Shown here: in pieces, positions 1 to 64,000 of the stretch
Numbering within the stretch: the first letter of the stretch is position 1
How the letters are laid out: each line of letters starts with the position of its first letter
Source of the DNA: Terriglobia bacterium
GTDB lineage: Bacteria; Acidobacteriota; Terriglobia; JAJPHL01
NCBI GenBank assembly: GCA_021325275.1
Contig: JAJPHL010000006.1
Location: 1 to 64,000, forward strand
Reading direction: 5' to 3'
DNA: 64,000 nucleotides
Notes under the pieces: model-generated
Told to the model about the DNA's origin: nothing
The model's input: the letters and a program-made list of their open reading frames with translations, nothing else
Database searches by the model: none
Position numbers and translations under genes: made by a program

Positions 1-70
1 AAATCAAAAATCAAAAATCAAAAGGCAAAAGGCAAAAGGCAAAAGGCAAAGGGCAAAAGGCAAAGGGCAA
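1..70. repeat. AT-rich short tandem repeat
   Basis: The window opens with about three copies of a 7-base unit (tcaaaaa) followed by about seven copies of units like aggcaaa/gggcaaa. The tract is far more A-rich than the surrounding GC-rich DNA. A shorter version of the same tcaaaaa-then-aggcaaa pattern recurs at 3638-3677, so it is a dispersed repeat rather than a local accident. Nothing coding is visible here; 71-161 is the leader of the following gene, with a GAGG motif shortly before its ATG. Confidence 0.75.
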
Positions 71-161
71 CACTCTCTTGCCTTCGGTCCGTGCCTTCCG
101 TGTTCCGACGCTCCCGTGGTAAACTGGGATTTCACCACAAAAATCATTGCGAGGTTAGCCC

Positions 162-1724
162 ATGTCTCTTCCTGCCTTCAAGAACGAAGCTCTCACCGAC
201 TTCAGCCGTCCCGAAAACCGCGCCGCCATGGAAGCTGCGCTGGCCAAAGTGAAATCGGAACTCGGCCGCGATCATCCTTTGCGAATCGGCAGCGAAAAAA
301 TCACGACGCCCGACAAGTTGAAGAGCCTGAACCCGTCGCGACCCAGCGAAGTGGTGGGAACATTCTCGAAAGCCGACGTCGCGCTGGCGGAAAAAGCGAT
401 GCAAACAGCGTCGGCGGCGTTTGAAACGTGGTCGCGCACGCCGGCTGCCGATCGGGTGGCGATGACCGCGCGCGCCGCGGCGATCATGCGCGAGCGCAAG
501 CACGAACTGAGCGCGTGGATCTGTCACGAAGTCGGAAAAACGTGGCCCGAAGCCGACGCCGACACCGCCGAAGCCATCGACTTCGCGGAATACTACGCAC
601 GCCACGCCGAAGCCCTGTTTGGCGGCGATGCGCACGCGCGCGTCGCGCCGATTGCCGGCGAGAAAAATGAAATGCGTTACATTCCGCTCGGCGTGGGCGT
701 GGTAATTCCGCCGTGGAATTTTCCGCTGGCCATCGCGACGGGCATGACCCTGGCGTCGTTGGTAACCGGCAACACGGTGGTGCTCAAGCCGTCGAGCGAT
801 TCCCCGATGCTGGCATACCGGATGTACGAAATCCTGGAAGCGGCGGGATTCCCCGCGGGCGTATTGAATTTCGTTCCCGGCTCGGGTAGCGCCATCGGCG
901 ATTTCCTCGTCACGCATCCCAAGACGCGCTTCGTCGCGTTCACCGGATCGAAGGAAGTGGGCCTGCGCATCAACGAACTCGCCGCCAAGCCGGTCAAGGG
1001 TTGTATCTGGATCAAACGCGTGGTCGCGGAAATGGGCGGCAAGGACGCCATGGTGATCGACAAGGTTGCGGATCTCGATCGCGCCGTCGAGGCGGTGACG
1101 GTCGCGGCGTTCGGATACCAAGGGCAGAAATGCTCGGCGTGTTCGCGCGCGATTGTGGTGGAGAGCGTGTACGACGAATTCCTCTCGAAGCTGAAGGCGC
1201 GCGTCGAAAAAATCAAAGTGGGCGCGTCGGACGATCCGTCGAACTACATGGGTCCGGTGATCAATAAGGGCTCGTTCGATTCCATCACCGGATACATCGA
1301 AGCGGGCAAGAAGGAAGGAACCGTGCTGACGGGCGGTGGTCGCGCGGCCGCCGACGGATATTTCCTGCAACCGACGGTGATCGCCGGCGTGCCCGCGACG
1401 GGGAAACTCGCGCAGGAAGAAATTTTCGGGCCGGTGCTTTCGGTGATCAAGGCCAAGGACTTCGATCAAGCGCTCGAGTTCGCGAACAACACTGAATTCG
1501 GGTTGACCGGAGGCGTTTTCTCCGACGATCCCGCGCGCTTGAAGAAGGCGTCGGAATCGTTCCACGTCGGCAATCTGTACTTGAATCGCAAGTGCACGGG
1601 CGCGTTCGTGGGTGTCCATCCGTTCGGCGGATTCAACATGTCGGGAACGGACTCGAAGGCCGGCGGTCCCGATTATTTGTTGCTGTTCACGCAGGCCAAG
1701 ACGATCTCCGAGAAGATCGCGTAG
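162..1724 (+). CDS. pruA: L-glutamate gamma-semialdehyde dehydrogenase (1-pyrroline-5-carboxylate dehydrogenase)
   Basis: This 520-residue NAD-dependent aldehyde dehydrogenase should oxidise glutamate semialdehyde to glutamate, the second step of proline breakdown in the cytoplasm. The ALDH fold is clear: the PPWNFPLAI substrate segment, the nucleotide-binding FTGSKEVG near residue 260, the general base E290 in VAEMGGK, and the nucleophile C324 in GQKCSACSR. Length and the N-terminal FKNEALTDF segment match monofunctional RocA/PruA enzymes rather than the fused PutA. The ATG at 162 follows a GAGG ribosome site. No proline dehydrogenase gene is adjacent. The ALDH fold is certain; the exact substrate is inferred from family resemblance. 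Confidence 0.93.
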   Translation: MSLPAFKNEALTDFSRPENRAAMEAALAKVKSELGRDHPLRIGSEKITTPDKLKSLNPSRPSEVVGTFSKADVALAEKAMQTASAAFETWSRTPAADRVAMTARAAAIMRERKHELSAWICHEVGKTWPEADADTAEAIDFAEYYARHAEALFGGDAHARVAPIAGEKNEMRYIPLGVGVVIPPWNFPLAIATGMTLASLVTGNTVVLKPSSDSPMLAYRMYEILEAAGFPAGVLNFVPGSGSAIGDFLVTHPKTRFVAFTGSKEVGLRINELAAKPVKGCIWIKRVVAEMGGKDAMVIDKVADLDRAVEAVTVAAFGYQGQKCSACSRAIVVESVYDEFLSKLKARVEKIKVGASDDPSNYMGPVINKGSFDSITGYIEAGKKEGTVLTGGGRAAADGYFLQPTVIAGVPATGKLAQEEIFGPVLSVIKAKDFDQALEFANNTEFGLTGGVFSDDPARLKKASESFHVGNLYLNRKCTGAFVGVHPFGGFNMSGTDSKAGGPDYLLLFTQAKTISEKIA

Positions 1725-1733
1725 GGCTAAACC

Positions 1734-2147
1734 CTACACAAACGGATTCACAATCTGCACACCACGCACCTGAGCGTTGTGTTGCAGGTCTTCCGTGTAA
1801 AGAACCTTGCAACCCGCTGCGCCCGCGGCTTGGATGATCATCGCGTCCCAGAAGGAAATCTGGGCTAGCGTGTGCAGTTCGATTGCGGCAATGACGTCCG
1901 CTTCCGTGGGTCGGTAGACGCGGCATTGGCACAGGATTTCTGTCTTGCGCCGCGCGATCTCCGGCGGCATTCTGAACTTCCGTGTGACGGTCGTGAAGTA
2001 TTCCTGCAAGACTTGCAGCGACACTGCCGCCGAGTCGTCCAGACGATGTTGTTTGAAGAGGCTTACCGCCCGATCGTGTTTGGCTGGTGACGCTTGGTCG
2101 TCAGTGTAAACGAGAATGTTCGTGTCAAAGAACGAAAGCTCACTCAT
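1734..2147 (-). CDS. vapC: PIN-domain toxin, VapC-like
   Basis: A 137-residue PIN-domain ribonuclease, the usual toxin of VapBC modules, which cuts tRNA or other RNA when its antitoxin is lost. The acidic active site is visible: D8 in FFDTNILVY, E49 in LQEYF, D101 in FWDAMI and E119/D120 in LYTEDLQH. It lies 15 bases downstream of a small gene on the same strand that looks like its antitoxin. All catalytic acidic residues are intact, so it is probably active. It ends 9 bases from the convergent dehydrogenase gene. Confidence 0.88.
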   Translation of the reverse strand: MSELSFFDTNILVYTDDQASPAKHDRAVSLFKQHRLDDSAAVSLQVLQEYFTTVTRKFRMPPEIARRKTEILCQCRVYRPTEADVIAAIELHTLAQISFWDAMIIQAAGAAGCKVLYTEDLQHNAQVRGVQIVNPFV

Positions 2148-2162
2148 CGGCGCTTGTTAACT

Positions 2163-2390
2163 TCATCGCTCATGAACTTCGTCCCGATCGAACTTCCATC
2201 CGCGGGAGTTGCCGCGTGGAGGGATCGAAAGCCGTTCAAATTCTTCGACGAGCGCACGAGGGTCCTGCGCTTTTGAAGCTAACGCCGCTAGGTACCCGCT
2301 GACCATTTCATCGACGGTTGTCCCAAGCGTTTCGGCGCGCTCGCGGGCATTCCGCAGCACGGCCTCATCGATGGATAGAGTCACGTTCAT
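2163..2390 (-). CDS. vapB: ribbon-helix-helix type antitoxin of the PIN toxin
   Basis: A 75-residue protein starting MNVTLSIDEAVLRNARERAE, a typical ribbon-helix-helix DNA-binding beginning with the TLSID beta strand followed by two helices. The C-terminal half is charged and would wrap the toxin. It is the first gene of a two-gene unit with the PIN toxin, the order expected for VapB-VapC, and probably represses its own promoter. A strong promoter ends 6 bases before its ATG, which suggests a leaderless message. The exact antitoxin subfamily was not determined. Confidence 0.8.
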   Translation of the reverse strand: MNVTLSIDEAVLRNARERAETLGTTVDEMVSGYLAALASKAQDPRALVEEFERLSIPPRGNSRGWKFDRDEVHER

Positions 2391-2396
2391 AACGAA

Positions 2397-2425
2397 ATAC
2401 TACGTGGGGCCTTTCCGGCTGTCAA
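2397..2425 (-). promoter_or_regulatory. sigma-70 promoter of the toxin-antitoxin pair
   Basis: On the minus strand TTGACA (2425-2420), a 17-base spacer and TAGTAT (2402-2397) form a near-consensus promoter. The start point, about 7 bases after the -10 box, falls on the A of the antitoxin ATG at 2390, leaving no leader. Autoregulation by the antitoxin here is an inference. Confidence 0.75.
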
Positions 2426-2480
2426 GGTTACGACGAGACGCCCCGCCCGCTATGCTATCCTGTAGGCAGTGATATCTGCC

Positions 2481-3293
2481 ATGAAAAACCGATTTTTCTA
2501 CGCGCTTTCCGCCGTGTGTGTAATCGTTCCGGCGCTGGCCATGGCTCAGGACAGCTCTGCCGCGCCGTCGATTCCGGTCGACGAGATCATCCGCAAGTTC
2601 GCCGCCAAGGAAAAAGAATTCAAGCTGGCGCGCGACAACTATACCTTCCGCCAGACCATCCGCGTGATGGACATGGGCCCGGACGGCAGCCGCATTGCCG
2701 GTAAACACGAGCTCACCGAAGACGTGCTGTACGACGCGCGCGGCCGGCGTATCGAAAAAGTGGTCTACGCGCCGATGGACACGCTGCATAATTTCTCGAT
2801 GAGTCCCGAGGACGAAAGCGATCTCCGCAACATTCAGCCTTTCGTGCTCACCTCCGACGACATCGGCAAGTACAACTTGCGTTATCTTGGCAAACAGAAA
2901 GTCGACGAGATCGAGTGCTACCTGTTTTTTGTCTCGCCGAAGGCGATGGTGAAGGGCGAGCGCTACTTCGAAGGACAAATCTGGGTGGATGATCGCGACC
3001 TGCAAATCGTGAAGACCTTCGGCAAAGCCGTGCCCGACGATCTCCGCAAGGGACACGAAAACATTTTCCCGAAGTTTGAAACGTATCGCGAACAGATCGA
3101 CGGCAAGTATTGGTTCCCCACCTACACCAAGGCCGACGACGTTTTGAATTTCTCGAGCGGCGCGGTGCACATCCAGGAAATCGTGAAGTACGAGAACTAC
3201 AAGATGTTCCGCGTTTCCTCGGGCATCACGTTCGGCGGCGAGGCGGGCGAGACGAAGAAGCCGGACAAGCCGGAAAAGCCGGAAAAACCGTAA
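2481..3293 (+). CDS. exported LolA-like outer-membrane lipoprotein-sorting family protein
   Basis: A protein of about 270 residues with a signal peptide (MKNRFFYALSAVCVIVPALA, cleavage near AMAQ) and a mature part in strand-rich repeats such as YFEGQIWVDDRDLQIVKTFG and DGKYWFPTYT. This style is typical of acidobacterial LolA/LppX-fold periplasmic proteins. The tail is a Lys/Pro/Glu repeat (KPDKPEKPEKP). A GTG at 2469 is also in frame, but the ATG at 2481 puts the positive residues directly before the hydrophobic core. Three genes on this strand follow tightly, one of them (3635-4351) of similar type. No enzymatic residues were recognised; an envelope lipid-carrier role is inferred. Confidence 0.7.
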   Translation: MKNRFFYALSAVCVIVPALAMAQDSSAAPSIPVDEIIRKFAAKEKEFKLARDNYTFRQTIRVMDMGPDGSRIAGKHELTEDVLYDARGRRIEKVVYAPMDTLHNFSMSPEDESDLRNIQPFVLTSDDIGKYNLRYLGKQKVDEIECYLFFVSPKAMVKGERYFEGQIWVDDRDLQIVKTFGKAVPDDLRKGHENIFPKFETYREQIDGKYWFPTYTKADDVLNFSSGAVHIQEIVKYENYKMFRVSSGITFGGEAGETKKPDKPEKPEKP

Positions 3294-3296
3294 CCG

Positions 3297-3635
3297 ATGC
3301 GGGCCCTGTGGCGGGAGATCGGCGGTTTCATTTGGTGGACGCATCCGCGAGGGTCGCTGCGCTACGACGTCATGTGCGGCTTGATTCTGGCGTTCATTTT
3401 TTTCACGCCACGGGGATTTTTCGGCGATCGCCCGCATGCCGGTGTCGAGTTGACCGCAGCCGGTGTGTATCGCGTGGACGCTGAAGCGCTGGTGCCGGCG
3501 GGCGCGGATCTCGACGCCGTGGTCACGCGAGTATTGCGGGAGCAAACCGGGCGCGACATGCGAGTCACGCGCCTGGAGGCAGTGAAGGACGCCGCGGGGA
3601 CGGTGTTGGCGTATCGGGTTTGGGTGCAACCATAG
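3297..3635 (+). CDS. small single-pass membrane protein of unknown function
   Basis: 112 residues with one membrane segment (about 24-42, DVMCGLILAFIFFTPRGFFG) flanked by Trp-rich and Arg-rich stretches. A soluble C-terminal half of about 65 residues follows, probably alpha/beta (VELTAAGVYRVDAEALVPAG). It starts 3 bases after the upstream LolA-like gene and its stop codon overlaps the next start by one base, so the three genes are almost certainly co-transcribed and translationally coupled. I do not recognise the family; a role alongside the two LolA-like envelope proteins is only a guess from position. Confidence 0.6.
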   Translation: MRALWREIGGFIWWTHPRGSLRYDVMCGLILAFIFFTPRGFFGDRPHAGVELTAAGVYRVDAEALVPAGADLDAVVTRVLREQTGRDMRVTRLEAVKDAAGTVLAYRVWVQP

Positions 3636-4351
3636 TGGAAATCAAAAATCAAAAATCAAAAGGCCAAAATCAAAGGGCCTTGGCGGCGGGCGCGTTGTTT
3701 TGCGCCGCGATTTTTGCGGGAGCCGCGCGCGCCGACGGCAAACTCGACGACGTACTCGCGCACATGGACGCCGTAGCAGAAAAGTTTACCGGCGCGGAAG
3801 CGCAGGTTTCCTATACGCAGGTTACCGTGATCGTCAACGACCGGTCGACGCAGAGCGGCGGGTTTTATCTCTCGCGCGACAAGAAGGGTTATAAAGTTCT
3901 GATCGAGTTCCGCCAACCCGACGAAGAAAACATTCTGTTCAAGGACGGCAAGGCTGAAATCTACAAGCCGAAAATCGAGCAGAAGGAAGTCTACGATGTC
4001 GGCAAGGAATACAACGACATCGTGAAGCAGTATCTGATGATCGGATTCGGCGGCCGCGTCAAAGACATGAGAGAGGGCTATAGGATTGAGCTAGCCGGCG
4101 ACGAGAAGATCAACGGCGCGGACGCCGTCAAGCTGGCGCTGACGCCGAAGGAGGGCATGGCCAACAAGCGCGTGGTGGAGTTGTGGATCTCTCGCGCGAA
4201 CTGGTTACCCGTACAGCAGAGGTCCACGGATCCGGCGACAAAAGATTATTTGGAGATTGTCTACAGCAACGTGCAGCCCCAGGCTGTGCCGGACAAGAAG
4301 TTTGAGTTGCATACAACAAGTAAGACCAAGGTCGTTCACCCGGCGAAATAG
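3635..4351 (+). CDS. LolA-like periplasmic lipoprotein carrier family protein
   Basis: About 238 residues resembling LolA-family outer-membrane lipoprotein carriers: repeated curved-sheet strands (GGFYLSRDKKGYKVLIEFRQP, NILFKDGKAEIYKPK) and a WISRANWLPVQQRST hairpin. The start is ambiguous. GTG 3635 overlaps the preceding stop and gives a signal peptide whose positive n-region is encoded by an A-rich repeat (3638-3677). TTG 3680 or 3695 would give a shorter leader, and TTG 3620 is also in frame. The hydrophobic core ALAAGALFCAAIFAGAA and cleavage at ARA-DG are clear with any of the three starts upstream of the core. Likely partner of the similar protein two genes upstream. Confidence 0.7.
   Translation: MEIKNQKSKGQNQRALAAGALFCAAIFAGAARADGKLDDVLAHMDAVAEKFTGAEAQVSYTQVTVIVNDRSTQSGGFYLSRDKKGYKVLIEFRQPDEENILFKDGKAEIYKPKIEQKEVYDVGKEYNDIVKQYLMIGFGGRVKDMREGYRIELAGDEKINGADAVKLALTPKEGMANKRVVELWISRANWLPVQQRSTDPATKDYLEIVYSNVQPQAVPDKKFELHTTSKTKVVHPAK
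3638..3677. repeat. second copy of the tcaaaaa/aggcaaa repeat
   Basis: Three tcaaaaa-type units followed by aggcc/caaaggg units, the same pattern as at the start of the window. This copy sits inside the apparent 5' end of the LolA-like gene and, if GTG 3635 is the start, encodes the Lys/Gln-rich n-region of its signal peptide. Confidence 0.7.
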
Positions 4352-4363
4352 CCGCTTCAACCC

Positions 4364-5476
4364 GTGGATTCCGCCGTTCGGGACGCGATCGTTGCGGCGT
4401 GGGTGAGAGATTTCAGATACTGGGGATCAAGTTCAAGCATGGCAGCAGGGAAAAAATTCCGGCGCGGGGCGTTAGCGGTTCACCGGCGCTTCCGCGAATG
4501 GTGGATGATCGGGAAGGCCTTGGTGTCGACCGGACATCCGGTGATGGCGCACATCATCCCGATTCGCCGCTGCAATCTTTCCTGCGGATACTGCAACGAG
4601 TACGACGATTTCTCGAAGCCCGTGCCGGTCGCGGAGATGGAACGGCGCATCGCGCGGCTCGGCGACCTGGGCACGACGATCATCACGTTTTCGGGCGGCG
4701 AGCCGCTGCTGCATCCCGAGCTCGATCACTTGATCCGTTGCGTGCGCCGCACCGGAGCGCTGGCGTGCCTGATCACCAACGGGTATTTGCTGACCAAGGA
4801 ACGCATTGAAGCGCTGAACGCGGCGGGCCTGGAGCATTTGCAAATCTCCATCGACAACGCCAAGCCCGATGAGGTGTCGATGAAGAGCCTGAAGGTGCTC
4901 GACAAGAAACTGCAATTGCTCGCCGAGCACGCCGAGTTTCACGTGAACATCAATTCTGTAGTCGGCAGCGGGATCCATCATCCCGAAGACGCGCTGGCGG
5001 TGGCGCGGCGATCGCTTGAGTTGGGCCATACGTCGACGGTGGGAATCATCCACGACGGAAGCGGTCAACTGCGTCCGCTGGGCGATCGGGAGCGAGAGAT
5101 CTTCAACGAAATCCGGGGATTGAAGAAGAAGAATTTTGCGCGCTTCAACGACTTTCAGGAAAACATTTCCAACGGCCTTCCCAACGACTGGCGCTGTCGC
5201 GCGGGATCGCGCTACATCTACATTTGCGAGGACGGCCTGGTGCACTACTGCTCGCAGCAGCGCGGATTTCCCGGCGTAAAGCTGGCGGACTATACGCGCG
5301 CCGACTTGCGCCGCGAGTTCATGACGCAAAAGGATTGCGCGCCGCTGTGCACGGTGTCCTGCGTGCAGCAGGTAGCGGTGCTCGACAACTGGCGGAGCGC
5401 GCCCCAACCCTTTCCCGATGCACGCGGCGGTGCGTCACCGGAGTCGCCGCTGGTGCAAATCGGAAATCACGCGTAA
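4364..5476 (+). CDS. radical SAM protein with SPASM-like C-terminal cysteines
   Basis: 370 residues. The radical SAM cluster motif CX3CX2C is C70, C74 and C77 (RRCNLSCGYCNEY), followed by the SAM-binding FSGGEPLLHPEL and a TIM-barrel pattern. The C-terminus has further cysteines (CRAGSRYIYICEDGLVHYC, CAPLCTVSC) like an auxiliary-cluster SPASM/twitch region. The substrate is unknown; SPASM enzymes often modify peptides or metabolites. GTG 4364 is 12 bases after the LolA-like gene; ATG 4439, with GGGGA upstream, is an equally good start and would remove 25 poorly conserved-looking residues. The location suggests an operon with the envelope genes. Confidence 0.85.
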   Translation: MDSAVRDAIVAAWVRDFRYWGSSSSMAAGKKFRRGALAVHRRFREWWMIGKALVSTGHPVMAHIIPIRRCNLSCGYCNEYDDFSKPVPVAEMERRIARLGDLGTTIITFSGGEPLLHPELDHLIRCVRRTGALACLITNGYLLTKERIEALNAAGLEHLQISIDNAKPDEVSMKSLKVLDKKLQLLAEHAEFHVNINSVVGSGIHHPEDALAVARRSLELGHTSTVGIIHDGSGQLRPLGDREREIFNEIRGLKKKNFARFNDFQENISNGLPNDWRCRAGSRYIYICEDGLVHYCSQQRGFPGVKLADYTRADLRREFMTQKDCAPLCTVSCVQQVAVLDNWRSAPQPFPDARGGASPESPLVQIGNHA

Positions 5477-5500
5477 CATAGGAATAGAGGTGGAGCCGCC

Positions 5501-5731
5501 ATGAGCCTTGATTGGTCGCAATGTCCGGCCGTTGAGAGCGTTCCTGGAAAAATGGGTGGTGCTTGGGTTTTCCGCGACACACGTCTACCTGTCGCGGCGG
5601 TCTTCGAGAACCTGGAAGACGGCGTTACCATCGATGAGTTGACCGAATTGTACGCAGGCTTGACGCGCGATCAGGTCAAGGCAGTGCTCGACTTTGCGGC
5701 TCGCAGTTTGGCCGTGCTCTCTACGCACTGA
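5501..5731 (+). CDS. DUF433 family antitoxin-like protein
   Basis: 76 residues with the DUF433 pattern: a central VFRDTRLPVAAVFENLEDG segment then a helix-turn-helix-like TIDELTELYAGLTRDQVKAVLDFAA. DUF433 proteins are commonly the small partner of DUF5615 PIN-like proteins and are predicted antitoxins with a DNA-binding fold. A strong GAGGTGGAG ribosome site precedes the ATG. Its stop overlaps the next ATG by one base, so the two proteins are translationally coupled. The antitoxin role follows from family and pairing. Confidence 0.85.
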   Translation: MSLDWSQCPAVESVPGKMGGAWVFRDTRLPVAAVFENLEDGVTIDELTELYAGLTRDQVKAVLDFAARSLAVLSTH

Positions 5732-6057
5732 TGCGGATTCTTTTCGATCAGGGCGCGCCCGTCCCGATCGTGGCCCACCTTCGTGAACACAGCGTACGAA
5801 CGGCTTTTGAGCAGGGTTGGGACAAACTGTCAAACGGTGATCTCCTCCGCGCGGCCGAGGAAGAAGGCTTCGATGTGCTCCTGACCACGGACACGAGTCT
5901 TGCCTATCAACAGAATCTCGAGGGCCGCAGGATCGCGATCGTCGTCCTCGGCGGGAACCGATGGCAATTGGTGCAGCGAGTAGTCCGCAAGATTGTTGCC
6001 GCCATCAACACTGCCGAACCGGGAGGCTACACGGTCATCGACGTGCCGCTTAGGTAG
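5731..6057 (+). CDS. DUF5615 PIN-like putative toxin
   Basis: 108 residues with the DUF5615/Mut7-C-like PIN fold: MRILFDQGAPVPIVAHLREH at the N-terminus with D6, LLTTDTSLAY with D54, and an IAIVVLGGNRW strand. These match the predicted nuclease partner of DUF433 proteins, and the upstream DUF433 gene overlaps its start. It would be the toxin of a type II-like pair acting on RNA in the cytoplasm; activity has been shown for few members. It lies about 3.3 kb from the VapBC-like pair. Confidence 0.8.
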   Translation: MRILFDQGAPVPIVAHLREHSVRTAFEQGWDKLSNGDLLRAAEEEGFDVLLTTDTSLAYQQNLEGRRIAIVVLGGNRWQLVQRVVRKIVAAINTAEPGGYTVIDVPLR

Positions 6058-6063
6058 AAGCTC

Positions 6064-6558
6064 TTACCGGCCGTAACGGGCCTTGAATTCGTTCTTGGCC
6101 CGGTGCGGATTGCCGTCTCCCGGATAAGTCGCCCACTTGAAGACGTCGCCGCCGTTTTCCTGCAACTCCTGCGCCGTCACTTTATAGTTCTCGATAATCG
6201 AAGCTCGCAACGCGGGCGCAGCCGATTCGAAATCCACGATGCGGTGAGCGCGCACGTCGTAGGCGACTTTGATCTGTTTGCAGTACAGTCCATCGACGAA
6301 CGCCGCGACGACGCTGCCGGTCCAGTTCGCGTGAGCGAACTCGACGACGCAGTCCGATTTTCGAAAGATTTGGTGCTCTCCTGCCTCGTCATTCACGATC
6401 AACCGCAGTGCACAGTCGGCAAGGCATGCCTTTTCTTGGACGCGAAGTAAACCTCCGGCATCGGGAGCTAGAGATTGGTAGACGGTACCCCAGGTGATCA
6501 CGAAGCAGCCGCACAGCGATAGTAAGAGTACGGCCAACACGCCGCGCATGAGCATCAT
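6064..6558 (-). CDS. hypothetical lipoprotein
   Basis: About 164 residues beginning MMLMRGVLAVLLLSLCGC. The hydrophobic stretch ending LSLCGC is a lipobox, so it is probably a membrane-anchored lipoprotein. The mature part contains several cysteines (QEKACLADCALRL, SDCVVEF, LYCKQIK) but no motif I recognise. Three ATG codons lie close together (6558, 6555, 6549); a longer upstream reading frame exists but would put the signal sequence internally and overlap the divergent gene. It is transcribed away from the membrane-protein gene at 6615. Confidence 0.6.
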   Translation of the reverse strand: MMLMRGVLAVLLLSLCGCFVITWGTVYQSLAPDAGGLLRVQEKACLADCALRLIVNDEAGEHQIFRKSDCVVEFAHANWTGSVVAAFVDGLYCKQIKVAYDVRAHRIVDFESAAPALRASIIENYKVTAQELQENGGDVFKWATYPGDGNPHRAKNEFKARYGR

Positions 6559-6614
6559 GATACGGCAAAACCGCGCGGGTGAAGTCGGGTAGAGTATCGG
6601 CTGGAGGTCTTGTC

Positions 6615-7175
6615 GTGGTTGCGCCCCCACCGAAGCCAACCGAATTCTCACTTTGGCGTGAGGCCCTTGCTTTGGGTGTCGGTCTAGCTTTCGTTTACTT
6701 CGCCAGCCGCTTCTTGACGTTTCAATTGGCGGGATGGATCCTGAGGGGGCGTCACCTCCTTGGCATGCCGCCCAGTTTTAGCAACTTTTCGTTCACCTTC
6801 AATCACCTTTTCGTTTTCACGTTCTTCCCTGCAGTGGCCGGGGGATGTGTTGCCAGCCACGTTTTCCGCCGCCGGGCCTCGGAATTCGTATGGTTGTGCG
6901 CGGCCAGTGTGCTCCTGTACAAGATTCTGACGTTCCACACGGCGCATTCGGTGCTCGGGGAAGTCCCGGGCCTCGGCCCGTGGCACTACTACTTCGACGG
7001 CGATTTCCTCATTCCAGATTTCCGCACGTGGGAGGAGTTTTGGCAGCAGGTGGCGGCCTCTCCTGATATGACAAGAGGGATGGCCCAAGCGGATTACACA
7101 GGGCCGTTCTATGCAAGCCTTGGCTACAGCGCAATGGCATTCGTTTACCGCCGCTTCATCGCGCGATGCCAGTAG
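6615..7175 (+). CDS. hypothetical polytopic membrane protein
   Basis: 186 residues with about four hydrophobic segments (ALALGVGLAFVYFASRFLTF, HLFVFTFFPAVAGGCVAS, FVWLCAASVLLYKILTF, and SLGYSAMAFVYRRF at the C-terminus) separated by a loop rich in Pro and Asp. No family was recognised. The start was moved to GTG 6615 because GGAGG at 6603-6607 lies 7 bases upstream; an earlier in-frame GTG at 6579 has no such site. The gene is divergent from the lipoprotein gene and shares a 57-base intergenic gap with it. Confidence 0.55.
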   Translation: MVAPPPKPTEFSLWREALALGVGLAFVYFASRFLTFQLAGWILRGRHLLGMPPSFSNFSFTFNHLFVFTFFPAVAGGCVASHVFRRRASEFVWLCAASVLLYKILTFHTAHSVLGEVPGLGPWHYYFDGDFLIPDFRTWEEFWQQVAASPDMTRGMAQADYTGPFYASLGYSAMAFVYRRFIARCQ

Positions 7176-7248
7176 CCTTTCGGCCGGAGGTCTTGCCGTG
7201 GCCCGCCGATCGTTTCTCGTCAAGTTGTCCGCTTGGAAACTCGCGCCT

Positions 7249-8127
7249 TTAGTTTTCCGTCGGACGCTGCACGCTTTCCACCACGTAAACATCGATGAGC
7301 GCTTTGCCCGATTCGAGCTTCAGTCCCATGCGGTCGAAAATCTGGAATATGGTAGGACGCGCTGGGTCGCCGGCCGCTAACTGTTCGGCAGAGGGCGTCT
7401 GATTAGGAAGTGGTGGCGGCGGTGGTTGCATCGACACCCAGCCATCGGTATCGAACTTGTAGAGTCCCGTGATTCCGGTGTTGTCGATGACGGGCCGATC
7501 CGCCCAGTTCGCGACCCATCCGGCGACGTCCGCGATGGTGGCCGCTTGGGCGTGAATGCCGCGGCCCATGCCGCCCATCATGCCGTGGCAACCTTTGGCG
7601 TCGCCGAAGGCAGCCTCGTGGCCGTCGCAGTCTTTTTCGGTGAGGTCCGATTTCTGCAACTTCAGTCCGCTCTTTCCCACGACCACCAAATACGCGGGAA
7701 GTTCCTTCGTGTTGCGGTGGATCACCAGCTTGAAGCGCTCGGCAAGCAGTGTTTGCAGCATGGTGCGAATCTTTTCACGGCTGGCGATCGCGCCTATGCC
7801 TTCGGGGATCGCGCCCTTTTCGGCGGCGGCCTCAATGTCGTAGCGAGCCGCGCTGGCCCACTCCGGGACGCCGGTCAGGCGCTCTGCGCCGATCGTTTGA
7901 AAAGGCAAGTTGTAGGCCGTCGCGATAATCATGTGCAGCGAGAGACCCTTGATGGAGATTCGCCCGCCCGGCAAGTAGGAATACCCGAGCTGGCGGTCGT
8001 CGGCCTTGTGCTCCTTGATCGACGCTACTTCGAACGCAGGATGTGCGGGTGCCGCCTGTGCACAGAGTGCAGCGACCGGCGCGAGTAGGGCGATGGCGGC
8101 GGAGGTTCGTTTCATGTCTTCCAGCAT
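7249..8127 (-). CDS. TIGR03435 family exported protein
   Basis: 292 residues of the TIGR03435 family, a paralogous family expanded in soil Acidobacteriota. Visible hallmarks are FEVASIKEHK after the signal peptide, GGRISIKGLSLHMIIATAYNL, the RYDIEA block, MLQTLLAERFKLVIHRNTKE, YLVVVGKSGLKLQKS, VIDNTGITGLYKFD and the closing GLKLESGKALIDVYVVESVQRPTEN. The N-terminus is a signal peptide ending near LCAQAAPA. An AGGGA site upstream supports ATG 8127, although MKRTSA four codons later is possible. The biochemical function of the family is unknown; members are often near signalling or BlaR-type genes, which are not seen here. Confidence 0.9.
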   Translation of the reverse strand: MLEDMKRTSAAIALLAPVAALCAQAAPAHPAFEVASIKEHKADDRQLGYSYLPGGRISIKGLSLHMIIATAYNLPFQTIGAERLTGVPEWASAARYDIEAAAEKGAIPEGIGAIASREKIRTMLQTLLAERFKLVIHRNTKELPAYLVVVGKSGLKLQKSDLTEKDCDGHEAAFGDAKGCHGMMGGMGRGIHAQAATIADVAGWVANWADRPVIDNTGITGLYKFDTDGWVSMQPPPPPLPNQTPSAEQLAAGDPARPTIFQIFDRMGLKLESGKALIDVYVVESVQRPTEN

Positions 8128-8192
8128 AAGACAGTTCCCTGTTCCTTCGCAGCCGCTCGTTTTGTTATGATCAAGAGCAGAGGATTTTCGCT

Positions 8193-9404
8193 ATGCCTGA
8201 TTTTTCGCGTAAAACGCGGTCAAGTGCTTTTTATTACTTTCTGGGATTAGCGATTTGCGGCGTCGTGTGCGGCGCCATGCTGATCGCGCAGGGCCAAGGT
8301 CCGACCGGACAAGGCCAGCCCACCGGAACCGTCATCCCGAAGAAAGCCGCTCCGGTGCAGGATCCTAACGCGCAGCAAGGTCCCGTGCCGCAGGTCGGCG
8401 AAACGGTCGTGGTGCCGCGCGGCGATGGACCGCCGAGGAAGCAGAAGAAAAAGAAGCCCGGTGAAGGCGAGGACAACTACTCCATCGCCGTCAACGTGGA
8501 CCTGGTGAACTTCGACGCCCAGGTGGAAGATAACAACGGCAACTTCATTCCGGGATTGAAGAAAGAGAATTTCCGGGTGATCGAAGATGGCGTGCCGCAG
8601 ACACTGCAAACCTTCGACATGGGTGAAGCGCCCATGACCGTTGTGCTGCTGATCGAGTTCGACGCGCGCTTCCAACGGACCTACACGCAGATGTGGTATC
8701 AGACGCTGCAAATGTCGTATTACTTCGTTTCCACGCTGCGCAAAGAAGATTGGCTGGCGATTACCGCCTTCGACTTGAAGCCGGAAATCCTGATGGACTT
8801 CAGCCAGAGCCGCGGCGAAGCGCAGCAAGCGCTGGGGCGCCTGCGTTATCCCGGTTTTGCGGAAGCGTGTTTGTACGACGCGCTCTCCGACACCATGGAT
8901 CGCTTGAAGGATGTGGCCGGCAAGAAAGCCATCTTGCTGATTTCCACGGGGCGCGACACGCTCAGCCATATCACCTACGACACCGCCATGAAGCGCGTGA
9001 AAGAAGGCCAAGTGCCGATTTACGCCGTGAGCATCGGGCAACTCACCCGCCTGATGAACGAAGGCCGGATGGGCCCGATTCAGAACATGGACTTCCTGCA
9101 GGCGGACAACGCGCTGAAGACCTTTGCAGCCGATTCCGGCGGTAAGGCGTATTTCCCGCGCTTCGAAGGTGAAATGCCCAGCATGTTCCAGGATGTTTCG
9201 CAGCGGATGCGCCATCAGTACTCGCTGGGTTTTGTGTCCACCAACGCCTTGAAGGACGGTAAGTTCCGCAAGGTCCACATTGATTTGGTCGACGCCAGCG
9301 GCAATCCGCTGAAGTTGGTCGATCAAAAAGGCAAGGACCTGAAGCTGAAGGTGGTTGCCAAGAGCGGGTACTTTGCGCCCAAGGGCGAGATCGCGGTGAA
9401 CTAA
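8193..9404 (+). CDS. VWFA-related domain protein, acidobacterial type (TIGR03436)
   Basis: 403 residues. After an N-terminal hydrophobic segment and a low-complexity Gly/Gln/Pro region with a Lys-rich patch comes the TIGR03436 signature: VNVDLVNFDAQVEDNNGNFI, then LKKENFRVIEDGVPQTLQTF. A von Willebrand A-like Rossmann domain follows (MTVVLLIEFD, LRKEDWLAITAF, KKAILLISTGRDTLS, IYAVSIGQL). The MIDAS metal motif is degenerate, since VLLIEFDARF replaces the usual DxSxS. It is presumably exported and takes part in cell-surface protein interactions; no substrate can be named. A TATGAT box lies about 20 bases before the ATG. Confidence 0.87.
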   Translation: MPDFSRKTRSSAFYYFLGLAICGVVCGAMLIAQGQGPTGQGQPTGTVIPKKAAPVQDPNAQQGPVPQVGETVVVPRGDGPPRKQKKKKPGEGEDNYSIAVNVDLVNFDAQVEDNNGNFIPGLKKENFRVIEDGVPQTLQTFDMGEAPMTVVLLIEFDARFQRTYTQMWYQTLQMSYYFVSTLRKEDWLAITAFDLKPEILMDFSQSRGEAQQALGRLRYPGFAEACLYDALSDTMDRLKDVAGKKAILLISTGRDTLSHITYDTAMKRVKEGQVPIYAVSIGQLTRLMNEGRMGPIQNMDFLQADNALKTFAADSGGKAYFPRFEGEMPSMFQDVSQRMRHQYSLGFVSTNALKDGKFRKVHIDLVDASGNPLKLVDQKGKDLKLKVVAKSGYFAPKGEIAVN

Positions 9405-9449
9405 CCGGTTCTCAACATCCGCGGTCATCGGCGTTAAAGATTGTTCCGG

Positions 9450-11753
9450 TTACCGCACGCTCTTCGCTAGCAACGACATTTCCGTGCGAATCTCGTTCGC
9501 TTCCGGCAAGTGCGGATTCATTTTCAGCGCGGTTTGAAGGCTGGCGATCGCTTCGTGATCGCGGCCCGCTTTGCTCTGCGCCATTCCCAAGTGATAACGC
9601 GTCGCGGCGTCGTCGGGCGTGGCCTTCACGGCGTCGCCGAGCGCGGTGAGCGCTTCGGGATAATTGCCCATCTTGAAATAAATCCAACCCAGCGTGTCGG
9701 AGAGTCCACCGTTCGAGGGGTCGGCGAGATGCGCTTTTTTGGCGAGACCCAGGGCGCGTTCCAAATCACCTTGCGTGGTGGCCAGCAGCCACGCGAGATT
9801 ATTGGCGGCGATCACGTTGTGGGGATTCAACTGCACGGCTTTCTCGTAGGCGGCGATCGCCGCGCCGGTGGAGTGGCGCTTTTCCTGTAATGCGCCGAGG
9901 CGTCCCCAGGCGTCCGACACGTTGGGAAACTTCTGTGTCAGTTCCTGTAAATAACTCAAGGCCTCGTCGAGATTGCCGCTGGCTTCGTCGATTTCCTCCA
10001 TGCCCAGCATCACGTCGGCGGCGCTGGCGCGCACCAGATTCGCTTTTTGCAGCGTGTCGCGCGCCTGCGGCAGGCGACCCGTCTTCACTTGCAACTTGGC
10101 GAGCGCGATTAAATCGCCGTAGGACTTGGGATTTGCCTCTACTCGCTTCGCGAGCTCGGCCAGGGCCTGATCCTGCTTGCCTTGCGCTTCGAGCATCTTG
10201 GTCAGAATGCTTTGCGCGGGACGGAAATCGGGGCGCGTCTTCACCAACTGCTCCAATTGATCGCGCACCGGACCGCCGTAGAGTTTGAGATATGGCGCCA
10301 GGCCCACATCGGCGTAATCGAGAATCAGTTTTGGTTTCGCGAGCAGCGCGCGCTGGAATTCGCTCTGCTGATCGAGCGTCAGCGTGGTTTCGCCGCCGCA
10401 GATCACGCGAATCACCACGAACTCGGGAGTCTCTTTCTGGCTTTCCGGCGTTTCGCGCGCCAGCGCCAGCGCGCCTTCACGATCGCCGCGACTGAAGTGA
10501 TAGTCGATCAGCCACAAACGCGCGGGGATCATGGCTTTGCTCAGTTGCAAGGCGCGGTCCATGTGCTGCAACGCGATTTGCTCGTTGCCGGTGGACATGC
10601 TGGCCGACGCCAGGAAGTAATGCGCCGGCGCCAGATCGCTTTGGTAATAGAGGACGTGCGTGAATTCGCCGACGGCGTCTTCGTATTGCTGGCCTTGCAG
10701 CAGCATCATGCCGCGGCGCATGCGCGCGCGGGTGTCCTGATTGTTTTCCGAGATCAGTTGGTCGGTCAATTTCAGCGCGTCGGCGCGGCGTCCCGTGAAG
10801 AAGTACACGTCGGCGAGCATGTTCCGCGTCTGGTTGTCGGGACTCTTTTTCACCAGGCGTTCCAACTCGTTGGTGGCGTTGTGCCAGTCGCTGACGCTCA
10901 TGTAGTAGGTTGCCAGCGCCAGCACGGCCTTCTGATCTTTCGGGGCGAGATCGGCGATGTCGCGAAAAACTTTTTCCGCGCTGCCCTTATCGCCGGCGCG
11001 GGCGTAGAGCCAGCCCAGGCGCATGCGCGTCCGGATGTCCTTGGGATCACGTTTGACCAGTTCCTGGTACAGATCGGCGGACTTCGCCACTTGTCCCACT
11101 AGTTGATAAAAACTCGCCAGTGCCGTCAGCGAATCGGTGGAGCGATTGGAAAGCTGCACGCCCTGCAACAGTACTTTTTCGGCCTCCGCGCCGTTCTTCG
11201 CGTGCAGCTCGATCGCCGCCATCAACACGCGTCCTTGCAGGTTGGAGGGATCGGCGGCCAACAATTGATCAACCTCCTGTGCGGCTTCCTCGGGGTGAGC
11301 CAATCCGGCGTAGGTAGTGGCCAGCAATCCGTGCGCGGCCTTGTTGTTCGGCTCGCGCTGCAGGATCCAAAGCAGCCGCTTCTGCGCCGGCTCGTATTCC
11401 TTGGCGGCGAGATACAACTTCGCCAGTTCCAGGCGGATCGACGTGCTCACGCTGCTGTTGCCGTGATCATGCTCCTCGGCGTTCCGCAGGATCGGATAGG
11501 CGGTCACATCGTCTTTCAGTTTCAAACAGGCCAGTGCCAGTTGATACTGTGCTTCGAGGTTGCCGGGACTTTGCAGCGACGCGCGTTCGAAGAGTACTCG
11601 CGCGGCTTGGTACTTGCCGGCCTGCATCGACTTCAGGCCGTCTTTGTAGTTGTCGTCGAAAGTGCGATTACGGTGGCAGCCGCAGCACAGGGCCAGTGCG
11701 GCCAAAACAAAAACCCCCGTTCGATAGCTCGCGAATGTCGAACGGGGGTTCAT
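9450..11753 (-). CDS. TPR-repeat lipoprotein, PEP-CTERM-associated (PrsT-like)
   Basis: 767 residues: a lipoprotein signal (VFVLAALALCCGC, lipobox cysteine near residue 25) then TPR repeats to the end, for example GKYQAARVLFERASLQSPGN, NLDEALSYLQELTQKFPNV and GDLERALGLAKKAHLADPSN. This architecture resembles the PEP-CTERM-system TPR lipoprotein PrsT, usually encoded with exosortase and exopolysaccharide genes. It starts 31 bases downstream of a PEP-CTERM protein gene on the same strand and may share its transcript. It probably scaffolds envelope or polysaccharide export machinery from the membrane. The PrsT name rests on architecture and context only; other TPR lipoproteins look alike. Confidence 0.75.
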   Translation of the reverse strand: MNPRSTFASYRTGVFVLAALALCCGCHRNRTFDDNYKDGLKSMQAGKYQAARVLFERASLQSPGNLEAQYQLALACLKLKDDVTAYPILRNAEEHDHGNSSVSTSIRLELAKLYLAAKEYEPAQKRLLWILQREPNNKAAHGLLATTYAGLAHPEEAAQEVDQLLAADPSNLQGRVLMAAIELHAKNGAEAEKVLLQGVQLSNRSTDSLTALASFYQLVGQVAKSADLYQELVKRDPKDIRTRMRLGWLYARAGDKGSAEKVFRDIADLAPKDQKAVLALATYYMSVSDWHNATNELERLVKKSPDNQTRNMLADVYFFTGRRADALKLTDQLISENNQDTRARMRRGMMLLQGQQYEDAVGEFTHVLYYQSDLAPAHYFLASASMSTGNEQIALQHMDRALQLSKAMIPARLWLIDYHFSRGDREGALALARETPESQKETPEFVVIRVICGGETTLTLDQQSEFQRALLAKPKLILDYADVGLAPYLKLYGGPVRDQLEQLVKTRPDFRPAQSILTKMLEAQGKQDQALAELAKRVEANPKSYGDLIALAKLQVKTGRLPQARDTLQKANLVRASAADVMLGMEEIDEASGNLDEALSYLQELTQKFPNVSDAWGRLGALQEKRHSTGAAIAAYEKAVQLNPHNVIAANNLAWLLATTQGDLERALGLAKKAHLADPSNGGLSDTLGWIYFKMGNYPEALTALGDAVKATPDDAATRYHLGMAQSKAGRDHEAIASLQTALKMNPHLPEANEIRTEMSLLAKSVR

Positions 11754-11784
11754 CGAACTGAATTGTACCTGAACGAAGGATCGT

Positions 11785-12636
11785 TTAGGAACGAACGAAA
11801 CGCTTGCGCATCAAACCAACTAATCCCAGGCCCAACAGCGTCAGCGTGGCGGGTTCCGGCGTGCCGGACTGCTGACCGCCGGCCGTGGTGTTGATCGTCA
11901 GGGTGATACCGTCGTTCCAGAAGTGGCAATCCGCGTCGAAGCCCAGCGCGATATTGTTGCCGTTGGCGATGTCCGCCGCCAGCGCCGCGATGTCGGACGC
12001 GCTGAAGTTATACGTGAAGTTGCCGCCGGCGTAACCGCTGGCGCCTTGCACCTGGTTAAAGTCGATGTTGGTCAAGCTGAAGTTCGAAGGTAGCCCCGGT
12101 CCGCCGTTCACCGGCGTGTACGAGTACGTACCGTCGTTCAACACCGTGTTACCGACGTTGGCGTTCGGGATCAGGTTGTTGATCGTGGGTCCCACCAAAT
12201 TGTACGGAATGCCCGGCTCATTCGCCGTGGTCGGATAATTCGCCGGCAGGAAGTAATCCTTGAACGGGGGATTCGGTTCGTTCGACTGGGTGGTCCACTC
12301 CAACTGCGTGATGTTCAGGTTCGTGGAATTATCAAGCAAGTGGATGAACAACTCGTCGGTGTTGCCGCTCCAATTGCCGATGTTGTTGAACGTCAGCGAA
12401 ACCGAGGTGATGGTTTGGCCGCTCAAGTTCACCGGCGCGATTCCCCAGGTATACAGATCGAACTCCGACAGCGGAAACTCGTTGGGATTCACAGTCGCGT
12501 TGCCGGGTGAGTAGCTGAAGTTGTTATACGAAGAGTTGTTAGACCAGGAGTTGAACGTAAGCGTGCCGGCCTGCGCCGAAGCAGCCAACATTACTCCCGC
12601 AAGAACCACCAGACATCGGCTGAACCGGTTTCTCAA
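11785..12636 (-). CDS. PEP-CTERM sorting-domain secreted protein
   Basis: About 283 residues. The C-terminus is a textbook PEP-CTERM tail: TPEPATLTLLGLGLVGL then RKR, the exosortase recognition signal. The N-terminus is a signal peptide (CLVVLAGVMLAASAQAG). The mature body is Asn/Gly/Thr/Ser-rich, as in secreted, often glycosylated matrix proteins. The start is set at TTG 12636 because GGAGGA at 12649-12644 lies 7 bases upstream; earlier in-frame starts would add 66 residues with no signal sequence at their head. A sigma-54-like motif lies about 75 bases upstream of the start. Function unknown; probably anchored or released at the cell surface. Confidence 0.85.
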   Translation of the reverse strand: MRNRFSRCLVVLAGVMLAASAQAGTLTFNSWSNNSSYNNFSYSPGNATVNPNEFPLSEFDLYTWGIAPVNLSGQTITSVSLTFNNIGNWSGNTDELFIHLLDNSTNLNITQLEWTTQSNEPNPPFKDYFLPANYPTTANEPGIPYNLVGPTINNLIPNANVGNTVLNDGTYSYTPVNGGPGLPSNFSLTNIDFNQVQGASGYAGGNFTYNFSASDIAALAADIANGNNIALGFDADCHFWNDGITLTINTTAGGQQSGTPEPATLTLLGLGLVGLMRKRFVRS

Positions 12637-12708
12637 GGGTACTTCCTCCATTTTCATCACACGCCGGGCACCACACACATCCGTCACAATCGGGGATCGC
12701 CACTGGTT

Positions 12709-12728
12709 TAGCACGTTGGTTGCCATTC
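12709..12728 (-). promoter_or_regulatory. sigma-54-like promoter element before a PEP-CTERM gene
   Basis: The minus strand reads GAATGGCAACCAACGTGCTA, with GG and GC separated by exactly 10 bases as required for a -24/-12 RpoN promoter. It agrees at 15 of 20 positions with the element before the other PEP-CTERM gene (14081-14100). PEP-CTERM genes in other bacteria are often controlled by PrsK/PrsR and RpoN; neither regulator gene is in the window. Confidence 0.55.
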
Positions 12729-12930
12729 CCGATGTGTATCGTGCCGAAACAGGCAAAACAAAGCATTTATAATCAGTTGTATAGAAACAGGTCACAGGAC
12801 TTCCGTTTGCGTCGCAAGCGGAAAGTGCAAACATCTGCTGCTTTTTGACCTATTTCTTCCGTAAGAGGTAACCCAAGAAATGTGGAACTAATGGTACTGT
12901 AACCGCAGTACGGTGGCAAATAGTAGATCG

Positions 12931-14043
12931 CTACGATGTTTTGCGTTTGCGACGAGCACCGGCGATCATGCCGGCGAGTCCCGTGGCGAACAAGAACATC
13001 GACGCCGGTTCCGGTCCTGTCAAGTTGTATCCCACCGCGTTCAGCATGGCGACTTCGGGACCGCGCGTGCCGGCGGGACCGTCGCTGGTAATGTCCAGTG
13101 CCGTTCCGTTGTTGCATCCCACGGCGTCTTGCACGAACGTGCAGTTGGAGGTGAAATCGGCCCAGTCTTGGTTGGCAAACTGGTAATTGAACTGATTTCC
13201 GTCGGTGTCGGTGACGCCGCCGTCGGGCGAGAAGTACGCCGCCGTTTGGGCGGAAAATACGCGGGCGCCCGAAGCGGAATAACGGAACAAGTCGATCGCC
13301 GCGGCGTCGGGGCTGTTCGGGGACGTGGAAGCCTGCCCGCACTGATCGAATTCGCCGGAAGTGGTGGCGATGCAGGAGAGCGTTCCCAGCACTTCGTCGG
13401 TTTCGTGCTCCACGACGGCGGCAAAATCGTAGTCTCCGTTCGGCGGCGCGGTTCCGCCGCTGATCGCCTGGTTAAACCACATTTGGTTCAGGCTGCCGAT
13501 CGTAATGACGCCGTCATAACACCCGATGTTGGAGATCGAGCAAGTGGCGATTCCCATGTTGGTGCCGGCCGTAGTCGGCGCCGTCACGCCGCCTACGCCG
13601 CCGAAGTTGAGCGCGCTCGCCAGCGACGCCGTGAGTCCGATGTTACCGTTGCCGAAAATGGTCGGCTCGCTGCCTAGGCTGGAAGCGCCCACCGCCAAAC
13701 TGTTCACCGCCTGATAATCGGTGGACTCCGAGCTCAACTGCGTGAAGTAGTTGCCATACGTGGCGACGTTGATCGCCTGGACGTTCTCGCCCAGTGTGCT
13801 GTTGCCGGATTGAAACTGAATAAAGATTTTCGAGTTGGCGTTCGTGAAAATGCCGCCGTAGATGGGGGCGATGCCCTGGTTCAAGTAGTTGCAGATCTGC
13901 AAACCTTCGGTGATGCTGACAAGGCTGCCGTTGGTTATATTCGACGAGCAGGAGTACGTGATTGCTCCCGCGCGCGCGGGCGCGGCAGCCAGAACCATGC
14001 TCAATACCAACAAACAAAATGTTCCACCACAGAGTCGTTTCAT
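12931..14043 (-). CDS. PEP-CTERM protein with HExxE metalloprotease-like motif
   Basis: 370 residues from ATG 14043 (MKRLCGGTFCLLVLSMVLAA, a signal peptide cleaved near PARA-GA), preceded by a GGGGGA ribosome site. The C-terminus is PEP-CTERM: GPEPASMFLFATGLAGMIAG then RRKRK. The body contains AAVVEHETDEVLGTLSC, an HExxExxG pattern like the active site of the PEP-CTERM-associated NF038122-type putative metalloproteases, and several cysteines. It would be a secreted protease or protease-like protein sorted by exosortase. In-frame codons upstream of 14043 would bury the signal peptide. The protease assignment is a motif-level inference. Confidence 0.82.
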   Translation of the reverse strand: MKRLCGGTFCLLVLSMVLAAAPARAGAITYSCSSNITNGSLVSITEGLQICNYLNQGIAPIYGGIFTNANSKIFIQFQSGNSTLGENVQAINVATYGNYFTQLSSESTDYQAVNSLAVGASSLGSEPTIFGNGNIGLTASLASALNFGGVGGVTAPTTAGTNMGIATCSISNIGCYDGVITIGSLNQMWFNQAISGGTAPPNGDYDFAAVVEHETDEVLGTLSCIATTSGEFDQCGQASTSPNSPDAAAIDLFRYSASGARVFSAQTAAYFSPDGGVTDTDGNQFNYQFANQDWADFTSNCTFVQDAVGCNNGTALDITSDGPAGTRGPEVAMLNAVGYNLTGPEPASMFLFATGLAGMIAGARRKRKTS

Positions 14044-14080
14044 GTAGTCCCCCAACTTAGAATGTTTAATCTGAACATAA

Positions 14081-14100
14081 TAGCACGCGATTAGCCATTC
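14081..14100 (-). promoter_or_regulatory. sigma-54-like promoter element before a PEP-CTERM gene
   Basis: The minus strand reads GAATGGCTAATCGCGTGCTA: GG and GC spaced by 10 bases and 15 of 20 positions shared with the 12709-12728 element. The GC box is about 40 bases upstream of ATG 14043, a normal distance for an RpoN promoter plus a short leader. Confidence 0.55.
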
Positions 14101-14281
14101 TGTCGCCGAAATAACTCCTTTGTTTTTAGTCGAGTAGCGAAGGCCGCGAGATGTCGAGTGCAACCCGATGCAGAAAAAGCCCAGGAAGTGGGACTGGGCC
14201 GGCTAATTCAGCGACAGTACTCGAAGCCGTGATAGACTGAAAATCTCTCTCCCCACGGACATCTTGACTGAAGGAGCCCCT

Positions 14282-17038
14282 ATGTTCGGACTCTTCCTGC
14301 TGGCCTCCACGCTGTTGTCCGGAAATGCGCTGCCCACAAGTAGTCTTCAGATTCCCCTGGCGTTCACGCCTGCCGCCGACTCGTCGTTTGCCGTTCACTC
14401 AAACGGCGCCGCGATTCGGCTGTCGAAGTCGGGAGTGACGATTCGTCTCCGAGGCGCGCGTGGGCCGATCCGGATGAGTTTTGCCGGCGGTCGCGCGACG
14501 GCGCTTTCCGGCGAAGCGCCATTGCCGGGCGTGACCAATTACTTTATCGGCAACGATCCCAAACGTTGGCGGACGAACGTGCCGAACTTCGCACGCGTCG
14601 CGCAGAAGAGCGTGTATTCCGGCGTGGATGTTGTGTACTACGGAAGCGGCTCGCACCTTGAGTACGACCTCGTTGTAGCGCCGGGCGCGGATCCTTCGGC
14701 GATCCGCTTGCGATTCGACGGCGCGGACCTCGTTTCGATGGCGGGCGATGCCGCGGTAATTCCGGCCGGCGATGCGCGCATTGAAATGCGGATGCCTCGG
14801 ATCTACCAAGCGGACGGCGCCGTCACCGGTCGTTTCATCGCGCGCGGCGACCACGAAATCGGTTTCGAAGTCGGCGCGTACGACAAGACGAAGGTGCTGA
14901 TCCTCGATCCCTACTTCAGCTATTCGACATTTCTCGGCGGGGTCTCATCCGACATTTCACGCGCCATCGCCATCGACGCGACGGGCGCCGTTTACGTCAC
15001 GGGACAAACGTTTTCGCCCGATTTCCCGACGCTTCCGCCGTACGAAGACGAATTCGGCGGCAACGGCAATGTGTTTATCACCAAACTCAATCCCGCGGGA
15101 TCGGCGCTCGTCTACTCCACCATCATCGGCGGGATGAACTCGCAGGGCGGGCTCGGAATCGCCGTCGATTCAGGCGGCAACGCCTACGTGACTGGCGCGA
15201 CCAACTCGCCGAATTTCCCGGTGGTCGGCGCGTTTCAACCAATGATCACTTCCATCGCCAACACCAACAACGGCGTTCTCTCACCCACGCAAGATGCCTT
15301 TGTATTGAAACTGAATTCCGCGGGCAACGCGCTCCTGTACTCAAGTTTCCTCGGCGGCAGCGGAGCGGACACCGGCCGCGCGATCGCGGTGGATGCGGCG
15401 GGCAACGCCTACATCGCGGGCAACACACAGTCGCTCGATTTTCCGGTGGTGAATCCGATTCAGCGCACCAAGGGCGATCAGAACAGTTTTTCGAATGACG
15501 GCTTCATCGCCAAAGTGAATCCATCGGGCAGCGCGCTGGTTTACTCGACGTTTCTCGGCGGCGTGAACGACGATCAGATCGCCGGCCTCGCGATCGACGG
15601 CTCGGGCAACGTCTACGTGACGGGACAAACCAGTTCCATCAACTTTCCCACGACCCCCGGCGCGTATCAAGCGACGCGGCCGGGACTCTCCGGCGGCACC
15701 CACGCGTTTGTGACGAAGGTCAATGCGGCGGGAACGGCGCTCTCGTACTCCTCGTTTCTCGGCGGGTCGGGAACCGATCAAGCCTTCGCGATCACCGCGG
15801 ACGCGTCGGGATCGGCGTATGTCACGGGCTTCAGCAACTCGCGCGATTTTCCGGTGATTCCGTTGCAACAACTCATCGGCACGGCGTTTGCCGTGAAATT
15901 TACGCCCGATGGATCGAATCTCGTTTTCGCGCGCAATTTCGGCGGCAACAATAGCGACAATCCTTCCAGCATTGCGCTCGACTCCTCGTCGAACCTCTAC
16001 GTGGCGGGAACCACCACGTCGAGCAACTTTCCGTTCGTCAACGCGCCGGAAAAACTTTCCGACATTTTCGTGAACGGATCGTTCTTCCAGATCGGATACG
16101 TGATCAAATTCTCGGCCGACGGCTCGACGATCGTGTATTCCACGGCGCTCGGCGGCGGCAGCGACTTTCCGCAAGCCATCGCCGTCGATTCGTCGAACGC
16201 GGCGTACGTCACCGGATACACGAATACCGTGAATTTCCCGACGGTGAACCCGCTTCAGCAGAATTACGGCGGCGGCACCGAAGCGTTCATCACAAAACTC
16301 GCCGACGGATCGCAACCCGCGCCGCAGATCTTCGCGGGCGGCATCGTGAACGCGGCGAGCTATCGCCCGGCGAGCGATCCGAATGGCGCGATCGCCGCGG
16401 GCACGATCGCGGTGATCTTCGGAACGAATCTGGCGCCGGGATCGCGCTACATCAGCATACTGCCGCTCCCCACCACGCTGTTTGACGACACCGTAACGAT
16501 CAACGGAACGCCCGCGCCTTTCTTCTATGTGTCGCCGACACAGATTAATTTGCTCGTGCCATTCACGATCGCGACTGGAAGCGCCACGGTGCAGGTGAAA
16601 CGCGGCGACGGCCAGAGCGCCACGCAAGGTGTGACGGTGTCCGCGGTGTCGCCGGGGATTTTCTTCAACCTGGCGACGGGAACTACGACGCCGGTGGGCG
16701 CGATTTTGCACGCCAAGGATTTTTCCGCCGTCACGCCGACGAATCCCGCCGCGCCGGGCGAATACCTGAGCATTTTCGCGACCGGCCTGGGCGCGCTCAA
16801 CCAAACGGTCGCGACCGGCGCGCTGCCCCCGAGTCCGCCGCCCACGACCCTTGCGACTCCCACCGTCTCGGTCGGGGGCGTTAACGCGCTGGTCAGTTAC
16901 TCCGGTTTGGCCGCTAGACTCGCGGGCGTCTATCAAGTAAATGTGATGATGCCGGCGGGCGTGGCGTCCGGTTTGCAACCGGTCGTGCTGACGATCGGCG
17001 GTGTCCCGGCGAACACGGTGATGATGCAGGCGAGGTAA
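14282..17038 (+). CDS. SBBP-repeat beta-propeller protein with TIGR03437 C-terminal domain
   Basis: 918 residues. ATG 14282 is chosen because AAGGAG at 14271-14276 lies just before it; it opens a signal peptide (MFGLFLLASTLLSGNALP). An N-terminal DUF7948-like domain (NYFIGNDPKRWRTNVPNFA, YSGVDVVYYGSGSHLEYDLV) is followed by at least eight SBBP propeller repeats of about 60 residues with the pattern YSTFLGG, AIAIDATGAVYVTGQT, FPT. The last 240 residues form the acidobacterial TIGR03437 domain (GGIVNAASYRPAS, GEYLSIFATGLG, FSG-like YSGLAARLAGVYQVNVMMPAG). This is a large exported protein of unknown function; a surface adhesive role is only a guess. It is divergent from the PEP-CTERM gene. Confidence 0.9.
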   Translation: MFGLFLLASTLLSGNALPTSSLQIPLAFTPAADSSFAVHSNGAAIRLSKSGVTIRLRGARGPIRMSFAGGRATALSGEAPLPGVTNYFIGNDPKRWRTNVPNFARVAQKSVYSGVDVVYYGSGSHLEYDLVVAPGADPSAIRLRFDGADLVSMAGDAAVIPAGDARIEMRMPRIYQADGAVTGRFIARGDHEIGFEVGAYDKTKVLILDPYFSYSTFLGGVSSDISRAIAIDATGAVYVTGQTFSPDFPTLPPYEDEFGGNGNVFITKLNPAGSALVYSTIIGGMNSQGGLGIAVDSGGNAYVTGATNSPNFPVVGAFQPMITSIANTNNGVLSPTQDAFVLKLNSAGNALLYSSFLGGSGADTGRAIAVDAAGNAYIAGNTQSLDFPVVNPIQRTKGDQNSFSNDGFIAKVNPSGSALVYSTFLGGVNDDQIAGLAIDGSGNVYVTGQTSSINFPTTPGAYQATRPGLSGGTHAFVTKVNAAGTALSYSSFLGGSGTDQAFAITADASGSAYVTGFSNSRDFPVIPLQQLIGTAFAVKFTPDGSNLVFARNFGGNNSDNPSSIALDSSSNLYVAGTTTSSNFPFVNAPEKLSDIFVNGSFFQIGYVIKFSADGSTIVYSTALGGGSDFPQAIAVDSSNAAYVTGYTNTVNFPTVNPLQQNYGGGTEAFITKLADGSQPAPQIFAGGIVNAASYRPASDPNGAIAAGTIAVIFGTNLAPGSRYISILPLPTTLFDDTVTINGTPAPFFYVSPTQINLLVPFTIATGSATVQVKRGDGQSATQGVTVSAVSPGIFFNLATGTTTPVGAILHAKDFSAVTPTNPAAPGEYLSIFATGLGALNQTVATGALPPSPPPTTLATPTVSVGGVNALVSYSGLAARLAGVYQVNVMMPAGVASGLQPVVLTIGGVPANTVMMQAR

Positions 17039-17040
17039 AA

Positions 17041-17138
17041 AGCGAGGCCCGAGCCACGAGGTCCGAGCCCCGAGGCCCGAGTAAGCAAACCACGCCGACT
17101 CGGGCCTCGGTCCTCGCGGCTCGGGCCTTGTTTTTTAC
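17041..17138. terminator. large imperfect hairpin with T-run after the SBBP gene
   Basis: Immediately after the stop, repeated blocks like gaggcccgag and gtccgagccc form one arm and their complements (ccgactcgggcctcggtcctcgcggctcgg, shown here only as the key region 17095-17124) form the other. They can fold into a long stem with about a 14-base loop, followed by cctt and six Ts at 17131-17136. It looks like a Rho-independent terminator built from a repetitive word. Confidence 0.65.
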
Positions 17139-17154
17139 AGATTTTGAAATTTTC

Positions 17155-17183
17155 TTGACACGCCGTCTCGCATGCTCTAAAAA
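17155..17183 (+). promoter_or_regulatory. candidate sigma-70 promoter of the respiratory cluster
   Basis: TTGACA at 17155-17160, a 17-base spacer, then TAAAAA at 17178-17183. It is the best promoter match in the 400-base gap before the Rieske gene. A second TTGACA at 17360-17365 has no convincing -10 box. Confidence 0.55.
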
Positions 17184-17443
17184 TGGTGTCAGACAGGCAG
17201 TTTGAAATGACGGGGTAGTCGTTGGAATGGCGACCGTATAAAAAGTCGGTCTTCATTCTCATGCTCTACTGGTTGCCGTTTCAGGGCTCTCCTTCGGATC
17301 GAAAATCCTGTTGAAAGCTGGGTCGCAAGCCGCGTCCGCGCGGGAACGCCCGAGTTTTGTTGACAAAGGGGCGTTCATTCTGCGAAAGTAGGGCTTTTTA
17401 AGGCCGGGACGGGTGTGTGTCCGGCGACTGGAGTTCAAAGACA
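17184..17443. other. long leader region before the Rieske gene, no gene seen
   Basis: No convincing reading frame with a ribosome site was found on either strand between the candidate promoter and the Rieske start. The region holds a second TTGACA (17360-17365) and a short T-run near 17394-17399. It may be an untranslated leader of about 250 bases or contain a second promoter. No riboswitch class was recognised. Confidence 0.4.
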
Positions 17444-18076
17444 ATGTCGAATCCCGAGGAAACGAAGAATCCTCCAGCGGCCGCGGCGCCAGCCGCTCCA
17501 AAAGCTGCGTCGCCGGCGCCGGCTGCTCCAAAAGCCGCGCCAAAGAATCCCGCCAAGACCACGGCCGCCGCGGCCGGGGGCTCCGGCGGCAGCGATCCGC
17601 TCGACAAGACGCGGCGCCGCATCGTTTGGAGTTGCGTCATCGGCTACCTGGGCGCGAACTTCCTGATGTTCCTGCGCTACTTTTTCCCGCGCGCCTTGTT
17701 CGAACCCAAGACCGTCTTCAAGATCGGCTACCCTTCAGATTTCGCCCTCGGCGTCGACACGAAATTCCAGAAGCAATACCGCATTTGGGTGGTGAAAACG
17801 GCCAGCCGGTTGTTCGTGATCTACGCGCGCTGCGTGCACTTGGGCTGCACGCCCGACTGGAAGCCGGCGGAAAGCAAGTTCAAGTGTCCGTGCCACGGAT
17901 CGGGATACGACAGCGAGGGAATCAACTTTGAAGGACCCGCGCCGCGCCCCATGGATCGCTGCAAAGTGGCGATCGACGCCGACGGACAGATCATCGTCGA
18001 CACCGTGAAATTGTTTCAGTGGCCCAAGGGCGGCACCGACGAGTTCGAGAATGCCGACGCATACATCAAGTTGTAA
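17444..18076 (+). CDS. Rieske 2Fe-2S protein of a cytochrome bc complex
   Basis: 210 residues. An Ala/Pro/Lys-rich cytoplasmic tail (1-50) precedes one membrane anchor (RIVWSCVIGYLGANFLMFLRYFF, about 59-81) and the Rieske domain. Cluster ligands are C130 and H132 in CVHLGC and C148 and H151 in CPCHGSGY; C135 and C150 form the usual disulfide. It should carry electrons from quinol to the c-type cytochrome in the bc complex encoded by the next three genes. ATG 17444 has GGAG upstream; an in-frame GTG at 17417 would only lengthen the tail. The Ala/Pro-rich N-terminal extension is unusual. Confidence 0.93.
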   Translation: MSNPEETKNPPAAAAPAAPKAASPAPAAPKAAPKNPAKTTAAAAGGSGGSDPLDKTRRRIVWSCVIGYLGANFLMFLRYFFPRALFEPKTVFKIGYPSDFALGVDTKFQKQYRIWVVKTASRLFVIYARCVHLGCTPDWKPAESKFKCPCHGSGYDSEGINFEGPAPRPMDRCKVAIDADGQIIVDTVKLFQWPKGGTDEFENADAYIKL

Positions 18077-18078
18077 GT

Positions 18079-18121
18079 TCGGAGTGCTGAGTCCTGAGTG
18101 CTGAGTCCTGAGTGCTGAGTA
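18079..18121. repeat. intergenic gtgctgagtcctga tandem repeat, copy 1
   Basis: Tandem copies of gagtgctgagtcct fill the gap between the Rieske and cytochrome b genes and end at the ribosome site of the latter (AGAGGAG). Related arrays occupy the next two gaps of this operon. Confidence 0.85.
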
Positions 18122-18133
18122 AGAGGAGATTTC

Positions 18134-19060
18134 ATGGCGGAAGAAACAAACGGTAGCGGACAACCGAACGGTAACGGAAACGGGAATGGCAAGAAAGGCC
18201 TTGCCACCTTGATCGAGAAAGCCGTCGCCGACGGCAAGGCGCTGCAGAAGCGCGCGCTCTCCGAAGCCGAAGAGTATAAGGACATCCAGAAGACGCACCT
18301 GTGGAAGTCGGTCTTCCGCGTGAAGCACGACGAGACGCCGCGCTCGCGTTCGTTGAGCGTGCTCACCAACGTCTTCCTGCACCTGCATCCCTCCAAGATC
18401 AATCGCGACGCCGTGCGCTATGGATTCACTTGGGGCATGGGCGGTATCACGTTTTATCTCTTCATCGTGCTCACGTTCACCGGCATTCTGTTGATGTATT
18501 ACTACCATCCGACGAAAGCCGACGCCTTCCGCGACATTCTGTATCTCGAGCACGACGTGCCGTTCGGAAAGTTGCTGCGCAACATGCACCGATGGGGCGC
18601 GCACTTGATGGTGATCACGGTATGGCTGCACATGTTCCGCGTTTTCTTGACGGGATCGTACAAGAAGCCGCGTGAATTCAACTGGGCCGTCGGCGTCATC
18701 TTGATGTTGTTTACGCTGCTGCTCTCGTTCACGGGATACTTGCTGCCCGACGATCAGTTGGGATTCTGGGCGGTCACCGTCGGCACGAACATGGCCCGCG
18801 CGACGCCATTGCTAGGTACCGAAGGTCCTTTAGGTCCGCAGCTCGGCATGACTCCGTTCAACGACGTGCGATTCGCCTTGCTCGGCGGATCGATCGTGGA
18901 TTCAAATGCCTTGTTGCGCGCCTACATTTGGCATTGCATCGCGATTCCGTTCATCGTGGCGATTTTCCTGGCGGTCCACTTCTGGCGTGTGCGTAAGGAC
19001 GGTGGAATATCGGGTCCCGCGCCGGTGGTGTTGGCCGGCGAGGTCAAAGAACTTAAGTGA
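18134..19060 (+). CDS. cytochrome b, N-terminal (b6-like) subunit
   Basis: 308 residues with a Gly/Asn-rich start, an amphipathic region (about 15-95) and the four-helix cytochrome b core. Heme-ligand histidines lie in MHRWGAHLMVITVWLHMFR and in YIWHCIAIP...LAVHFWR. The LTFTGILLMYYY quinol-site helix and TGYLLPDDQLGFWAVTVGTN are also recognisable. It is the membrane half of a quinol:cytochrome c reductase carrying both b hemes; the C-terminal half is a separate gene, as in b6f-type complexes. A strong AGAGGAGA site precedes ATG 18134. Confidence 0.93.
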   Translation: MAEETNGSGQPNGNGNGNGKKGLATLIEKAVADGKALQKRALSEAEEYKDIQKTHLWKSVFRVKHDETPRSRSLSVLTNVFLHLHPSKINRDAVRYGFTWGMGGITFYLFIVLTFTGILLMYYYHPTKADAFRDILYLEHDVPFGKLLRNMHRWGAHLMVITVWLHMFRVFLTGSYKKPREFNWAVGVILMLFTLLLSFTGYLLPDDQLGFWAVTVGTNMARATPLLGTEGPLGPQLGMTPFNDVRFALLGGSIVDSNALLRAYIWHCIAIPFIVAIFLAVHFWRVRKDGGISGPAPVVLAGEVKELK

Positions 19061-19138
19061 AGTCCTGAGTCCTGAGTGCGGAGTCCTGAGTGAAATGCTC
19101 AGACAACTCAGCACTCAGCACTCAGCACTCGGAACTGA
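19061..19138. repeat. intergenic gagtcctgagtgctga repeat, copy 2 with inverted arm
   Basis: Between the two cytochrome b genes, units of gagtcctgag and gagtgcggag are followed after about 10 bases by the complementary cactcagcactcagcact. The RNA could fold into a hairpin just before the downstream ribosome site (GAGG at 19136-19139). Confidence 0.85.
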
Positions 19139-19145
19139 GGATTTT

Positions 19146-20081
19146 ATGGATTGGGGACAACTTTGGCGCATCACCTCGACGCCCGATAACGTGCCGATCG
19201 TCGCGCTGCTCTTCTTGATTCCGTTCTACACCTGGTACGGACTCCGGCAGGCCTTCGCCAACGACAAGCTCATCGAAGAGCTCGAGAAGAATCCCGAGAT
19301 GACCAAGACCCATCACCGCAAGACGCTGCCCTGGAAACCGGGCTGGGCGCAGGAAGTTCACGTGTGGCCGTTCCTGCTGCGCGTGGAATTTCTCGCGGCG
19401 ATCATTGTCACAGTCATCCTGATGGTGTGGTCGATCACGTTGAACGCGCCGTTGGAAGAACCGTCGAATCCTACGCTGACGATGAACCCGTCGAAGGCGC
19501 CTTGGTATTTCTTGGGCTTGCAGGAAATGCTCGTGTACTTCGATCCCTGGATGGCCGGCGTGGTGCTGCCGTCGCTCATCATTGTGGGCATGATGGCCAT
19601 ACCTTATTTCGACACAAATCCGTTGGGAAACGGCTACTACACCTACAAGCAGCGCAAGTTCGCCATTCTCACGTTTTGTTTCGGCTTCCTGGTTCTTTGG
19701 ATTTCCATGATCGTCATAGGTACGTTCATACGAGGGCCCGGATGGGTGTGGTTCTGGCCGGGCCAAACGTGGGATCACAACATAGTGGTGTATCAGCCGA
19801 ACAAGGATTTGCCGGATTTCTTTGGAATCACCAATGCCTGGGGCAAGGCGGTCATCGGTCTGGCGTTCCTGGGCGGATTCGGCGCCGTGACCGGCGGCGC
19901 GATCCACAAGTGGATCATGTCGGATGATTTCAGCAAGAAGGTTTATCAAAAGATGAGCCTCTTGCAATACGCCACGCTGCAGTTTTTTCTGATCACCATG
20001 ATGTTGCTGCCGGTGAAGATGATTCTTCGCCTGACGCTGAACTTCAAGTACATCCTGGTGACTCCGTGGCTCAACCTCTAG
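19146..20081 (+). CDS. cytochrome b C-terminal (subunit IV-like) subunit
   Basis: 311 residues supplying the remaining transmembrane helices of the cytochrome b fold. KAPWYFLGLQEML corresponds to the PEWY quinol-oxidation motif region of subunit IV, here altered to APWY. Hydrophobic segments include FLAAIIVTVILMVWSITL, VVLPSLIIVGMMAIPYF, FCFGFLVLWISMIVIGTF and a longer C-terminal pair. Extra C-terminal helices make it longer than plant subunit IV and resemble the bc complexes of Planctomycetes and Acidobacteriota. ATG 19146 has GAGG upstream; the reading frame stays open further upstream but runs into the previous gene. Confidence 0.88.
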   Translation: MDWGQLWRITSTPDNVPIVALLFLIPFYTWYGLRQAFANDKLIEELEKNPEMTKTHHRKTLPWKPGWAQEVHVWPFLLRVEFLAAIIVTVILMVWSITLNAPLEEPSNPTLTMNPSKAPWYFLGLQEMLVYFDPWMAGVVLPSLIIVGMMAIPYFDTNPLGNGYYTYKQRKFAILTFCFGFLVLWISMIVIGTFIRGPGWVWFWPGQTWDHNIVVYQPNKDLPDFFGITNAWGKAVIGLAFLGGFGAVTGGAIHKWIMSDDFSKKVYQKMSLLQYATLQFFLITMMLLPVKMILRLTLNFKYILVTPWLNL

Positions 20082-20264
20082 GAAGTGCTGAGTGCTGAGT
20101 CCTGAGTGCTGAGTGAAGACGTGAGTGCGGAGTGGAGAAGTGCTGAGTCCTGAGTGCTGAGTCCTGAGTAAAGACGTGAGTGCGGAGTGGAGCATTGAGT
20201 CCTGAGTGTTGAGTTGGAGTGCTGGTTTTTCTCAGCACTCAGGACTCAGCACTCAGCACTAAGG
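20082..20264. repeat. intergenic gtgctgagtcctgagt repeat, copy 3, longest array
   Basis: About 180 bases of gagtgctgagtcct units interleaved with two copies of a longer unit gacgtgagtgcggagtggag (about 20115 and 20173), ending in an inverted block, ctcagcactcaggactcagc, after a T-run. The inverted block pairs with the direct units, giving alternative hairpins before the GAGGAGG ribosome site of the octaheme cytochrome gene. Confidence 0.88.
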
Positions 20265-20280
20265 TTGTTGAGGAGGAACG

Positions 20281-23200
20281 GTGCCTGAGGAAACACGCCC
20301 CGACGTTGGAAACGAGTCCGAACGGGACCCCATTACCGGATCGTCGCTGAGCTTTCCGTACATGATCTCAGCGGTCCTGCTGATGGCGTCGCTCGGCTGG
20401 GCCTTGTACGACGAATACTACGCGACGCGTCCGTGGAAAGACTACCAGCATCGCTTCGTGGCCGTCTATTCGAGCTGGCTGAAGAAGAATCTTCCCAAGC
20501 AAGACTCCGCGGAGAAGGCCGTCAAGAACTCGGACACTTACAAGAAACTCCAAGCCGCGCTCGACGCCGCCGACAAAGCGGCCGGCCCGGATTTCGATCG
20601 CATCAACAAAGAGCTTGCGCTGCTGGCTACGCGCAAGAGCGTGGTGGACGATTGGTTCCAATCGCGGCGCGGTGAATTGGGCGCCAAAGTCTACGACATG
20701 GAGAATGCCGGCAGCCAGTCGAGCCACGATTCGCAGGCCGCCGCGATCCAGAAATTCAAGGACGAAATTCTTACCAAAACCGTTCCGCTCGAAAACGGGC
20801 AAGGCGAAGAAAAACTCAGCTACAACTACGATCAGATGGAGAAGGAGTACAACCGCCTGAAGGACCGCAAGAACGATTTGCTGTCGCAGCAGGCGGCGTT
20901 GCTGCGTCCGTCGTCGGAAGCGCGCAAGAGGCGCGACGATTACATGGCCGACCAACTGGTCGGGCTCACGCGCCAGCAGATGCAAGGCTTGATCGACAAG
21001 ATGGACCACTTCGATTTCGACATCAAGCAGATCAACGTGCCGGAAGGCAACTTGGTCGATCGCTGCGAGTCGTGCCACGTGGGCACGCGCGAGCCGGTGG
21101 TTCTGACGCGCCGCGACGTGGGTCCGCTTTCGAAAGACGGAAAATCCGGCGTGGAAGACGGCAGCCGCGCGTTCACCACGCACCCCAATCTGGAATTGCT
21201 GAAGATTCACAATCCCGACCGCTTTGGTTGCTCGCCGTGCCACGGCGGCAACGGGCGCGCGACTTCGTCGGTGGAAAAAGCGCACGGTAAGAACGAACAT
21301 TGGCTCTACCCGATGTATTCGCCGGCGAATCGCGAAGCGGGTTGCAATCAGTGCCACTCCTCGGATCTCGTCGTGCGTTTGGCGCCGACACTTTCCGGCG
21401 GCAAGGAATTGTTCCGCTGGCGCGGTTGCATGGGCTGCCATCGCATGGAAGGCTTTGACGCGGAGCCCGAACGTCTCTTCAACATCACCCAGCAGATCAA
21501 GGCGCTCGAAACCGACAAGGCCGACGCCTTCCGCAACGCGTCGCGCATGGAAAAGCAAGCGGACTCGATGTCGGGCAACGCCGCCGCCAAGATGAATCAG
21601 ACGGCGCAGAACATGCGCGTCTCGATGTCGCGCGTCGATTCGCGGATCGAAGAACTCGACACCGAGTCGAAGAACTTGCTGCAGGAACTCAAGAAGGTCG
21701 GACCGAGTTTGAAGGAAGTACGGATGAAGCTGCGCAAGGAATGGATTCCGGTGTGGATCGAGAATCCGCAGCACTTCCGTCCCGGCGCGAAAATGCCGAC
21801 GTTCCGCCTGGAGCCCGACGAGGTCAAGGCGATTTCCGCGTTCATCTGGCAATCCGGCGTGCAAGGCCCCATGGACAACGCCACGGGCGGCGATCCCGCG
21901 CACGGCAAGGATTTGTTCGAGACGCGCGGCTGCATGGCCTGTCACTCGATGGGCGAGGATGCCGACAAAGTCGGCGGATACTTCGCCGCGAACCTGACGC
22001 GCGAAGGCGAAAAGACCAACATCAATTATCTGGTCCGCTGGATTCACAATCCGCGCCAGCGCACGTTGCCGTATTCGCCCACGCTGCATCGCGACATCAC
22101 GCCCGCCGATTACCAGGCCAAGAACATGCCGTTCGTTTTCGACTTGGATCACACCAAGTCGCCGGTGGATGGTCACGAAATGCAAGTGGAGCAGCAGACC
22201 ATCATGCCGAACCTTCGCCTGAACATGGGCGAAGTGCGCGACATCGCCGCGTACTTGATGACCAAGAAGCGTCCCGATGCCGAAACGGCGAAGATCTACA
22301 AGGACGCGTCCTATATGGACGATCCCAAGCTGAAAGCTCAGGGCTTGAAGCTGGTTCGCAACTACGGTTGCGCCGGATGTCACGAAATCGCCGGCATGGA
22401 AGACGAATCGCGCATCGGTACCGAACTGACCAACGAAGGTTCCAAGCCGATCGAGCGCCTGGACTTCGCGCTGCTCACACGCGACGCCGAAGACGGCGTG
22501 GAAGTGCTTGGACCCAACAAGGGCAAAGACGTCGCGCCTTGGTACAGTCAGAAGGGCTTCTTCGAGCGCAAACTCGCCGAGCCAAATCTTTTCGACCAAG
22601 GCAAAACGAAGACGCATCTTGAGCAGTTGAAGATGCCGAATTTCAATCTCGATAAGACCGATATCCGGCAACTCACGACGTTCTTGTTGGGATCGGTCGA
22701 TCCCACCATGCCGCCGTCTTTCTTCTACAAGCCCGCCGATCAGCGTCACGACATCCAAGAAGGCTGGTGGATCATCAAGAAGTACAACTGCCAGGGATGT
22801 CACGTGGTGGAAATCGGGCAGCATTCCATCCTGATGGATTTGCCGAAGTATCAGGATCCCGACTGGAAGGAACAACTGCCGCCGATGATCACCAACGAAG
22901 GCGCGCGCGTGTCGCCCGATTGGTTGGTGCGCTTCCTGAAGAATCCGTCGCTCGCCGCGGGCCACGGCGAAGCGGAAAACGACAAGGATGGCGTGCGTTC
23001 GTACCTGAAGGTCCGCATGCCGACCTTCTATTTATCGGACAACGAAGTGCGGAAACTGGTGCGCTTCTTCGCCGCCGTGTCGTATCAACCCGAGCCGTAC
23101 ATTCAGGCCAAGGTGGAACCGCTCACGCCGGCCGAGCAGGCGATGGCGCGCGCGCTGTTTACGTCGAAGGAAGCGCCGTGCTTGAAGTGCCACGCCACCG

Positions 23201-23502
23201 GGGTTCCGGCGCACGACGCGAAGGCGACCGCACCGAATTTTCTGCTGGCGAAAGAACGCTTGAAGCCCGGTTGGACCGATCGCTGGCTGCTGAATCCCGC
23301 GCTGATTTCGCCGGGGACGTCGATGCCTTCGGGATTGTTCAAGCGCGAGGGAGACCGATGGGTCTTCAACGGACAAACGCCACCGAGTTTCAACGGCTAC
23401 ACCGGCGATCACGCCGAATTGCTGGTGCGCTACATGTTCACGCTCACCCCCGACGAGCAGCGGCGTCTGGTGGGCGCGGGTGGCGGCGGAGGGACGCGTT
23501 AA
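20281..23502 (+). CDS. octaheme c-type cytochrome of the bc complex
   Basis: 1073 residues with one N-terminal membrane anchor (about 22-42, SFPYMISAVLLMASLGWALY), a coiled-coil-rich segment (50-240), then eight CxxCH heme sites: C262, C317, C355, C383, C551, C697, C837 and C967. Sites 5 to 8 sit in cytochrome-c-like domains of about 140 residues with distal-Met-like KMPTFRL, IMPNLRL, KMPNFNL and RMPTFYL motifs. It lies after the split cytochrome b genes and probably replaces cytochrome c1 as electron acceptor, wiring quinol oxidation to the oxidase. GTG 20281 follows GAGGAGG. No CxxCK site was seen, so nitrite-reductase-type chemistry is unlikely. Confidence 0.9.
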   Translation: MPEETRPDVGNESERDPITGSSLSFPYMISAVLLMASLGWALYDEYYATRPWKDYQHRFVAVYSSWLKKNLPKQDSAEKAVKNSDTYKKLQAALDAADKAAGPDFDRINKELALLATRKSVVDDWFQSRRGELGAKVYDMENAGSQSSHDSQAAAIQKFKDEILTKTVPLENGQGEEKLSYNYDQMEKEYNRLKDRKNDLLSQQAALLRPSSEARKRRDDYMADQLVGLTRQQMQGLIDKMDHFDFDIKQINVPEGNLVDRCESCHVGTREPVVLTRRDVGPLSKDGKSGVEDGSRAFTTHPNLELLKIHNPDRFGCSPCHGGNGRATSSVEKAHGKNEHWLYPMYSPANREAGCNQCHSSDLVVRLAPTLSGGKELFRWRGCMGCHRMEGFDAEPERLFNITQQIKALETDKADAFRNASRMEKQADSMSGNAAAKMNQTAQNMRVSMSRVDSRIEELDTESKNLLQELKKVGPSLKEVRMKLRKEWIPVWIENPQHFRPGAKMPTFRLEPDEVKAISAFIWQSGVQGPMDNATGGDPAHGKDLFETRGCMACHSMGEDADKVGGYFAANLTREGEKTNINYLVRWIHNPRQRTLPYSPTLHRDITPADYQAKNMPFVFDLDHTKSPVDGHEMQVEQQTIMPNLRLNMGEVRDIAAYLMTKKRPDAETAKIYKDASYMDDPKLKAQGLKLVRNYGCAGCHEIAGMEDESRIGTELTNEGSKPIERLDFALLTRDAEDGVEVLGPNKGKDVAPWYSQKGFFERKLAEPNLFDQGKTKTHLEQLKMPNFNLDKTDIRQLTTFLLGSVDPTMPPSFFYKPADQRHDIQEGWWIIKKYNCQGCHVVEIGQHSILMDLPKYQDPDWKEQLPPMITNEGARVSPDWLVRFLKNPSLAAGHGEAENDKDGVRSYLKVRMPTFYLSDNEVRKLVRFFAAVSYQPEPYIQAKVEPLTPAEQAMARALFTSKEAPCLKCHATGVPAHDAKATAPNFLLAKERLKPGWTDRWLLNPALISPGTSMPSGLFKREGDRWVFNGQTPPSFNGYTGDHAELLVRYMFTLTPDEQRRLVGAGGGGGTR

Positions 23503-23506
23503 ACAT

Positions 23507-24322
23507 ATGGAAACGTCAATGAACTGGAAGAAACTGTTGGGCCTCCCGCTGGTGTTCTTTGCCTTGATCGTGTTGGCGGTGGGCTGCTCGAAGAAGGAAA
23601 CCGAGAAGGCCGAGGACAATCCGGACGACGAGGACAACACCGAAGCGGCCGCCGCGAACGCGCCGGCCGTGGCGGTGGACATGGCGAACGGCGCGACGGT
23701 CACCGGAAAAATCACGTTTACGGGCGCGAAGCCCACACTGAACAAAATCCAGATGGACGCCGAACCTTCTTGCGCCGCGATGCACAACAACATTCCGTCG
23801 CAGGAAGTGGTGATCAACGACAACGGCACGCTGCGCTACGTGATGGTCTACGTCAAGGACGGCTTGAACGGCAAGAGCTACAAGCCCATCGAGCAAAAAG
23901 AGAATCTCGATCAAAAGGGCTGCTTGTACGAGCCGCACGTCATTGGCCTGGTGAACAGCGAGGAGCTCGACATTTCGAACGACGACAAGACCACCCACAA
24001 CATCCACCCGCAGCCGAAAATCAATCGTGAGTGGAACGAATCGCAATCCTCGGGTGACGTGAAGAAGAAAGAGTTCACGCAAAGCGAGTGGCCGCCGATC
24101 CCGGTGAAGTGCAACATCCACCCGTGGATGAAGATGTATATCGGCGTGTTTAATCACCCGTTTTTCGCGGTGTCGGGCGCCGATGGCACGTTCACCATCA
24201 AGGGACTGCCGCCGGGAACGTACACCATCGCCGCGTGGCAGGAAAAATACGGTGAGCAGACGCAAAAGGTCACGGTGAAGTCGAAGGAAGAGACCAAGGT
24301 CGATTTCAATTTCAAAGGCTAA
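23507..24322 (+). CDS. cupredoxin-like copper lipoprotein
   Basis: About 271 residues starting METSMNWKKLLGLPLV; ATG 23519 is an alternative. A lipobox (LIVLAVGC) anchors it, followed by an acidic Glu/Asp-rich linker (about 25-45). The body has a cupredoxin-like pattern: TTHNIHPQP supplies one His, and CNIHPWMKMYIGVF supplies the Cys, His and Met of a type 1-like copper site. Then comes a carboxypeptidase-regulatory-like sheet (GTFTIKGLPPGTYTIAAWQE). It is probably a periplasmic electron carrier or copper protein linking the octaheme cytochrome to the oxidase. It starts 4 bases after the cytochrome gene. Confidence 0.8.
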   Translation: METSMNWKKLLGLPLVFFALIVLAVGCSKKETEKAEDNPDDEDNTEAAAANAPAVAVDMANGATVTGKITFTGAKPTLNKIQMDAEPSCAAMHNNIPSQEVVINDNGTLRYVMVYVKDGLNGKSYKPIEQKENLDQKGCLYEPHVIGLVNSEELDISNDDKTTHNIHPQPKINREWNESQSSGDVKKKEFTQSEWPPIPVKCNIHPWMKMYIGVFNHPFFAVSGADGTFTIKGLPPGTYTIAAWQEKYGEQTQKVTVKSKEETKVDFNFKG

Positions 24323-24326
24323 CGAA

Positions 24327-24416
24327 TTTGGAGTGCGGCGACTTGTCGCCGCTTTTGCCTTAGGGTTGCGGAACGATTGGTTAGAAGAAAGCGGCGACAA
24401 GTCGCCGCACTCCAAA
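24327..24416. repeat. perfect 29-base inverted repeat
   Basis: Arms at 24327-24355 and 24388-24416 are exact reverse complements built around gagtgcggcgacttgtcgcc, itself internally palindromic (gcggcgacttgtcgccgc). The loop is 32 bases. It fills the gap between the cupredoxin and heme A synthase genes and could act as an attenuator, an RNA-stabilising hairpin or a mobile REP-like element. Confidence 0.9.
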
Positions 24417-24431
24417 TAGGGAGACGCAGTT

Positions 24432-25343
24432 TTGCAGACGGCGCAGTTGCACATGACGATGACCGGCGCGAGTGAACCACGCACGGCACGCGTGTGGTTG
24501 CATCGCTACGCGACGCTCTCGGCGTTTTGCACGCTGGTGCTGATTTGCGCCGGTGCGCTGGTCACGTCGAACGACGCGGGACTCTCGATTCCCGACTGGC
24601 CGCTGTCGTACGGGCGTTTGGTCCCGCCGTTGATTGGTGGAATCCGCTACGAGTGGACGCATCGATTGATCGCGGGCACGGTGGGTTGCCTCACGCTGGG
24701 ACTCGCCGTGTGGCTGCAATTCGCCGATCCGCGGCGATGGATGCGCCGCCTTGGAATTACCGCCGTCGGTTTGGTCGTGGCGCAGGCGACGCTCGGCGGA
24801 TTAACCGTATTGTTCTTCCAACCGCCGTGGGTTTCCACGGCGCACGCGTGTCTCGCCCAAGCTTTCTTCTGCGTGATGGTCAGCATGGCCGTTTTCACCA
24901 CGCCCGAGTGGGGATCGCGCGCCGGCATTCGCTTTTCGGGCGCGCGCACCACGGAGAAACTCGCGATGACGGTGGTCGCGGCGGTTTTCTTGCAACTTTT
25001 GGTCGGCGCGGGATATCGACACAAGGGTTTGGGCATGAACTGGCACTTGGCCGGCGCGGTGATCGTTACGGGCTTCGTCTTTTGGACCGTCGTGCGGGCT
25101 CTGCGTTACAACGCCACGGAGTCCGGCGTGGCGCCCGCGGCCATTGCGCTGGGCGCATGCCTGCTTGGTCAGCTTTTTCTCGGCGGCGGATCGCTCGGCG
25201 CAAAGCTCTATTACGCGGACGCGCCACAGCCCATGCCGATTTTCGTTTACGTGACCACGGTTCACGTCGCGCTCGGCGCGTTGACGCTGGCATCGGCCGT
25301 TGTTCTGGCGCTCTTGCTCTTCCGATCGGAGGCTCAACGATGA
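24432..25343 (+). CDS. ctaA: heme A synthase (COX15/CtaA)
   Basis: 303 residues and eight predicted membrane helices in two similar halves. Paired heme-ligand histidines lie in YEWTHRLIAGTV and STAHACLAQ in the first half and MNWHLAGAVI and TTVHVALGAL in the second. The GALVTSNDAGLSIPDWPLSYG loop is characteristic of CtaA. It converts heme O to heme A for the oxidase encoded downstream. TTG 24432 has GGGAG upstream; ATG 24453 is an alternative. Its stop overlaps the start of ctaB. Confidence 0.93.
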   Translation: MQTAQLHMTMTGASEPRTARVWLHRYATLSAFCTLVLICAGALVTSNDAGLSIPDWPLSYGRLVPPLIGGIRYEWTHRLIAGTVGCLTLGLAVWLQFADPRRWMRRLGITAVGLVVAQATLGGLTVLFFQPPWVSTAHACLAQAFFCVMVSMAVFTTPEWGSRAGIRFSGARTTEKLAMTVVAAVFLQLLVGAGYRHKGLGMNWHLAGAVIVTGFVFWTVVRALRYNATESGVAPAAIALGACLLGQLFLGGGSLGAKLYYADAPQPMPIFVYVTTVHVALGALTLASAVVLALLLFRSEAQR

Positions 25344-26230
25344 AAGCCGCCATCGCTTGGGGGACGAATTTGGCAAAAGCGTCGAATGTCGCCGATTACC
25401 TCGAACTGACGAAGCCTTCCGTCACGTCGCTGATTCTCATGTCGACGCTGGTGGGATTCTTTATGGCCGTGCACGGCGGATGGAACTTCGTCCTGCTGAT
25501 CAATACGCTGGTTGGAACGGCGCTGATCGCGGCCGGCGCGGCATCGGCCAATCATTACTTCGAAATCGATTCCGACGCCAAAATGCGCCGCACCGAAATG
25601 CGTCCGCTGCCTTCCGGACGCCTGCAACCGAATGCCGCGCTGGCGTTTTCGCTTTCGCTGGCCGTTGCCGGCGCGCTGTACTTGCTGTTGGCCGTCAACA
25701 CGCTGACGTGCGCGCTGGGCGTGGTCACCTGGGCGAGCTATTTGTTCCTCTACACGCCGATGAAACGCCGCACCACGTACTGCACGTTTGTCGGCGCGTT
25801 TCCCGGCGCGCTTCCGATTCTCATGGGCTGGACCGCGGCGCGCGGCACGCTCGACCTGGGCGGCTGGGTGCTTTGCGCGATCCTGTTCCTGTGGCAGTTT
25901 CCGCATTTCTACGCGATCGCCTGGATGTATCGCGACGATTATGCGCGCGGCGGCATTCGCATGTTGCCCGTTACCGACACCGCCGGCACGGTGCGTCAGG
26001 TTTTGGCGTATTCGGCGGCGCTGATTCCCGTGAGTCTGTTGCCCGTCGTGCTGGGCATGGCGGGATATTGGTATGCCGCGGGCGCGCTGGTGTTGGGCGC
26101 ATACTTTTTCTATAGCGGCGTTCGATTGTCGCTCGCCGGCACGGCAGGCCAAGCCCGCATGCTGCTGAAAGCGTCGATTGTTTACTTGCCGTTGGTCTAC
26201 ACGCTGTTGATGTTGGACAAGAGGGGATAA
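25340..26230 (+). CDS. ctaB: protoheme IX farnesyltransferase (CtaB/CyoE, heme O synthase)
   Basis: 296 residues, a polytopic UbiA-family prenyltransferase. It carries the two Asp-rich motifs expected for farnesyl diphosphate binding (NHYFEIDSDAKMRRTEMRPL and YAIAWMYRDDYARGG) and PLPSGRLQP after the first. It makes heme O, the substrate of the preceding CtaA. ATG 25340 overlaps the ctaA stop by 4 bases and has GGAGG at 25328-25332. The reading frame extends far upstream but only as an antiphase shadow of ctaA. Confidence 0.95.
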   Translation: MKAAIAWGTNLAKASNVADYLELTKPSVTSLILMSTLVGFFMAVHGGWNFVLLINTLVGTALIAAGAASANHYFEIDSDAKMRRTEMRPLPSGRLQPNAALAFSLSLAVAGALYLLLAVNTLTCALGVVTWASYLFLYTPMKRRTTYCTFVGAFPGALPILMGWTAARGTLDLGGWVLCAILFLWQFPHFYAIAWMYRDDYARGGIRMLPVTDTAGTVRQVLAYSAALIPVSLLPVVLGMAGYWYAAGALVLGAYFFYSGVRLSLAGTAGQARMLLKASIVYLPLVYTLLMLDKRG

Positions 26231-26236
26231 GAGATC

Positions 26237-27061
26237 ATGGCCTTTCTTCTTGCGTTGCTGATTGTTGCGATTACCGCCGGACTCGTCTGGCCGCTGGCTG
26301 CGAAGATGTGGTGGACGCCGCTGCTGGCGTCGGCGCAGGGCGGCGACTTCGACAGTCACTTCTTGCTCTCGATGGTCATGTGCGTGATCATCTTCGTGCC
26401 GGCGCAACTGGCTCTGGCCTACTGCGTCGTCGCGTTCAGGGATCGGGCCGGCGCGAAGGCCAGCTACTCGCACGGCAACAACTTCATGGAAGTGCTGTGG
26501 ACTTCGCTCGCCTTGGTCTTCTTCATCGGCATGAACGCCAAAGGCCAAAGCATGTGGTACCACCAACGCATGGAGGCGGCACCCGCCGACTCCTTGATGG
26601 TGGAGGCGACCGGCGAGCAGTTCGCTTGGAATTTCAGATATCCCGGAGCGGATGGGAAATTCGGCAAGACCGATTTCATGAAGGTGGATAACTCCGCCGG
26701 CAATCCATTGGGTCTTGATCCCGACGATCCCGCCGGCAAGGACGACATCGTTACCACGACGCTCGTCGTTCCGGTGAACAAGCCGCTCGAAGTGATCCTG
26801 CATTCCAAAGACGTCACGCACAATTTCTTTGTGCGTGAAATGCGCATCAAGCAGGACGCCGTCCCCGGCATGGACCTGCGGATTCACTTCACGCCGTCGG
26901 TGCTCTCGAAGGATCTGCCGCCGCATCCCGACGGCACCAAGGGCGAATACGAAATCGCCTGCTCGGAGCTGTGCGGATTAGGTCATTACAAGATGCGCGC
27001 GTTTATGCAGGTCGTCACGCAGGAAGAATACGAAAAGTTCCTCAAGGAGCACGCGAGGTAA
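26237..27061 (+). CDS. ctaC: cytochrome c oxidase subunit II
   Basis: 274 residues with two N-terminal membrane helices (2-20 and about 37-58) and a cupredoxin domain. The binuclear CuA site is EIACSELCGLGHYKM (CxxxCxxxHxxM) with the upstream ligand His in DVTHNFFVREM. QFAWNFRYPGADGKFG is the usual aromatic electron-entry region. No fused cytochrome c domain is present, so electrons must come from a separate carrier such as the octaheme cytochrome or the cupredoxin-like lipoprotein. It lies 6 bases after ctaB. Confidence 0.95.
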   Translation: MAFLLALLIVAITAGLVWPLAAKMWWTPLLASAQGGDFDSHFLLSMVMCVIIFVPAQLALAYCVVAFRDRAGAKASYSHGNNFMEVLWTSLALVFFIGMNAKGQSMWYHQRMEAAPADSLMVEATGEQFAWNFRYPGADGKFGKTDFMKVDNSAGNPLGLDPDDPAGKDDIVTTTLVVPVNKPLEVILHSKDVTHNFFVREMRIKQDAVPGMDLRIHFTPSVLSKDLPPHPDGTKGEYEIACSELCGLGHYKMRAFMQVVTQEEYEKFLKEHAR

Positions 27062-27062
27062 C

Positions 27063-28871
27063 ATGCCACACGCCGCAGGAGTTGCCCACGACACCGGACA
27101 AGCGCTGCACGACCACGCTCACGCGATGGGCGCGCCCACTTCGTTCTGGCGTAAATACATTTTTTCGATCGACCACAAGATCATCGGCATCCAGTATTAC
27201 TTCCTGGCGCTGGTGGCCGTGTTCGTCGGCCTGACACTCTCCGTGCTGATGCGTTTCCACCTGGTTTATCCCACCGCCAAGATGTGGGATCTGCCGATTT
27301 GGAAGAGCATCTTCAACGGCCAGCAGATGACCCCGGAAATGTACCTCACGCTGATGACCATGCACGGAACCATCATGGTCTTCTTCGTGCTCACCACCGC
27401 GCCGCAAGGCGGATTCGGCAATTACTTCCTGCCGATCCAGATTGGCGCGGCGGACATGGCGTTCCCGGTTCTCAACATGCTGTCGTTCTGGACCACCCTG
27501 GTCGCGTTCATCATCATGATGGCCGCGTTCTGGGTACAGGGCGGAGCTCCTCTGGCAGGCTGGACCGCATATCCACCGCTCTCGGGCATCGGCGAAGTCA
27601 CAGGACCCGGTGAAGGGCTCGGGCAATCGCTGTGGATCGCGTCGATCGGAACGTTTTGTCTCGCGTCGCTGTTAGGCGCGCTGAATTTCATCGCCACCAC
27701 GCTGCAACTGCGCGCCAAGGGCATGACGCTGATGCGCATGCCGCTCACGGTGTGGTCGTGGCTGGTGACGGCGATCCTCGGATTGCTGGCGTTCGGTGTG
27801 CTTTTGTCCGGCGGCATCTTGTTGCTGCTGGATCGTCACGCGGGCACCAGTTTCTTCATTCCCGGCGGACTGGTGTTGAACGGCCAGCCGTTGGTCGATC
27901 ATAAGGGCGGATCGCCGCTGTTGTGGCAGCACCTGTTCTGGTTCTTCGGACATCCGGAGGTTTACATCGCGATCCTGCCGGGCATGGGCGCGGCGTCGCA
28001 GATTCTCTCAACTTTCGCCCGCAAGCCGATCTTCGGATATCGCGCCATGGTCTACGCGATGATGGCCATCGGTTTCCTGGGATTCTTCGTGTGGGGCCAT
28101 CATATGTTCATGAGCGGCCTTAGCCCCTATTCGGCGCTGGCGTTCTCCCTAATGACCGGCGTGATCGCCGTGCCTTCGGCGATCAAGACGTTCAACTGGC
28201 TCGGCACTCTATGGAACAGCCGCATCCAGATGACCTGCGCGATGCTGTTCGCTCTCGGATTCGTCAGCTTGTTCGTGACCGGCGGAATCTCCGGTGTGAT
28301 CCTGGCGCAGCCGATTCTCGATTCTTACTTCCACGACACCTATTTCGTGGTCGCGCACTTCCACATCATCATGGGTGTGGCGGCGATCTTCGGAATGTTC
28401 GCGGGAACGTACTTCTGGTTCCCCAAAATGTTCGGCAAGATGATGAACGAGACCGTCGGCAAGATTCACTTCTGGCTGACGCTCGCGGGAACCTACGCGA
28501 TCTTCATTCCGATGCACTTCCTCGGCGTAGCCGGACATCCGCGGCGCTACTCGGAGACCACCGGCGTGGATTACCTGAAGAGTTTGGACGGCGTGCACAT
28601 GTTCATCAGCCACGCGGCGTTCTTCACGGCCGCGGTGCAACTGATTTTCCTGGGCAATTTGATTTACGCATTGTGGAAAGGTCCCAAGGCGCCGAAGAAT
28701 CCTTGGGGCTGCACCACGCTGGAGTGGGTCTGCGACTCGCCGCCGGTGTTCGATAATTTCGGCGGCAAGGAACCGGAAGTTTTCCACGGCGCGTACGAGT
28801 ATTCGGTGCCCGGCGCGAAGGAAGACTTCATCATGCAGAATGATCCACAGCAAGTGCCGGAGCATCACTAA
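27063..28871 (+). CDS. ctaD: cytochrome c oxidase subunit I
   Basis: 602 residues with about 12 membrane helices. Ligands are visible: low-spin heme His in MTMHGTIMVFF, CuB His and the crosslinked Tyr with the proton-channel Glu in WFFGHPEVYIAILPGMG, the CuB pair in FVWGHHMFMSG, and the heme a3/a histidines in VVAHFHIIMG. E in GHPEV indicates an A-type heme-copper oxidase with the D-channel glutamate. It pumps protons while reducing oxygen. It starts one base after the subunit II stop region, with GAGG upstream. Confidence 0.97.
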   Translation: MPHAAGVAHDTGQALHDHAHAMGAPTSFWRKYIFSIDHKIIGIQYYFLALVAVFVGLTLSVLMRFHLVYPTAKMWDLPIWKSIFNGQQMTPEMYLTLMTMHGTIMVFFVLTTAPQGGFGNYFLPIQIGAADMAFPVLNMLSFWTTLVAFIIMMAAFWVQGGAPLAGWTAYPPLSGIGEVTGPGEGLGQSLWIASIGTFCLASLLGALNFIATTLQLRAKGMTLMRMPLTVWSWLVTAILGLLAFGVLLSGGILLLLDRHAGTSFFIPGGLVLNGQPLVDHKGGSPLLWQHLFWFFGHPEVYIAILPGMGAASQILSTFARKPIFGYRAMVYAMMAIGFLGFFVWGHHMFMSGLSPYSALAFSLMTGVIAVPSAIKTFNWLGTLWNSRIQMTCAMLFALGFVSLFVTGGISGVILAQPILDSYFHDTYFVVAHFHIIMGVAAIFGMFAGTYFWFPKMFGKMMNETVGKIHFWLTLAGTYAIFIPMHFLGVAGHPRRYSETTGVDYLKSLDGVHMFISHAAFFTAAVQLIFLGNLIYALWKGPKAPKNPWGCTTLEWVCDSPPVFDNFGGKEPEVFHGAYEYSVPGAKEDFIMQNDPQQVPEHH

Positions 28872-28877
28872 AGAAAT

Positions 28878-28956
28878 GCAACCGCCGATGAACGCAGATA
28901 AACGCCGATTGGGAATTAGTTGTTATCTGCGTTCATCGGCGTTCATCGGCGGTTGC
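28878..28956. repeat. inverted repeat of gccgatgaacgcagat units
   Basis: Between subunit I and subunit III genes, the 17-base arm GCAACCGCCGATGAACG (28878-28894) is perfectly complementary to 28940-28956, and the inner parts carry additional near-repeats of aacgcagataaacgccgat. The transcript can form a long hairpin. Confidence 0.88.
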
Positions 28957-28967
28957 GAAGAAGGTTT

Positions 28968-29588
28968 ATGTCGAGTACATTAATCGCGGAACCGCCCATT
29001 CGCCCACCGTCACCGCCGTCAGGCGGCGGCTGGGGCGACTCTTTCCACGGACGATCGGAAGAAACGGCGATCCGCACGAATTTGACCGGCGTTTGGCTGG
29101 CGATGATCGGCATCACCATGGTGTTCATCGCTTTCTCCAGCGCCTTGATCGTTCGCCGCGGCGTTTCGTTCGATTGGACGCCGACGGCGCTGCCGCGAAT
29201 CTTCTGGCTCAACACCGCCGTGTTGGTGATGTCGAGCCTGACGGTGGAGATGGCCAGAAAAGCCCTGCGCGAACACGCCACGGCCGCCTTTCGCCGCTGG
29301 TGGTGGATCTCGACGGCGCTCGGCGCGGCGTTTCTCGCCGGGCAAGGAATCGCCTGGAAACAACTGGCGGCGGCGGGAGTGTATTTGTCGAGTAATCCGT
29401 CGAGCTCGTTCTTGTATTTGCTGACCGGGGCGCATGGAGTGCACTTGATCGGCGGCGTTCTCGCTCTCGGAGCGACGGCGTTGCGAAGCGCGCCTCGCCG
29501 CCCGGCCGTGGAAGCCGTCGCGTTGTACTGGCATTTCATGGACGGGTTGTGGATTTATTTGCTGATGGTTCTTCTTTACTGGAGGTAA
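28968..29588 (+). CDS. ctaE: cytochrome c oxidase subunit III, copy 1
   Basis: 206 residues, five predicted helices, with family features LTGAHGVHLIGGVLALG (conserved HxxH-like helix) and the closing YWHFMDGLWIYLLMVLLYWR. The N-terminal 35 residues are Pro/Gly-rich and soluble. Subunit III stabilises subunit I and keeps the proton pathway open. ATG 28968 has AAGG upstream; the frame remains open into the repeat but with no start signal. A second, distinct subunit III gene follows 6 bases later. Confidence 0.88.
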   Translation: MSSTLIAEPPIRPPSPPSGGGWGDSFHGRSEETAIRTNLTGVWLAMIGITMVFIAFSSALIVRRGVSFDWTPTALPRIFWLNTAVLVMSSLTVEMARKALREHATAAFRRWWWISTALGAAFLAGQGIAWKQLAAAGVYLSSNPSSSFLYLLTGAHGVHLIGGVLALGATALRSAPRRPAVEAVALYWHFMDGLWIYLLMVLLYWR

Positions 29589-29594
29589 ACGGAC

Positions 29595-30251
29595 TTGGCT
29601 GACATGGCAGCAATTGCACCTTCGCACGACGAGCACGGGCACGGCTCGGACGCCAAGCTTTGGTACGGCGGAACGTCGCCGTTCAAGGTCGGCTCGAAGA
29701 AACTGGGGATGTGGCTGTTCATCATGTCCGATGCGCTGACGTTCTCGGCCGTCATCATCGCCTACAGCTACGTGCGGGTCTCCACGCCGAACTGGCCGAC
29801 GCCGTTCACTTGGTCGAGCGTGATCACCGCGACCATCATGACCTTCCTGCTGCTCTCGAGCTCCATCACCATGGTGCTGGCCGTCGACGCGGCGCAGAAG
29901 GGCTTGCGCGGGCGCGCCACGGCGTGGATCGGCGCGACAATGTTGGGCGGCCTCGGATTCTTGGTCCTGCACGCCAATGAATGGCGTCACTTGATCGTGG
30001 AAGAAGGCATGACGCCGTTGTCCAACAAGTGGGGAACTCCGTTGTTCGGCGGAACCTTCTTCACCATGACCGGCATGCACATGCTGCACGTGACCATCGG
30101 GGTGATCTATTTGGGAATCGTCGCCATGGGATTCCGTTGGGGACGTTTCAGGGCCGAGGACGTGGAAGTATCCGGCTTGTACTGGCACTTCGTCGACTTG
30201 GTGTGGATGTTCATCTTCCCGATGGTCTACTTGTTGTCGATGAAACTGTAG
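29595..30251 (+). CDS. cytochrome c oxidase subunit III, copy 2
   Basis: 218 residues with a His-rich start (SHDEHGHGSD), then KLGMWLFIMSDALTFSAVIIAY, which matches the first helix of subunit III, HANEWRHLIVEEGM, the conserved TGMHMLHVTIGVIYL and the closing SGLYWHFVDLVWMFIFPMVYL. It is clearly related to, but not a recent duplicate of, the preceding gene. The TTG at 29595 is 9 bases after GGAGG; ATG 29604 is an alternative. The subunit probably joins the same oxidase, or the two copies form alternative enzymes. Confidence 0.9.
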   Translation: MADMAAIAPSHDEHGHGSDAKLWYGGTSPFKVGSKKLGMWLFIMSDALTFSAVIIAYSYVRVSTPNWPTPFTWSSVITATIMTFLLLSSSITMVLAVDAAQKGLRGRATAWIGATMLGGLGFLVLHANEWRHLIVEEGMTPLSNKWGTPLFGGTFFTMTGMHMLHVTIGVIYLGIVAMGFRWGRFRAEDVEVSGLYWHFVDLVWMFIFPMVYLLSMKL

Positions 30252-30272
30252 GACAGGCGTCCTCGCCTGTCC
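30251..30272. repeat. 22-base palindromic hairpin
   Basis: Nine-base arms GGACAGGCG and CGCCTGTCC separated by TCCT begin at the last base of the second subunit III stop. No T-run follows, so this is a hairpin repeat rather than a classic terminator. Confidence 0.8.
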
Positions 30273-30309
30273 AATGAGTGGAAGAACGCGTTCGTAAGGA
30301 ATGGATGGC

Positions 30310-30585
30310 ATGAAAGCACTAGCGCGATTTTCGTTGTTTCTGTTGCTGGCCGCCGCGGCGGCCGCGCCAGCGTACGCGCAGGGCTGCACGATGTGCTACA
30401 CCGCGGCCGCGCAGCAAAGCGCGCAGGGCAAGCACGCGCTCAACATGGGAATCCTGATGCTGCTGCTTCCGGCGATCGGAATGTTTTGCGGATTGTTTTT
30501 CTTGGTGTGGCGCAGCAAGGAAGCGCCGGTGACAGGCGTGATGGAAGACCGCGTACAAGATTATGAGGAGGCATGGCGGCGATGA
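30310..30585 (+). CDS. small exported membrane protein with CxxC motif in oxidase operon
   Basis: About 91 residues: a signal peptide (MKALARFSLFLLLAAAAAAP, cleavage near YAQ), then GCTMCYTAAAQQSAQGK with a CxxC pair, one membrane helix (ILMLLLPAIGMFCGLFFLVW) and an acidic cytoplasmic tail. ATG 30310 is preferred over 30301 because AAGGA at 30296-30300 gives a 9-base spacing. I do not recognise a named family; the CxxC facing the periplasm and its place between subunits III and IV suggest a copper or redox role in oxidase assembly. Its stop overlaps the next ATG. Confidence 0.7.
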   Translation: MKALARFSLFLLLAAAAAAPAYAQGCTMCYTAAAQQSAQGKHALNMGILMLLLPAIGMFCGLFFLVWRSKEAPVTGVMEDRVQDYEEAWRR

Positions 30586-31175
30586 CCGAACGAAAGATGT
30601 TAGTCGGCCTGTCGGGCTTGGTGGTAGCGGCGGGATTTCTCACGGCGGGATGGCTGGCGGTGACGGGCCGGCTCTTGCACATTGAAGGGCTCTCGCTCGG
30701 CCTGATCTCGCTGCTGGTCGCGGTAGTCTTCGGCATCGCGGTGATTCCCGAAGTCCTGGCGATGTACCCGTTGCCTCCGGCGGTCGACGAAGGGGCCGAG
30801 GAGGCGCACCACGACGAGCACGGCGCGTCGATTCCGCTGTTCATGCAAGTTTGGGGCGGCCTCTTGTTCCTCACGGCGGTGGAAGTGATTCTGGCGCGGC
30901 TGCAATTCAACGTCACGCTGATGCTGCTTGCGCTGATGGGTCTTTCGATCATCAAGGCGGCGTTGATCATCGCGTACTTCATGCACCTGCGATTTGAACG
31001 CCTGAGCATGGTGCTGACGGTGATTCCCGCGCTGGTGATGTGCATCTGCCTGCTGGGCATTTTCTTCCCCGACAGCACCCGCATGCTCAAACAGGGCCGC
31101 GATCGCCAACCGGGCTCCGACATGTTGGAAGTGAAAACGCCCGCCGCGGAGTCACCGGAGTCGAAAGCACCCTAA
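30582..31175 (+). CDS. cytochrome c oxidase subunit IV-like protein
   Basis: 197 residues with an N-terminal pair of hydrophobic helices and a His/Glu-rich loop (EEAHHDEHG). The C-terminal half carries LMGLSIIKAALIIAYFMHLRFE, the signature of the prokaryotic oxidase subunit IV family. The start is ATG 30582, inside an ATGA overlap with the preceding gene and 10 bases after GAGGAGG; ATG 30573 lies too close to that site. It is likely a small accessory subunit of the caa3-type or similar oxidase. The extra N-terminal helices make it longer than the usual 100-residue form. Confidence 0.82.
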   Translation: MTERKMLVGLSGLVVAAGFLTAGWLAVTGRLLHIEGLSLGLISLLVAVVFGIAVIPEVLAMYPLPPAVDEGAEEAHHDEHGASIPLFMQVWGGLLFLTAVEVILARLQFNVTLMLLALMGLSIIKAALIIAYFMHLRFERLSMVLTVIPALVMCICLLGIFFPDSTRMLKQGRDRQPGSDMLEVKTPAAESPESKAP

Positions 31176-31591
31176 TGGATTGGTCGCATCTAGCCGGAGT
31201 GAACGCGTCGCTGAATTTCACTTCGGCGGTTTTTCTCGGTGGCGGTTACTGGGCCATTCGCAACAAACGGATCGCGGTGCATCGCGCGTGCATGATCGCG
31301 GCCTTCGCGGTGTCGGTGTTGTTTTTAATCTGCTACGTGATTTATCACGTGCAGGTGGGATCGGTGCATTACACGGGCCAAGGCTGGCTGCGCCCGGTGT
31401 ACTTTTCGATCCTGATTTCGCACGTGACGCTGGCGTTTACGGTCCCCGTGCTTGCGACCATGGCGTTGTTCCGCGGATTGCGCGCCGATTTTGTGCGTCA
31501 TCGCGCCATCGCTGTGTGGGCGTGGCCGATTTGGATGTATGTATCGGTGACTGGTGTTATCGTTTACCTGATGCTGTACGGCCTGCCTTGA
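31175..31591 (+). CDS. DUF420 membrane protein
   Basis: 138 residues with four membrane helices and conserved histidines: LAGVNASLNFTSAVFLGGGY, KRIAVHRACMIAAFAVS, CYVIYHVQVGSVHYTGQG, YFSILISHVTLAFTVP and FVRHRAIAVWAWPIWMYVSVTG. These are hallmarks of DUF420 proteins, which are commonly encoded with cytochrome oxidase genes and may take part in assembly or copper/heme handling. It overlaps the preceding stop by one base (TAATG). Confidence 0.85.
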   Translation: MDWSHLAGVNASLNFTSAVFLGGGYWAIRNKRIAVHRACMIAAFAVSVLFLICYVIYHVQVGSVHYTGQGWLRPVYFSILISHVTLAFTVPVLATMALFRGLRADFVRHRAIAVWAWPIWMYVSVTGVIVYLMLYGLP

Positions 31592-31609
31592 ACCGCGCGG
31601 GGAGGTGAT

Positions 31610-31804
31610 ATGGTCGGATCCGTTATCGGCGGCTTTTTCATGCTGTGCTACTTCGCCGCAGCCATTTGGGTCACGTACATGTTTTACAGGGCCCTGGCGC
31701 GGATCAGCGAAGAGCTGAGTTGGATTCGCGACATTTTGGACAAACGGATCCCCAAGGGTCCGCCGGAGCCGGTCACGCGCCCGCCGGATGGAGTGCAGCT
31801 GTAA
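31610..31804 (+). CDS. small single-pass membrane protein at the end of the oxidase operon
   Basis: 64 residues: one membrane helix (VIGGFFMLCYFAAAIWVTYMF) then an amphipathic helix (ALARISEELSWIRDILDKR) and a Pro-rich tail. An ideal ribosome site, GGAGGTGAT, precedes ATG 31610, which strongly supports translation despite the small size. Family unknown; position suggests an accessory factor of the oxidase. Confidence 0.7.
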   Translation: MVGSVIGGFFMLCYFAAAIWVTYMFYRALARISEELSWIRDILDKRIPKGPPEPVTRPPDGVQL

Positions 31805-31814
31805 AGCGTTCCCG

Positions 31815-31843
31815 TTTGGTTGTGACGAACGATTCCGTTATAC
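31815..31843 (+). promoter_or_regulatory. candidate promoter for the ferredoxin gene
   Basis: TTGGTT at 31815-31820, a 17-base spacer and TATACT at 31838-31843. The predicted start is only about 6 bases before ATG 31856, so the message would be nearly leaderless. This would let the ferredoxin be expressed separately from the oxidase genes. Confidence 0.5.
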
Positions 31844-31855
31844 TGGAGACTATCT

Positions 31856-32224
31856 ATGGCCACCACCGTTGTTGAACCCTTCGTGCTGCCGGAAAAGGCG
31901 CGCCCGAAATCCGTGGGCCGCAAGGACAAGCCGAAGAAGGCGCCCAAGGAAATCGCGGTCATCACCGACGGCTGCACCGGCTGCGCCGGGTCGCCGGCAT
32001 GTGTGGAATACTGCCCGATGGAAGATTGCATGTTCTGGGTGCCCGATCCCGACTTCCAACCGTTTGGCCGCATCATGGTGGACCCCTGGTTGTGCATCGG
32101 ATGCAAGAAATGCACCAGCAAAGGCCCGGACGGCGCGTTCCTCGATGGCTGTCCGTGGGATGCCATCGTCATGGAACCCACCGTCGATTTCGAAGCGCGT
32201 GTGGGCGTAAAGCTGCAGAACTGA
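31856..32224 (+). CDS. 4Fe-4S ferredoxin-like protein
   Basis: 122 residues. Cysteines C40, C43, C49 and C53 (DGCTGCAGSPACVEYCP) and C80, C83, C86 and C99 (CIGCKKCTSKGPDGAFLDGCP) make two cluster-binding groups, with a further C58. The spacing differs from the classic CX2CX2CX3CP in both groups, the second having a 12-residue insertion. A Lys/Pro-rich N-terminal extension of about 30 residues precedes the fold. It is probably a low-potential electron carrier; the partner is unknown. Confidence 0.85.
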   Translation: MATTVVEPFVLPEKARPKSVGRKDKPKKAPKEIAVITDGCTGCAGSPACVEYCPMEDCMFWVPDPDFQPFGRIMVDPWLCIGCKKCTSKGPDGAFLDGCPWDAIVMEPTVDFEARVGVKLQN

Positions 32225-32522
32225 CCGGGCCGTTTAGGATCCTTGGACGGTAGGCGCGAGTCGCTTTTTCCTCCGCTACCGTGCATCGCGGTCTAGCGCA
32301 TCAAACACGAAAACGATTGAAGTGGGCCGATTTGCCACGGTCCTTAGAATCGACCGCATTGATCCCGGTGCATCCGGCTGTCGGCACTGTTTTGAAGCTC
32401 AATTTGAGACACTAACCTCCTTGGTTCTGTTGACATTGCGATGACGAATGGGGTACCTTGGTGGTTGCTGCTGGCATCGCCCCCACTATGCCGCGCAAAG
32501 CATTCATTTGCCGTAGCTGTCA
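32225..32522. other. 298-base intergenic gap before the polysaccharide region
   Basis: No gene with a ribosome site is apparent on either strand. The right part holds a plausible promoter (32430-32459). No strong hairpin plus T-run terminator was recognised after the ferredoxin gene. Confidence 0.45.
32430..32459 (+). promoter_or_regulatory. candidate sigma-70 promoter of the glycosyltransferase gene
   Basis: TTGACA at 32430-32435, an 18-base spacer and TACCTT at 32454-32459. The transcript would have a leader of about 55-115 bases depending on which start the glycosyltransferase uses. Confidence 0.45.
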
Positions 32523-33719
32523 TTGGAGGATGCCATCCAAAGTCCGCGTGAAGGTGTTTATGGTAGATATCCGGCAGCTCCGATGCAGGCGCTTCGTTCG
32601 ATGCCTATCGGTGTAGGCGGCGCGGCCCTTTCCCCCAGTTTCGCCCGCACCGTGTCGGCTCCGGTGTCTTCCGCCAAGTCCGCACGTTCCTCAAAGTCGG
32701 CGACGAAAGCTCGCACCTCGGTGCGGACGTATCATCCCACCTGCACGGTTGTGGTGTGCACACGGAATCGCCCCGAGCTTTTGAACCAATGCTTGGCGGC
32801 CGTCTCGCAGCTCGATTACGGAAAGTTTGACGTGTTGGTGGTAGACAACGGCGGCGACGAACGTACCAGCGAAGTAGCAGCGTTCTGGGGTGCGGGATAC
32901 GTTCGCGAACCCGAACTCGGAGCGAGCCGCGCACGGAATCGCGGCGCGCGGATGAGCCATTCGGAAATTGTGGCGTATCTTGACGACGATGCGATCCCTG
33001 AACCGGGCTGGCTCAGCGGATTAGCTTGCGAATTCCGCGATCCGCGCGTGATGGCGGCCACCGGACAGATTCGCACGTTAAGCGTTTCGCGCGACGGCGA
33101 GGAGATTGTCGCCTCGATGGGCGGATTTGAGCGCGGCCAGGAAAAACTGACCGTCGATCAGCAGCACAAGCGTTGGTTCGAGCTCGCCAACTTCGGCGGA
33201 CTCGGCGACGGCAACATGGCTTTCCGCCGGCAAGCGTTCGAAAATTGGCCGGGCTTCCATGTGTGCTTGGGTCCCGGAACGCCGCTGCAATTTTGCGAAG
33301 AGCACCACGCGTTTTTCTCGCTCATCGCGCAAGGGTATCGCGTGATTTACACGCCGGACGCCGTGGTGCATCACTCCTCGGTGTTGCGCAGCGTGCCGGA
33401 ATTGCAAACTCGCCACTTGGCCCAGCTTTCCGCTTCCACCGCGTACGCCATGCTGCTGATGGTGGAGCAGCCGGGCTATCGCTGGGCGACGATAAAGTAT
33501 TTCATCGAAGCGCTGTTGGGACGCCGCCGCAGTTGGCGCTGCCCGCCCACCGAATCGATTCCGCGCTCCAGCGCTTTGCAAACTTTGCGCGCGCTCGCCG
33601 TGGGGCCGGTCCGCTACTTCAAGGCGCGTCTTGCCGCGCGAGAAGAATCGCGCGCCGCGGTGATTCCCGCAGTGATCCAAGAGACGGCCGCCGTCCGTTC
33701 GGCCTCCGACGACATTTAG
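32523..33719 (+). CDS. family 2 glycosyltransferase
   Basis: 398 residues (fewer if a later start is used). A Ser/Ala/Lys-rich N-terminal region of about 70 residues is followed by a GT-A fold: TCTVVVCTRNRPELLNQCLAA, FDVLVVDNGG, ASRARNRGARMS and the metal-binding YLDDDAIPEPGWL. The acceptor part includes GDGNMAFRRQAF and FCEEHHAFFSLIAQGYRVIY. It probably adds a sugar to a surface polysaccharide at the inner membrane. TTG 32523 has no ribosome site; ATG 32583 or 32604 are alternatives. It is followed within 3 bases by a methyltransferase gene. Confidence 0.87.
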   Translation: MEDAIQSPREGVYGRYPAAPMQALRSMPIGVGGAALSPSFARTVSAPVSSAKSARSSKSATKARTSVRTYHPTCTVVVCTRNRPELLNQCLAAVSQLDYGKFDVLVVDNGGDERTSEVAAFWGAGYVREPELGASRARNRGARMSHSEIVAYLDDDAIPEPGWLSGLACEFRDPRVMAATGQIRTLSVSRDGEEIVASMGGFERGQEKLTVDQQHKRWFELANFGGLGDGNMAFRRQAFENWPGFHVCLGPGTPLQFCEEHHAFFSLIAQGYRVIYTPDAVVHHSSVLRSVPELQTRHLAQLSASTAYAMLLMVEQPGYRWATIKYFIEALLGRRRSWRCPPTESIPRSSALQTLRALAVGPVRYFKARLAAREESRAAVIPAVIQETAAVRSASDDI

Positions 33720-33721
33720 GT

Positions 33722-34405
33722 GTGGCCCCCCGCGTGACCTCAGGCTGGCGGCAGAAGTACGAGCGCATGGTTCGGCGATTTCAGCAGCACCGCGCGCTCT
33801 GGAACGACCGCCTCTACGATTTCCGCCACTCCGTCGACACCGCTTGGGAAATCCCCGTATCTTTTCTAGGACTGCCGGAGGATGCGGCCCGCGATTCCTC
33901 GAACTATGGCGTATCGCGGGAAGCCCCGTTTCACCGTGCCATCGCCAGCTTGCCGATTCAATATGCGGATTTCACGTTCATCGATGTCGGCGCGGGCATG
34001 GGGAAGAGCGTTTTCATGGCCACCGACTATCCGTTCCGCCGGGTGATCGGCGTGGAGTTGTCGCGCGCGATGATGGAGGTGGCGGAGCGAAATTTGCAGC
34101 GCTACCATTCGCGCGCGCGGAAATGCTGGAACGTCGAGTTGGTATTGGCCGACGCCGCCACGTACGTTTTTCCCGCTGAGCGGAGCGTCTACTACTTTCA
34201 CGATCCCTTCGGAGCGCCGGCCACGCGCCGGGTCGCGGGGAGTATTCTGAAATCGATGGAAGAATGCCCGCGCGACAACTACATCGTGGCGGCGCACTAT
34301 GAATCGGCGACCGTTGATCGCACCTGGGACGAGTTTCCGTGGCTCACCCTCGTGGCCGATCGTGCCGATTGCCAGATTTACCGGACCCGTAGCAACTCAT
34401 CGTAA
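33722..34405 (+). CDS. SAM-dependent methyltransferase
   Basis: 227 residues. TFIDVGAGMGKSVFMATDYPF is a class I methyltransferase motif I with its GxGxG loop, followed by RVIGVELSRAMMEVAERNL (the acidic residue that binds the ribose) and ELVLADAATYVF plus VYYFHDPFGAP. The substrate is probably a sugar or glycolipid, given the glycosyltransferase neighbours. GTG 33722 lies 2 bases after the preceding stop; GTG 33734 is an alternative. Its last 28 bases overlap the convergent glycosyltransferase gene. Confidence 0.8.
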   Translation: MAPRVTSGWRQKYERMVRRFQQHRALWNDRLYDFRHSVDTAWEIPVSFLGLPEDAARDSSNYGVSREAPFHRAIASLPIQYADFTFIDVGAGMGKSVFMATDYPFRRVIGVELSRAMMEVAERNLQRYHSRARKCWNVELVLADAATYVFPAERSVYYFHDPFGAPATRRVAGSILKSMEECPRDNYIVAAHYESATVDRTWDEFPWLTLVADRADCQIYRTRSNSS

Positions 34406-35442
34406 ACCGCCGCGACCTCATCCGCCATTTGTTGCACCGAAAAATGCGCGCGCACGCGCTCGCGTCCGGCCGCGCCCATTTTGTCACGCAATTCTTCCGA
34501 GGCCAGCAATTCGATCACCCGCGCCGCGAGAATTTCGGGATCGGCCGCCGGACAGATGAGTCCCGTCACGTTGTCTTCGACCGCTTCCACTGTGCCTCCG
34601 GCGTTTGTCGCCACGACCGGAAGTCCCGCGGCCATGGCTTCGAGAACCGATAGCGGCAATCCCTCGTTCACCGAAGGACTCACGTATGCGCTCCAGCGTC
34701 CGCGCAGGAAATCGAGATCGTTGCGCCAGCCGAGAAAGCGCACGGCGTCCTGCACGCCGAGTCTGCGCGCTTCTTCTTGAAGGGCGGCCTGCTCCGTTCC
34801 TACGCCGGCGATTTCCAGGCTCGTGCCAGGGTGTGCGGCAAGAATCGCCGGCAGCGCGCGGAGCAAATAGACGATGCCTTTTTCGGGCGCCAGGCGGCAC
34901 GCCACGCCAAGGATTTTTTTCTCGCTCGTCGCGCGAGCCGCCACGGCGGGGACCTCCACGCCGCTGTACACGACGCGCGCGTGCCGGCCTTCTACCAGAC
35001 GCGCCGCGGCCTGCGATACGGCGATCACCGCATCGGCATTCCAAGTGGGAATCGGGCGCAATTCCCGGCTGTCCGGTGACGCGGGATCATAGTAGGCGTG
35101 CACGTGATAGACGATGCGCGCGCCGGTGGCCAAGCGCGCCAACGATTGCACTGATCGCGCGCCGTAGTGAACGTGCACGATTCGCCAGCCGCGGCGAGGC
35201 AAATGGCGCCAGAATCGCAACGCGCCCGCGGGATCGCGCGCGCCGCGCATCCACTGGAAGTTCAAGACTTCAACGCCCGCGCGACGCAGCTCCTCGGCGG
35301 CCGGACCGTCGCCGCCCAGGAAGCAAGCGTGCGTGCGGTAGCGATTCGCGTCGATGTGGCGAGCGATGTCGAGCACCACGTGCGCGATGCTCGATCCATC
35401 CAAATCCGGCGATCCGAGGATGTGCAAAATGTCGGCGGGCAT
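34378..35442 (-). CDS. family 4 glycosyltransferase
   Basis: 354 residues with the GT-B fold. The N-terminal domain includes DILHILGSPDLDGSSIAHVV and IVHVHYGARS. The C-terminal donor domain includes KILGVACRLAPEKGIVYLLRAL, VRFLGWRNDLDFLRGRWSAYVSPS and the EX7E-like NEGLPLSVLEAMAAGLPVVATNAGG that binds the nucleotide sugar. It starts at ATG 35442, overlapping the stop of the next upstream glycosyltransferase by one base (TGATG). Sugar specificity cannot be read from the sequence. It is the last of three GT4 genes on this strand. Confidence 0.9.
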   Translation of the reverse strand: MPADILHILGSPDLDGSSIAHVVLDIARHIDANRYRTHACFLGGDGPAAEELRRAGVEVLNFQWMRGARDPAGALRFWRHLPRRGWRIVHVHYGARSVQSLARLATGARIVYHVHAYYDPASPDSRELRPIPTWNADAVIAVSQAAARLVEGRHARVVYSGVEVPAVAARATSEKKILGVACRLAPEKGIVYLLRALPAILAAHPGTSLEIAGVGTEQAALQEEARRLGVQDAVRFLGWRNDLDFLRGRWSAYVSPSVNEGLPLSVLEAMAAGLPVVATNAGGTVEAVEDNVTGLICPAADPEILAARVIELLASEELRDKMGAAGRERVRAHFSVQQMADEVAAVYDELLRVR

Positions 35443-36509
35443 CAGGTGAGTGTCTCGCGATAGAGTTTTTCGTACTCGGCGAGCGTTTTCTCGACGGTGA
35501 AATGTCGCTCCACGCGCCGCCGCGCGGCGACACCGCGCTCCCGATCCGTTGCCGCCGCGGCCAGCGCACGATCCAGCGCGTGCGTGTCGCCGGGAGGCAC
35601 GAGCCAGCCGGCGCCGTCCGACAGCAAGCGCGGAATCTCGCCGACCGCCGTCGCGACAATCGGCAGTGACGCCGCCATCGCTTCGAGAATCGCCATCGGC
35701 AAACCTTCCGCCGCCGACGGCAGGCAAAACACGTCGAGCGCCGCGAGAATCCGTGGGACGTCTTGGCGCTCGCCCAGCAGAATGGCATTCGGCGCATTGT
35801 CGAACGCGCCGCGAAGCGGACCATCGCCGACAAACACGAGTACGGCGTTCGGTCGCACGGCGCGCAAGCGCGCGACGGCATCCACCAGCGCCGCGTGACC
35901 CTTGCCTTCGTCGAGTCGCGCCACGATTCCCACCAGAAACGCGTCGCCGGACAAGCCTAGCTCGTGGCGCGCAGCCTGTCGCGACGGCAAATCGTCGAAC
36001 GGCGCGAGCGAAATCCCGTTGTCGATTACACGAACCGGGCGGCCGCCGTCACCGAGCCACGCCTCTGCCATCTGGCGCACTTCATCCGACACCGCGACCA
36101 CATGCGACCGCCGCATCTGCATTCGGTTGATCGTGCCGTGCACGCCGCCCGGCAAGTCTTGCGGTCCATGAATCGTCATGACGATGGAAGCTTGGGGATT
36201 CCGCCAGCGCACGCACGCCACTCCGTAGCGATGCGCGAAAAGATTGTGGCAGTGCAGCACGTCGGGACGATGTTCACCGATGCACCGCCACACGCGCCGC
36301 GCAAAACCGAAGCGCGATCCGTCCCAGCCGGCCACGTCCACGCGAAAACCTTGTTGGCGCAACTGCTCTCCCAATGGGCCTGCCTCAAACAAGCAAATCA
36401 CCGAGGTGTTTTCGCTGCCACGCGCGATCGCGAGATGCGTGACAAGTTTTTCCCGCCCGCCGACAAGCAACGAGTCGATGATGTGAACGACGCGAGGCGT
36501 GGGATTCAT
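35442..36509 (-). CDS. family 4 glycosyltransferase, paralogue A
   Basis: 355 residues, GT-B fold. RVVHIIDSLLVGGREKLVTHL opens the acceptor domain; FLVGIVARLDEGKGHAALVDAV, ILLGERQDVPRILAALDVFCLPS and AEGLPMAILEAMAASLPIVAT form the donor-binding domain. It is clearly paralogous to the upstream gene (36528-37652) over its whole length, sharing FRVDVAGW, the HN/HH-xx-HRYG motif and IDNGIS/IHNGIS. The two probably arose by tandem duplication and add successive, perhaps different, sugars to the same glycan. Confidence 0.92.
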   Translation of the reverse strand: MNPTPRVVHIIDSLLVGGREKLVTHLAIARGSENTSVICLFEAGPLGEQLRQQGFRVDVAGWDGSRFGFARRVWRCIGEHRPDVLHCHNLFAHRYGVACVRWRNPQASIVMTIHGPQDLPGGVHGTINRMQMRRSHVVAVSDEVRQMAEAWLGDGGRPVRVIDNGISLAPFDDLPSRQAARHELGLSGDAFLVGIVARLDEGKGHAALVDAVARLRAVRPNAVLVFVGDGPLRGAFDNAPNAILLGERQDVPRILAALDVFCLPSAAEGLPMAILEAMAASLPIVATAVGEIPRLLSDGAGWLVPPGDTHALDRALAAAATDRERGVAARRRVERHFTVEKTLAEYEKLYRETLT

Positions 36510-36527
36510 GTCGAAGGCGGCGCGCGC

Positions 36528-37652
36528 TCAGTTGCCGCGATAAAGCGCTTCGTAGGCCGCCACCATCGCCTCGAAGGAATAATTTCCAATCATGTGTTGA
36601 CGCGCCGCTTCGCCGAGTGCGGCGGCGCGCTCGGGATCGTGCGCCATCGCGAGCAGCGCGCGATCGAGCGCCGCGAGTTGACCATGCGGAACCAGAACGC
36701 CGCAACGCCCTTGATCGAGCATTTCCGGAATGTCGCCCACCGGCGTCGCGACAATCGGTTTCGCCGCGGCCATCGCTTCCAGAATCACCAGCGGCATGCC
36801 TTCTTTGTCGGAAGGCAGGCAGAGCACATCGAGCGCCGCGAGAATCATCGGCACGTCGTGACGCTCGCCCATCAGAATCACGTTCGACTCCAACTCGAGC
36901 GCGCGAATCCGCTTTTCCACTTCGCCGCGCAACGGGCCGTCGCCGACCATCACGACGGTTGCTTTCGGAAACTGAATGCGGATGCGGCTGAGCGAATCCA
37001 CTAGCGTGATGTGGCCCTTGGCCCAATCGATTCGTCCGATGTGGCCGATGAGAAACGCGTCTTGAGGAAGACCCAACTCCGCGCGCGCGGCGTTCTTGGC
37101 CGGCAGGTTCAAGTACGGCGCCGGAGAAATTCCGTTATGGATGAACTGAACGGGCGCGTCGCTCGGTCCCAACCACTGTTCCATCACGCCGCGCATTTCT
37201 TTCGACACTGTTACCACTTGCGTGCGACGCATCAAGCGGCGATTCATTTGTCCGCGCGGACCGTTCGGCAAGTCCAGCGGTCCATGAACCGTCAGGAAGA
37301 CTCGCGGCGTGCGTCGGCGGAAACCAGCGCCGGCGCGCGCACAAAAAGCCCCATAGCGATGCGAAATAATGTGGTGGCAGTGCACGACTTCCGCTTGATG
37401 CTCGCGCATCAACTTCGCCAGCCGCCATGCGAAACTCGCGCGAAGCCCCTGGCCCCAGCCGGCGACATCGACGCGAAAGCCCTCGGCGCGCAGTTTTTCG
37501 CCGAGCACGCCCACTTCCTGGAAGCAGATGATCGACGTCGATTCGGGACCGCGCACGGCCGCTTGTTCGACAATCAGGCGCTCCCGGCCGCCAACAATCA
37601 TGCTGTCCACCAAGTGAACCACACGAGTTCGCGCGTTTGTGGAAAGCGGCAT
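36528..37652 (-). CDS. family 4 glycosyltransferase, paralogue B
   Basis: 374 residues, GT-B fold, paralogous to the next gene downstream. Key blocks: RVVHLVDSMIVGGRERLIVEQ, EVVHCHHIISHRYG, VFLTVHGPLDLPNGPRG, FLIGHIGRIDWAKGHITLVDSL, VILMGERHDVPMILAALDVLCLPS and EGMPLVILEAMAAAKPIVAT. It heads the three-gene GT4 unit, with an 18-base gap to the next gene, and is divergent from the ABC exporter genes across a 50-base gap. Probably builds the glycan exported by that transporter. Confidence 0.92.
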   Translation of the reverse strand: MPLSTNARTRVVHLVDSMIVGGRERLIVEQAAVRGPESTSIICFQEVGVLGEKLRAEGFRVDVAGWGQGLRASFAWRLAKLMREHQAEVVHCHHIISHRYGAFCARAGAGFRRRTPRVFLTVHGPLDLPNGPRGQMNRRLMRRTQVVTVSKEMRGVMEQWLGPSDAPVQFIHNGISPAPYLNLPAKNAARAELGLPQDAFLIGHIGRIDWAKGHITLVDSLSRIRIQFPKATVVMVGDGPLRGEVEKRIRALELESNVILMGERHDVPMILAALDVLCLPSDKEGMPLVILEAMAAAKPIVATPVGDIPEMLDQGRCGVLVPHGQLAALDRALLAMAHDPERAAALGEAARQHMIGNYSFEAMVAAYEALYRGN

Positions 37653-37702
37653 AGCGATCGAGCGTTCCTATCTTATAACGCCGTCCTGCCGCCTTCGCTA
37701 TA

Positions 37703-38593
37703 ATGGAAACACGCGTGGCGGCACTGTCTCCCAATCCGACAATCGACGATCCATCGGTCGCGGCGATTCCCGAAGGTCCGGTCACGAGAATTTCGGCCAC
37801 CGCTCCGGCGCCGTTGTTTCCTGCCACCGACGTGTGGCGTTTTCGCGGATTGCTCTACTTTCTCACTCTGCGCAACATCCAATTGCGTTACAAGCAGACG
37901 GCGTTTGGTTTTGCGTGGGCCGTGTTTCAGCCGCTGCTGATCGCGCTTTCGCTCAGTATGTTTCTGGGAAAGTTGGTCACCCTGCCGTCCGGCAGCGTGT
38001 CGTATTTGGCCTTTGTGTACGCGGCGATGGTGCCGTGGCAGCTTTTTGCGCAAGTAGTGAATGAAGTAAGCCAGTCGCTGAACGCCAACGCCAGTTTGAT
38101 CACCAAGGTCTACTTCCCGCGATTGCTTCTGCCGTTGTCTTCGGTGGGCGCGGGACTGATGGACGCGCTGATTCGTTTGGTCGTGCTTTTGCCGATCCTG
38201 GCGCACTACCACATTCGGCCGACAGTGGCCATTCTGGCCGCGCCGCTTTTCATGTTGTTGGCGGTGTTGTGCGCGCTGGGCGCGGGTCTCACGCTCGCCG
38301 CGTTGAATGCCCGCTACCGCGACGTGAATCAAGCGCTCGGCATCGTTCTGCAATTTCTTTTCTTTGCTTCTCCCGTGGCCTTTCCCAGCACCGTGGTTTC
38401 GAGCCGCTGGACGTTTTGGTACGGATTGAATCCACTGGTGGGATCGATCGAGGGATTCCGCTGGAGCGTCCTGGGCACGGGATCGGCGCCGGTTGTGCCG
38501 CTGCTCGCGGCGGCCATCATCACGGCCGTGCTTCTGGTGACGGGCCTGTACTATTTCCATCGGGCGGAAAAATCCTTCGCGGACGTGATTTGA
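37703..38593 (+). CDS. ABC-2 type polysaccharide export permease (Wzm/TagG-like)
   Basis: 296 residues with about six membrane helices. The ABC-2 family cues are LRYKQTAFGFAWAVFQPLLI before the first helix, MVPWQLFAQVVNEVSQSLNANASLI, the VYFPRLLLPLSS coupling region and NARYRDVNQALGIVLQFLFF followed by a SPVAFP segment. It forms the channel that exports a lipid-linked polysaccharide through the inner membrane. A TATAAT box overlaps ATG 37703, so translation more likely begins at GTG 37715 on a nearly leaderless message. Its stop overlaps the ATPase start. Confidence 0.92.
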   Translation: METRVAALSPNPTIDDPSVAAIPEGPVTRISATAPAPLFPATDVWRFRGLLYFLTLRNIQLRYKQTAFGFAWAVFQPLLIALSLSMFLGKLVTLPSGSVSYLAFVYAAMVPWQLFAQVVNEVSQSLNANASLITKVYFPRLLLPLSSVGAGLMDALIRLVVLLPILAHYHIRPTVAILAAPLFMLLAVLCALGAGLTLAALNARYRDVNQALGIVLQFLFFASPVAFPSTVVSSRWTFWYGLNPLVGSIEGFRWSVLGTGSAPVVPLLAAAIITAVLLVTGLYYFHRAEKSFADVI

Positions 38594-39903
38594 TGAAGGG
38601 CCATGTGAGCACACCCGTCATTCGTTGCGAGGGAATCGGAAAGCGCTACAGTCTCGGCGAGCGTCAAGGCATCCGATCGGTGCGGGAAATCGTCAACGAT
38701 GTTTTGACCGGCCGGGTGTTTGTGCAAGAGCCGGCGCGGGAAGAATTTCTGTGGGCCGTTCGCGACATTTCACTGGAAGTCCGGCGCGGCGAAGTTCTGG
38801 GAATCATCGGGAAGAACGGCTCGGGCAAGTCGACGCTGCTGAAAGTCCTGGCTCGCATTACCGCGCCGACCGAGGGTTGGGCGGAAATCCGCGGGCGCGT
38901 CGGCACGCTGCTGGAAGTGGGAACGGGTTTCCATCCCGAATTGACGGGACGCGAAAACATCTGGCTCAACGGCGCGGTGTTGGGCATGCACAAACCGGAA
39001 ATCGCGCGCAAGTTCGACGAGATCGTGGCGTTCTCCGAGATCGAAGCGTTTCTGGACGTGCCGGTGAAGCGGTATTCCAGCGGCATGTACACGCGGCTGG
39101 CGTTTTCCGTGGCCGCGCATTTGGAAAGCGAAATCCTGTTCGTCGATGAAGTGCTGGCCGTGGGCGACGTGACGTTCCAGGCGAAGTGCCTGGGAAAAAT
39201 GAGCGACGCCGCGCACCAAGGGCGCACCGTGTTGTTTGTGAGCCACAATCTGCTCGCGGTGGAGTCGCTGTGTACGCGCGCGATTTGCTTGCAAGATGGG
39301 AAAGCGATCTTTGAAGGCCGCCCGCGGCAAGTGGTGAACGCCTACTTGGATCGCATGGTTCCGGCGGCGGTGGCGGTTACCTACCAAGCCCCCGAGCAGG
39401 CGCCGGGCAATCACGTTTTTCGTTTACGCCGCGCCGGCGTACGTCCACTCGCTGGATCCCCCGGCGACGCGCTGACCGTCCGCACGCCGTTTGTGGTGGA
39501 AGTGGAATACTGGAAACTGCGCGGCGATGTCAGCGTGGAGATTTGGGTGGAAGTCTACAACGAGCACGGCGTGCATTTGTTCGTCACCGGATGGCAGGAT
39601 CGCCCGGCCGCGCCCGCGGGGCTCTTGCGCAGTTCCTTTGTGATTCCCGGCGATTTCATGAACAACGGCCTGCATCATTTTCAGATTGTCGTGTCGCCCG
39701 AGAGTCCCACGGATGTGTTCCACTGTCCCGGAACTTTCGGATTTGAGATTCGCGATACGTCCGAGGGCCAACGCGAGGGAACCGAGCAAGGCGATTGGAA
39801 TGGCGCGGTGCGGCCATTGTTGCAATGGAAGTGCGAGTCGATCGAATCCGGCGCCGGCGTCGTAGGCGAGCCGCAGCCGATCGCGCTGCCTCAGGGCCGC
39901 TGA
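38593..39903 (+). CDS. polysaccharide ABC transporter ATPase with C-terminal glycan-binding domain (Wzt-like)
   Basis: 436 residues. The ATPase half has Walker A IIGKNGSGKST (about 71-81), a signature loop VKRYSSGMYTRLAF, Walker B SEILFVDEVLAVGD and the H-loop VLFVSHN. The last 170 residues form a beta-sandwich-like domain (VEVEYWKLRGDVSVEIWVEV, VIPGDFMNNGLHHFQIVV) as in Wzt proteins that recognise the non-reducing end of the glycan. That suggests chain-length-coupled export. The start overlaps the permease stop (TGATG), so both are made together. Confidence 0.93.
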   Translation: MKGHVSTPVIRCEGIGKRYSLGERQGIRSVREIVNDVLTGRVFVQEPAREEFLWAVRDISLEVRRGEVLGIIGKNGSGKSTLLKVLARITAPTEGWAEIRGRVGTLLEVGTGFHPELTGRENIWLNGAVLGMHKPEIARKFDEIVAFSEIEAFLDVPVKRYSSGMYTRLAFSVAAHLESEILFVDEVLAVGDVTFQAKCLGKMSDAAHQGRTVLFVSHNLLAVESLCTRAICLQDGKAIFEGRPRQVVNAYLDRMVPAAVAVTYQAPEQAPGNHVFRLRRAGVRPLAGSPGDALTVRTPFVVEVEYWKLRGDVSVEIWVEVYNEHGVHLFVTGWQDRPAAPAGLLRSSFVIPGDFMNNGLHHFQIVVSPESPTDVFHCPGTFGFEIRDTSEGQREGTEQGDWNGAVRPLLQWKCESIESGAGVVGEPQPIALPQGR

Positions 39904-39907
39904 ACGT

Positions 39908-40741
39908 TCAAGTTCGGTCGCAAGTTCGGTCGCAGGTTCGATCGGCGGACTCACCAATGATCGTCCAATCGGCGAGAAAATCGCATTCCTTCATTTCGAA
40001 CCAGCGCTCCAGCAAATCGAAGTGCCAGCGCACGCCCAGGTGAGCGATCCGCTCGTAGGGAACGTTGTGGCGGCGCAAGTAGCGCGCAAAATCGTACTCG
40101 ATCTCGTTGAACAGACCTGCCACCCAAGCCGGCACGACGCGATCGCGAGCCGCGCGGTACCCACGTTGCAATGACGTAAGCGGTTTCGCCGGTGGAAGCA
40201 TGCGGCGATCTTCGGCGGCGCAATAGCCACGCAGATCGCGCAGTTTTAGACAAAAGCATCCAGTCCAAATTTTTTCGAACGTCATGGGAATTCCGTACAA
40301 TTTCATGTGATCCCGCATCACACAGCAGTAATTCCCCGGCTGGGCCGCCACGCGCGCGAAAAACGAATCGTTCAACATGTCCTGGCGCGGCTCGTAGTGC
40401 AGGATGTACTCGTAGGGATCGGCGATTTGCGGCAGCGCGTGCATCCATTGGACCATCAAGCCCCAGCCGCGATTGATTCTTCCGAGGTCGTTATCCCAGA
40501 AGTGAAAGCTGCCGCGATATCCCGGGATTCGCTGGAGTGCTTCGAACAGCGCGGGGTCGAGCGCGGCCGCGTTTTCCACGGTGCTGTCCATGGAATACAC
40601 GTCGAACACCGCATACTTCGCGCACACTTGCGCGACTTGCTCAAATCCATTCAAGTATTGGCGAACGCGCCGGTCGTGTGCCGGAAAATCCGGCCGCGTG
40701 GTGACGAGGGCCGTCGATAGAATCAGGGCGGTCTTGTTCAA
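39908..40741 (-). CDS. conserved protein of unknown family, paralogue 1 (polysaccharide region)
   Basis: 277 residues, not recognised. It is a clear paralogue of the gene at 41945-42721: both have ALILS/ASA-VTTRP, RRVRQY/RRVAQY, HFWDNDLGR/HFWDNELGR followed by N and a basic Gly, ILHYEPRQD/ILHGEPRQD and a C-terminal RWH motif. Predicted alpha/beta, with no signal peptide or membrane helix. The C-terminus ADRTCDRTCDRT is encoded by a 12-base tandem repeat. The pair brackets a radical SAM gene, next to an aminotransferase and an ABC exporter, so a role in making or attaching an unusual glycan or peptide is plausible. A glycosyltransferase-like fold is possible but unproven. Confidence 0.75.
   Translation of the reverse strand: MNKTALILSTALVTTRPDFPAHDRRVRQYLNGFEQVAQVCAKYAVFDVYSMDSTVENAAALDPALFEALQRIPGYRGSFHFWDNDLGRINRGWGLMVQWMHALPQIADPYEYILHYEPRQDMLNDSFFARVAAQPGNYCCVMRDHMKLYGIPMTFEKIWTGCFCLKLRDLRGYCAAEDRRMLPPAKPLTSLQRGYRAARDRVVPAWVAGLFNEIEYDFARYLRRHNVPYERIAHLGVRWHFDLLERWFEMKECDFLADWTIIGESADRTCDRTCDRT
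39909..39944. repeat. 12-base tandem repeat, three copies
   Basis: caagttcggtcg occurs at 39909-39920 and 39921-39932, with a variant caggttcgatcg at 39933-39944. It lies at the 3' end of the unknown paralogue, adding in-frame CDRT tetrapeptides before the stop codon. Copy number could vary between strains. Confidence 0.9.
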
Positions 40742-40756
40742 GGGCGCGCCGCTCCC

Positions 40757-41887
40757 TCAGACGAAATAATCTTGCGGGCCGCCCGGCGTTTGGCGCGGCG
40801 GCACGGCGGCAGTGCCCGCTTCCAGTTGCAACAGATATTCGTTTTGGCGATGATAGGCGCACTGCCGCGAGCACGGGTGTTCGTCGAGCGCGCGGCGCTC
40901 GGCCGACTCCACGACGTCGCGCAAACTTTGCTCCAGGATGCTGCCCACGCGGCGTTCCGCTTCGCCGCGATACGGCGTGCAGGTGTAGCATCCGTGCGTG
41001 GAAATCACCAGACGCAACAACGACGTGCGGCAAAAGCGCGGCGCGACCGCCAAACTGGGAGCCTCACCGCCATCGAGTAAGCGCGGGATTTGCGGATTCA
41101 GTTGCACGCGCTCGCCCCAGCGTGCGATGGCGCGATCCAACTGCGCGCGGATCATCCTGGCGTGCCGGCGCAACCATTCGGAATCCACGCCGTAGCCCGG
41201 CGAATATTTCGGCTTGTACTCGATGAAGCGCGCGTGGCGCGAGAGAAACGCGTCGGCTGCTTCGTCGATTTCCTCGACGTTGGGCGCATCCAGAATGAAC
41301 GAGACGCCGAGATCGGGAACCAGCGCCGAGAGCAGCTCCACGTTGCGCAGCACCGTTTCGAAGTCGTGCTGCGAAGCGGGATATCCGTGCATCTTCTGAT
41401 GCGTGGCAGGCCTGGCGGCGTCCGCCGACACGCGGATGAACGACGCGCCGCGCAACGGTTCCAGATACGATTCCTTCACGCACGTTCCATTCGTGTAGAT
41501 TCCGTAACGAATGCCGCTGGCGTTGAGTTTGACCAGAAGATGGCGGAACTTGGAGTGCAAGAACGGCTCGCCGCGATCGCCGGCGATCACCAGCGACAGC
41601 ACGCCCAACTCTTTCATTTCGTCGACCAGCGTCTCCAAGCGGCTCCAGGGAATTTCGGCGGCCTTGAGCTGGCGATAATATCCGTCGCAAAACGGGCAGG
41701 CGTGATTGCAGATGTCGGTGTTGACGTCCAGGTAGACGGTGGAAATGGCGTCGCTCAGGCGGCGGTCCAAAACCGCTTGCACGCGACTCGGAAAATACTC
41801 GAGTTTTCTGACGAAATCAAACCTGTCGAGAGAGCCGGCCGCGGAAGCCGCGATCGGCACAGACAGGCCCTGATCGAGCGAAGCCAT
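40757..41887 (-). CDS. radical SAM protein with C-terminal SPASM-like cysteines
   Basis: 376 residues. The cluster cysteines are C60, C64 and C67 (DICNHACPFCDGY, CX3CX2C), followed by LVIAGDRGEPFLHSKF, a variant of the GGEP SAM-binding motif, and IRYGIYTNGT. C-terminal cysteines (STHGCYTCTPYRG, HPCSRQCAYHRQNEYL) look like auxiliary-cluster ligands. It is sandwiched between two copies of an unrecognised protein family (39908-40741 and 41945-42721) on the same strand, with gaps of 15 and 57 bases. The substrate is unknown; it could be a peptide or a nucleotide sugar. Confidence 0.87.
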   Translation of the reverse strand: MASLDQGLSVPIAASAAGSLDRFDFVRKLEYFPSRVQAVLDRRLSDAISTVYLDVNTDICNHACPFCDGYYRQLKAAEIPWSRLETLVDEMKELGVLSLVIAGDRGEPFLHSKFRHLLVKLNASGIRYGIYTNGTCVKESYLEPLRGASFIRVSADAARPATHQKMHGYPASQHDFETVLRNVELLSALVPDLGVSFILDAPNVEEIDEAADAFLSRHARFIEYKPKYSPGYGVDSEWLRRHARMIRAQLDRAIARWGERVQLNPQIPRLLDGGEAPSLAVAPRFCRTSLLRLVISTHGCYTCTPYRGEAERRVGSILEQSLRDVVESAERRALDEHPCSRQCAYHRQNEYLLQLEAGTAAVPPRQTPGGPQDYFV

Positions 41888-41944
41888 CCCCTCATTGTAG
41901 CAGAGGCGCTGAGAGCTGCAGGCGTCGTGGTCTGTCCTGTTTCG

Positions 41945-42721
41945 TTACGGCCAGCGATCGCAATCGATCATGTCGTGCCACTTTCCGGTGACTTCTTCGT
42001 GCCAGCGCGTGCCCAAATTCGCGACGCGCGTCATCGGTACATGATGCAGCCGGATGAATCGTACGAAATCCGCTTCGATGCATTCGTCGAGGCCTTGCCA
42101 CCAGCCCGGCAGGAGACGAGAACGCAAATACCGGTAGCGATTCCACCACCACGGCTGCGGCGTGGCGCGCGGAGGAACGCGGCGATCCGCCGAACTGCAA
42201 TAATTCCACAAGTCTTGCGTTCGGATCGCGAACTGGCCGATCCACACGCGCGGCAAGCGCCACGTGATACCGCCGAGCACTCGCAGATCGCGATAGAGGC
42301 ACCAGTAATTTCCCGGCGAGTGCGAGACGCGCTCGAAGAAAGAGTGATCGACGATGTCCTGGCGCGGCTCGCCGTGAAGGATGAATTCGTAGCGGCCCAG
42401 AAGTTCGGGCAGCGTCCGTTGCCACTGCACGATGTATCCCGATCCCTTGTTGAGGCGGCCGAGTTCGTTGTCCCAGAAATGGACTTTCGTCAAGGTGGGC
42501 ACTTGGTCCATGGCCGCGACCACTCGGCGGTCGATCAACGCCGGATCCTCTACCGTATTGTCCATCGAGAAAACGTCGTAGCAGGAAAAACGCCGCACGA
42601 CTTCGGCGATTTGTTGGAATCCGTGGACATATTGCGCCACTCGCCGCTCGCGATCGGGATGCTCCGGCCGCGTGGTTACAAACGCCGACGCGAGGATCAG
42701 TGCGATGCGCAGAGCTACCAA
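41945..42721 (-). CDS. conserved protein of unknown family, paralogue 2 (polysaccharide region)
   Basis: About 255-258 residues, the second copy of the family described at 39908-40741. It shares VTTRP, RRVAQYVHGFQQIAEV, FSMDNTVEDPAL, HFWDNELGRLNKGSG, FILHGEPRQDI and the PGNYW block, but lacks the CDRT tail. The start is unusual: no ATG or GTG sits at the paralogue-matched position. CTG 42712 aligns with the other protein's start and has AAAGG 9 bases upstream, while TTG 42721 is the nearest conventional codon. Either start sits at the stop of the aminotransferase gene (42717-42715), implying coupled translation. Confidence 0.72.
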   Translation of the reverse strand: MVALRIALILASAFVTTRPEHPDRERRVAQYVHGFQQIAEVVRRFSCYDVFSMDNTVEDPALIDRRVVAAMDQVPTLTKVHFWDNELGRLNKGSGYIVQWQRTLPELLGRYEFILHGEPRQDIVDHSFFERVSHSPGNYWCLYRDLRVLGGITWRLPRVWIGQFAIRTQDLWNYCSSADRRVPPRATPQPWWWNRYRYLRSRLLPGWWQGLDECIEADFVRFIRLHHVPMTRVANLGTRWHEEVTGKWHDMIDCDRWP

Positions 42722-43827
42722 CCTTTCTTGATGCTGTCCACGATGTAGCGGCGGTCTTCCTGGTCCACCCACCATCCCACCGGGATGCAAATCATCGTTT
42801 GCACCAGGCGTTCGAGCCGTGGCAGCGGCCGGCGATACTCGGCCACTGTCGAGTGGCGATCGTTCCGCTCATGCACGCGCGACGTGGCGATGCCGCGATC
42901 CTTCATCGCGGCCATGAAAGCGGCCCGATTTTCCACTTTAAGCGTATAGAGCCAGTAGGCGCTGGAGCGATCGCTCTTCACCGGCAACAGTGTGACGCCA
43001 GGCGCGCCGCTGAGTTCGTGCTGATAAAACGCGGCATTGTCGCGATGGCGCGCGATAGTGGCGTCGACGTACTTGAGTTGCTCCAGGCCGATGGTCGCGG
43101 CGAGGTCGTTCATGTGAAATTTCCAGCCCCATTCCACCACGTCGTCCTCGCAGCGGAAATCGGCGCGTCGCGGCTCGCGATCGATGCCGTACCAGCGCAG
43201 CAAGCGTCCGCGCTCGCAGTCGGCCGCCTGGCGCGCGATCACCAGTCCGCCGTCGACCGTGGTCATATGCTTGATCGCTTGAAAGCTGAACACGCCGAAA
43301 TCGGACTGCGTGCCGACATGCGCGCCTTGATACGTGGATCCGAAAGCGTGTGCGGAATCCTCGATGATTTTCAGTCCATGACGCCGCGCGATGTCCCAAA
43401 TTTCCTGCAAATCGGCGGGCGTTCCACCCCAATGCACCACCATGATCGCCTTGGTACGCGGCGTGATCAACGCTTCGATACTCGCGGGGTCGATGTTGGC
43501 GCTGTCTTCGTCGACGTCGGCCCACACGGGAATCGCGCCTTGCGCGAGAATCGGCCAGTTGGTGGCAGTGCAGGTGAGCGGCGTAGTGATGACCTCATCG
43601 CCCGCGCCGACGCCCGCGAGTCGCAGCGCTAACTGCAAGCCGGACGTAGCGGAGTTCACGGTGAGTACGTGGGGAGCGTTCAGTCGCGCGGAGAGCGCCT
43701 TCTCGAAGTCCTCGACGCGCGGTCCTTGGCCGACGTACCCGCTCAGGAGCGTGGCTTTGACCGGCTCCATGACCGATTCCGGCATGAAAACTTTGAAAAG
43801 AGGAATCTGTTTCATGAGCTGAGCCAC
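42715..43827 (-). CDS. DegT/DnrJ/EryC1-type sugar aminotransferase
   Basis: 370 residues, PLP-dependent, fold type I. The PLP lysine is in SFQAIKHMTTVDGGLVI (about residue 186). EVITTPLTCTATNWPILAQG, VWADVDEDSANIDP and EDSAHAFGSTYQG are the usual family blocks, and the C-terminus has VHERNDRHS. These enzymes aminate nucleotide-linked keto sugars to make amino sugars for surface glycans. GTG 43827 or ATG 43815 could start it. It is first in a four-gene minus-strand unit with the two unknown paralogues and the radical SAM gene. Confidence 0.93.
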   Translation of the reverse strand: MAQLMKQIPLFKVFMPESVMEPVKATLLSGYVGQGPRVEDFEKALSARLNAPHVLTVNSATSGLQLALRLAGVGAGDEVITTPLTCTATNWPILAQGAIPVWADVDEDSANIDPASIEALITPRTKAIMVVHWGGTPADLQEIWDIARRHGLKIIEDSAHAFGSTYQGAHVGTQSDFGVFSFQAIKHMTTVDGGLVIARQAADCERGRLLRWYGIDREPRRADFRCEDDVVEWGWKFHMNDLAATIGLEQLKYVDATIARHRDNAAFYQHELSGAPGVTLLPVKSDRSSAYWLYTLKVENRAAFMAAMKDRGIATSRVHERNDRHSTVAEYRRPLPRLERLVQTMICIPVGWWVDQEDRRYIVDSIKKGW

Positions 43828-43898
43828 GTGAGCGGAAATCCCTGCGTTTGTTTGGTCATTGTATCATGAAGAATTGCCGCTCTCCGGCGACCTAAGCC

Positions 43899-44762
43899 AT
43901 GCAGTCGATCACCGTAACGTTGCTGGGAGGACTGGGCAATCAGATGTTTCAATACGCGCTGGGCCGCGCGCACTCGCTACGCACGGGTCTTCCGTTGGTC
44001 CTCGATCGTTCGCGCCTGGAAATGACCATGCTGCTCGAGCCGCAGCGCGAATACGAACTCGATTGCTTTCGTTTGTCGGGCCGCGAGCGCTTTTGGCCGA
44101 CTTGGCTTAACGACTTCACAAAGCGCTTTTCAGAATGGCGCATTGAAATGGGCGCGGACCCAGAGCCGTTCATCGCGGAGCGAACGCTCGGGTTCGATCC
44201 CGCGGTACTGGAAATGCGCGGCCCGTGCCGCCTACAAGGATTTTGGCAGAGCGAGCGTTATTTCGAATCGATCGCGCCACAGTTGCGCGAGGATTTTACG
44301 TTTCGCCGGCGTCCGGGGCGTCGCGCGGCCGCGTACCTCGATCGAATCCGGCAGGCGAATTCGGTGGCCGTGAATTTTCGCCGCAAAGATTTTGTGGAAA
44401 GTTCCTGGCACGGTGTTTGTTCGAGTGAATATTACGAGGCGGCGCTGCAATTGGTCGTCGAGCGCCTGGGACGCAACATTGAGTTGTTCATCGTGTCGGA
44501 TGAAATCGAGTGGTGCCGCGAGAATGTCAAGTTTCCGTTTCCCACAACGTTCGTGGATCTTGAGCGTCAAGAGCCCGACTATGAATTAATGCGCCTCATG
44601 AGCGAATGCCGCGCGCTGATCGGCGCCAACAGTACGTTCAGTTGGTGGAGCGGCTGGATGAATCCGCGCGCCGGCAAGATTGTGATTGCGCCGCGCCAAT
44701 GGTTCGCGAAACCGGAGGCCGTTTCCGATCTCCCGAATTCTCCATGGCTGACTGCGATTTAA
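43899..44762 (+). CDS. family 11 glycosyltransferase (alpha-1,2-fucosyltransferase-like)
   Basis: 287 residues. VTLLGGLGNQMFQYALGRAHSL at the N-terminus and ALIGANSTFSWWSGWMNP near the C-terminus are the two hallmark GT11 motifs. The HxRRxD loop appears as AVNFRRKDFVESSW, with Asn in place of the usual His. It should transfer fucose or another deoxysugar from a GDP-sugar to a galactose-type acceptor. Divergent from the aminotransferase; followed after 4 bases by a GT2 gene. Confidence 0.9.
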   Translation: MQSITVTLLGGLGNQMFQYALGRAHSLRTGLPLVLDRSRLEMTMLLEPQREYELDCFRLSGRERFWPTWLNDFTKRFSEWRIEMGADPEPFIAERTLGFDPAVLEMRGPCRLQGFWQSERYFESIAPQLREDFTFRRRPGRRAAAYLDRIRQANSVAVNFRRKDFVESSWHGVCSSEYYEAALQLVVERLGRNIELFIVSDEIEWCRENVKFPFPTTFVDLERQEPDYELMRLMSECRALIGANSTFSWWSGWMNPRAGKIVIAPRQWFAKPEAVSDLPNSPWLTAI

Positions 44763-44766
44763 TCCC

Positions 44767-45687
44767 GTGAAAACGCCGCACATCTCCGTCGTCTTGCCGG
44801 TCTATAACGGCGAAGCGTATTTGGCCGAAGCCGTACGCAGCATTCTCGGCCAGACCTGCACCGACTTCGAATTGCTGATCGTCGACGACGGATCGACCGA
44901 CGGCTCGGCAGCCGTGGCGGAATCATTCGGCGATCTGCGCGTGCGTGTGATCCGATTGTCGCCAAACGGCGGCATCATCGCCGCGTTGAAGGCGGGCTTC
45001 GCGGAAGCCCGTGGAGTGTACATCGCCCGCATGGATGCGGACGATCTATCGCTGCCCGAGCGGCTCGCCCGGCAAGCCGCGTTTCTCGACACGCATCCAA
45101 GCGTCGGAATCTGCGGAACCTGGATCGAGGAATTCGGCGCGCGGCAGAGTGTGGTTTCCTTGGCGTGTGAACCGGAAGAGATTCGCGTGCGCTTGCTGTT
45201 CGGATGGGCGATGGCGCATCCTACGCTGATGATGTCCCGCCGTTTTCTGGAGAAGCACGGGTTAGCGTATCGCGAAGGATTTCACCACGTCGAGGACATG
45301 GACCTTTTGATGCGCGCCTCGGACTTGGGATCGCTGGCGAACCTTCCCGAAGTGCTGTTGCGGTATCGCACGCACGAGAAGCAAATTACCGCGCGGCACC
45401 AAGCAGAAATGGGCGCCAACACGAAAAAGCTGTTAACCCGCCAATTGCGCCTCTTGGTTCCCAGCGCGACGCTCGCTGAGGAGTCGCTGCACCTCCGGCT
45501 GATCTCCGGGCTGACGGCGGGATCCATCGCGTGGCGGGATTTGCCGCGCCTGGGACTCTGGCTGCTGCGGCTGCGCGCCGCCAATCGCAAGACGAAACGA
45601 TACGATCGCGCCGTGTTCGAGAGGGAATTGCGGTTGAAGTGGCGTTGGATTCTCGGCCAGGCCCGCCATCGCTTACGACGACGGTAG
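44767..45687 (+). CDS. family 2 glycosyltransferase
   Basis: 306 residues with the GT-A fold: ISVVLPVYNGEAYLAEAVRSI, FELLIVDDGSTDGSAAV, the metal-binding YIARMDADDLSLPERL and HHVEDMDLLMRASDLG as the catalytic-base region. The C-terminal 60 residues are Arg/Leu-rich. It begins 4 bases after the GT11 gene, and its last 15 bases overlap the convergent WecA-like gene. Confidence 0.92.
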   Translation: MKTPHISVVLPVYNGEAYLAEAVRSILGQTCTDFELLIVDDGSTDGSAAVAESFGDLRVRVIRLSPNGGIIAALKAGFAEARGVYIARMDADDLSLPERLARQAAFLDTHPSVGICGTWIEEFGARQSVVSLACEPEEIRVRLLFGWAMAHPTLMMSRRFLEKHGLAYREGFHHVEDMDLLMRASDLGSLANLPEVLLRYRTHEKQITARHQAEMGANTKKLLTRQLRLLVPSATLAEESLHLRLISGLTAGSIAWRDLPRLGLWLLRLRAANRKTKRYDRAVFERELRLKWRWILGQARHRLRRR

Positions 45688-47190
45688 CGTGACCGGCGCG
45701 GGCGCCGTCCGCGGCGAGCCCGCCGAATCGAGAATGCGATCAATCACCGAGGGCAGCGCGGAACTCAGCGTGTCGACCAGCACGAACAAGATATAAGGCG
45801 TGGTTCCAGCGGCCACCGGCCGCGAAAATGTTACGGCGCTCACGCCGTCCGTGCCGCTGCCGATGGGAATCTCCACGCGCCAGCAGCGCGTTTCGGTGTC
45901 GGGCGTCTCTTGGCCGCACGGGAAGGTTTGACGCCGCAAGAATCCCGCCGGCAACGCGACGGCGCGCCCCGCGAGATCGACGGTGACTTCGTGGAATCCC
46001 AGTTCTCCGCCGAGCTCCCGCAGCGTATCGATCAAATCGTTCCAGTCCGCAACCTTATTCAACACCGTCGGCAAGTTGCGCAAGCGCACGTGCACGTTGA
46101 TGGCTTGCCGCTCTTGGAACAGGCCGCGCCGCAACGTGTTGCCCACTTCGCCGAATTCGTGATAGCCGAGTTGCTGGATTCCCAGCCATCCCGCGGCGAC
46201 CAGCACCAGCAGCACCATGCCGACGTTGCGCGTTTGCCAGGTGGCCAGCAGCAGCGACGCGATGCCCAGCAGCGCGCAGACGCCGTACAGCACCGCCACG
46301 GCAGTCTTCGTGTTCATGCCGCGCGTCAGCAGGCGGTGATGAATGTGCTCGCTGTCGGCGCTGAAAATCGGCTGGCCGCGCACGAAGCGGCGGAAAACGG
46401 AGATGCCCACCTCCGCAATCGGCAATCCCAAAGCGAAGAGAGGCGCGACGACCGCAACTAACGTCGATGCTTTCGACGACCACAGGATGGAAAACGTCGC
46501 CAAGAGCGATCCCAGGAACAGGCTGCCGGAATCTCCCAGGAACACCGTGGCCGGGTTGAAGTTGAATCGCAGAAACGCCAGCGTCGCGCCGGACAGCGTG
46601 ATCGTGAGGATGGCGAGCATCGTGTTGCCGTTGAGCGTGGCCACTACGAACATAGTTGTCGCGGCGAAGAACGCCACGCCGGAGGCGAGGCCGTCTAAGC
46701 CATCCACCAAGTTCAAAGCGTTGGTGATTCCCACCACCCACAGGATCGTGACGGGCAATGCGAACGGTCCCAACGAAAGTCCGGCGGTGCCTGGAATTCC
46801 GATGTGGTTCACGCTGAAGCCCATCGACCACAGCCAGTAGCCGGAGGCGGCTTGCACGGCAATTTTCAAATAGGGCGATGCGCCTTTAATGTCGTCCCAA
46901 ATGCCGACGCCGAGCACAAGCAAACTGGGCAGCATCGCACGATATAGTTCCGAAGACTCACGGCTAAAGCCGGTTGCGAGCGAGGAGTGAATCACCGACA
47001 ACAAGCCGAGGCTGCCGAAAAATGCGATGGAAATGGGAACTCCGCCGAGGCGCGGAATCGGTGCGGCATGCAGCTTGCGTTTCTGATCTGGATGATCCAC
47101 CCAACCCATGCGGTGAAACATCTGGCGCGCAAGCGGTGTCAGAAGCAGCGTGATGCCCGCAGACGTCGCAAACAGCAAGAGATATGTCAT
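45673..47190 (-). CDS. undecaprenyl-phosphate sugar-1-phosphate transferase (WecA/MraY family) with long C-terminal extension
   Basis: 505 residues. The first 330 form an 11-helix WecA/TagO-type enzyme: DHPDQKRKLHAAPIPRLGG (substrate loop), NALNLVDGLDGLASGVAFF (Asp-rich catalytic motif), FLGDSGSLFLGSLLATFSI and DSEHIHHRLLTRGM (the HHR-type loop). It should start glycan assembly by linking a sugar phosphate to undecaprenyl phosphate. The remaining 150 residues are a soluble domain (NVHVRLRNLPTVLNKVADWN, LGFHEVTVDLAG) not found in short WecA enzymes. It resembles the output segment of some EPS-initiation proteins, but its function is unclear. Confidence 0.92.
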   Translation of the reverse strand: MTYLLLFATSAGITLLLTPLARQMFHRMGWVDHPDQKRKLHAAPIPRLGGVPISIAFFGSLGLLSVIHSSLATGFSRESSELYRAMLPSLLVLGVGIWDDIKGASPYLKIAVQAASGYWLWSMGFSVNHIGIPGTAGLSLGPFALPVTILWVVGITNALNLVDGLDGLASGVAFFAATTMFVVATLNGNTMLAILTITLSGATLAFLRFNFNPATVFLGDSGSLFLGSLLATFSILWSSKASTLVAVVAPLFALGLPIAEVGISVFRRFVRGQPIFSADSEHIHHRLLTRGMNTKTAVAVLYGVCALLGIASLLLATWQTRNVGMVLLVLVAAGWLGIQQLGYHEFGEVGNTLRRGLFQERQAINVHVRLRNLPTVLNKVADWNDLIDTLRELGGELGFHEVTVDLAGRAVALPAGFLRRQTFPCGQETPDTETRCWRVEIPIGSGTDGVSAVTFSRPVAAGTTPYILFVLVDTLSSALPSVIDRILDSAGSPRTAPAPVTLPSS

Positions 47191-47215
47191 CGGTCAAGCG
47201 GGGGGCGCACCCCCA

Positions 47216-48700
47216 TTAGAAGCTTTTTGGCGACGGATTGTCAAACGTTACCCTGCATGTGTCACTAGGCTCGACACGCATTCGGGAAAAGACCACAAAC
47301 CTGTGATGGAACGAGGCACAATCGAGCCCATAAGGGTGTCGCGCGAGCGCCTTTTCGCGCAGCGCGGCCCAATCCCATTCGACGGAATCGAGAATCACGA
47401 CGTCGTATTCGTCGAACGGATGCGGATCTTCAATCCAAAAATTCGGTTCGGCAAAATGACGATGTTGGATCACCGTCAGCGGACGGTTTTGGCGAAGAAA
47501 TGCGTACCAGAATTCCGGCACGGCCGCGATGCGCGTTTCGCGTGGGACAACTTGCGCGATCGCGTCCAGGCGATCCGGCGCGCGATCGGTCCAGTTGCGG
47601 CGGAGGTCCCAGAGATACGCCGAGCAGATCGCAAGTTCGGCGACGAGCGCAATGCACGCCGCGACGGTAACGAGCTTGCCAGGGCGCGGCATGGCGGCGA
47701 GGCAAAGCATCGCGTACGGCAGAGCCAGAATCACGCGATCGGATTTCGAGCCGGGAATGAAAAAGGCGAAAAGAAGTATCGGAACGAGAGCCATCGCCGC
47801 GAGCCGCGATACATCCTGGCGGCGGCGCGCGATGAACGCAGCCAAAACACTCAAGTAAATCCAGAACAGCGCCACGCCGCCGAGTGCGAATACGTCGTGA
47901 AACGATCCGCTGGTTATCGCCACGGCGATTTCGCCCGAGTTGAGCGAAGGCGGCGGTGCACCGCCGGTGTGTCTCACCAATTGTTGAAAGGCTTCGATCG
48001 TGCGCTCTCGATAGGCCGCCGCGTAAACCGCCAGAGGCACCAGCAACGCTGCGGCGTTGACGGCCATCCATCGCCGTCCGCCCCATATTGCCAATGCCAA
48101 CGCCAAGGCGATCGCCGCCGGATGTGTGGCCAGCGCGAGGCCGCTCGCGACCGCCGCGGCCAACCACCAAGTGGTCGCGCGCTTCGCATCGCGCTCCGCA
48201 CGCAAGGCAAAATACAAGCCGAGCCCTGCGAACAAAAGTACCAGCGGCTCCATGCGCCCCAGGCGCGCGCGCACGATTGTCGTCGGTTCGAGAATCAGCA
48301 GCGCGCCGCACCAAAGCGTCGCCGCGTCGCCGGCAGTCTCGCGCCGTCGCAACTCCCACATGGCTGCAAGAAACGCGAGACACGCCAGTTCGCTGGCGAT
48401 CACGCTCGACGCCCGCAGGGCGATCGGCGAGAGTCCGAACGCGCGAAAAACGGCCGCCTGGATCAGCGGGAACAGTGGCGGGAAAAGCGCGTAGAAGCGA
48501 TCTTCGCCATTCGGAGAATGCGCGAAGCTCGGCGCACGCCAGCCGTGGCCCTGGCTCAGCGACATCGCGGGGTCGGCCAAATCCGCTTCGTCGGGAACGG
48601 CGGGGAACAGCGGCAATCGATCGAGTCCGATGGCCAACACGCTCGCACGCAAAATCAGCAGCAGCGCCCACGCGAGCAGAATGTGGTTCGGCCGTTTCAT
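47216..48700 (-). CDS. polytopic membrane protein, GT-C (ArnT/PMT-like) glycosyltransferase candidate
   Basis: 494 residues with about ten membrane helices. PLFPAVPDEADLADPAMSLSQGHGW after the first helix contains acidic residues at the position of the catalytic loop of ArnT/PMT-type lipid-linked glycosyltransferases, and FYALFPPLFPLIQAAVFRAFG matches the second loop. The C-terminus is a soluble beta-rich domain of about 110 residues. The likely donor is a polyprenyl-phosphate sugar; the acceptor is unknown. It overlaps the upstream gene by 4 bases (ATGA). Confidence 0.72.
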   Translation of the reverse strand: MKRPNHILLAWALLLILRASVLAIGLDRLPLFPAVPDEADLADPAMSLSQGHGWRAPSFAHSPNGEDRFYALFPPLFPLIQAAVFRAFGLSPIALRASSVIASELACLAFLAAMWELRRRETAGDAATLWCGALLILEPTTIVRARLGRMEPLVLLFAGLGLYFALRAERDAKRATTWWLAAAVASGLALATHPAAIALALALAIWGGRRWMAVNAAALLVPLAVYAAAYRERTIEAFQQLVRHTGGAPPPSLNSGEIAVAITSGSFHDVFALGGVALFWIYLSVLAAFIARRRQDVSRLAAMALVPILLFAFFIPGSKSDRVILALPYAMLCLAAMPRPGKLVTVAACIALVAELAICSAYLWDLRRNWTDRAPDRLDAIAQVVPRETRIAAVPEFWYAFLRQNRPLTVIQHRHFAEPNFWIEDPHPFDEYDVVILDSVEWDWAALREKALARHPYGLDCASFHHRFVVFSRMRVEPSDTCRVTFDNPSPKSF

Positions 48701-50199
48701 GGGATGCGCATGATGCAGGTGTCTTCCTTGAGGCTTGTGAAAGCCGCGCCACCGGCGCAGTCGGCAGCCGTACCTAAATAATAGCCGGCGGGATAATGCA
48801 GTTTTTCAGGTTTGCCAGGCCGCCAGTGCCATTGATCGGATTCCCGCGCGTGAACTTCGGCGTTCGTCAGCACGAAGTAATCCGCGGTGGCGCCCCAGTA
48901 GATCTTGTCGCGCGTGTACAGCGGCAGTTGAGCGGCGAAAGGCAGCGGGCAGAAGATCACCGAGTCAGGCGGAGTGTTGGCGTTCAACCACGCCACGGTC
49001 GCGGGCATCATCACGTCGAGAGGATACAGCTTCGGCGCCTGATGCTGGGCGCGAAACGCGGAAATCGAGACGATTATGATGGCCGCCGCCGCGCCCAGCG
49101 TGAAGACCGCCGGCACAAGCTTTGGCATTTTTTCAGTTATGACGGCCGCGGCGAACATGGCCCACAGAGGAATCAGACAGTTCACCCAATGGTGCGATTG
49201 CATGTGGCGATTGGTCACCGCGTTTTGCACGGTGAAGAGCGTAGCCGCTGTGGCGAAGGGTCCGAGAAACGCCAACACGGCGCTACGCCGCAAGAACGCG
49301 AAGGCCAGTGCCAACGCGACCACGCCCGCGGCAAACACGGGCAGCGCAGGACTATCGTATGTGTCGGGCAAGCGCCCCGGCGTCAGTAACTCGCGGCGTT
49401 CGAGAGTGTCCTGAAACGCGGGATCGTTGCGGATGCGCACACTGTGCACGAAGTAGGGAATCGCGATGACCGTGGCGATGGCCAGCGCGGCCATCAGACG
49501 CGTCCGCTCGCCGCGCATCACAAACCATGCCGCGCCAGCCACGGCCGTGGTCCAGTAGAAGATCGGCGTGTAGAATAACAACCCGATCGCGATGCCGGCC
49601 ATCGCGACGTTCCACCAACCGCCTTTGCGCCGGACGCGATCAAGCGCCGCAATCGCCAGCAAGAAAAGCAAGACGTGCGCCGCGGGGCTCACCGCGCGAA
49701 AGTATCGCGGGAAATAAAACCAGTGCGGATCGAAAATCCGCACGACGCTGCGAGGATCGACGACCGTTGCAAGAATCGCCGCGAGCGCTCCGCCGGCGGC
49801 GCTGTTCCCCGCCGCGCTTGGCGCGGCTCTCGAAAAAAGACTTGCGCCGAGCATCGTAATCACCAATGCAATCACCGCCGGAAACGCGACGCGTGAAATC
49901 GCCACCACCGCCAGCGGCGAGAGCGCGGTGACGTGGGCGATCGCTGCCAGTGTTCGCTCCACCATCGACGGCAGGTAGACCACTGCGTCGTCGTGGCCGG
50001 CGAGAAACGGATTCCCAAGCGAAGCGCCGCGATTCGAATCGGCGCGATACGCCGCGGCCACCAGCGCCAAGTACTGACCTTCAGTGTAGTCGCTACCGAC
50101 AAGCGTCGATCCGCGCGCCGAGTACGCAACCGCCAGGGGAATCGCGTGCACGATGGCCGTCACCGCCACGGCGGTCATGATCCAACGATGGTGGGTCAT
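48697..50199 (-). CDS. polytopic membrane protein of unknown function (GT-C-like)
   Basis: 500 residues with about a dozen hydrophobic segments and a C-terminal soluble tail (PPDSVIFCPLPFAAQLPLYT, KIYWGATADYFVL). GSTLVGSDYTEGQYLALVAAAY after the first helix holds an acidic motif at the site expected for GT-C enzymes, and HMQSHHWVNCLIPLWAMFAA lies in a later loop. It may be an oligosaccharide or lipid-sugar transferase. ATG 50199 overlaps the stop of the large fusion gene (50196) by 4 bases; an earlier in-frame start would lie inside that gene. Cotranscribed with the similar gene downstream. Confidence 0.65.
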   Translation of the reverse strand: MTHHRWIMTAVAVTAIVHAIPLAVAYSARGSTLVGSDYTEGQYLALVAAAYRADSNRGASLGNPFLAGHDDAVVYLPSMVERTLAAIAHVTALSPLAVVAISRVAFPAVIALVITMLGASLFSRAAPSAAGNSAAGGALAAILATVVDPRSVVRIFDPHWFYFPRYFRAVSPAAHVLLFLLAIAALDRVRRKGGWWNVAMAGIAIGLLFYTPIFYWTTAVAGAAWFVMRGERTRLMAALAIATVIAIPYFVHSVRIRNDPAFQDTLERRELLTPGRLPDTYDSPALPVFAAGVVALALAFAFLRRSAVLAFLGPFATAATLFTVQNAVTNRHMQSHHWVNCLIPLWAMFAAAVITEKMPKLVPAVFTLGAAAAIIIVSISAFRAQHQAPKLYPLDVMMPATVAWLNANTPPDSVIFCPLPFAAQLPLYTRDKIYWGATADYFVLTNAEVHARESDQWHWRPGKPEKLHYPAGYYLGTAADCAGGAAFTSLKEDTCIMRIP

Positions 50200-53100
50200 T
50201 CTGCTCCCGAGAGACGCGCCGCCGTTTCTCGCATGGCCCGCAAGTCTAGTTTGCCGCTGCCGAGGTACGGCAAGGCTTCGACGTGAAAGAATTGCGTGCG
50301 CGCCGGCTTCCACAAATTCGGCAAGTCGCAATCGGCGAGTTTGTCGATCGTTTCCTTGGCTCGCTCTTCGGACAGCGTGTGCAAGACAACAAGACGTTCG
50401 CCTTTGCGCGAGTCCGGCACGCCCGCCACGACGAAACTTTGCTCGGTAATGCCGGCGAGTTCATGAAGCTTGTCTTCCACTTTGATGTGCGCGACCATCT
50501 CGCCGCCGATTTTGCTGAAGCGGCTCAGGCGGTCGGTGATCGCCAGGAACCCGTCCTCGTCGACGGTGGCGATGTCGCCGGTGATGTACCAGCCGTCGCG
50601 CAGCACTTCGGCGGTTTTTTCCGCGCGGCCCAGATATCCGCGCATCACGTTTGGTCCGCGCACCAGGAGCAATCCGGATTGACCCGGCGGCAGGGGCGGC
50701 GCGGCTAGAGGATCGCTCGATTCCGGATCGACGATGCGCACACTGACGCCCGGCAGCGGATGTCCGATGCGTCCGCGCTTCGCGCCCACTTGGCGGAATC
50801 CCGGCGCGCGATAGTCGTGCGTATTCACCGTGACGGCGGGTGAACACTCGGTGCAGCCATATGCTTCGAGCGGCCGAATCCCGAATGTTTCCTCGAAGGC
50901 GTTGGCCACGCGATCGGAAAGTTTTTCCGCGCCCACCAGGACGTATTGCAAGCTGCCGAAATCTTCCGGCGAGCAGCGCCGCGCGTATCCTTGAATGAAT
51001 GTCGGCGTGGCCAACATCACCGTGCACGCATATTTCGCGACCAGTCCGCCGATGACGCGTGCGTCCAGCGGATTGGGATGATAGACCACGCCCACGCCCA
51101 GCGACGCCGGCAGGCACAGCGTTCCGGTGAATCCAAAGGAGTGAAAAAACGGCAGCACGCCCATGATGCGATCGCTCGGGCCCAGGAAAAACGTTTGCGC
51201 GAGCTGTTCAATGTTCGATCCCACGTTGTAGTGCGAGAGCATCACGCCTTTGGGATCGCCGGTCGAGCCGCTCGAGAAAATTACGGTGGCGGTGTCGTCG
51301 AGTTCCACGCGTTTTCCACGCCCCAGCGATTTTTCGAGCCATTCCACAGGGAGAAGAAACGCCGCGAGCGCCGCGTTTAGGCGTTCGCCGGCGCCGGGGT
51401 TCGCACCGATTTCTTCGAGTAAGAGAATTTCGCCCGGCGGACGCACCGGTACCCGTTCCAGAAACGCCTTCGACGTGATGGTCGTGCGCAAATCGCACTG
51501 ACGTCCACACGCCTCAAGGATTTCGTTCGATGCCGTGTAATTCAAGTTCACCGGCGTCTTGCCCATCAGCATCGCCGCGAAATTCACGAGGGCGCCGCCC
51601 ATCGACGGCGGCAAGAGCACCCCGACCATGTCTTGATCTTTCCATTTCGGGCCCAGCCGCCGTGCTAACACGACGGCGCCGATCAGAGCCCGCCCGAACG
51701 TCATGTGCTCGGTGCGGAAGTCGGCGGCGAAAAATCGCCGCGGATGACGGCGTGCGGTGCGCACGAACGCGCGATGGAGCGTCGACATGCGCGGTTTGCG
51801 ATGCGCGTACGCGCCGCTCTGCAGCTCCTGCACCGCTTGGCGCACTTCGAACGCCGTCGCGGTCGAGGGCATCGGTTTCCCGAACGTTACGGTGACGGGA
51901 TACGGCACCGTGCGCGGCATTTTCCAGAGGAAGCGCCCCTTCTCATAGCTGAAAATGCTGCCCCACACGCCGTCGAGATTCACGGGAACAATCGGCGCGT
52001 CGACGCCTTTCATGATGCGCTCGAAGCCGCGGCGGAACGGCAGCAGTTGTCCGATCCGTGTGATCTGTCCTTCGGCGAAGATGCAGACCACGCGTCCTTG
52101 CTGGATCATTTCGGTGGCCGAGCGCAGCGAATGGATCATGTCGCGCGGACGCAGCGTGGAGGAAATCGGAATGCACTTGAGAATTTTCGCCCATGGCTTC
52201 ACCAGCGGATGATCGTAGATGTCCTTGAAGATGATAAAACGCACGCGGCGGTCGGTCGAGGCGATCAAGAGCAATCCATCGACGAGAGATAGATGATTGC
52301 TTACGAACAGCGCGCCGCCGCGCGAGGGAATGTTCTCGCGTCCCTCGATGTGAATGCGATAAATCGTGTGCGTCAAGATCCACAACAGGAAACGCAGCAG
52401 CGCGTCAGGCAGGAGCGTAAGCAAGTACCCGGTCACCGCGACCGTCATGGCGGCGGCGGTGAGAAAAATGTATTGCGACGGGAAGTGCAATTGCACCGTC
52501 AGCACGTAAAACACGCCCGACGCCAGACCGATGCCGACGAAGCTGAGCAAATTTGCCGCGGCGATCACGCCGCCTTTTTCGTTTTCATCGGGACGATGCT
52601 GCACCAGCGCCATGATCGGCACGATGAAGAAGCCGGCGAAAAATCCGATGCCCGCGAGCAGCGCGACCACTTGGATGTACGACAATCCCGGCAGAGCCAT
52701 CGCGGCTCCCAGTGCGGTGATGCCGAGCGATCCAAGCGGCACCAGGCCATATTCGATCTTACCGCCAGAAAGATAACCCGCGCCGACACTGCCGAGTCCA
52801 ATCGCCAGCGCGAGCGTGGCATTCAAATAGGAAATTTGCGTCGCGCCGATATGCAGGACGTCTTGGCTGTAGATCGGAATGTTTTGCTGCAGCAGCGCGC
52901 CGAGAAACCAGAAATACGTGTTGCCCGCGACGGCGAGTTTCAGCACTTCGTCTTTTTGGACTACGCGCAAGCGGCCCCACAAATCGCCGAGGAAATTTGC
53001 GCGAAACGGTTTCGCGGGATCGGCGGCGGGAACGCGCGTCACCGCGAGGCTCATGAGCAGTCCCGTGCCGGCGAGCGCGACCAGGATGATGCCGGGAACT

Positions 53101-53630
53101 TCCTGACGTCCCTTGAACGTGTCGAAGAGCCATCCGCCCGCGACCGTTCCCAGGATGATCGCGACGAACGTACCGAGTTCGATCACGCCGTTTCCCCACG
53201 ACAGCAATTCTTCGGGCAGCAATTCCGGCAGCACGCCGTATTTCGATGGTCCGAAGATGGCGCTGTGAACGCTCATCAGGAACATCGCGGCGATGGCCAG
53301 CGCCAAGTGATTCGTGGCGAGTCCCGCCAAGGCGACGAGCATCACCGGAATTTCAAAAATCTTCACGCCGATCATCACCGAGCGCTTGGAAAAGCGGTCG
53401 GCAAGGAATCCGCCGAACATGGAGAACAGGATGAACGGCACGGCGAAGAGCGCGCCGACAATCGAGACCAGGGTGTTGCGCTTCTCAACGGAGAGCGCCA
53501 TTGACAGCACCCAAAACTGAATGAGCCACTTGAGCGCGTTGTCGCTGAACGCGCCTTGGAATTGCGTAACGATCAGGCTCCAGAATCCGCGCCGCCAGTC
53601 GCGCGATTTGGCGGAGCCGCTAGAGATCAT
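50196..53630 (-). CDS. MFS transporter-acyltransferase-acyl-ACP synthetase fusion (LplT-Aas type)
   Basis: 1144 residues in three domains. Residues about 1-410 are a 12-helix MFS flippase like LplT (FSDNALKWLIQFWVLSMALS, IFGPSKYGVLPELLPEELLSWGNG). About 420-630 is a PlsC acyltransferase (FVSNHLSLVDGLLLIAS with its HxxxxD, FAEGQITRIGQ). About 640-1144 is an AMP-dependent acyl-ACP synthetase (TVIFSSGSTGDPKGVMLSH, GVLPFFHSFGFTGTL, YGCTECSPAV, LLVRGPNVMRGYLGR). It imports or flips lysophospholipids and reacylates them. ATG 53630 is the likely start; a 19-residue longer version is in frame. It shares a 104-base divergent region with the Cas10-like gene. Confidence 0.93.
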   Translation of the reverse strand: MISSGSAKSRDWRRGFWSLIVTQFQGAFSDNALKWLIQFWVLSMALSVEKRNTLVSIVGALFAVPFILFSMFGGFLADRFSKRSVMIGVKIFEIPVMLVALAGLATNHLALAIAAMFLMSVHSAIFGPSKYGVLPELLPEELLSWGNGVIELGTFVAIILGTVAGGWLFDTFKGRQEVPGIILVALAGTGLLMSLAVTRVPAADPAKPFRANFLGDLWGRLRVVQKDEVLKLAVAGNTYFWFLGALLQQNIPIYSQDVLHIGATQISYLNATLALAIGLGSVGAGYLSGGKIEYGLVPLGSLGITALGAAMALPGLSYIQVVALLAGIGFFAGFFIVPIMALVQHRPDENEKGGVIAAANLLSFVGIGLASGVFYVLTVQLHFPSQYIFLTAAAMTVAVTGYLLTLLPDALLRFLLWILTHTIYRIHIEGRENIPSRGGALFVSNHLSLVDGLLLIASTDRRVRFIIFKDIYDHPLVKPWAKILKCIPISSTLRPRDMIHSLRSATEMIQQGRVVCIFAEGQITRIGQLLPFRRGFERIMKGVDAPIVPVNLDGVWGSIFSYEKGRFLWKMPRTVPYPVTVTFGKPMPSTATAFEVRQAVQELQSGAYAHRKPRMSTLHRAFVRTARRHPRRFFAADFRTEHMTFGRALIGAVVLARRLGPKWKDQDMVGVLLPPSMGGALVNFAAMLMGKTPVNLNYTASNEILEACGRQCDLRTTITSKAFLERVPVRPPGEILLLEEIGANPGAGERLNAALAAFLLPVEWLEKSLGRGKRVELDDTATVIFSSGSTGDPKGVMLSHYNVGSNIEQLAQTFFLGPSDRIMGVLPFFHSFGFTGTLCLPASLGVGVVYHPNPLDARVIGGLVAKYACTVMLATPTFIQGYARRCSPEDFGSLQYVLVGAEKLSDRVANAFEETFGIRPLEAYGCTECSPAVTVNTHDYRAPGFRQVGAKRGRIGHPLPGVSVRIVDPESSDPLAAPPLPPGQSGLLLVRGPNVMRGYLGRAEKTAEVLRDGWYITGDIATVDEDGFLAITDRLSRFSKIGGEMVAHIKVEDKLHELAGITEQSFVVAGVPDSRKGERLVVLHTLSEERAKETIDKLADCDLPNLWKPARTQFFHVEALPYLGSGKLDLRAMRETAARLSGAE

Positions 53631-53734
53631 GGGAGGTTTATAGCACAAGGAACGCCCCGTTTGCCCGATGGCGTCGTAATCACGCACTGCCTAGCTGACC
53701 GACTGGTTCCCGAAATTGATATAAACTAACTTCC

Positions 53735-55198
53735 TTGGCTTTGACGATCCATTCGGGCGATCTAGCCGTTCTTGGGGAATTTTCGGGAGTTCGGCCCTAC
53801 GTCACAAAACCCCTGCCGGGCGCGGGCGACGCGCGACGGTTGCGCGCGCGATCCTTTCGCGTTCGCGCATTCCTGCGGCTGATCGCGCGCGAGATTCGCC
53901 AACGCTCCGGCGAAGGTGCGGGCATTTCTCCACTGGGCGAAGAATCGTTCGAAGCCACTCGATTTCGTTTGGCCGGCCGCGCGGCCGAAGGCGCGGAGCG
54001 GGCCATCGCGTTTTATCAAGCCGATCTCGACCGTTGGTCGCTCGATGTAATGGGCGGCGAGTTGGTGTTTCATTTGGCGGCCGTGCGCGCTACCGAAGAC
54101 GGCGCGTTTCCAGACGCCGCGCTCGAACAAAAGATCGCGTTGCGGCGCATGCACCCCCTCGAAGGCGCGCTCGTATCTGGTGCGCGATGGAATACCGCGA
54201 CGTTTCGCTCAGGTTGGGCCGATCCGCACGCCAAGAAATGCGCCGGCTGCGGCGCGACCGTCGCCGATGTTTCCGGAGCTTCCGGCGTCGATGGCACGCA
54301 GCTTTGCGACCGCTGTATTGACGATGACGAGCTCGGTCGCATCTTGCCGGCTTCGAACTCGGCGCAATGGGTCGATCCCGATCACGCTACGATTCATGTG
54401 CCCGGTCAAGGACTGGCACTGAACGCCTCTACGATCGCGGCCGGCGGCGTCGATCTCGACTTAACGACCGGGGACTGGCCGGTGTTCCGCCATCTTCCGC
54501 ACGGTGATTTCTCGGGTCTGGCCCAGCGCGCGCCGGGATCGCGCAAGATGTTGGCGTATGTCGCGATTCATTCCGCGGCGGAGGCCCCGCTGCAACGTTT
54601 CCCCGACGTGTTTCCCATCGAGAACGACGGCGCGCTGATCGCCGCGGGACCGTGGGATCAACTGCTGCGATTCGCGCTGGAGCTCGGCGGCGGCGCGCCC
54701 GAGTCACGCGCGGCGATCACGCTCGAGCCGGCGGCAGCGCATGTCGATTCCGCCGTCGCACAGGTGCTCGGGCGTCTGCAGCAAACCGAAGCCGGGCGCG
54801 TGTGGCTTTTTAGCGAAAGCCTGGATTGGCCGTCGGCGAAAGATGCCGTGGATCGCGGCTTCGAGATGGCGCAATGGCTGAAAGAGGATAGAATGAGCGG
54901 TAGTGCTTTGCGGCGCATCGGCGAGGTGCATCGCTTAAGCAACGAAACCCGGACGGATTCGCAACAATGGAAGCTTCGTTCCCTGCCTATGCTGATTTGG
55001 CAGGCGCGCGGCGCAGACCGTTTGTTGCGCCGGCGGATTCTTCGCATGGCGGCCGATCCGGATTTGTGGCGCAACACAGGCTTGGCGACCGAGCTGGCTT
55101 TGCTGGCAGCTTCGCCGCGTGAATCAAACGCACGGGGTGCTCGATTCGGTCGGGCAACGAATGGTCAAGGAGATCCGGTGGAAGCCGGAGTTGAATGA
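53735..55198 (+). CDS. cas10: Cas10/Csm1-like protein without HD domain and with degenerate GGDD motif
   Basis: 487 residues, much shorter than the usual 750-900. It begins directly at what looks like the Palm1 segment of Cas10: HSGDLAVLGEFSGVRPYV then ARRLRARSFRVRAFL, so the N-terminal HD nuclease domain is absent. A zinc knuckle follows (C169, C172, C191, C194; KKCAGCG and LCDRC). The Palm2 part has LAYVAIHSAAEAP where active cyclases have a metal-binding DxD-like strand, and FPIENDGALIAAGPW where GGDD normally precedes LFLVGPW; GGDD reads as NDGA (297-300). A C-terminal helical D4-like region follows (SALRRIGEVHRLSN...RSLPMLIWQARG). TTG 53735 is the first possible start after an in-frame stop. 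Family call from motif layout and neighbours. Confidence 0.8.
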   Translation: MALTIHSGDLAVLGEFSGVRPYVTKPLPGAGDARRLRARSFRVRAFLRLIAREIRQRSGEGAGISPLGEESFEATRFRLAGRAAEGAERAIAFYQADLDRWSLDVMGGELVFHLAAVRATEDGAFPDAALEQKIALRRMHPLEGALVSGARWNTATFRSGWADPHAKKCAGCGATVADVSGASGVDGTQLCDRCIDDDELGRILPASNSAQWVDPDHATIHVPGQGLALNASTIAAGGVDLDLTTGDWPVFRHLPHGDFSGLAQRAPGSRKMLAYVAIHSAAEAPLQRFPDVFPIENDGALIAAGPWDQLLRFALELGGGAPESRAAITLEPAAAHVDSAVAQVLGRLQQTEAGRVWLFSESLDWPSAKDAVDRGFEMAQWLKEDRMSGSALRRIGEVHRLSNETRTDSQQWKLRSLPMLIWQARGADRLLRRRILRMAADPDLWRNTGLATELALLAASPRESNARGARFGRATNGQGDPVEAGVE

Positions 55199-56106
55199 TG
55201 GGTAGCTTTCAAGACGCAATGAAGAAGGCCGGCCTCTCTTCCGGCGATCCGGAAGCGCCGGAAACGTCCGCGCCGGACTCCGCGGCCGGTGAGGCCGCGG
55301 GCGGGGAATCGCGCGGCGCGGGCGAGGGTGGTGGCGAAAGAAAGCCGCATCGCGATCGTCCTCCCCGGCAGGATCGTCCACCGCGTCCTCCCCGCGAGGG
55401 CGCCGGCGATAAGCCCGCGGAAAAACTAGAGGACAAGGCGTGCGCAAAGTGCGGCACGATGTTTTCGCCGAAACACTCGAAACATCGCTTGTGTCCAAAG
55501 TGCGCTGACGAGCACTTTACGGCGGCGAAAGAAAAGAGTGCCGCTGACACTGCCAAACCGGCAGAAGGATCGGCGCCCGTGGCGCGACCGCCCAAGCGCG
55601 ACCGTCCGCCCCGTCAAGACCGTCCACCCCGCCCAGAACGCCCGCCGCAAGGCGAGCCGCACGCGCCGCGCGAGGGGCACCGAGAAAGCCGCGAACCTCG
55701 CGAAGCCCCGGCCGGATTTCCGCAGGACTATTTGCGCAGCGGCTACTTCGCAGGCGGCTCAGGTAGCGTCCTGCGCGATCAAGTGCTCGACTCTTGGGCC
55801 CGCAACGTTGGCGCTTTGCTCGTCCAGCGGGGGCTGGCGGCCAATCAGATGCGCATGTTTTATGCGCACGTAAAGCGCGCCGAGGCGTCGGCGAAAGCCG
55901 GTCGCGATTTCAATTTGGTGCGCGAGGAACTCATGAAGATGCGGCCCGTGGCGGCCGCGCGGCAAGGACGCCGGCTCATCCCCGGCGAATTCGCGGATTT
56001 TCTCGATCGCAACCTGGAACTGGTGCGCGACGCCGCGTCGCTGCGCGCGTTCGCTGAACACTTTCAGGCCGTGGCCGGATATACCGCGGGAAGACTCAGA
56101 AAGTAA
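55195..56106 (+). CDS. csm2: Csm2-like small subunit with zinc-ribbon and Arg/Pro-rich N-terminal extension
   Basis: 303 residues; ordinary Csm2 is about 120-150. The last 130 residues match Csm2: SWARNVGALLVQRGLAANQMR, MFYAHVKRAEASA, LVREELMKMRPVAAARQGRR and FAEHFQAVAGYTAG. Before this lie an acidic Gly/Ala linker, a four-cysteine zinc ribbon (C83, C86, C100, C103; CAKCGTMFSPKHSKHRLCPKC) and two copies of DRPPRQDRPPRP (54-65 and 136-147), a basic Arg/Pro repeat likely to bind nucleic acid. Csm2 lines the crRNA-target filament in type III-A complexes. Its ATG overlaps the cas10-like stop by 4 bases. Confidence 0.8.
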   Translation: MMGSFQDAMKKAGLSSGDPEAPETSAPDSAAGEAAGGESRGAGEGGGERKPHRDRPPRQDRPPRPPREGAGDKPAEKLEDKACAKCGTMFSPKHSKHRLCPKCADEHFTAAKEKSAADTAKPAEGSAPVARPPKRDRPPRQDRPPRPERPPQGEPHAPREGHRESREPREAPAGFPQDYLRSGYFAGGSGSVLRDQVLDSWARNVGALLVQRGLAANQMRMFYAHVKRAEASAKAGRDFNLVREELMKMRPVAAARQGRRLIPGEFADFLDRNLELVRDAASLRAFAEHFQAVAGYTAGRLRK

Positions 56107-56126
56107 TCGGGAGACGGGGAAGAGAT

Positions 56127-56789
56127 ATGAAGCGAATGATCAGTTGTGGAAAGCTTACCGGCACGATCCAATCGCAGGGACTGCGCATCGGCGGCGTCTC
56201 GCAAAATCTGGAAATCGGCAGCCAGTTGGATTTGACCGCCCTGCGCGATCCGATTTCCGGGCGTCCGTATATTCCGGGGTCGTCGCTGAAGGGGAGCTTG
56301 CGCGCGATGCTCGAACGGATCGAGGGAAAAAGCTCCGGCCGCGGCGAACCGTGCGGCTGCGGCGATCGCGATTGCAAGATTTGTGTGATCTTCGGCGCGC
56401 ACAAGAATCCGCAGCCGGCGTCGTCGCCCACCCGCATCGTAGTGCGCGACGCGCATCTCACCAAGGATTCGGCGGAAGCGTTCGACAACGCGCGCAAGGA
56501 AGGCGGCGTCTTCTTCGAGGAGAAGGCCGAAAACCTCGTGCTGCGCGATAGCGGACTCGCCAAGGAACCGCGCTGGCAGGAGCGGGTGTGGTCGGCGTCG
56601 TTCGACCTGGACATTCTGCTGCACATCTATGAGGGCGACAATCCCCAGTCGCTGATGCGCTACGTGCGCCAGGGCCTGGGATTGATCCAGGAGACCGGCG
56701 CGCTCGGCGCGGGCGGCAGCCGCGGCTCGGGTCAAGTGAAGTTCGACGTGCAGGAAAGCTGGCTCGAACTGGAAAAGATCAGCGTTTAA
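56127..56789 (+). CDS. csm3: Csm3-like Cas7 backbone subunit
   Basis: 220 residues, the usual Csm3 size. The RAMP signature is clear: LRIGGVSQNLEIGSQLDLTA, then RPYIPGSSLKGSLRAMLERI, and a C-terminal Gly-rich loop LGAGGSRGSGQVKF. D35 in QLDLTALRDP sits at the position of the target-RNA-cleaving aspartate of Csm3 (D33 in the Streptococcus thermophilus protein), six residues before the shared DP. A zinc-binding-like insert, EPCGCGDRDCKICVIFGA, follows. GGGGAAGAGAT precedes the ATG. It should form the crRNA-binding helical filament and probably cuts bound RNA every 6 bases. Confidence 0.88.
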   Translation: MKRMISCGKLTGTIQSQGLRIGGVSQNLEIGSQLDLTALRDPISGRPYIPGSSLKGSLRAMLERIEGKSSGRGEPCGCGDRDCKICVIFGAHKNPQPASSPTRIVVRDAHLTKDSAEAFDNARKEGGVFFEEKAENLVLRDSGLAKEPRWQERVWSASFDLDILLHIYEGDNPQSLMRYVRQGLGLIQETGALGAGGSRGSGQVKFDVQESWLELEKISV

Positions 56790-56824
56790 CACTAGGGCAG
56801 ATCATCTAGAGAAGATCACCGCGC

Positions 56825-57667
56825 ATGAACGTCTACCGTTATCGCCTGCATCCCGCTGCGGGCGCTCGCTTCGCAACTCAGCTTGAGGCGGACAGCTTGT
56901 TCGGAGCTGTCGCGTGGGAAGTTGTGCGCCGCTCGGGCGAAGCGGATCTCACGAAGTTGCTGGATCGCTTTCGTAAGGGTGAACCGCCGTTCTTGCTTTC
57001 GAACGCATTTCCCGGCGATCTGTTGGCGCGTCCTTTGGTGTCGGGTGAAGCAGGATGGATCACCCGCGACGAATTCACCGCGATCCGTGAGGGTCGCGCG
57101 CCGGCGTCCAGCGCCAATGCGCCGGCGCTACGCGAAATCCGCGAACTGCACTCGGGATCCGGCGAAGTTTTCGAAACGCGCGATTGGACTTTCGCGAACG
57201 GCCAAAACTATTTTTCAATTTACGCGCGCGTCGCGCCGGAATGGGTCGCGCCGCTCGGAAAATTGCTCGCCGGCGCCGGGGAGCGCGGAATCGGCGCGCG
57301 TCGCGGCATGGGTCGCGGACAGTTCACGCTGGAAGGAGCCCCGGAAGCGTGTCCATGGCTCGATCCGCTGCCGTTTGAAAGCGGATTCGTAACGCTCAGC
57401 AATTTTGTGCCGCAGGACACCGATCCCACCCGCGGGCGCTGGGCGATCGCGGTAAAGTATCCGAAGTTAGCCGGGGAGCCCGGGGGACGTTCGGGCCAAG
57501 ACTCCAATCCTCTAAAAGGGCGCCTGCTGCAACTGCGAGCGGGATCCTGCTTTCAGTGTCCCGGACGGCCGCGTCGCTGGTATGGATCGATGATTCCGGT
57601 CCAGGCGGCGCTGCATTATGGCTTGGCGCTGGCCATAGGTATCAAATGGCCCAATGAACCTGCGTAG
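56825..57667 (+). CDS. csm4: Csm4-like Cas5-type subunit
   Basis: 280 residues. The N-terminal RAMP half has ATQLEADSLFGAVAWEVV and GEPPFLLSNAFPGDLL, typical of Csm4, with a Gly-rich RRGMGRGQFTLEG loop in the middle. A second RAMP-like half follows (SNFVPQDTDPTRGRWAIAV, LRAGSCFQCPGRPRRWYGS, ALHYGLALAIGIKWP). Csm4 caps the complex at the 5' handle of the crRNA and binds Cas10. It is the last gene of the unit; no csm5 or cas6 follows before the response regulator. The gap to csm3 is 35 bases. Confidence 0.85.
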   Translation: MNVYRYRLHPAAGARFATQLEADSLFGAVAWEVVRRSGEADLTKLLDRFRKGEPPFLLSNAFPGDLLARPLVSGEAGWITRDEFTAIREGRAPASSANAPALREIRELHSGSGEVFETRDWTFANGQNYFSIYARVAPEWVAPLGKLLAGAGERGIGARRGMGRGQFTLEGAPEACPWLDPLPFESGFVTLSNFVPQDTDPTRGRWAIAVKYPKLAGEPGGRSGQDSNPLKGRLLQLRAGSCFQCPGRPRRWYGSMIPVQAALHYGLALAIGIKWPNEPA

Positions 57668-57676
57668 TAGTACTCG

Positions 57677-57705
57677 TTGACAGGTCCCATCTAGGACGAT
57701 ACAAT
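57677..57705 (+). promoter_or_regulatory. strong sigma-70 promoter of the response regulator
   Basis: TTGACA at 57677-57682, exactly 17 bases, then TACAAT at 57700-57705. The predicted start, near 57712, gives a 23-base leader before GTG 57735. It separates the response regulator from the csm genes transcriptionally. Confidence 0.85.
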
Positions 57706-57734
57706 CCTCTAGAACTAGCCTTACCATTACATCC

Positions 57735-58427
57735 GTGGCCAACTTAGCGGCAAAACCGAAAGCGCGCGAGAAGTTAAAGAAGATCCGCATCCTGATCGCG
57801 GACGATCATCCGATTTTCCGCGACGGTCTCCGCAAGCTTCTCAGCCTGGAGGAAGACTTTCAGGTGATCGGCGAAGCCGAAGACGGCAAGGAAGCCGTCG
57901 AGATGGTGCAGAAGCTTACGCCCGACATTTTGCTGCTCGACCTGAAGATGCCGAACCTGAGCGGCATCGGAGCGCTCGAAGCGCTGGGCGACAAGAACAA
58001 GACCACGCGCGTAATCGTGTTGACGGCCAGCGAGGATGAAGCGGCCGTGGTGCAAGCGATGCGCATGGGCACGGCCGGGATCGTGTTGAAGCAGACCGCG
58101 ACCGAGCTGCTGATCAAGAGCATCCGCAAAGTTTACGACGGCGAAATCTGGCTCGATAGCCGTATGACCACTGCGGTGATGAAGGAATTCTCGCAGCCGG
58201 CGCCGGTGCGTGAACCGATCAAGACGGTGCTGTCGGCGCGTGAGCGCGAAGTGGTCGCGCTGGTCTGCCAGGGATTCCGCAACAAGGAAATCGCGGAGAA
58301 AATGTTCATCTCCGAGCAGACGGTCAAGAATCACCTCCACAATATCTTCGACAAACTCGGCGTCTCCGACCGCCTCGAGCTCGCGTTGTTTGCGATCCAC
58401 AAGAAACTCAACGAACCGCAACCGTAG
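57735..58427 (+). CDS. NarL/FixJ-family response regulator
   Basis: 230 residues. The receiver domain (about 16-130) has the acidic pocket ILIADDHP, phospho-acceptor D69 in LLLDLKMP, T97 in VLTASE and K119 in GIVLKQT. A LuxR-type helix-turn-helix ends it (LSAREREVVALVCQG, NKEIAEKMFISEQTVKNHLHNIF). It binds DNA when phosphorylated by a partner kinase, which is not in the window. GTG 57735 is the start. Target genes are unknown; the two exported proteins immediately downstream are candidates. Confidence 0.95.
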   Translation: MANLAAKPKAREKLKKIRILIADDHPIFRDGLRKLLSLEEDFQVIGEAEDGKEAVEMVQKLTPDILLLDLKMPNLSGIGALEALGDKNKTTRVIVLTASEDEAAVVQAMRMGTAGIVLKQTATELLIKSIRKVYDGEIWLDSRMTTAVMKEFSQPAPVREPIKTVLSAREREVVALVCQGFRNKEIAEKMFISEQTVKNHLHNIFDKLGVSDRLELALFAIHKKLNEPQP

Positions 58428-58433
58428 TTTTCC

Positions 58434-60245
58434 ATGAAGTATTGCTGGGCCATCTTCGTCGCTGTGGCCTTCGCGCGCGGGCAAGCTGCCATTCCTTTCT
58501 CTCAGTCGTCGCCGATTCTTTCTCCCATGGTCTCAGGCTCTGGCAGCAGCGTGCTTTTCGGAACGTTGTTTTCGACGAGCGGTGTTCCAGGCAGCGGCTA
58601 CAACGTTTGCACTGCGAACGCCGATGGTTCCGGTTTCCGCCAACTCACCAACCTCGCGCCGGCGCAGCGTGTCGAAGATATTTCTATGACCTCCGACGGT
58701 CGCTGGGCGGCGTACACGGTGAATCCGGGCAGCGGTCATGAGGAAGTGCATCTTCTGAATGTCGCGGCGGCACCATCGGTCGGAAGCGATCGCACATTGT
58801 ATAGCGACCCTCAAGGCTGCGTCCTGCCCGTGGCCGTTGGCTTCGGGTACTCCTTGACGTGCCTGCAAACGCCGCATCTTTCCGACGACGGGTCCGCTGT
58901 GTTGTTCGCGCAAGCAAACACGCCCACGTTTTTGGTGGCGAAAAACGATGGCTCGCCGGCCGTGAACTTGCCCGTTTACAGCGGCACGCTGGCGGCGTCG
59001 AGCAAGCGCGTCATTAGCAGCGCGGGACAGGTCGTGTTCACTTCGACCACGGCTTCCGGTGTTTACATCGGCGACGATGTCTATCTGATGAATCTGGACG
59101 GCTCGAACATTCGCAAGATTACACAGTTCAACAGCCGCGCCGACTCGCCGCAAGAAGCAACCATCAGCGCGGACGGTTCGATGATCGCGTTTACCATGCT
59201 CGCCGGTGGCGGAATCAACACGCTCTACACGATTGGTTCCGACGGATATAACTTGAGTGCCGTGGCCGCAGGCTATTACGTGTCTTCCCCCAGCCTGAGT
59301 GCCGATGGTTCGCTGCTGTCTTCCATCGACACGGGACAGGTCGTGTTGCTGAAACTGGGTCCCCCGCAAGTGCGGACGGTGCTGACGCATTTTCAATATC
59401 CCATCGCGGGGGATGCAACCATCAGCGACGATGGAAGCCGCGTGGCATTCGCCAAAGTGCTCAGCATGATTCATCCCGGCATCATTGGCCTTTCCGGCCT
59501 CGTCAGTCTTAATGGTCCAACGGGAGTCTATACCGTGTCGACGGCAACAGGAAGCCCTCAAAGTGTCTACGCGCCGCGCTACGTGTATCCGCCGACGTTG
59601 GCGGTCGCCGGTTCGCTAGCGATCTCCTCCGGCGTCAACTTGACTCTGGATACGTTTGGGTCTGCTTCCTCGTTGCCCTTGCCGCAAACTCTGGCTGGCG
59701 TTTCTCTTACCGTTGGTGGACGCGCTGCACCGTTGTTCTCGGTGAATCCATATCAGATCGCGTATCAGATTCCACCCGACGCAACGATCGGAAACGATGC
59801 GCTTCAGCCGCAATTTGCCGACGGAGTCACGGCCGCTGCGAGTACGGCGAGCGTCGCGGCGCTTATGCCAAGCGTATTGGCATTGATCGGAACCGAGGCG
59901 GCTGTTTTTCACGGTAATACCGGCATTGCTGTCGACGCCACGCATCCCGCCACAGTCGGCGAAGTGTTGGTCATGTACGCGTCCGGTCTCGGGCCCACGA
60001 ATCCAACCGTTCCGGCGGGTTCGGCCGCGCCTGCGAATCCTCCGGCGACGACCGTGAATCAACCGACTGTAACCATCGGTTCCGCGCAAGCGTCAGTGCA
60101 ATTTTCGGGACTGGCGCCGGGTTTTGTGGGTTTGTATCAGGTCAATTTTGTTTTGCCTTTGGGCTTGAATGCGGGGCCTCAGCCATTGGCCCTCTCGATC
60201 GCGGGGCAATCGTTTGGCAGCGGACCCTTTATCAACGTGAAGTGA
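58434..60245 (+). CDS. exported PD40-type propeller protein with TIGR03437 domain, copy 1
   Basis: 603 residues: a short signal peptide (MKYCWAIFVAVAFARGQ), then repeats with TolB/PD40 character (ANADGSGFRQLT, MTSDGRWAAYTVNPG, ISADGSMIAFTM, ISDDGSRVAFAKV) forming a beta-propeller, and the acidobacterial TIGR03437 C-terminal domain (GEVLVMYASGLGPTNPTVPAG, VQFSGLAPGFVGLYQVNFVLP). It is exported; the role is unknown. It starts 6 bases after the response regulator stop and is followed in tandem by a close duplicate. Confidence 0.85.
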   Translation: MKYCWAIFVAVAFARGQAAIPFSQSSPILSPMVSGSGSSVLFGTLFSTSGVPGSGYNVCTANADGSGFRQLTNLAPAQRVEDISMTSDGRWAAYTVNPGSGHEEVHLLNVAAAPSVGSDRTLYSDPQGCVLPVAVGFGYSLTCLQTPHLSDDGSAVLFAQANTPTFLVAKNDGSPAVNLPVYSGTLAASSKRVISSAGQVVFTSTTASGVYIGDDVYLMNLDGSNIRKITQFNSRADSPQEATISADGSMIAFTMLAGGGINTLYTIGSDGYNLSAVAAGYYVSSPSLSADGSLLSSIDTGQVVLLKLGPPQVRTVLTHFQYPIAGDATISDDGSRVAFAKVLSMIHPGIIGLSGLVSLNGPTGVYTVSTATGSPQSVYAPRYVYPPTLAVAGSLAISSGVNLTLDTFGSASSLPLPQTLAGVSLTVGGRAAPLFSVNPYQIAYQIPPDATIGNDALQPQFADGVTAAASTASVAALMPSVLALIGTEAAVFHGNTGIAVDATHPATVGEVLVMYASGLGPTNPTVPAGSAAPANPPATTVNQPTVTIGSAQASVQFSGLAPGFVGLYQVNFVLPLGLNAGPQPLALSIAGQSFGSGPFINVK

Positions 60246-60256
60246 AGGAGTTTTCC

Positions 60257-62089
60257 ATGAAGTATTGCTGGGCCATTTTCGTCGCTGTGGCCTTCGCGCA
60301 CGGGCAAGGCTTTATCGCGGTCTCGATCGCGCCTCCCCCGGTTCTTCCTCCTGCCATCTCCGGATCGGGCGGCAGCCTGCTTTTCGGATCGTCGTTTTCG
60401 ACCAGCGGCGCTCCCGGAAGCGGTTACAACGTTTGCACCGCTAACTCCGACGGTTCCGGTTTCCGCCAACTCACCGCCGCGGCCAGCGCGGCGTCGACAC
60501 AGAGTGTCGAGGCGGTTGCGCTGACTTCCGACGGCCGCTGGGCCGCGTACACTCTCAATCCCGGCACGATCCACGAGGAAGTGCATTTTCTGAATGTGGC
60601 TGCGGCGCCGTCCGTGGGAAGCGACCGCATGTTGTATAGCGATCCGCAAGGCTGCCTTCTGCCGTTGGCCGTCTGCTTCGGGTGTACCTACACCTGCCTG
60701 CGCACACCGCATATTTCCGACGACGGGTCGGCGGTGTTGTTTGCGCAAGCGAACACGCCGTCGTTTCTGGTAGCGAAAACCGACGGCTCCGCCTTGGCGA
60801 AACTGCCGGTGTACTCCGGCGTCTTGGCGGGGTCGAGCAAACGCGCAATCAGCAGCACGGGACAAGTGGTGTTCACTTCAACCGCACTTTCCGCCACGGC
60901 GTCGTCGGCGGGTCAAGTGTACACAATGAACCTGGACGGCTCGAACATCCGCAAGGTCACGCAGTTCACCGACCCCGCTTTCTTGCCGCAGGAGGCAACC
61001 ATCAGCGCGGACGGCTCCATGATCGCTTTCACGCTGCCTAACGCTGCTGGAACGAGCACCATCTTCACGATTCGCTCCAACGGATACGACTTTAGCGCCG
61101 TGGCGGCCGGCAACGTTTACTCGCCGAGTCTCAGCGGCGATGGATCGCTGTTGGCCTACATCGACTCGGGGCAAGTCGTGTTGTTGAAGCTTGGTCCTCC
61201 GCAACTTCGGACTTGGTTGACGAAGGATCAGTACACGACTGCCTACGATGCGACGATCAGCGACGACGGTAGCCGGGTGGCATTTTCCTCGGCCCCCGCC
61301 CTACCAACCTTCCTGGCGGTTGGCGGTGTTGCCATCGGAACTTTTGTCTACGGCGGTTATGGTGCGACGGCCGTCCGCACCGTTTCTACAAGCACGTCGG
61401 TCCTGCAAACGGTCTATGCGCCCCGCTACGTGTATCCGCCGACGTCGGCCGTGGCCGGTTCGCTGGCGTATTCCCCTGGAATCAATTTGACCAACGATGC
61501 AGGAGCGACGGCGTCCTCGCTCCCGTTACCGCAAACTCTTGCCGGCGTGTCACTCACGATCGGCGGACGCGCTGCGCCGCTGACGTCCGTTGATTCGAGT
61601 CACATCAGCTACCAAGTGCCGCCCGACGCGCCGATCGGAAACGACACGCTGCAACCGAAATTCGCCGACGGAGTTACGGCCGCCCCGGCGACGGTGACCG
61701 TCGCCGCGATCCTGCCCAGCGTGTTGACGCTGACTCTAGGTGCGCAGGCGGTCTTTCACGGCAACACCGGCACGGCGGTCGACTCCGAGCATCCCGCAAC
61801 CGCCGGCGAAGTGTTAGTGATGTACGCATCGGGACTCGGTCCCGCGACTCCGGCGGTGCCGGCGGGCACGGCGGCCCCTGCGAATCCTCCCACGATAACT
61901 GTGAATCAGCCGAAGATTGCCGTCGGCACCGCAACGGCGCCGGTGCAGTTTTCGGGACTCGCGCCGGGGCTCGTCGGCGTGTATCAAATCAACTTCGTCG
62001 TGCCTGCTGGACTGAAACCCGGCGCCCAGTCGCTGAGTCTATCAGTCGCCGGCCAATCTGCCGTCCCGGCCGCGCTCTACATCCAATAA
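60257..62089 (+). CDS. exported PD40-type propeller protein with TIGR03437 domain, copy 2
   Basis: 610 residues, closely similar to the preceding gene from the signal peptide (MKYCWAIFVAVAFAHGQG) through the TIGR03437 tail, including YNVCTANSDGSGFRQLT and SSKRAISSTGQVVFTST. The start is ATG 60257 with AAGGAG at 60246-60251; an in-frame GTG at 60242 would place five residues before the conserved signal peptide. The pair arose by tandem duplication, and differences are concentrated in loops of the propeller. Function unknown. Confidence 0.85.
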   Translation: MKYCWAIFVAVAFAHGQGFIAVSIAPPPVLPPAISGSGGSLLFGSSFSTSGAPGSGYNVCTANSDGSGFRQLTAAASAASTQSVEAVALTSDGRWAAYTLNPGTIHEEVHFLNVAAAPSVGSDRMLYSDPQGCLLPLAVCFGCTYTCLRTPHISDDGSAVLFAQANTPSFLVAKTDGSALAKLPVYSGVLAGSSKRAISSTGQVVFTSTALSATASSAGQVYTMNLDGSNIRKVTQFTDPAFLPQEATISADGSMIAFTLPNAAGTSTIFTIRSNGYDFSAVAAGNVYSPSLSGDGSLLAYIDSGQVVLLKLGPPQLRTWLTKDQYTTAYDATISDDGSRVAFSSAPALPTFLAVGGVAIGTFVYGGYGATAVRTVSTSTSVLQTVYAPRYVYPPTSAVAGSLAYSPGINLTNDAGATASSLPLPQTLAGVSLTIGGRAAPLTSVDSSHISYQVPPDAPIGNDTLQPKFADGVTAAPATVTVAAILPSVLTLTLGAQAVFHGNTGTAVDSEHPATAGEVLVMYASGLGPATPAVPAGTAAPANPPTITVNQPKIAVGTATAPVQFSGLAPGLVGVYQINFVVPAGLKPGAQSLSLSVAGQSAVPAALYIQ

Positions 62090-62099
62090 GGAGCACCTC

Positions 62100-63137
62100 A
62101 TGCGTTTTTCGGTGTGTCTCGTTGCATTCGTGGCAATCTCTGCCTCCGCCGACGTGCTGGTCATGAAGAACGGCGACCGCGTCACGGGATCCGTGGTGAA
62201 GAAAGACGGTAAGACGATCACGCTGAAGACCGCAAGTTTCGGCGACGTGACCGCCGCATGGGCCGACGTGGCGTCGCTCGAAGCGGCCGCGCCGCTCACC
62301 GTGGTGCTGGCGGGCGGAAAAACGGTCGCCGGTGCGGTGAACGAATCGGAAGGCACGGTGAAAATCGCCGCGACGGAAGGCCCGGTGACCTCGCCCGCCG
62401 CCGAAGTAGTCGCGATCCGCAACGACGCCGAGGAGAAAAAGTGGGAGCGCCTGCAACACCCCACTTGGTTCGAACTGTGGGCCGGATCGGCGACGGTGGG
62501 TCTCGCGGGAACGGGCGGCAACGCGCGCACCAACAGCTTGACCGTCGCGTTCAATGCCGCGCGCTCCACCAACACCGACAAAACGTATTTGTCGTTTACT
62601 GCGATTGACGCGTCGGCCAGCGTGAACGGCGTGTCCACGCAGACCGCCAAGGCCGTGAGCGGCGGCATTGGATACGATCACCAACTGCGCCCTCGATTGT
62701 TCGTGAACGTCTTCAACAATTACGAATTCGACAAATTCCAGAGTCTCGACTTGCGTTTCACGCTGGGCGGCGGACTCGGCTACAACATGATCAAGACGGC
62801 GCGCCGGCAGCTCGATTTGATCGGCGGCGGCAGCTACGATCGCGCGAATTTCTCGACGCCGCTCGTGCAAAGCGCCGCCGCAGTCTATTGGGGCGACGAT
62901 TTCAATCAAAAACTTGGCGCGCGGTCTACGATCACGCAGCGATTTCGCATGTTCAACGACTTGAACGCCGGCCACGAGTTTCGCACGGTGTTCGATGCGG
63001 TTGCCGCCACGAAAATCGGCCGGGGATTCACGTGGAACTTGGCATTGAACGATCGCTACGAGAGCGTCCCCGCGCCGGGACGCAAGAGTAACGACTGGTT
63101 GTACACCACGGGTCTCGGGTATACGTTCGGGAAGTAA
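62100..63137 (+). CDS. DUF481 family outer-membrane beta-barrel protein
   Basis: 345 residues with a signal peptide (MRFSVCLVAFVAISASA). An N-terminal SH3-like sheet of about 100 residues (DVLVMKNGDRVTGSVVKKDG, KTITLKTASFGDV) precedes the DUF481 barrel: GSATVGLAGTGGNARTNSLT, SGGIGYDHQLRPRLFVNVF and the C-terminal strand YTTGLGYTFGK ending in a Lys rather than Phe. It is probably an outer-membrane protein of unknown transport or structural function, similar to YdiY. TAAGGAGC precedes the ATG. Confidence 0.87.
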   Translation: MRFSVCLVAFVAISASADVLVMKNGDRVTGSVVKKDGKTITLKTASFGDVTAAWADVASLEAAAPLTVVLAGGKTVAGAVNESEGTVKIAATEGPVTSPAAEVVAIRNDAEEKKWERLQHPTWFELWAGSATVGLAGTGGNARTNSLTVAFNAARSTNTDKTYLSFTAIDASASVNGVSTQTAKAVSGGIGYDHQLRPRLFVNVFNNYEFDKFQSLDLRFTLGGGLGYNMIKTARRQLDLIGGGSYDRANFSTPLVQSAAAVYWGDDFNQKLGARSTITQRFRMFNDLNAGHEFRTVFDAVAATKIGRGFTWNLALNDRYESVPAPGRKSNDWLYTTGLGYTFGK

Positions 63138-63147
63138 GAGGGATTCG

Positions 63148-63175
63148 CCACCGAGACACGGAGAACACCAAGAAG
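63148..63175. repeat. caccgagacacggagaa repeat, copy 1
   Basis: A 28-base word beginning gccaccgagacacggagaac. A second copy at 63843-63870 matches at 25 of 28 positions in the same orientation; together they flank the DUF4230 gene. Confidence 0.75.
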
Positions 63176-63181
63176 ACCGGG

Positions 63182-63808
63182 TTAGTTCCGTTCGATCATT
63201 TCGACGTGTTCAAAGCCGAAGTTCTTCAGGAGGGCCGATAGCGCTGCCCGCGCATTGGACTCCGCCGTTTGAACAATGCCTTCCTGCATCGCGGCCTCAC
63301 GGATTTCCATTTCGCCGGTTCGGCGCACTTCGCTTTCCAGTTGCGGATCAACGCTCGAAAAAACTCCGGTGTCGCGTGAATATACCCGTGTCCGTTGATT
63401 GTCCACGCGCGTCGAGAAAATCTCCGCCGCCGGCAGCGTCAGGCGAACGGATCGCCCGTCGACGTGAACGTCAGACGATTGAATCTTGCGCATGTCGACG
63501 CCCGCCGTCACCTCCCCGTGGACGATCAGCAGCAGCCGGTCGCCGATCAGGAACGTGGGGACATAGCGGCTCTCGCGTTGCCCGGTGATCAGTTTTTCCG
63601 CCGAATAAACCACGGTCTCGAGGCGATCGAGTTGTTGAATCTCGCGCACGACCGTAGGCTGTTGGTTGTCGATGTGGAGGGACGAGAGAAAATCCGACAA
63701 GCGGCCGCCCGGCCGGCGTCCCACAACGGTGGTGACCGTCACCAGCGCAATGACAACGCCGATGCCGATGCCCAGAAAAAGTGCATTCCACGCTCTTGTG
63801 CTGCCCAT
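63182..63808 (-). CDS. DUF4230 family protein
   Basis: 208 residues: one N-terminal membrane helix (NALFLGIGIGVVIALVTVTTV), then a conserved body with VVREIQQLDRLETVVYSAEKLI, LLLIVHGEVTAGVDMRKIQSSD, VRLTLPAAEIFSTRVDNQRTRVYSRDTGVF (the DUF4230 core) and a C-terminal helix with ESNARAALSALLKNFGFE. It is a membrane-anchored periplasmic-facing protein of unknown function. ATG 63808 is chosen so that the hydrophobic helix is N-terminal; the longer frame upstream runs through a repeat. Confidence 0.82.
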   Translation of the reverse strand: MGSTRAWNALFLGIGIGVVIALVTVTTVVGRRPGGRLSDFLSSLHIDNQQPTVVREIQQLDRLETVVYSAEKLITGQRESRYVPTFLIGDRLLLIVHGEVTAGVDMRKIQSSDVHVDGRSVRLTLPAAEIFSTRVDNQRTRVYSRDTGVFSSVDPQLESEVRRTGEMEIREAAMQEGIVQTAESNARAALSALLKNFGFEHVEMIERN

Positions 63809-63842
63809 CACTCGACTATAACAAGGACACCGACAGGATTTA

Positions 63843-63870
63843 GCCATCGAGACACGGAGAACGCCGAGAA
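63843..63870. repeat. caccgagacacggagaa repeat, copy 2
   Basis: gccatcgagacacggagaac plus an 8-base extension, 25 of 28 positions identical to the copy at 63148-63175. It lies between the DUF4230 start and the gene running off the window end. Confidence 0.75.
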
Positions 63871-63875
63871 AGGCC

Positions 63876-64000
63876 CTAGACGGCCATCGGAGTGAGACGA
63901 TAAACGCGACCGAACTGGGCCGCTGCTTTGAGGTCGCCCTTCTCGAGCGCTTGGCGCACATGGTCCAGCTTTTGGGCATCCGCAATAGACAAGCACGGAG
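63876..64000 (-). CDS. 3' end of an unidentified gene cut by the window edge
   Basis: On the minus strand the last 41 codons read SIADAQKLDHVRQALEKGDL then KAAAQFGRVYRLTPMAV and a TAG stop at 63878-63876. The strongly helical, non-repetitive composition and the stop just before the repeat suggest a real C-terminus. The family cannot be named from this piece. Confidence 0.5.
   Translation of the reverse strand, partial: PCLSIADAQKLDHVRQALEKGDLKAAAQFGRVYRLTPMAV

Follow-up and report, generated by a model that had tools for sequence, protein, structure and literature searches.

The main output of type III CRISPR systems is thought to be HD or cyclase activity. In type III-A (Csm) systems, the HD domain is found in about 65% of the Cas10 proteins (PMC11229360). 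Csm5 is required for crRNA maturation in Staphylococcus epidermidis; loss of csm5 abolishes this maturation and the remaining complex still forms (PMC9762709). One variant missing an effector subunit, III-A2, is without Cas11/Csm2 and keeps the cyclase (PMC12669027). Reductive evolution with loss of signalling is represented by III-H, which keeps the HD domain and replaces the C-terminus of Cas10, by III-I, which has the Cas7-11i fusion, and by type VII, which has Cas14 (PMC12669027). III-G, which is specific to Sulfolobales, has a dead cyclase, no adaptation module and no array, and its crRNAs are presumed to be supplied in trans; it has Csx26, a seemingly active HD domain and a Cas7 without the catalytic Asp (PMC12669027).

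The window analysed here (the whole stretch of DNA, 64,000 nucleotides), from a bacterium whose gene content points to a probable member of the Acidobacteriota, carries four consecutive, tightly packed open reading frames on the + strand at 53735-57667 (Table 1). The preliminary description had read them, from motifs and gene order, as Cas10-like, Csm2-like, Csm3 and Csm4 genes, and had suggested profile searches as a check. All four calls hold, and the type III-A gene set Cas10 + Csm2 + Csm3 + Csm4 is present in the operon. Csm2 (PF03750, 42.5 bits against a cut-off of 24.8, 1.2e-10, residues 198-296), Csm3 (TIGR02582, 139.7 bits against a cut-off of 90, 1.2e-40) and Csm4 (TIGR01903, 71 bits against a cut-off of 55, 1e-19; PADLOC Csm4, 3.9e-37) all score above curated cut-offs, whereas the Cas10 profile match lies below its own cut-off and is backed by structure. 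Csm3 also matches 21 solved RAMP chains, nearly all of which are Csm3. A chance cluster of genes is ruled out, because homologous gene sets occur in seven other genomes. The operon is a reduced Csm effector operon, a variant of type III and no new category. No RNA families or tRNAs were found in the window.

Table 1. Positions (numbered along the window) of the genes of the Csm operon and of the sites discussed in the text.
Feature	Position	Strand	Remarks
cas10/csm1 homologue	53735-55198	+	487 aa; TTG start
Cas10 cysteines C169, C172, C191, C194 (zinc-finger pattern)	54239-54316	+	invariant in the 6 clade members aligned
ENDGA, site of the lost GGDD cyclase motif	54620-54634	+	from alignment with GGDD-bearing relatives
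csm2 (Cas11) homologue	55195-56106	+	303 aa; 4-base overlap with the cas10 gene
Csm2 zinc-ribbon-like CxxC...CxxC (C83, C86, C100, C103), N-terminal	55441-55503	+	from alignment; weak zinc-ribbon profile matches
csm3 (Cas7) homologue	56127-56789	+	220 aa; 20-base gap after csm2
Csm3 Asp35 codon	56229-56231	+	invariant in the family; counterpart of the GGxDN Asp in the alignment
csm4 (Cas5) homologue	56825-57667	+	280 aa; 35-base gap after csm3

The term "minimal", used for the locus in the preliminary description, understates the loss, as Cas10 is also without its HD domain and its GGDD motif. The identity of this protein rests on a TIGR02578 match below the cut-off (3e-14, 52.7 bits against 170; PADLOC Cas10, 3e-9) together with the match of its AlphaFold model to Csm1 chains. 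The model (pLDDT 76.9, pTM 0.76, from an 11-row alignment) has Csm1 chains as its best PDB matches (Foldseek E 1.8e-17), and residues 6-461 superpose on 246-752 of Csm1 (Z 23.3, 420 residues, rmsd 3.8). The protein begins at about position 234-246 of Csm1, and the HD-bearing first third of Csm1 has no counterpart in it. The domain is not hidden by a wrongly chosen start, since the whole open frame encodes only 492 aa. At the position of the cyclase motif, where relatives read YGGGDD in the alignment, the window protein has ENDGA and that of the sister genome G001 has ENGSG; in addition, Palm2 of the window protein is missing about 45 residues. Judged from these alignments, Palm2 is cyclase-dead. 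With the GGDD motif and the HD domain gone, neither synthesis of cyclic oligoadenylate nor DNA cutting by Cas10 would be expected.

Csm3 is a single-domain protein and Csm2 is a separate protein, as judged by profiles. Csm3 keeps Asp35, the position of the aspartate with which Csm3 slices target RNA. The Csm2 homology is confined to the C-terminal 100 residues and is preceded by a proline/arginine-rich N-terminal extension. The zinc-ribbon-like CxxC pair fused to Csm2 is found in four of the six clade members aligned (the window, G001, G387 and G183).

Far from standing alone, the operon sits at the reduced end of a clade that has no csm5. Relatives were collected with two queries: the Cas10-like protein was run against 399 genomes of the class, and a Csm4 alignment against 396 of the phylum. 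Eight genomes including that of the window have the same Cas10-Csm2-Csm3-Csm4 set without HD; thus the four-gene set recurs in seven other genomes of the phylum, where a survey of related genomes had been proposed. Among the eight loci, csm5 is absent from all seven whose contig extends past csm4, whereas csm5 directly follows csm4 in every one of the other Csm loci compared that reach past csm4. These csm5-bearing loci include G432, in which csm5 overlaps csm4; a contig scan with Csm3 alone turned up one locus with csm5, in Tepidanaerobacter. A tree built from 23 Csm3 rows sets the eight csm5-less loci apart from csm5-bearing type III-A loci by a single branch, supported at 99/97 and recovered in 100% of 200 bootstrap trees; the Csm4 tree agrees on this branch (91/93). 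Within the comparison set, G001 is the one further genome from the window's order, and the two pair as sisters in the Csm3 tree (99/96).

The GGDD motif is kept in six members of the clade (G387, G183, G092, G331, G477 and G643) and lost only in the window and G001. In G331, cas6, a GGDD-bearing Cas10 and Csm2-4 are accompanied by a reverse transcriptase, by cas1 and cas2, and by two arrays (21 and 15 repeats). In G387 the module comes with cas6, an array of 11 repeats, TIR-SAVED and a CARF-HEPN-mCpol protein; Cas1 adjoins the module in G183, a CARF-HEPN (Csx1-like) gene accompanies it in G092, and G643 has a 13-repeat array. The array repeats in G387, G331 and G643 are 37 nt long and end in ATTGAAAC. 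The picture of an effector without array and adaptation genes is right for the window, but the relatives are mostly part of fuller systems. A complex without Csm5 and HD is compatible with complete systems in this phylum, and the retention of GGDD, together with the arrays, cas6, RT-cas1-cas2 and effectors of various members, suggests that the complex works without Csm5. No description of a csm5-less, HD-less clade was found in the literature searched, and this branch of type III is apparently undescribed.

The preliminary description had also stated that csm5, adaptation genes, a processing enzyme and an array are missing, and had suggested a search of the rest of the genome. At the locus this is borne out: no csm5, cas6, cas1/2 or array was found on the 125-kb contig C7 that carries the operon, and no csm5 follows csm4. 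In the whole genome, PF03787, a profile that scores known csm5 only weakly, gave a single RAMP, Csm3 of the operon, and this argues against a second type III system and a detectable csm5. No type III-style array came to light in the assembled genome either. Regularly spaced TTGAAAC or TGAAA[CG], sought throughout the assembly, turned up once, as an isolated hit, and the control gave one hit as well (TGAAA[CG] was preferred as the tighter pattern, GAAA[CG] being too loose). A direct array finder, run on about 2.0 of the 6.86 Mb (about 29%), found only the array of a type II locus, and the flanks of the operon contain no leftover TTGAAAC repeat within 53.0-58.5 kb. The type II locus, with Cas9, Cas2 and 15 repeats (L044, 13900-14854; 36-nt repeat GCTGGGGTTGGCCGAGAATCACCGCTCATGTACACT, 30-nt spacers), also holds the sole Cas1 of the genome. 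A repeat on contig C73 (L188) turned out to encode a cysteine-rich protein repeat. A type I system as the source of guides was discarded, with no Cas3 above the cut-off and no type I Cas1. Carriage by a plasmid or phage was also considered; Csm4 was not found in plasmids and Csm3 was not found in phages.

The statement on the processing enzyme is true of the locus, but a Cas6 homologue is encoded unlinked at C16:80417-81415 (PF10040, 8.6e-15), on a contig on which no array was found. A member of the same Cas6 family was found in 93 of 399 genomes searched in the class, and 82 of these 93 belong to a single family, f5; the Cas6 genes are mostly distant from cas genes and without conserved neighbours. 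One member adjoins the effector in G387; in G092 and G331 the family member stands alone. Because the family is this common and lies mostly away from cas genes, the gene on C16 is no evidence of a link to the operon and was rejected as proof of a partnership, although it can supply the processing of guides.

We favour, with moderate confidence, the reading that the operon encodes a stripped Csm effector that is kept under selection, functions without signalling and has at most RNA binding and slicing as its output. Its ancestor was a type III-A variant that had neither csm5 nor HD, and by analogy with solved Csm complexes the mode of action of the operon's products can be sketched as follows. 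Csm4, together with what is left of Cas10, would cap the guide RNA at its 5' end and hold its 5' tag, Csm3 subunits would form the backbone along the guide, and Csm2 with its zinc-finger arm would form a second filament. Once a target RNA is paired, Csm3 would cut it at regular intervals via Asp35, presumably with no cyclic oligoadenylate alarm and no DNA cutting by Cas10 downstream. Guides would have to be supplied in trans; they might come from an array that the assembly does not include, or be RNAs of another kind, and the unlinked Cas6 may do the cutting. A complex without Csm5 that carries untrimmed guides would fit the result of csm5 loss in S. epidermidis (PMC9762709).

The main rival is a dying relic, which would have lost its array, adaptation genes and effectors and then the cyclase; what remains would be decaying and without any function, and the window copy would simply not have gathered stops yet. 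We consider this a serious contender, though a tentative one. The searches of C7, of the whole assembly by pattern and of about 2.0 Mb directly found no fitting array, the operon is without adaptation genes of its own and the only Cas1 is of type II, and GGDD has been lost together with 45 residues of Palm2; all of this would be expected of a relic. The sister genome points the same way: csm4 of G001 is short of about 67 codons and out of frame, through either decay or an error of assembly, and the searches for Cas6 and Cas1 gave nothing intact there, only a Cas6 fragment at a contig edge. On the other hand, all four frames of the window are open, and Asp35 and the zinc cysteines are conserved after a long divergence (Csm3 of the window and G001 is 57% identical, with 43% of sites differing). 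Neutral decay over this divergence would yield many stops: in simulation, as little as 0.05 substitutions per site brought about 5 stops, and no run out of 200 stayed free of them. The codons of the window/G001 pair show constraint, which is weaker than in a GGDD-bearing pair (pN/pS for csm3, 0.32/0.60 against 0.23/0.81; for cas10, 0.48/0.72 against 0.33/0.80), and the weakening is in turn what a relic would show.

The weight of this argument depends on the time of the cyclase loss. Neither the window nor G001 has GGDD, both read "EN" at its site and the Csm3 tree pairs them, and so GGDD was probably lost before they split, as far as can be judged from the sequences; the operon would then have been kept long after signalling was lost. 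This shared early loss is the parsimonious reading and two independent losses are possible; were that so, the argument for selection would reach no further than the point at which the window itself lost the motif.

Within the reading as a selected, stripped effector, there are two special cases that differ in the source of the guides. The operon might be an ordinary cyclase-dead type III system whose array falls in sequence missing from the assembly, for instance past the contig ends. With 75 contigs and a completeness of 97.6%, the assembly leaves room for an array in the remaining 2.4% or at a break between contigs. The genome encodes an unlinked Cas6, an enzyme that the majority of type III systems use in trans (PMC12669027), and several relatives keep arrays near the operon. 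In those relatives, however, array and effector are no more than a few kb apart; the 125 kb around the window operon is without any array, and the TTGAAAC/TGAAA[CG] patterns were negative over the whole assembly. This explanation appears unlikely. Less likely still is a domesticated complex, in which cellular RNAs trimmed by the orphan Cas6 would serve as guides for regulating the cell's own RNAs or those of mobile elements. In its favour, the operon would be under selection with no fitting array found, and the orphan Cas6 has been kept across the class, mostly away from cas genes. However, the Cas6 family is found in 93 of 399 genomes and the effector module in 6 of 399, and so the retention of Cas6 needs another reason; no guide RNA has been found so far. 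In its boldest form, a speculation to which we give little credence, a Csm complex without signalling, DNase and memory would long have been kept as a stand-alone RNA-guided regulator of RNA, with non-CRISPR cellular RNAs as guides that may be trimmed by the class-conserved orphan Cas6. It is very improbable that the complex borrows crRNAs from the Cas9 array, the only array found, since its repeat is without the ATTGAAAC end of the clade arrays and shows no Cas6-type hairpin obvious by eye, and its 30-nt spacers are short for type III.

A clade that lacks Csm5 and HD, and in which one twig has given up cyclase and array as well, provides a test of what the bare RNA-slicing core is worth, and the window is a clean case for asking what a Csm complex does without guides of its own. 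Such systems may be under-counted: a large 2024 survey dropped Cas10 proteins under 500 aa (PMC11229360), a filter to which the window Cas10 would fall, and the clade was not met with in the literature searched.

Among described systems, the operon resembles III-G in its dead cyclase, in the absence of an adaptation module and array at the locus, and in guides that are presumed to be supplied in trans. It differs in that the HD domain is absent, the catalytic Asp of Cas7 is kept and Csm2 is present; all four genes are assigned to subunits other than Csx26. With III-H, III-I and type VII it shares reductive evolution and the loss of signalling, but none of these has a separate Csm2-Csm3-Csm4 set; in the window, Csm3 is not part of a fusion and the HD domain kept by III-H is gone. 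III-A2 is likewise a III-A variant missing one effector subunit, but there the missing subunit is Csm2, which the window has, whereas the window is without Csm5. To type III-A itself the operon is alike in its Cas10/Csm1, Csm2, Csm3 and Csm4 genes in canonical order, the slicer Asp of Csm3 and the Csm1 fold; it differs in having no csm5, HD, GGDD, adaptation genes or array at the locus, and in the zinc-finger arm of Csm2. The closest match is the csm5-less clade, with the same gene set and order, no HD domain, no csm5 where the contig extends and the same Csm3 clade. The relatives other than G001 keep GGDD and various of them have arrays, cas6, RT-cas1-cas2, CARF-HEPN and TIR-SAVED, and the window operon is the most reduced twig of this clade.

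In this genome, a Cas6 lies outside the csm5-less operon. Its family was found in 93 of the 399 class genomes, making it much commoner than any Csm module, and a single family (f5) of the class accounts for 82 of the Cas6-bearing genomes. The gene is an orphan in most cases, with neighbours that are not conserved. The genome also carries a type II locus, whose Cas9 has 1116 aa and whose array comprises 15 repeats (36-nt repeat, 30-nt spacers).

Within the operon, the zinc-ribbon-like motif of Csm2 is accompanied by a Pro/Arg-rich linker and is common to four genomes. The damage to csm4 in the sister genome reflects either a pseudogene or an assembly error. Of the two signalling proteins encoded beside a GGDD-bearing Cas10, one has a mini-polymerase domain of its own.

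The tandem proteins in the window are plainly alike and evidently represent a duplication. The 1163-aa protein, whose start is ~50 bases from that of Cas10, reads as a fusion of a transporter, an acyltransferase and an AMP-ligase.

Locations of the features discussed (G000, the genome containing the window; C, its contigs; L, sequence stretches with their own coordinates)
Feature	Location	Remark
Tandem protein pair	window 58434-60245; 60242-62089	603 aa; 615 aa
1163-aa protein	window 50196-53687	strand opposite to Cas10
CxxC...CxxC, zinc-ribbon-like	window 55441-55503	fused at N-terminus of Csm2
csm4 of sister genome G001	L014:1010-1611	~67 codons missing, frame shifted
Cas6	G000 C16:80417-81415 (= L043:414-1415)	
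TIR-SAVED and CARF-HEPN-mCpol genes	L012:2167-4839	adjoin csm5-less Cas10 with GGDD
Type II CRISPR-Cas9 locus	L044:13900-19502 (G000 C24)	Cas9, Cas1, Cas2, array
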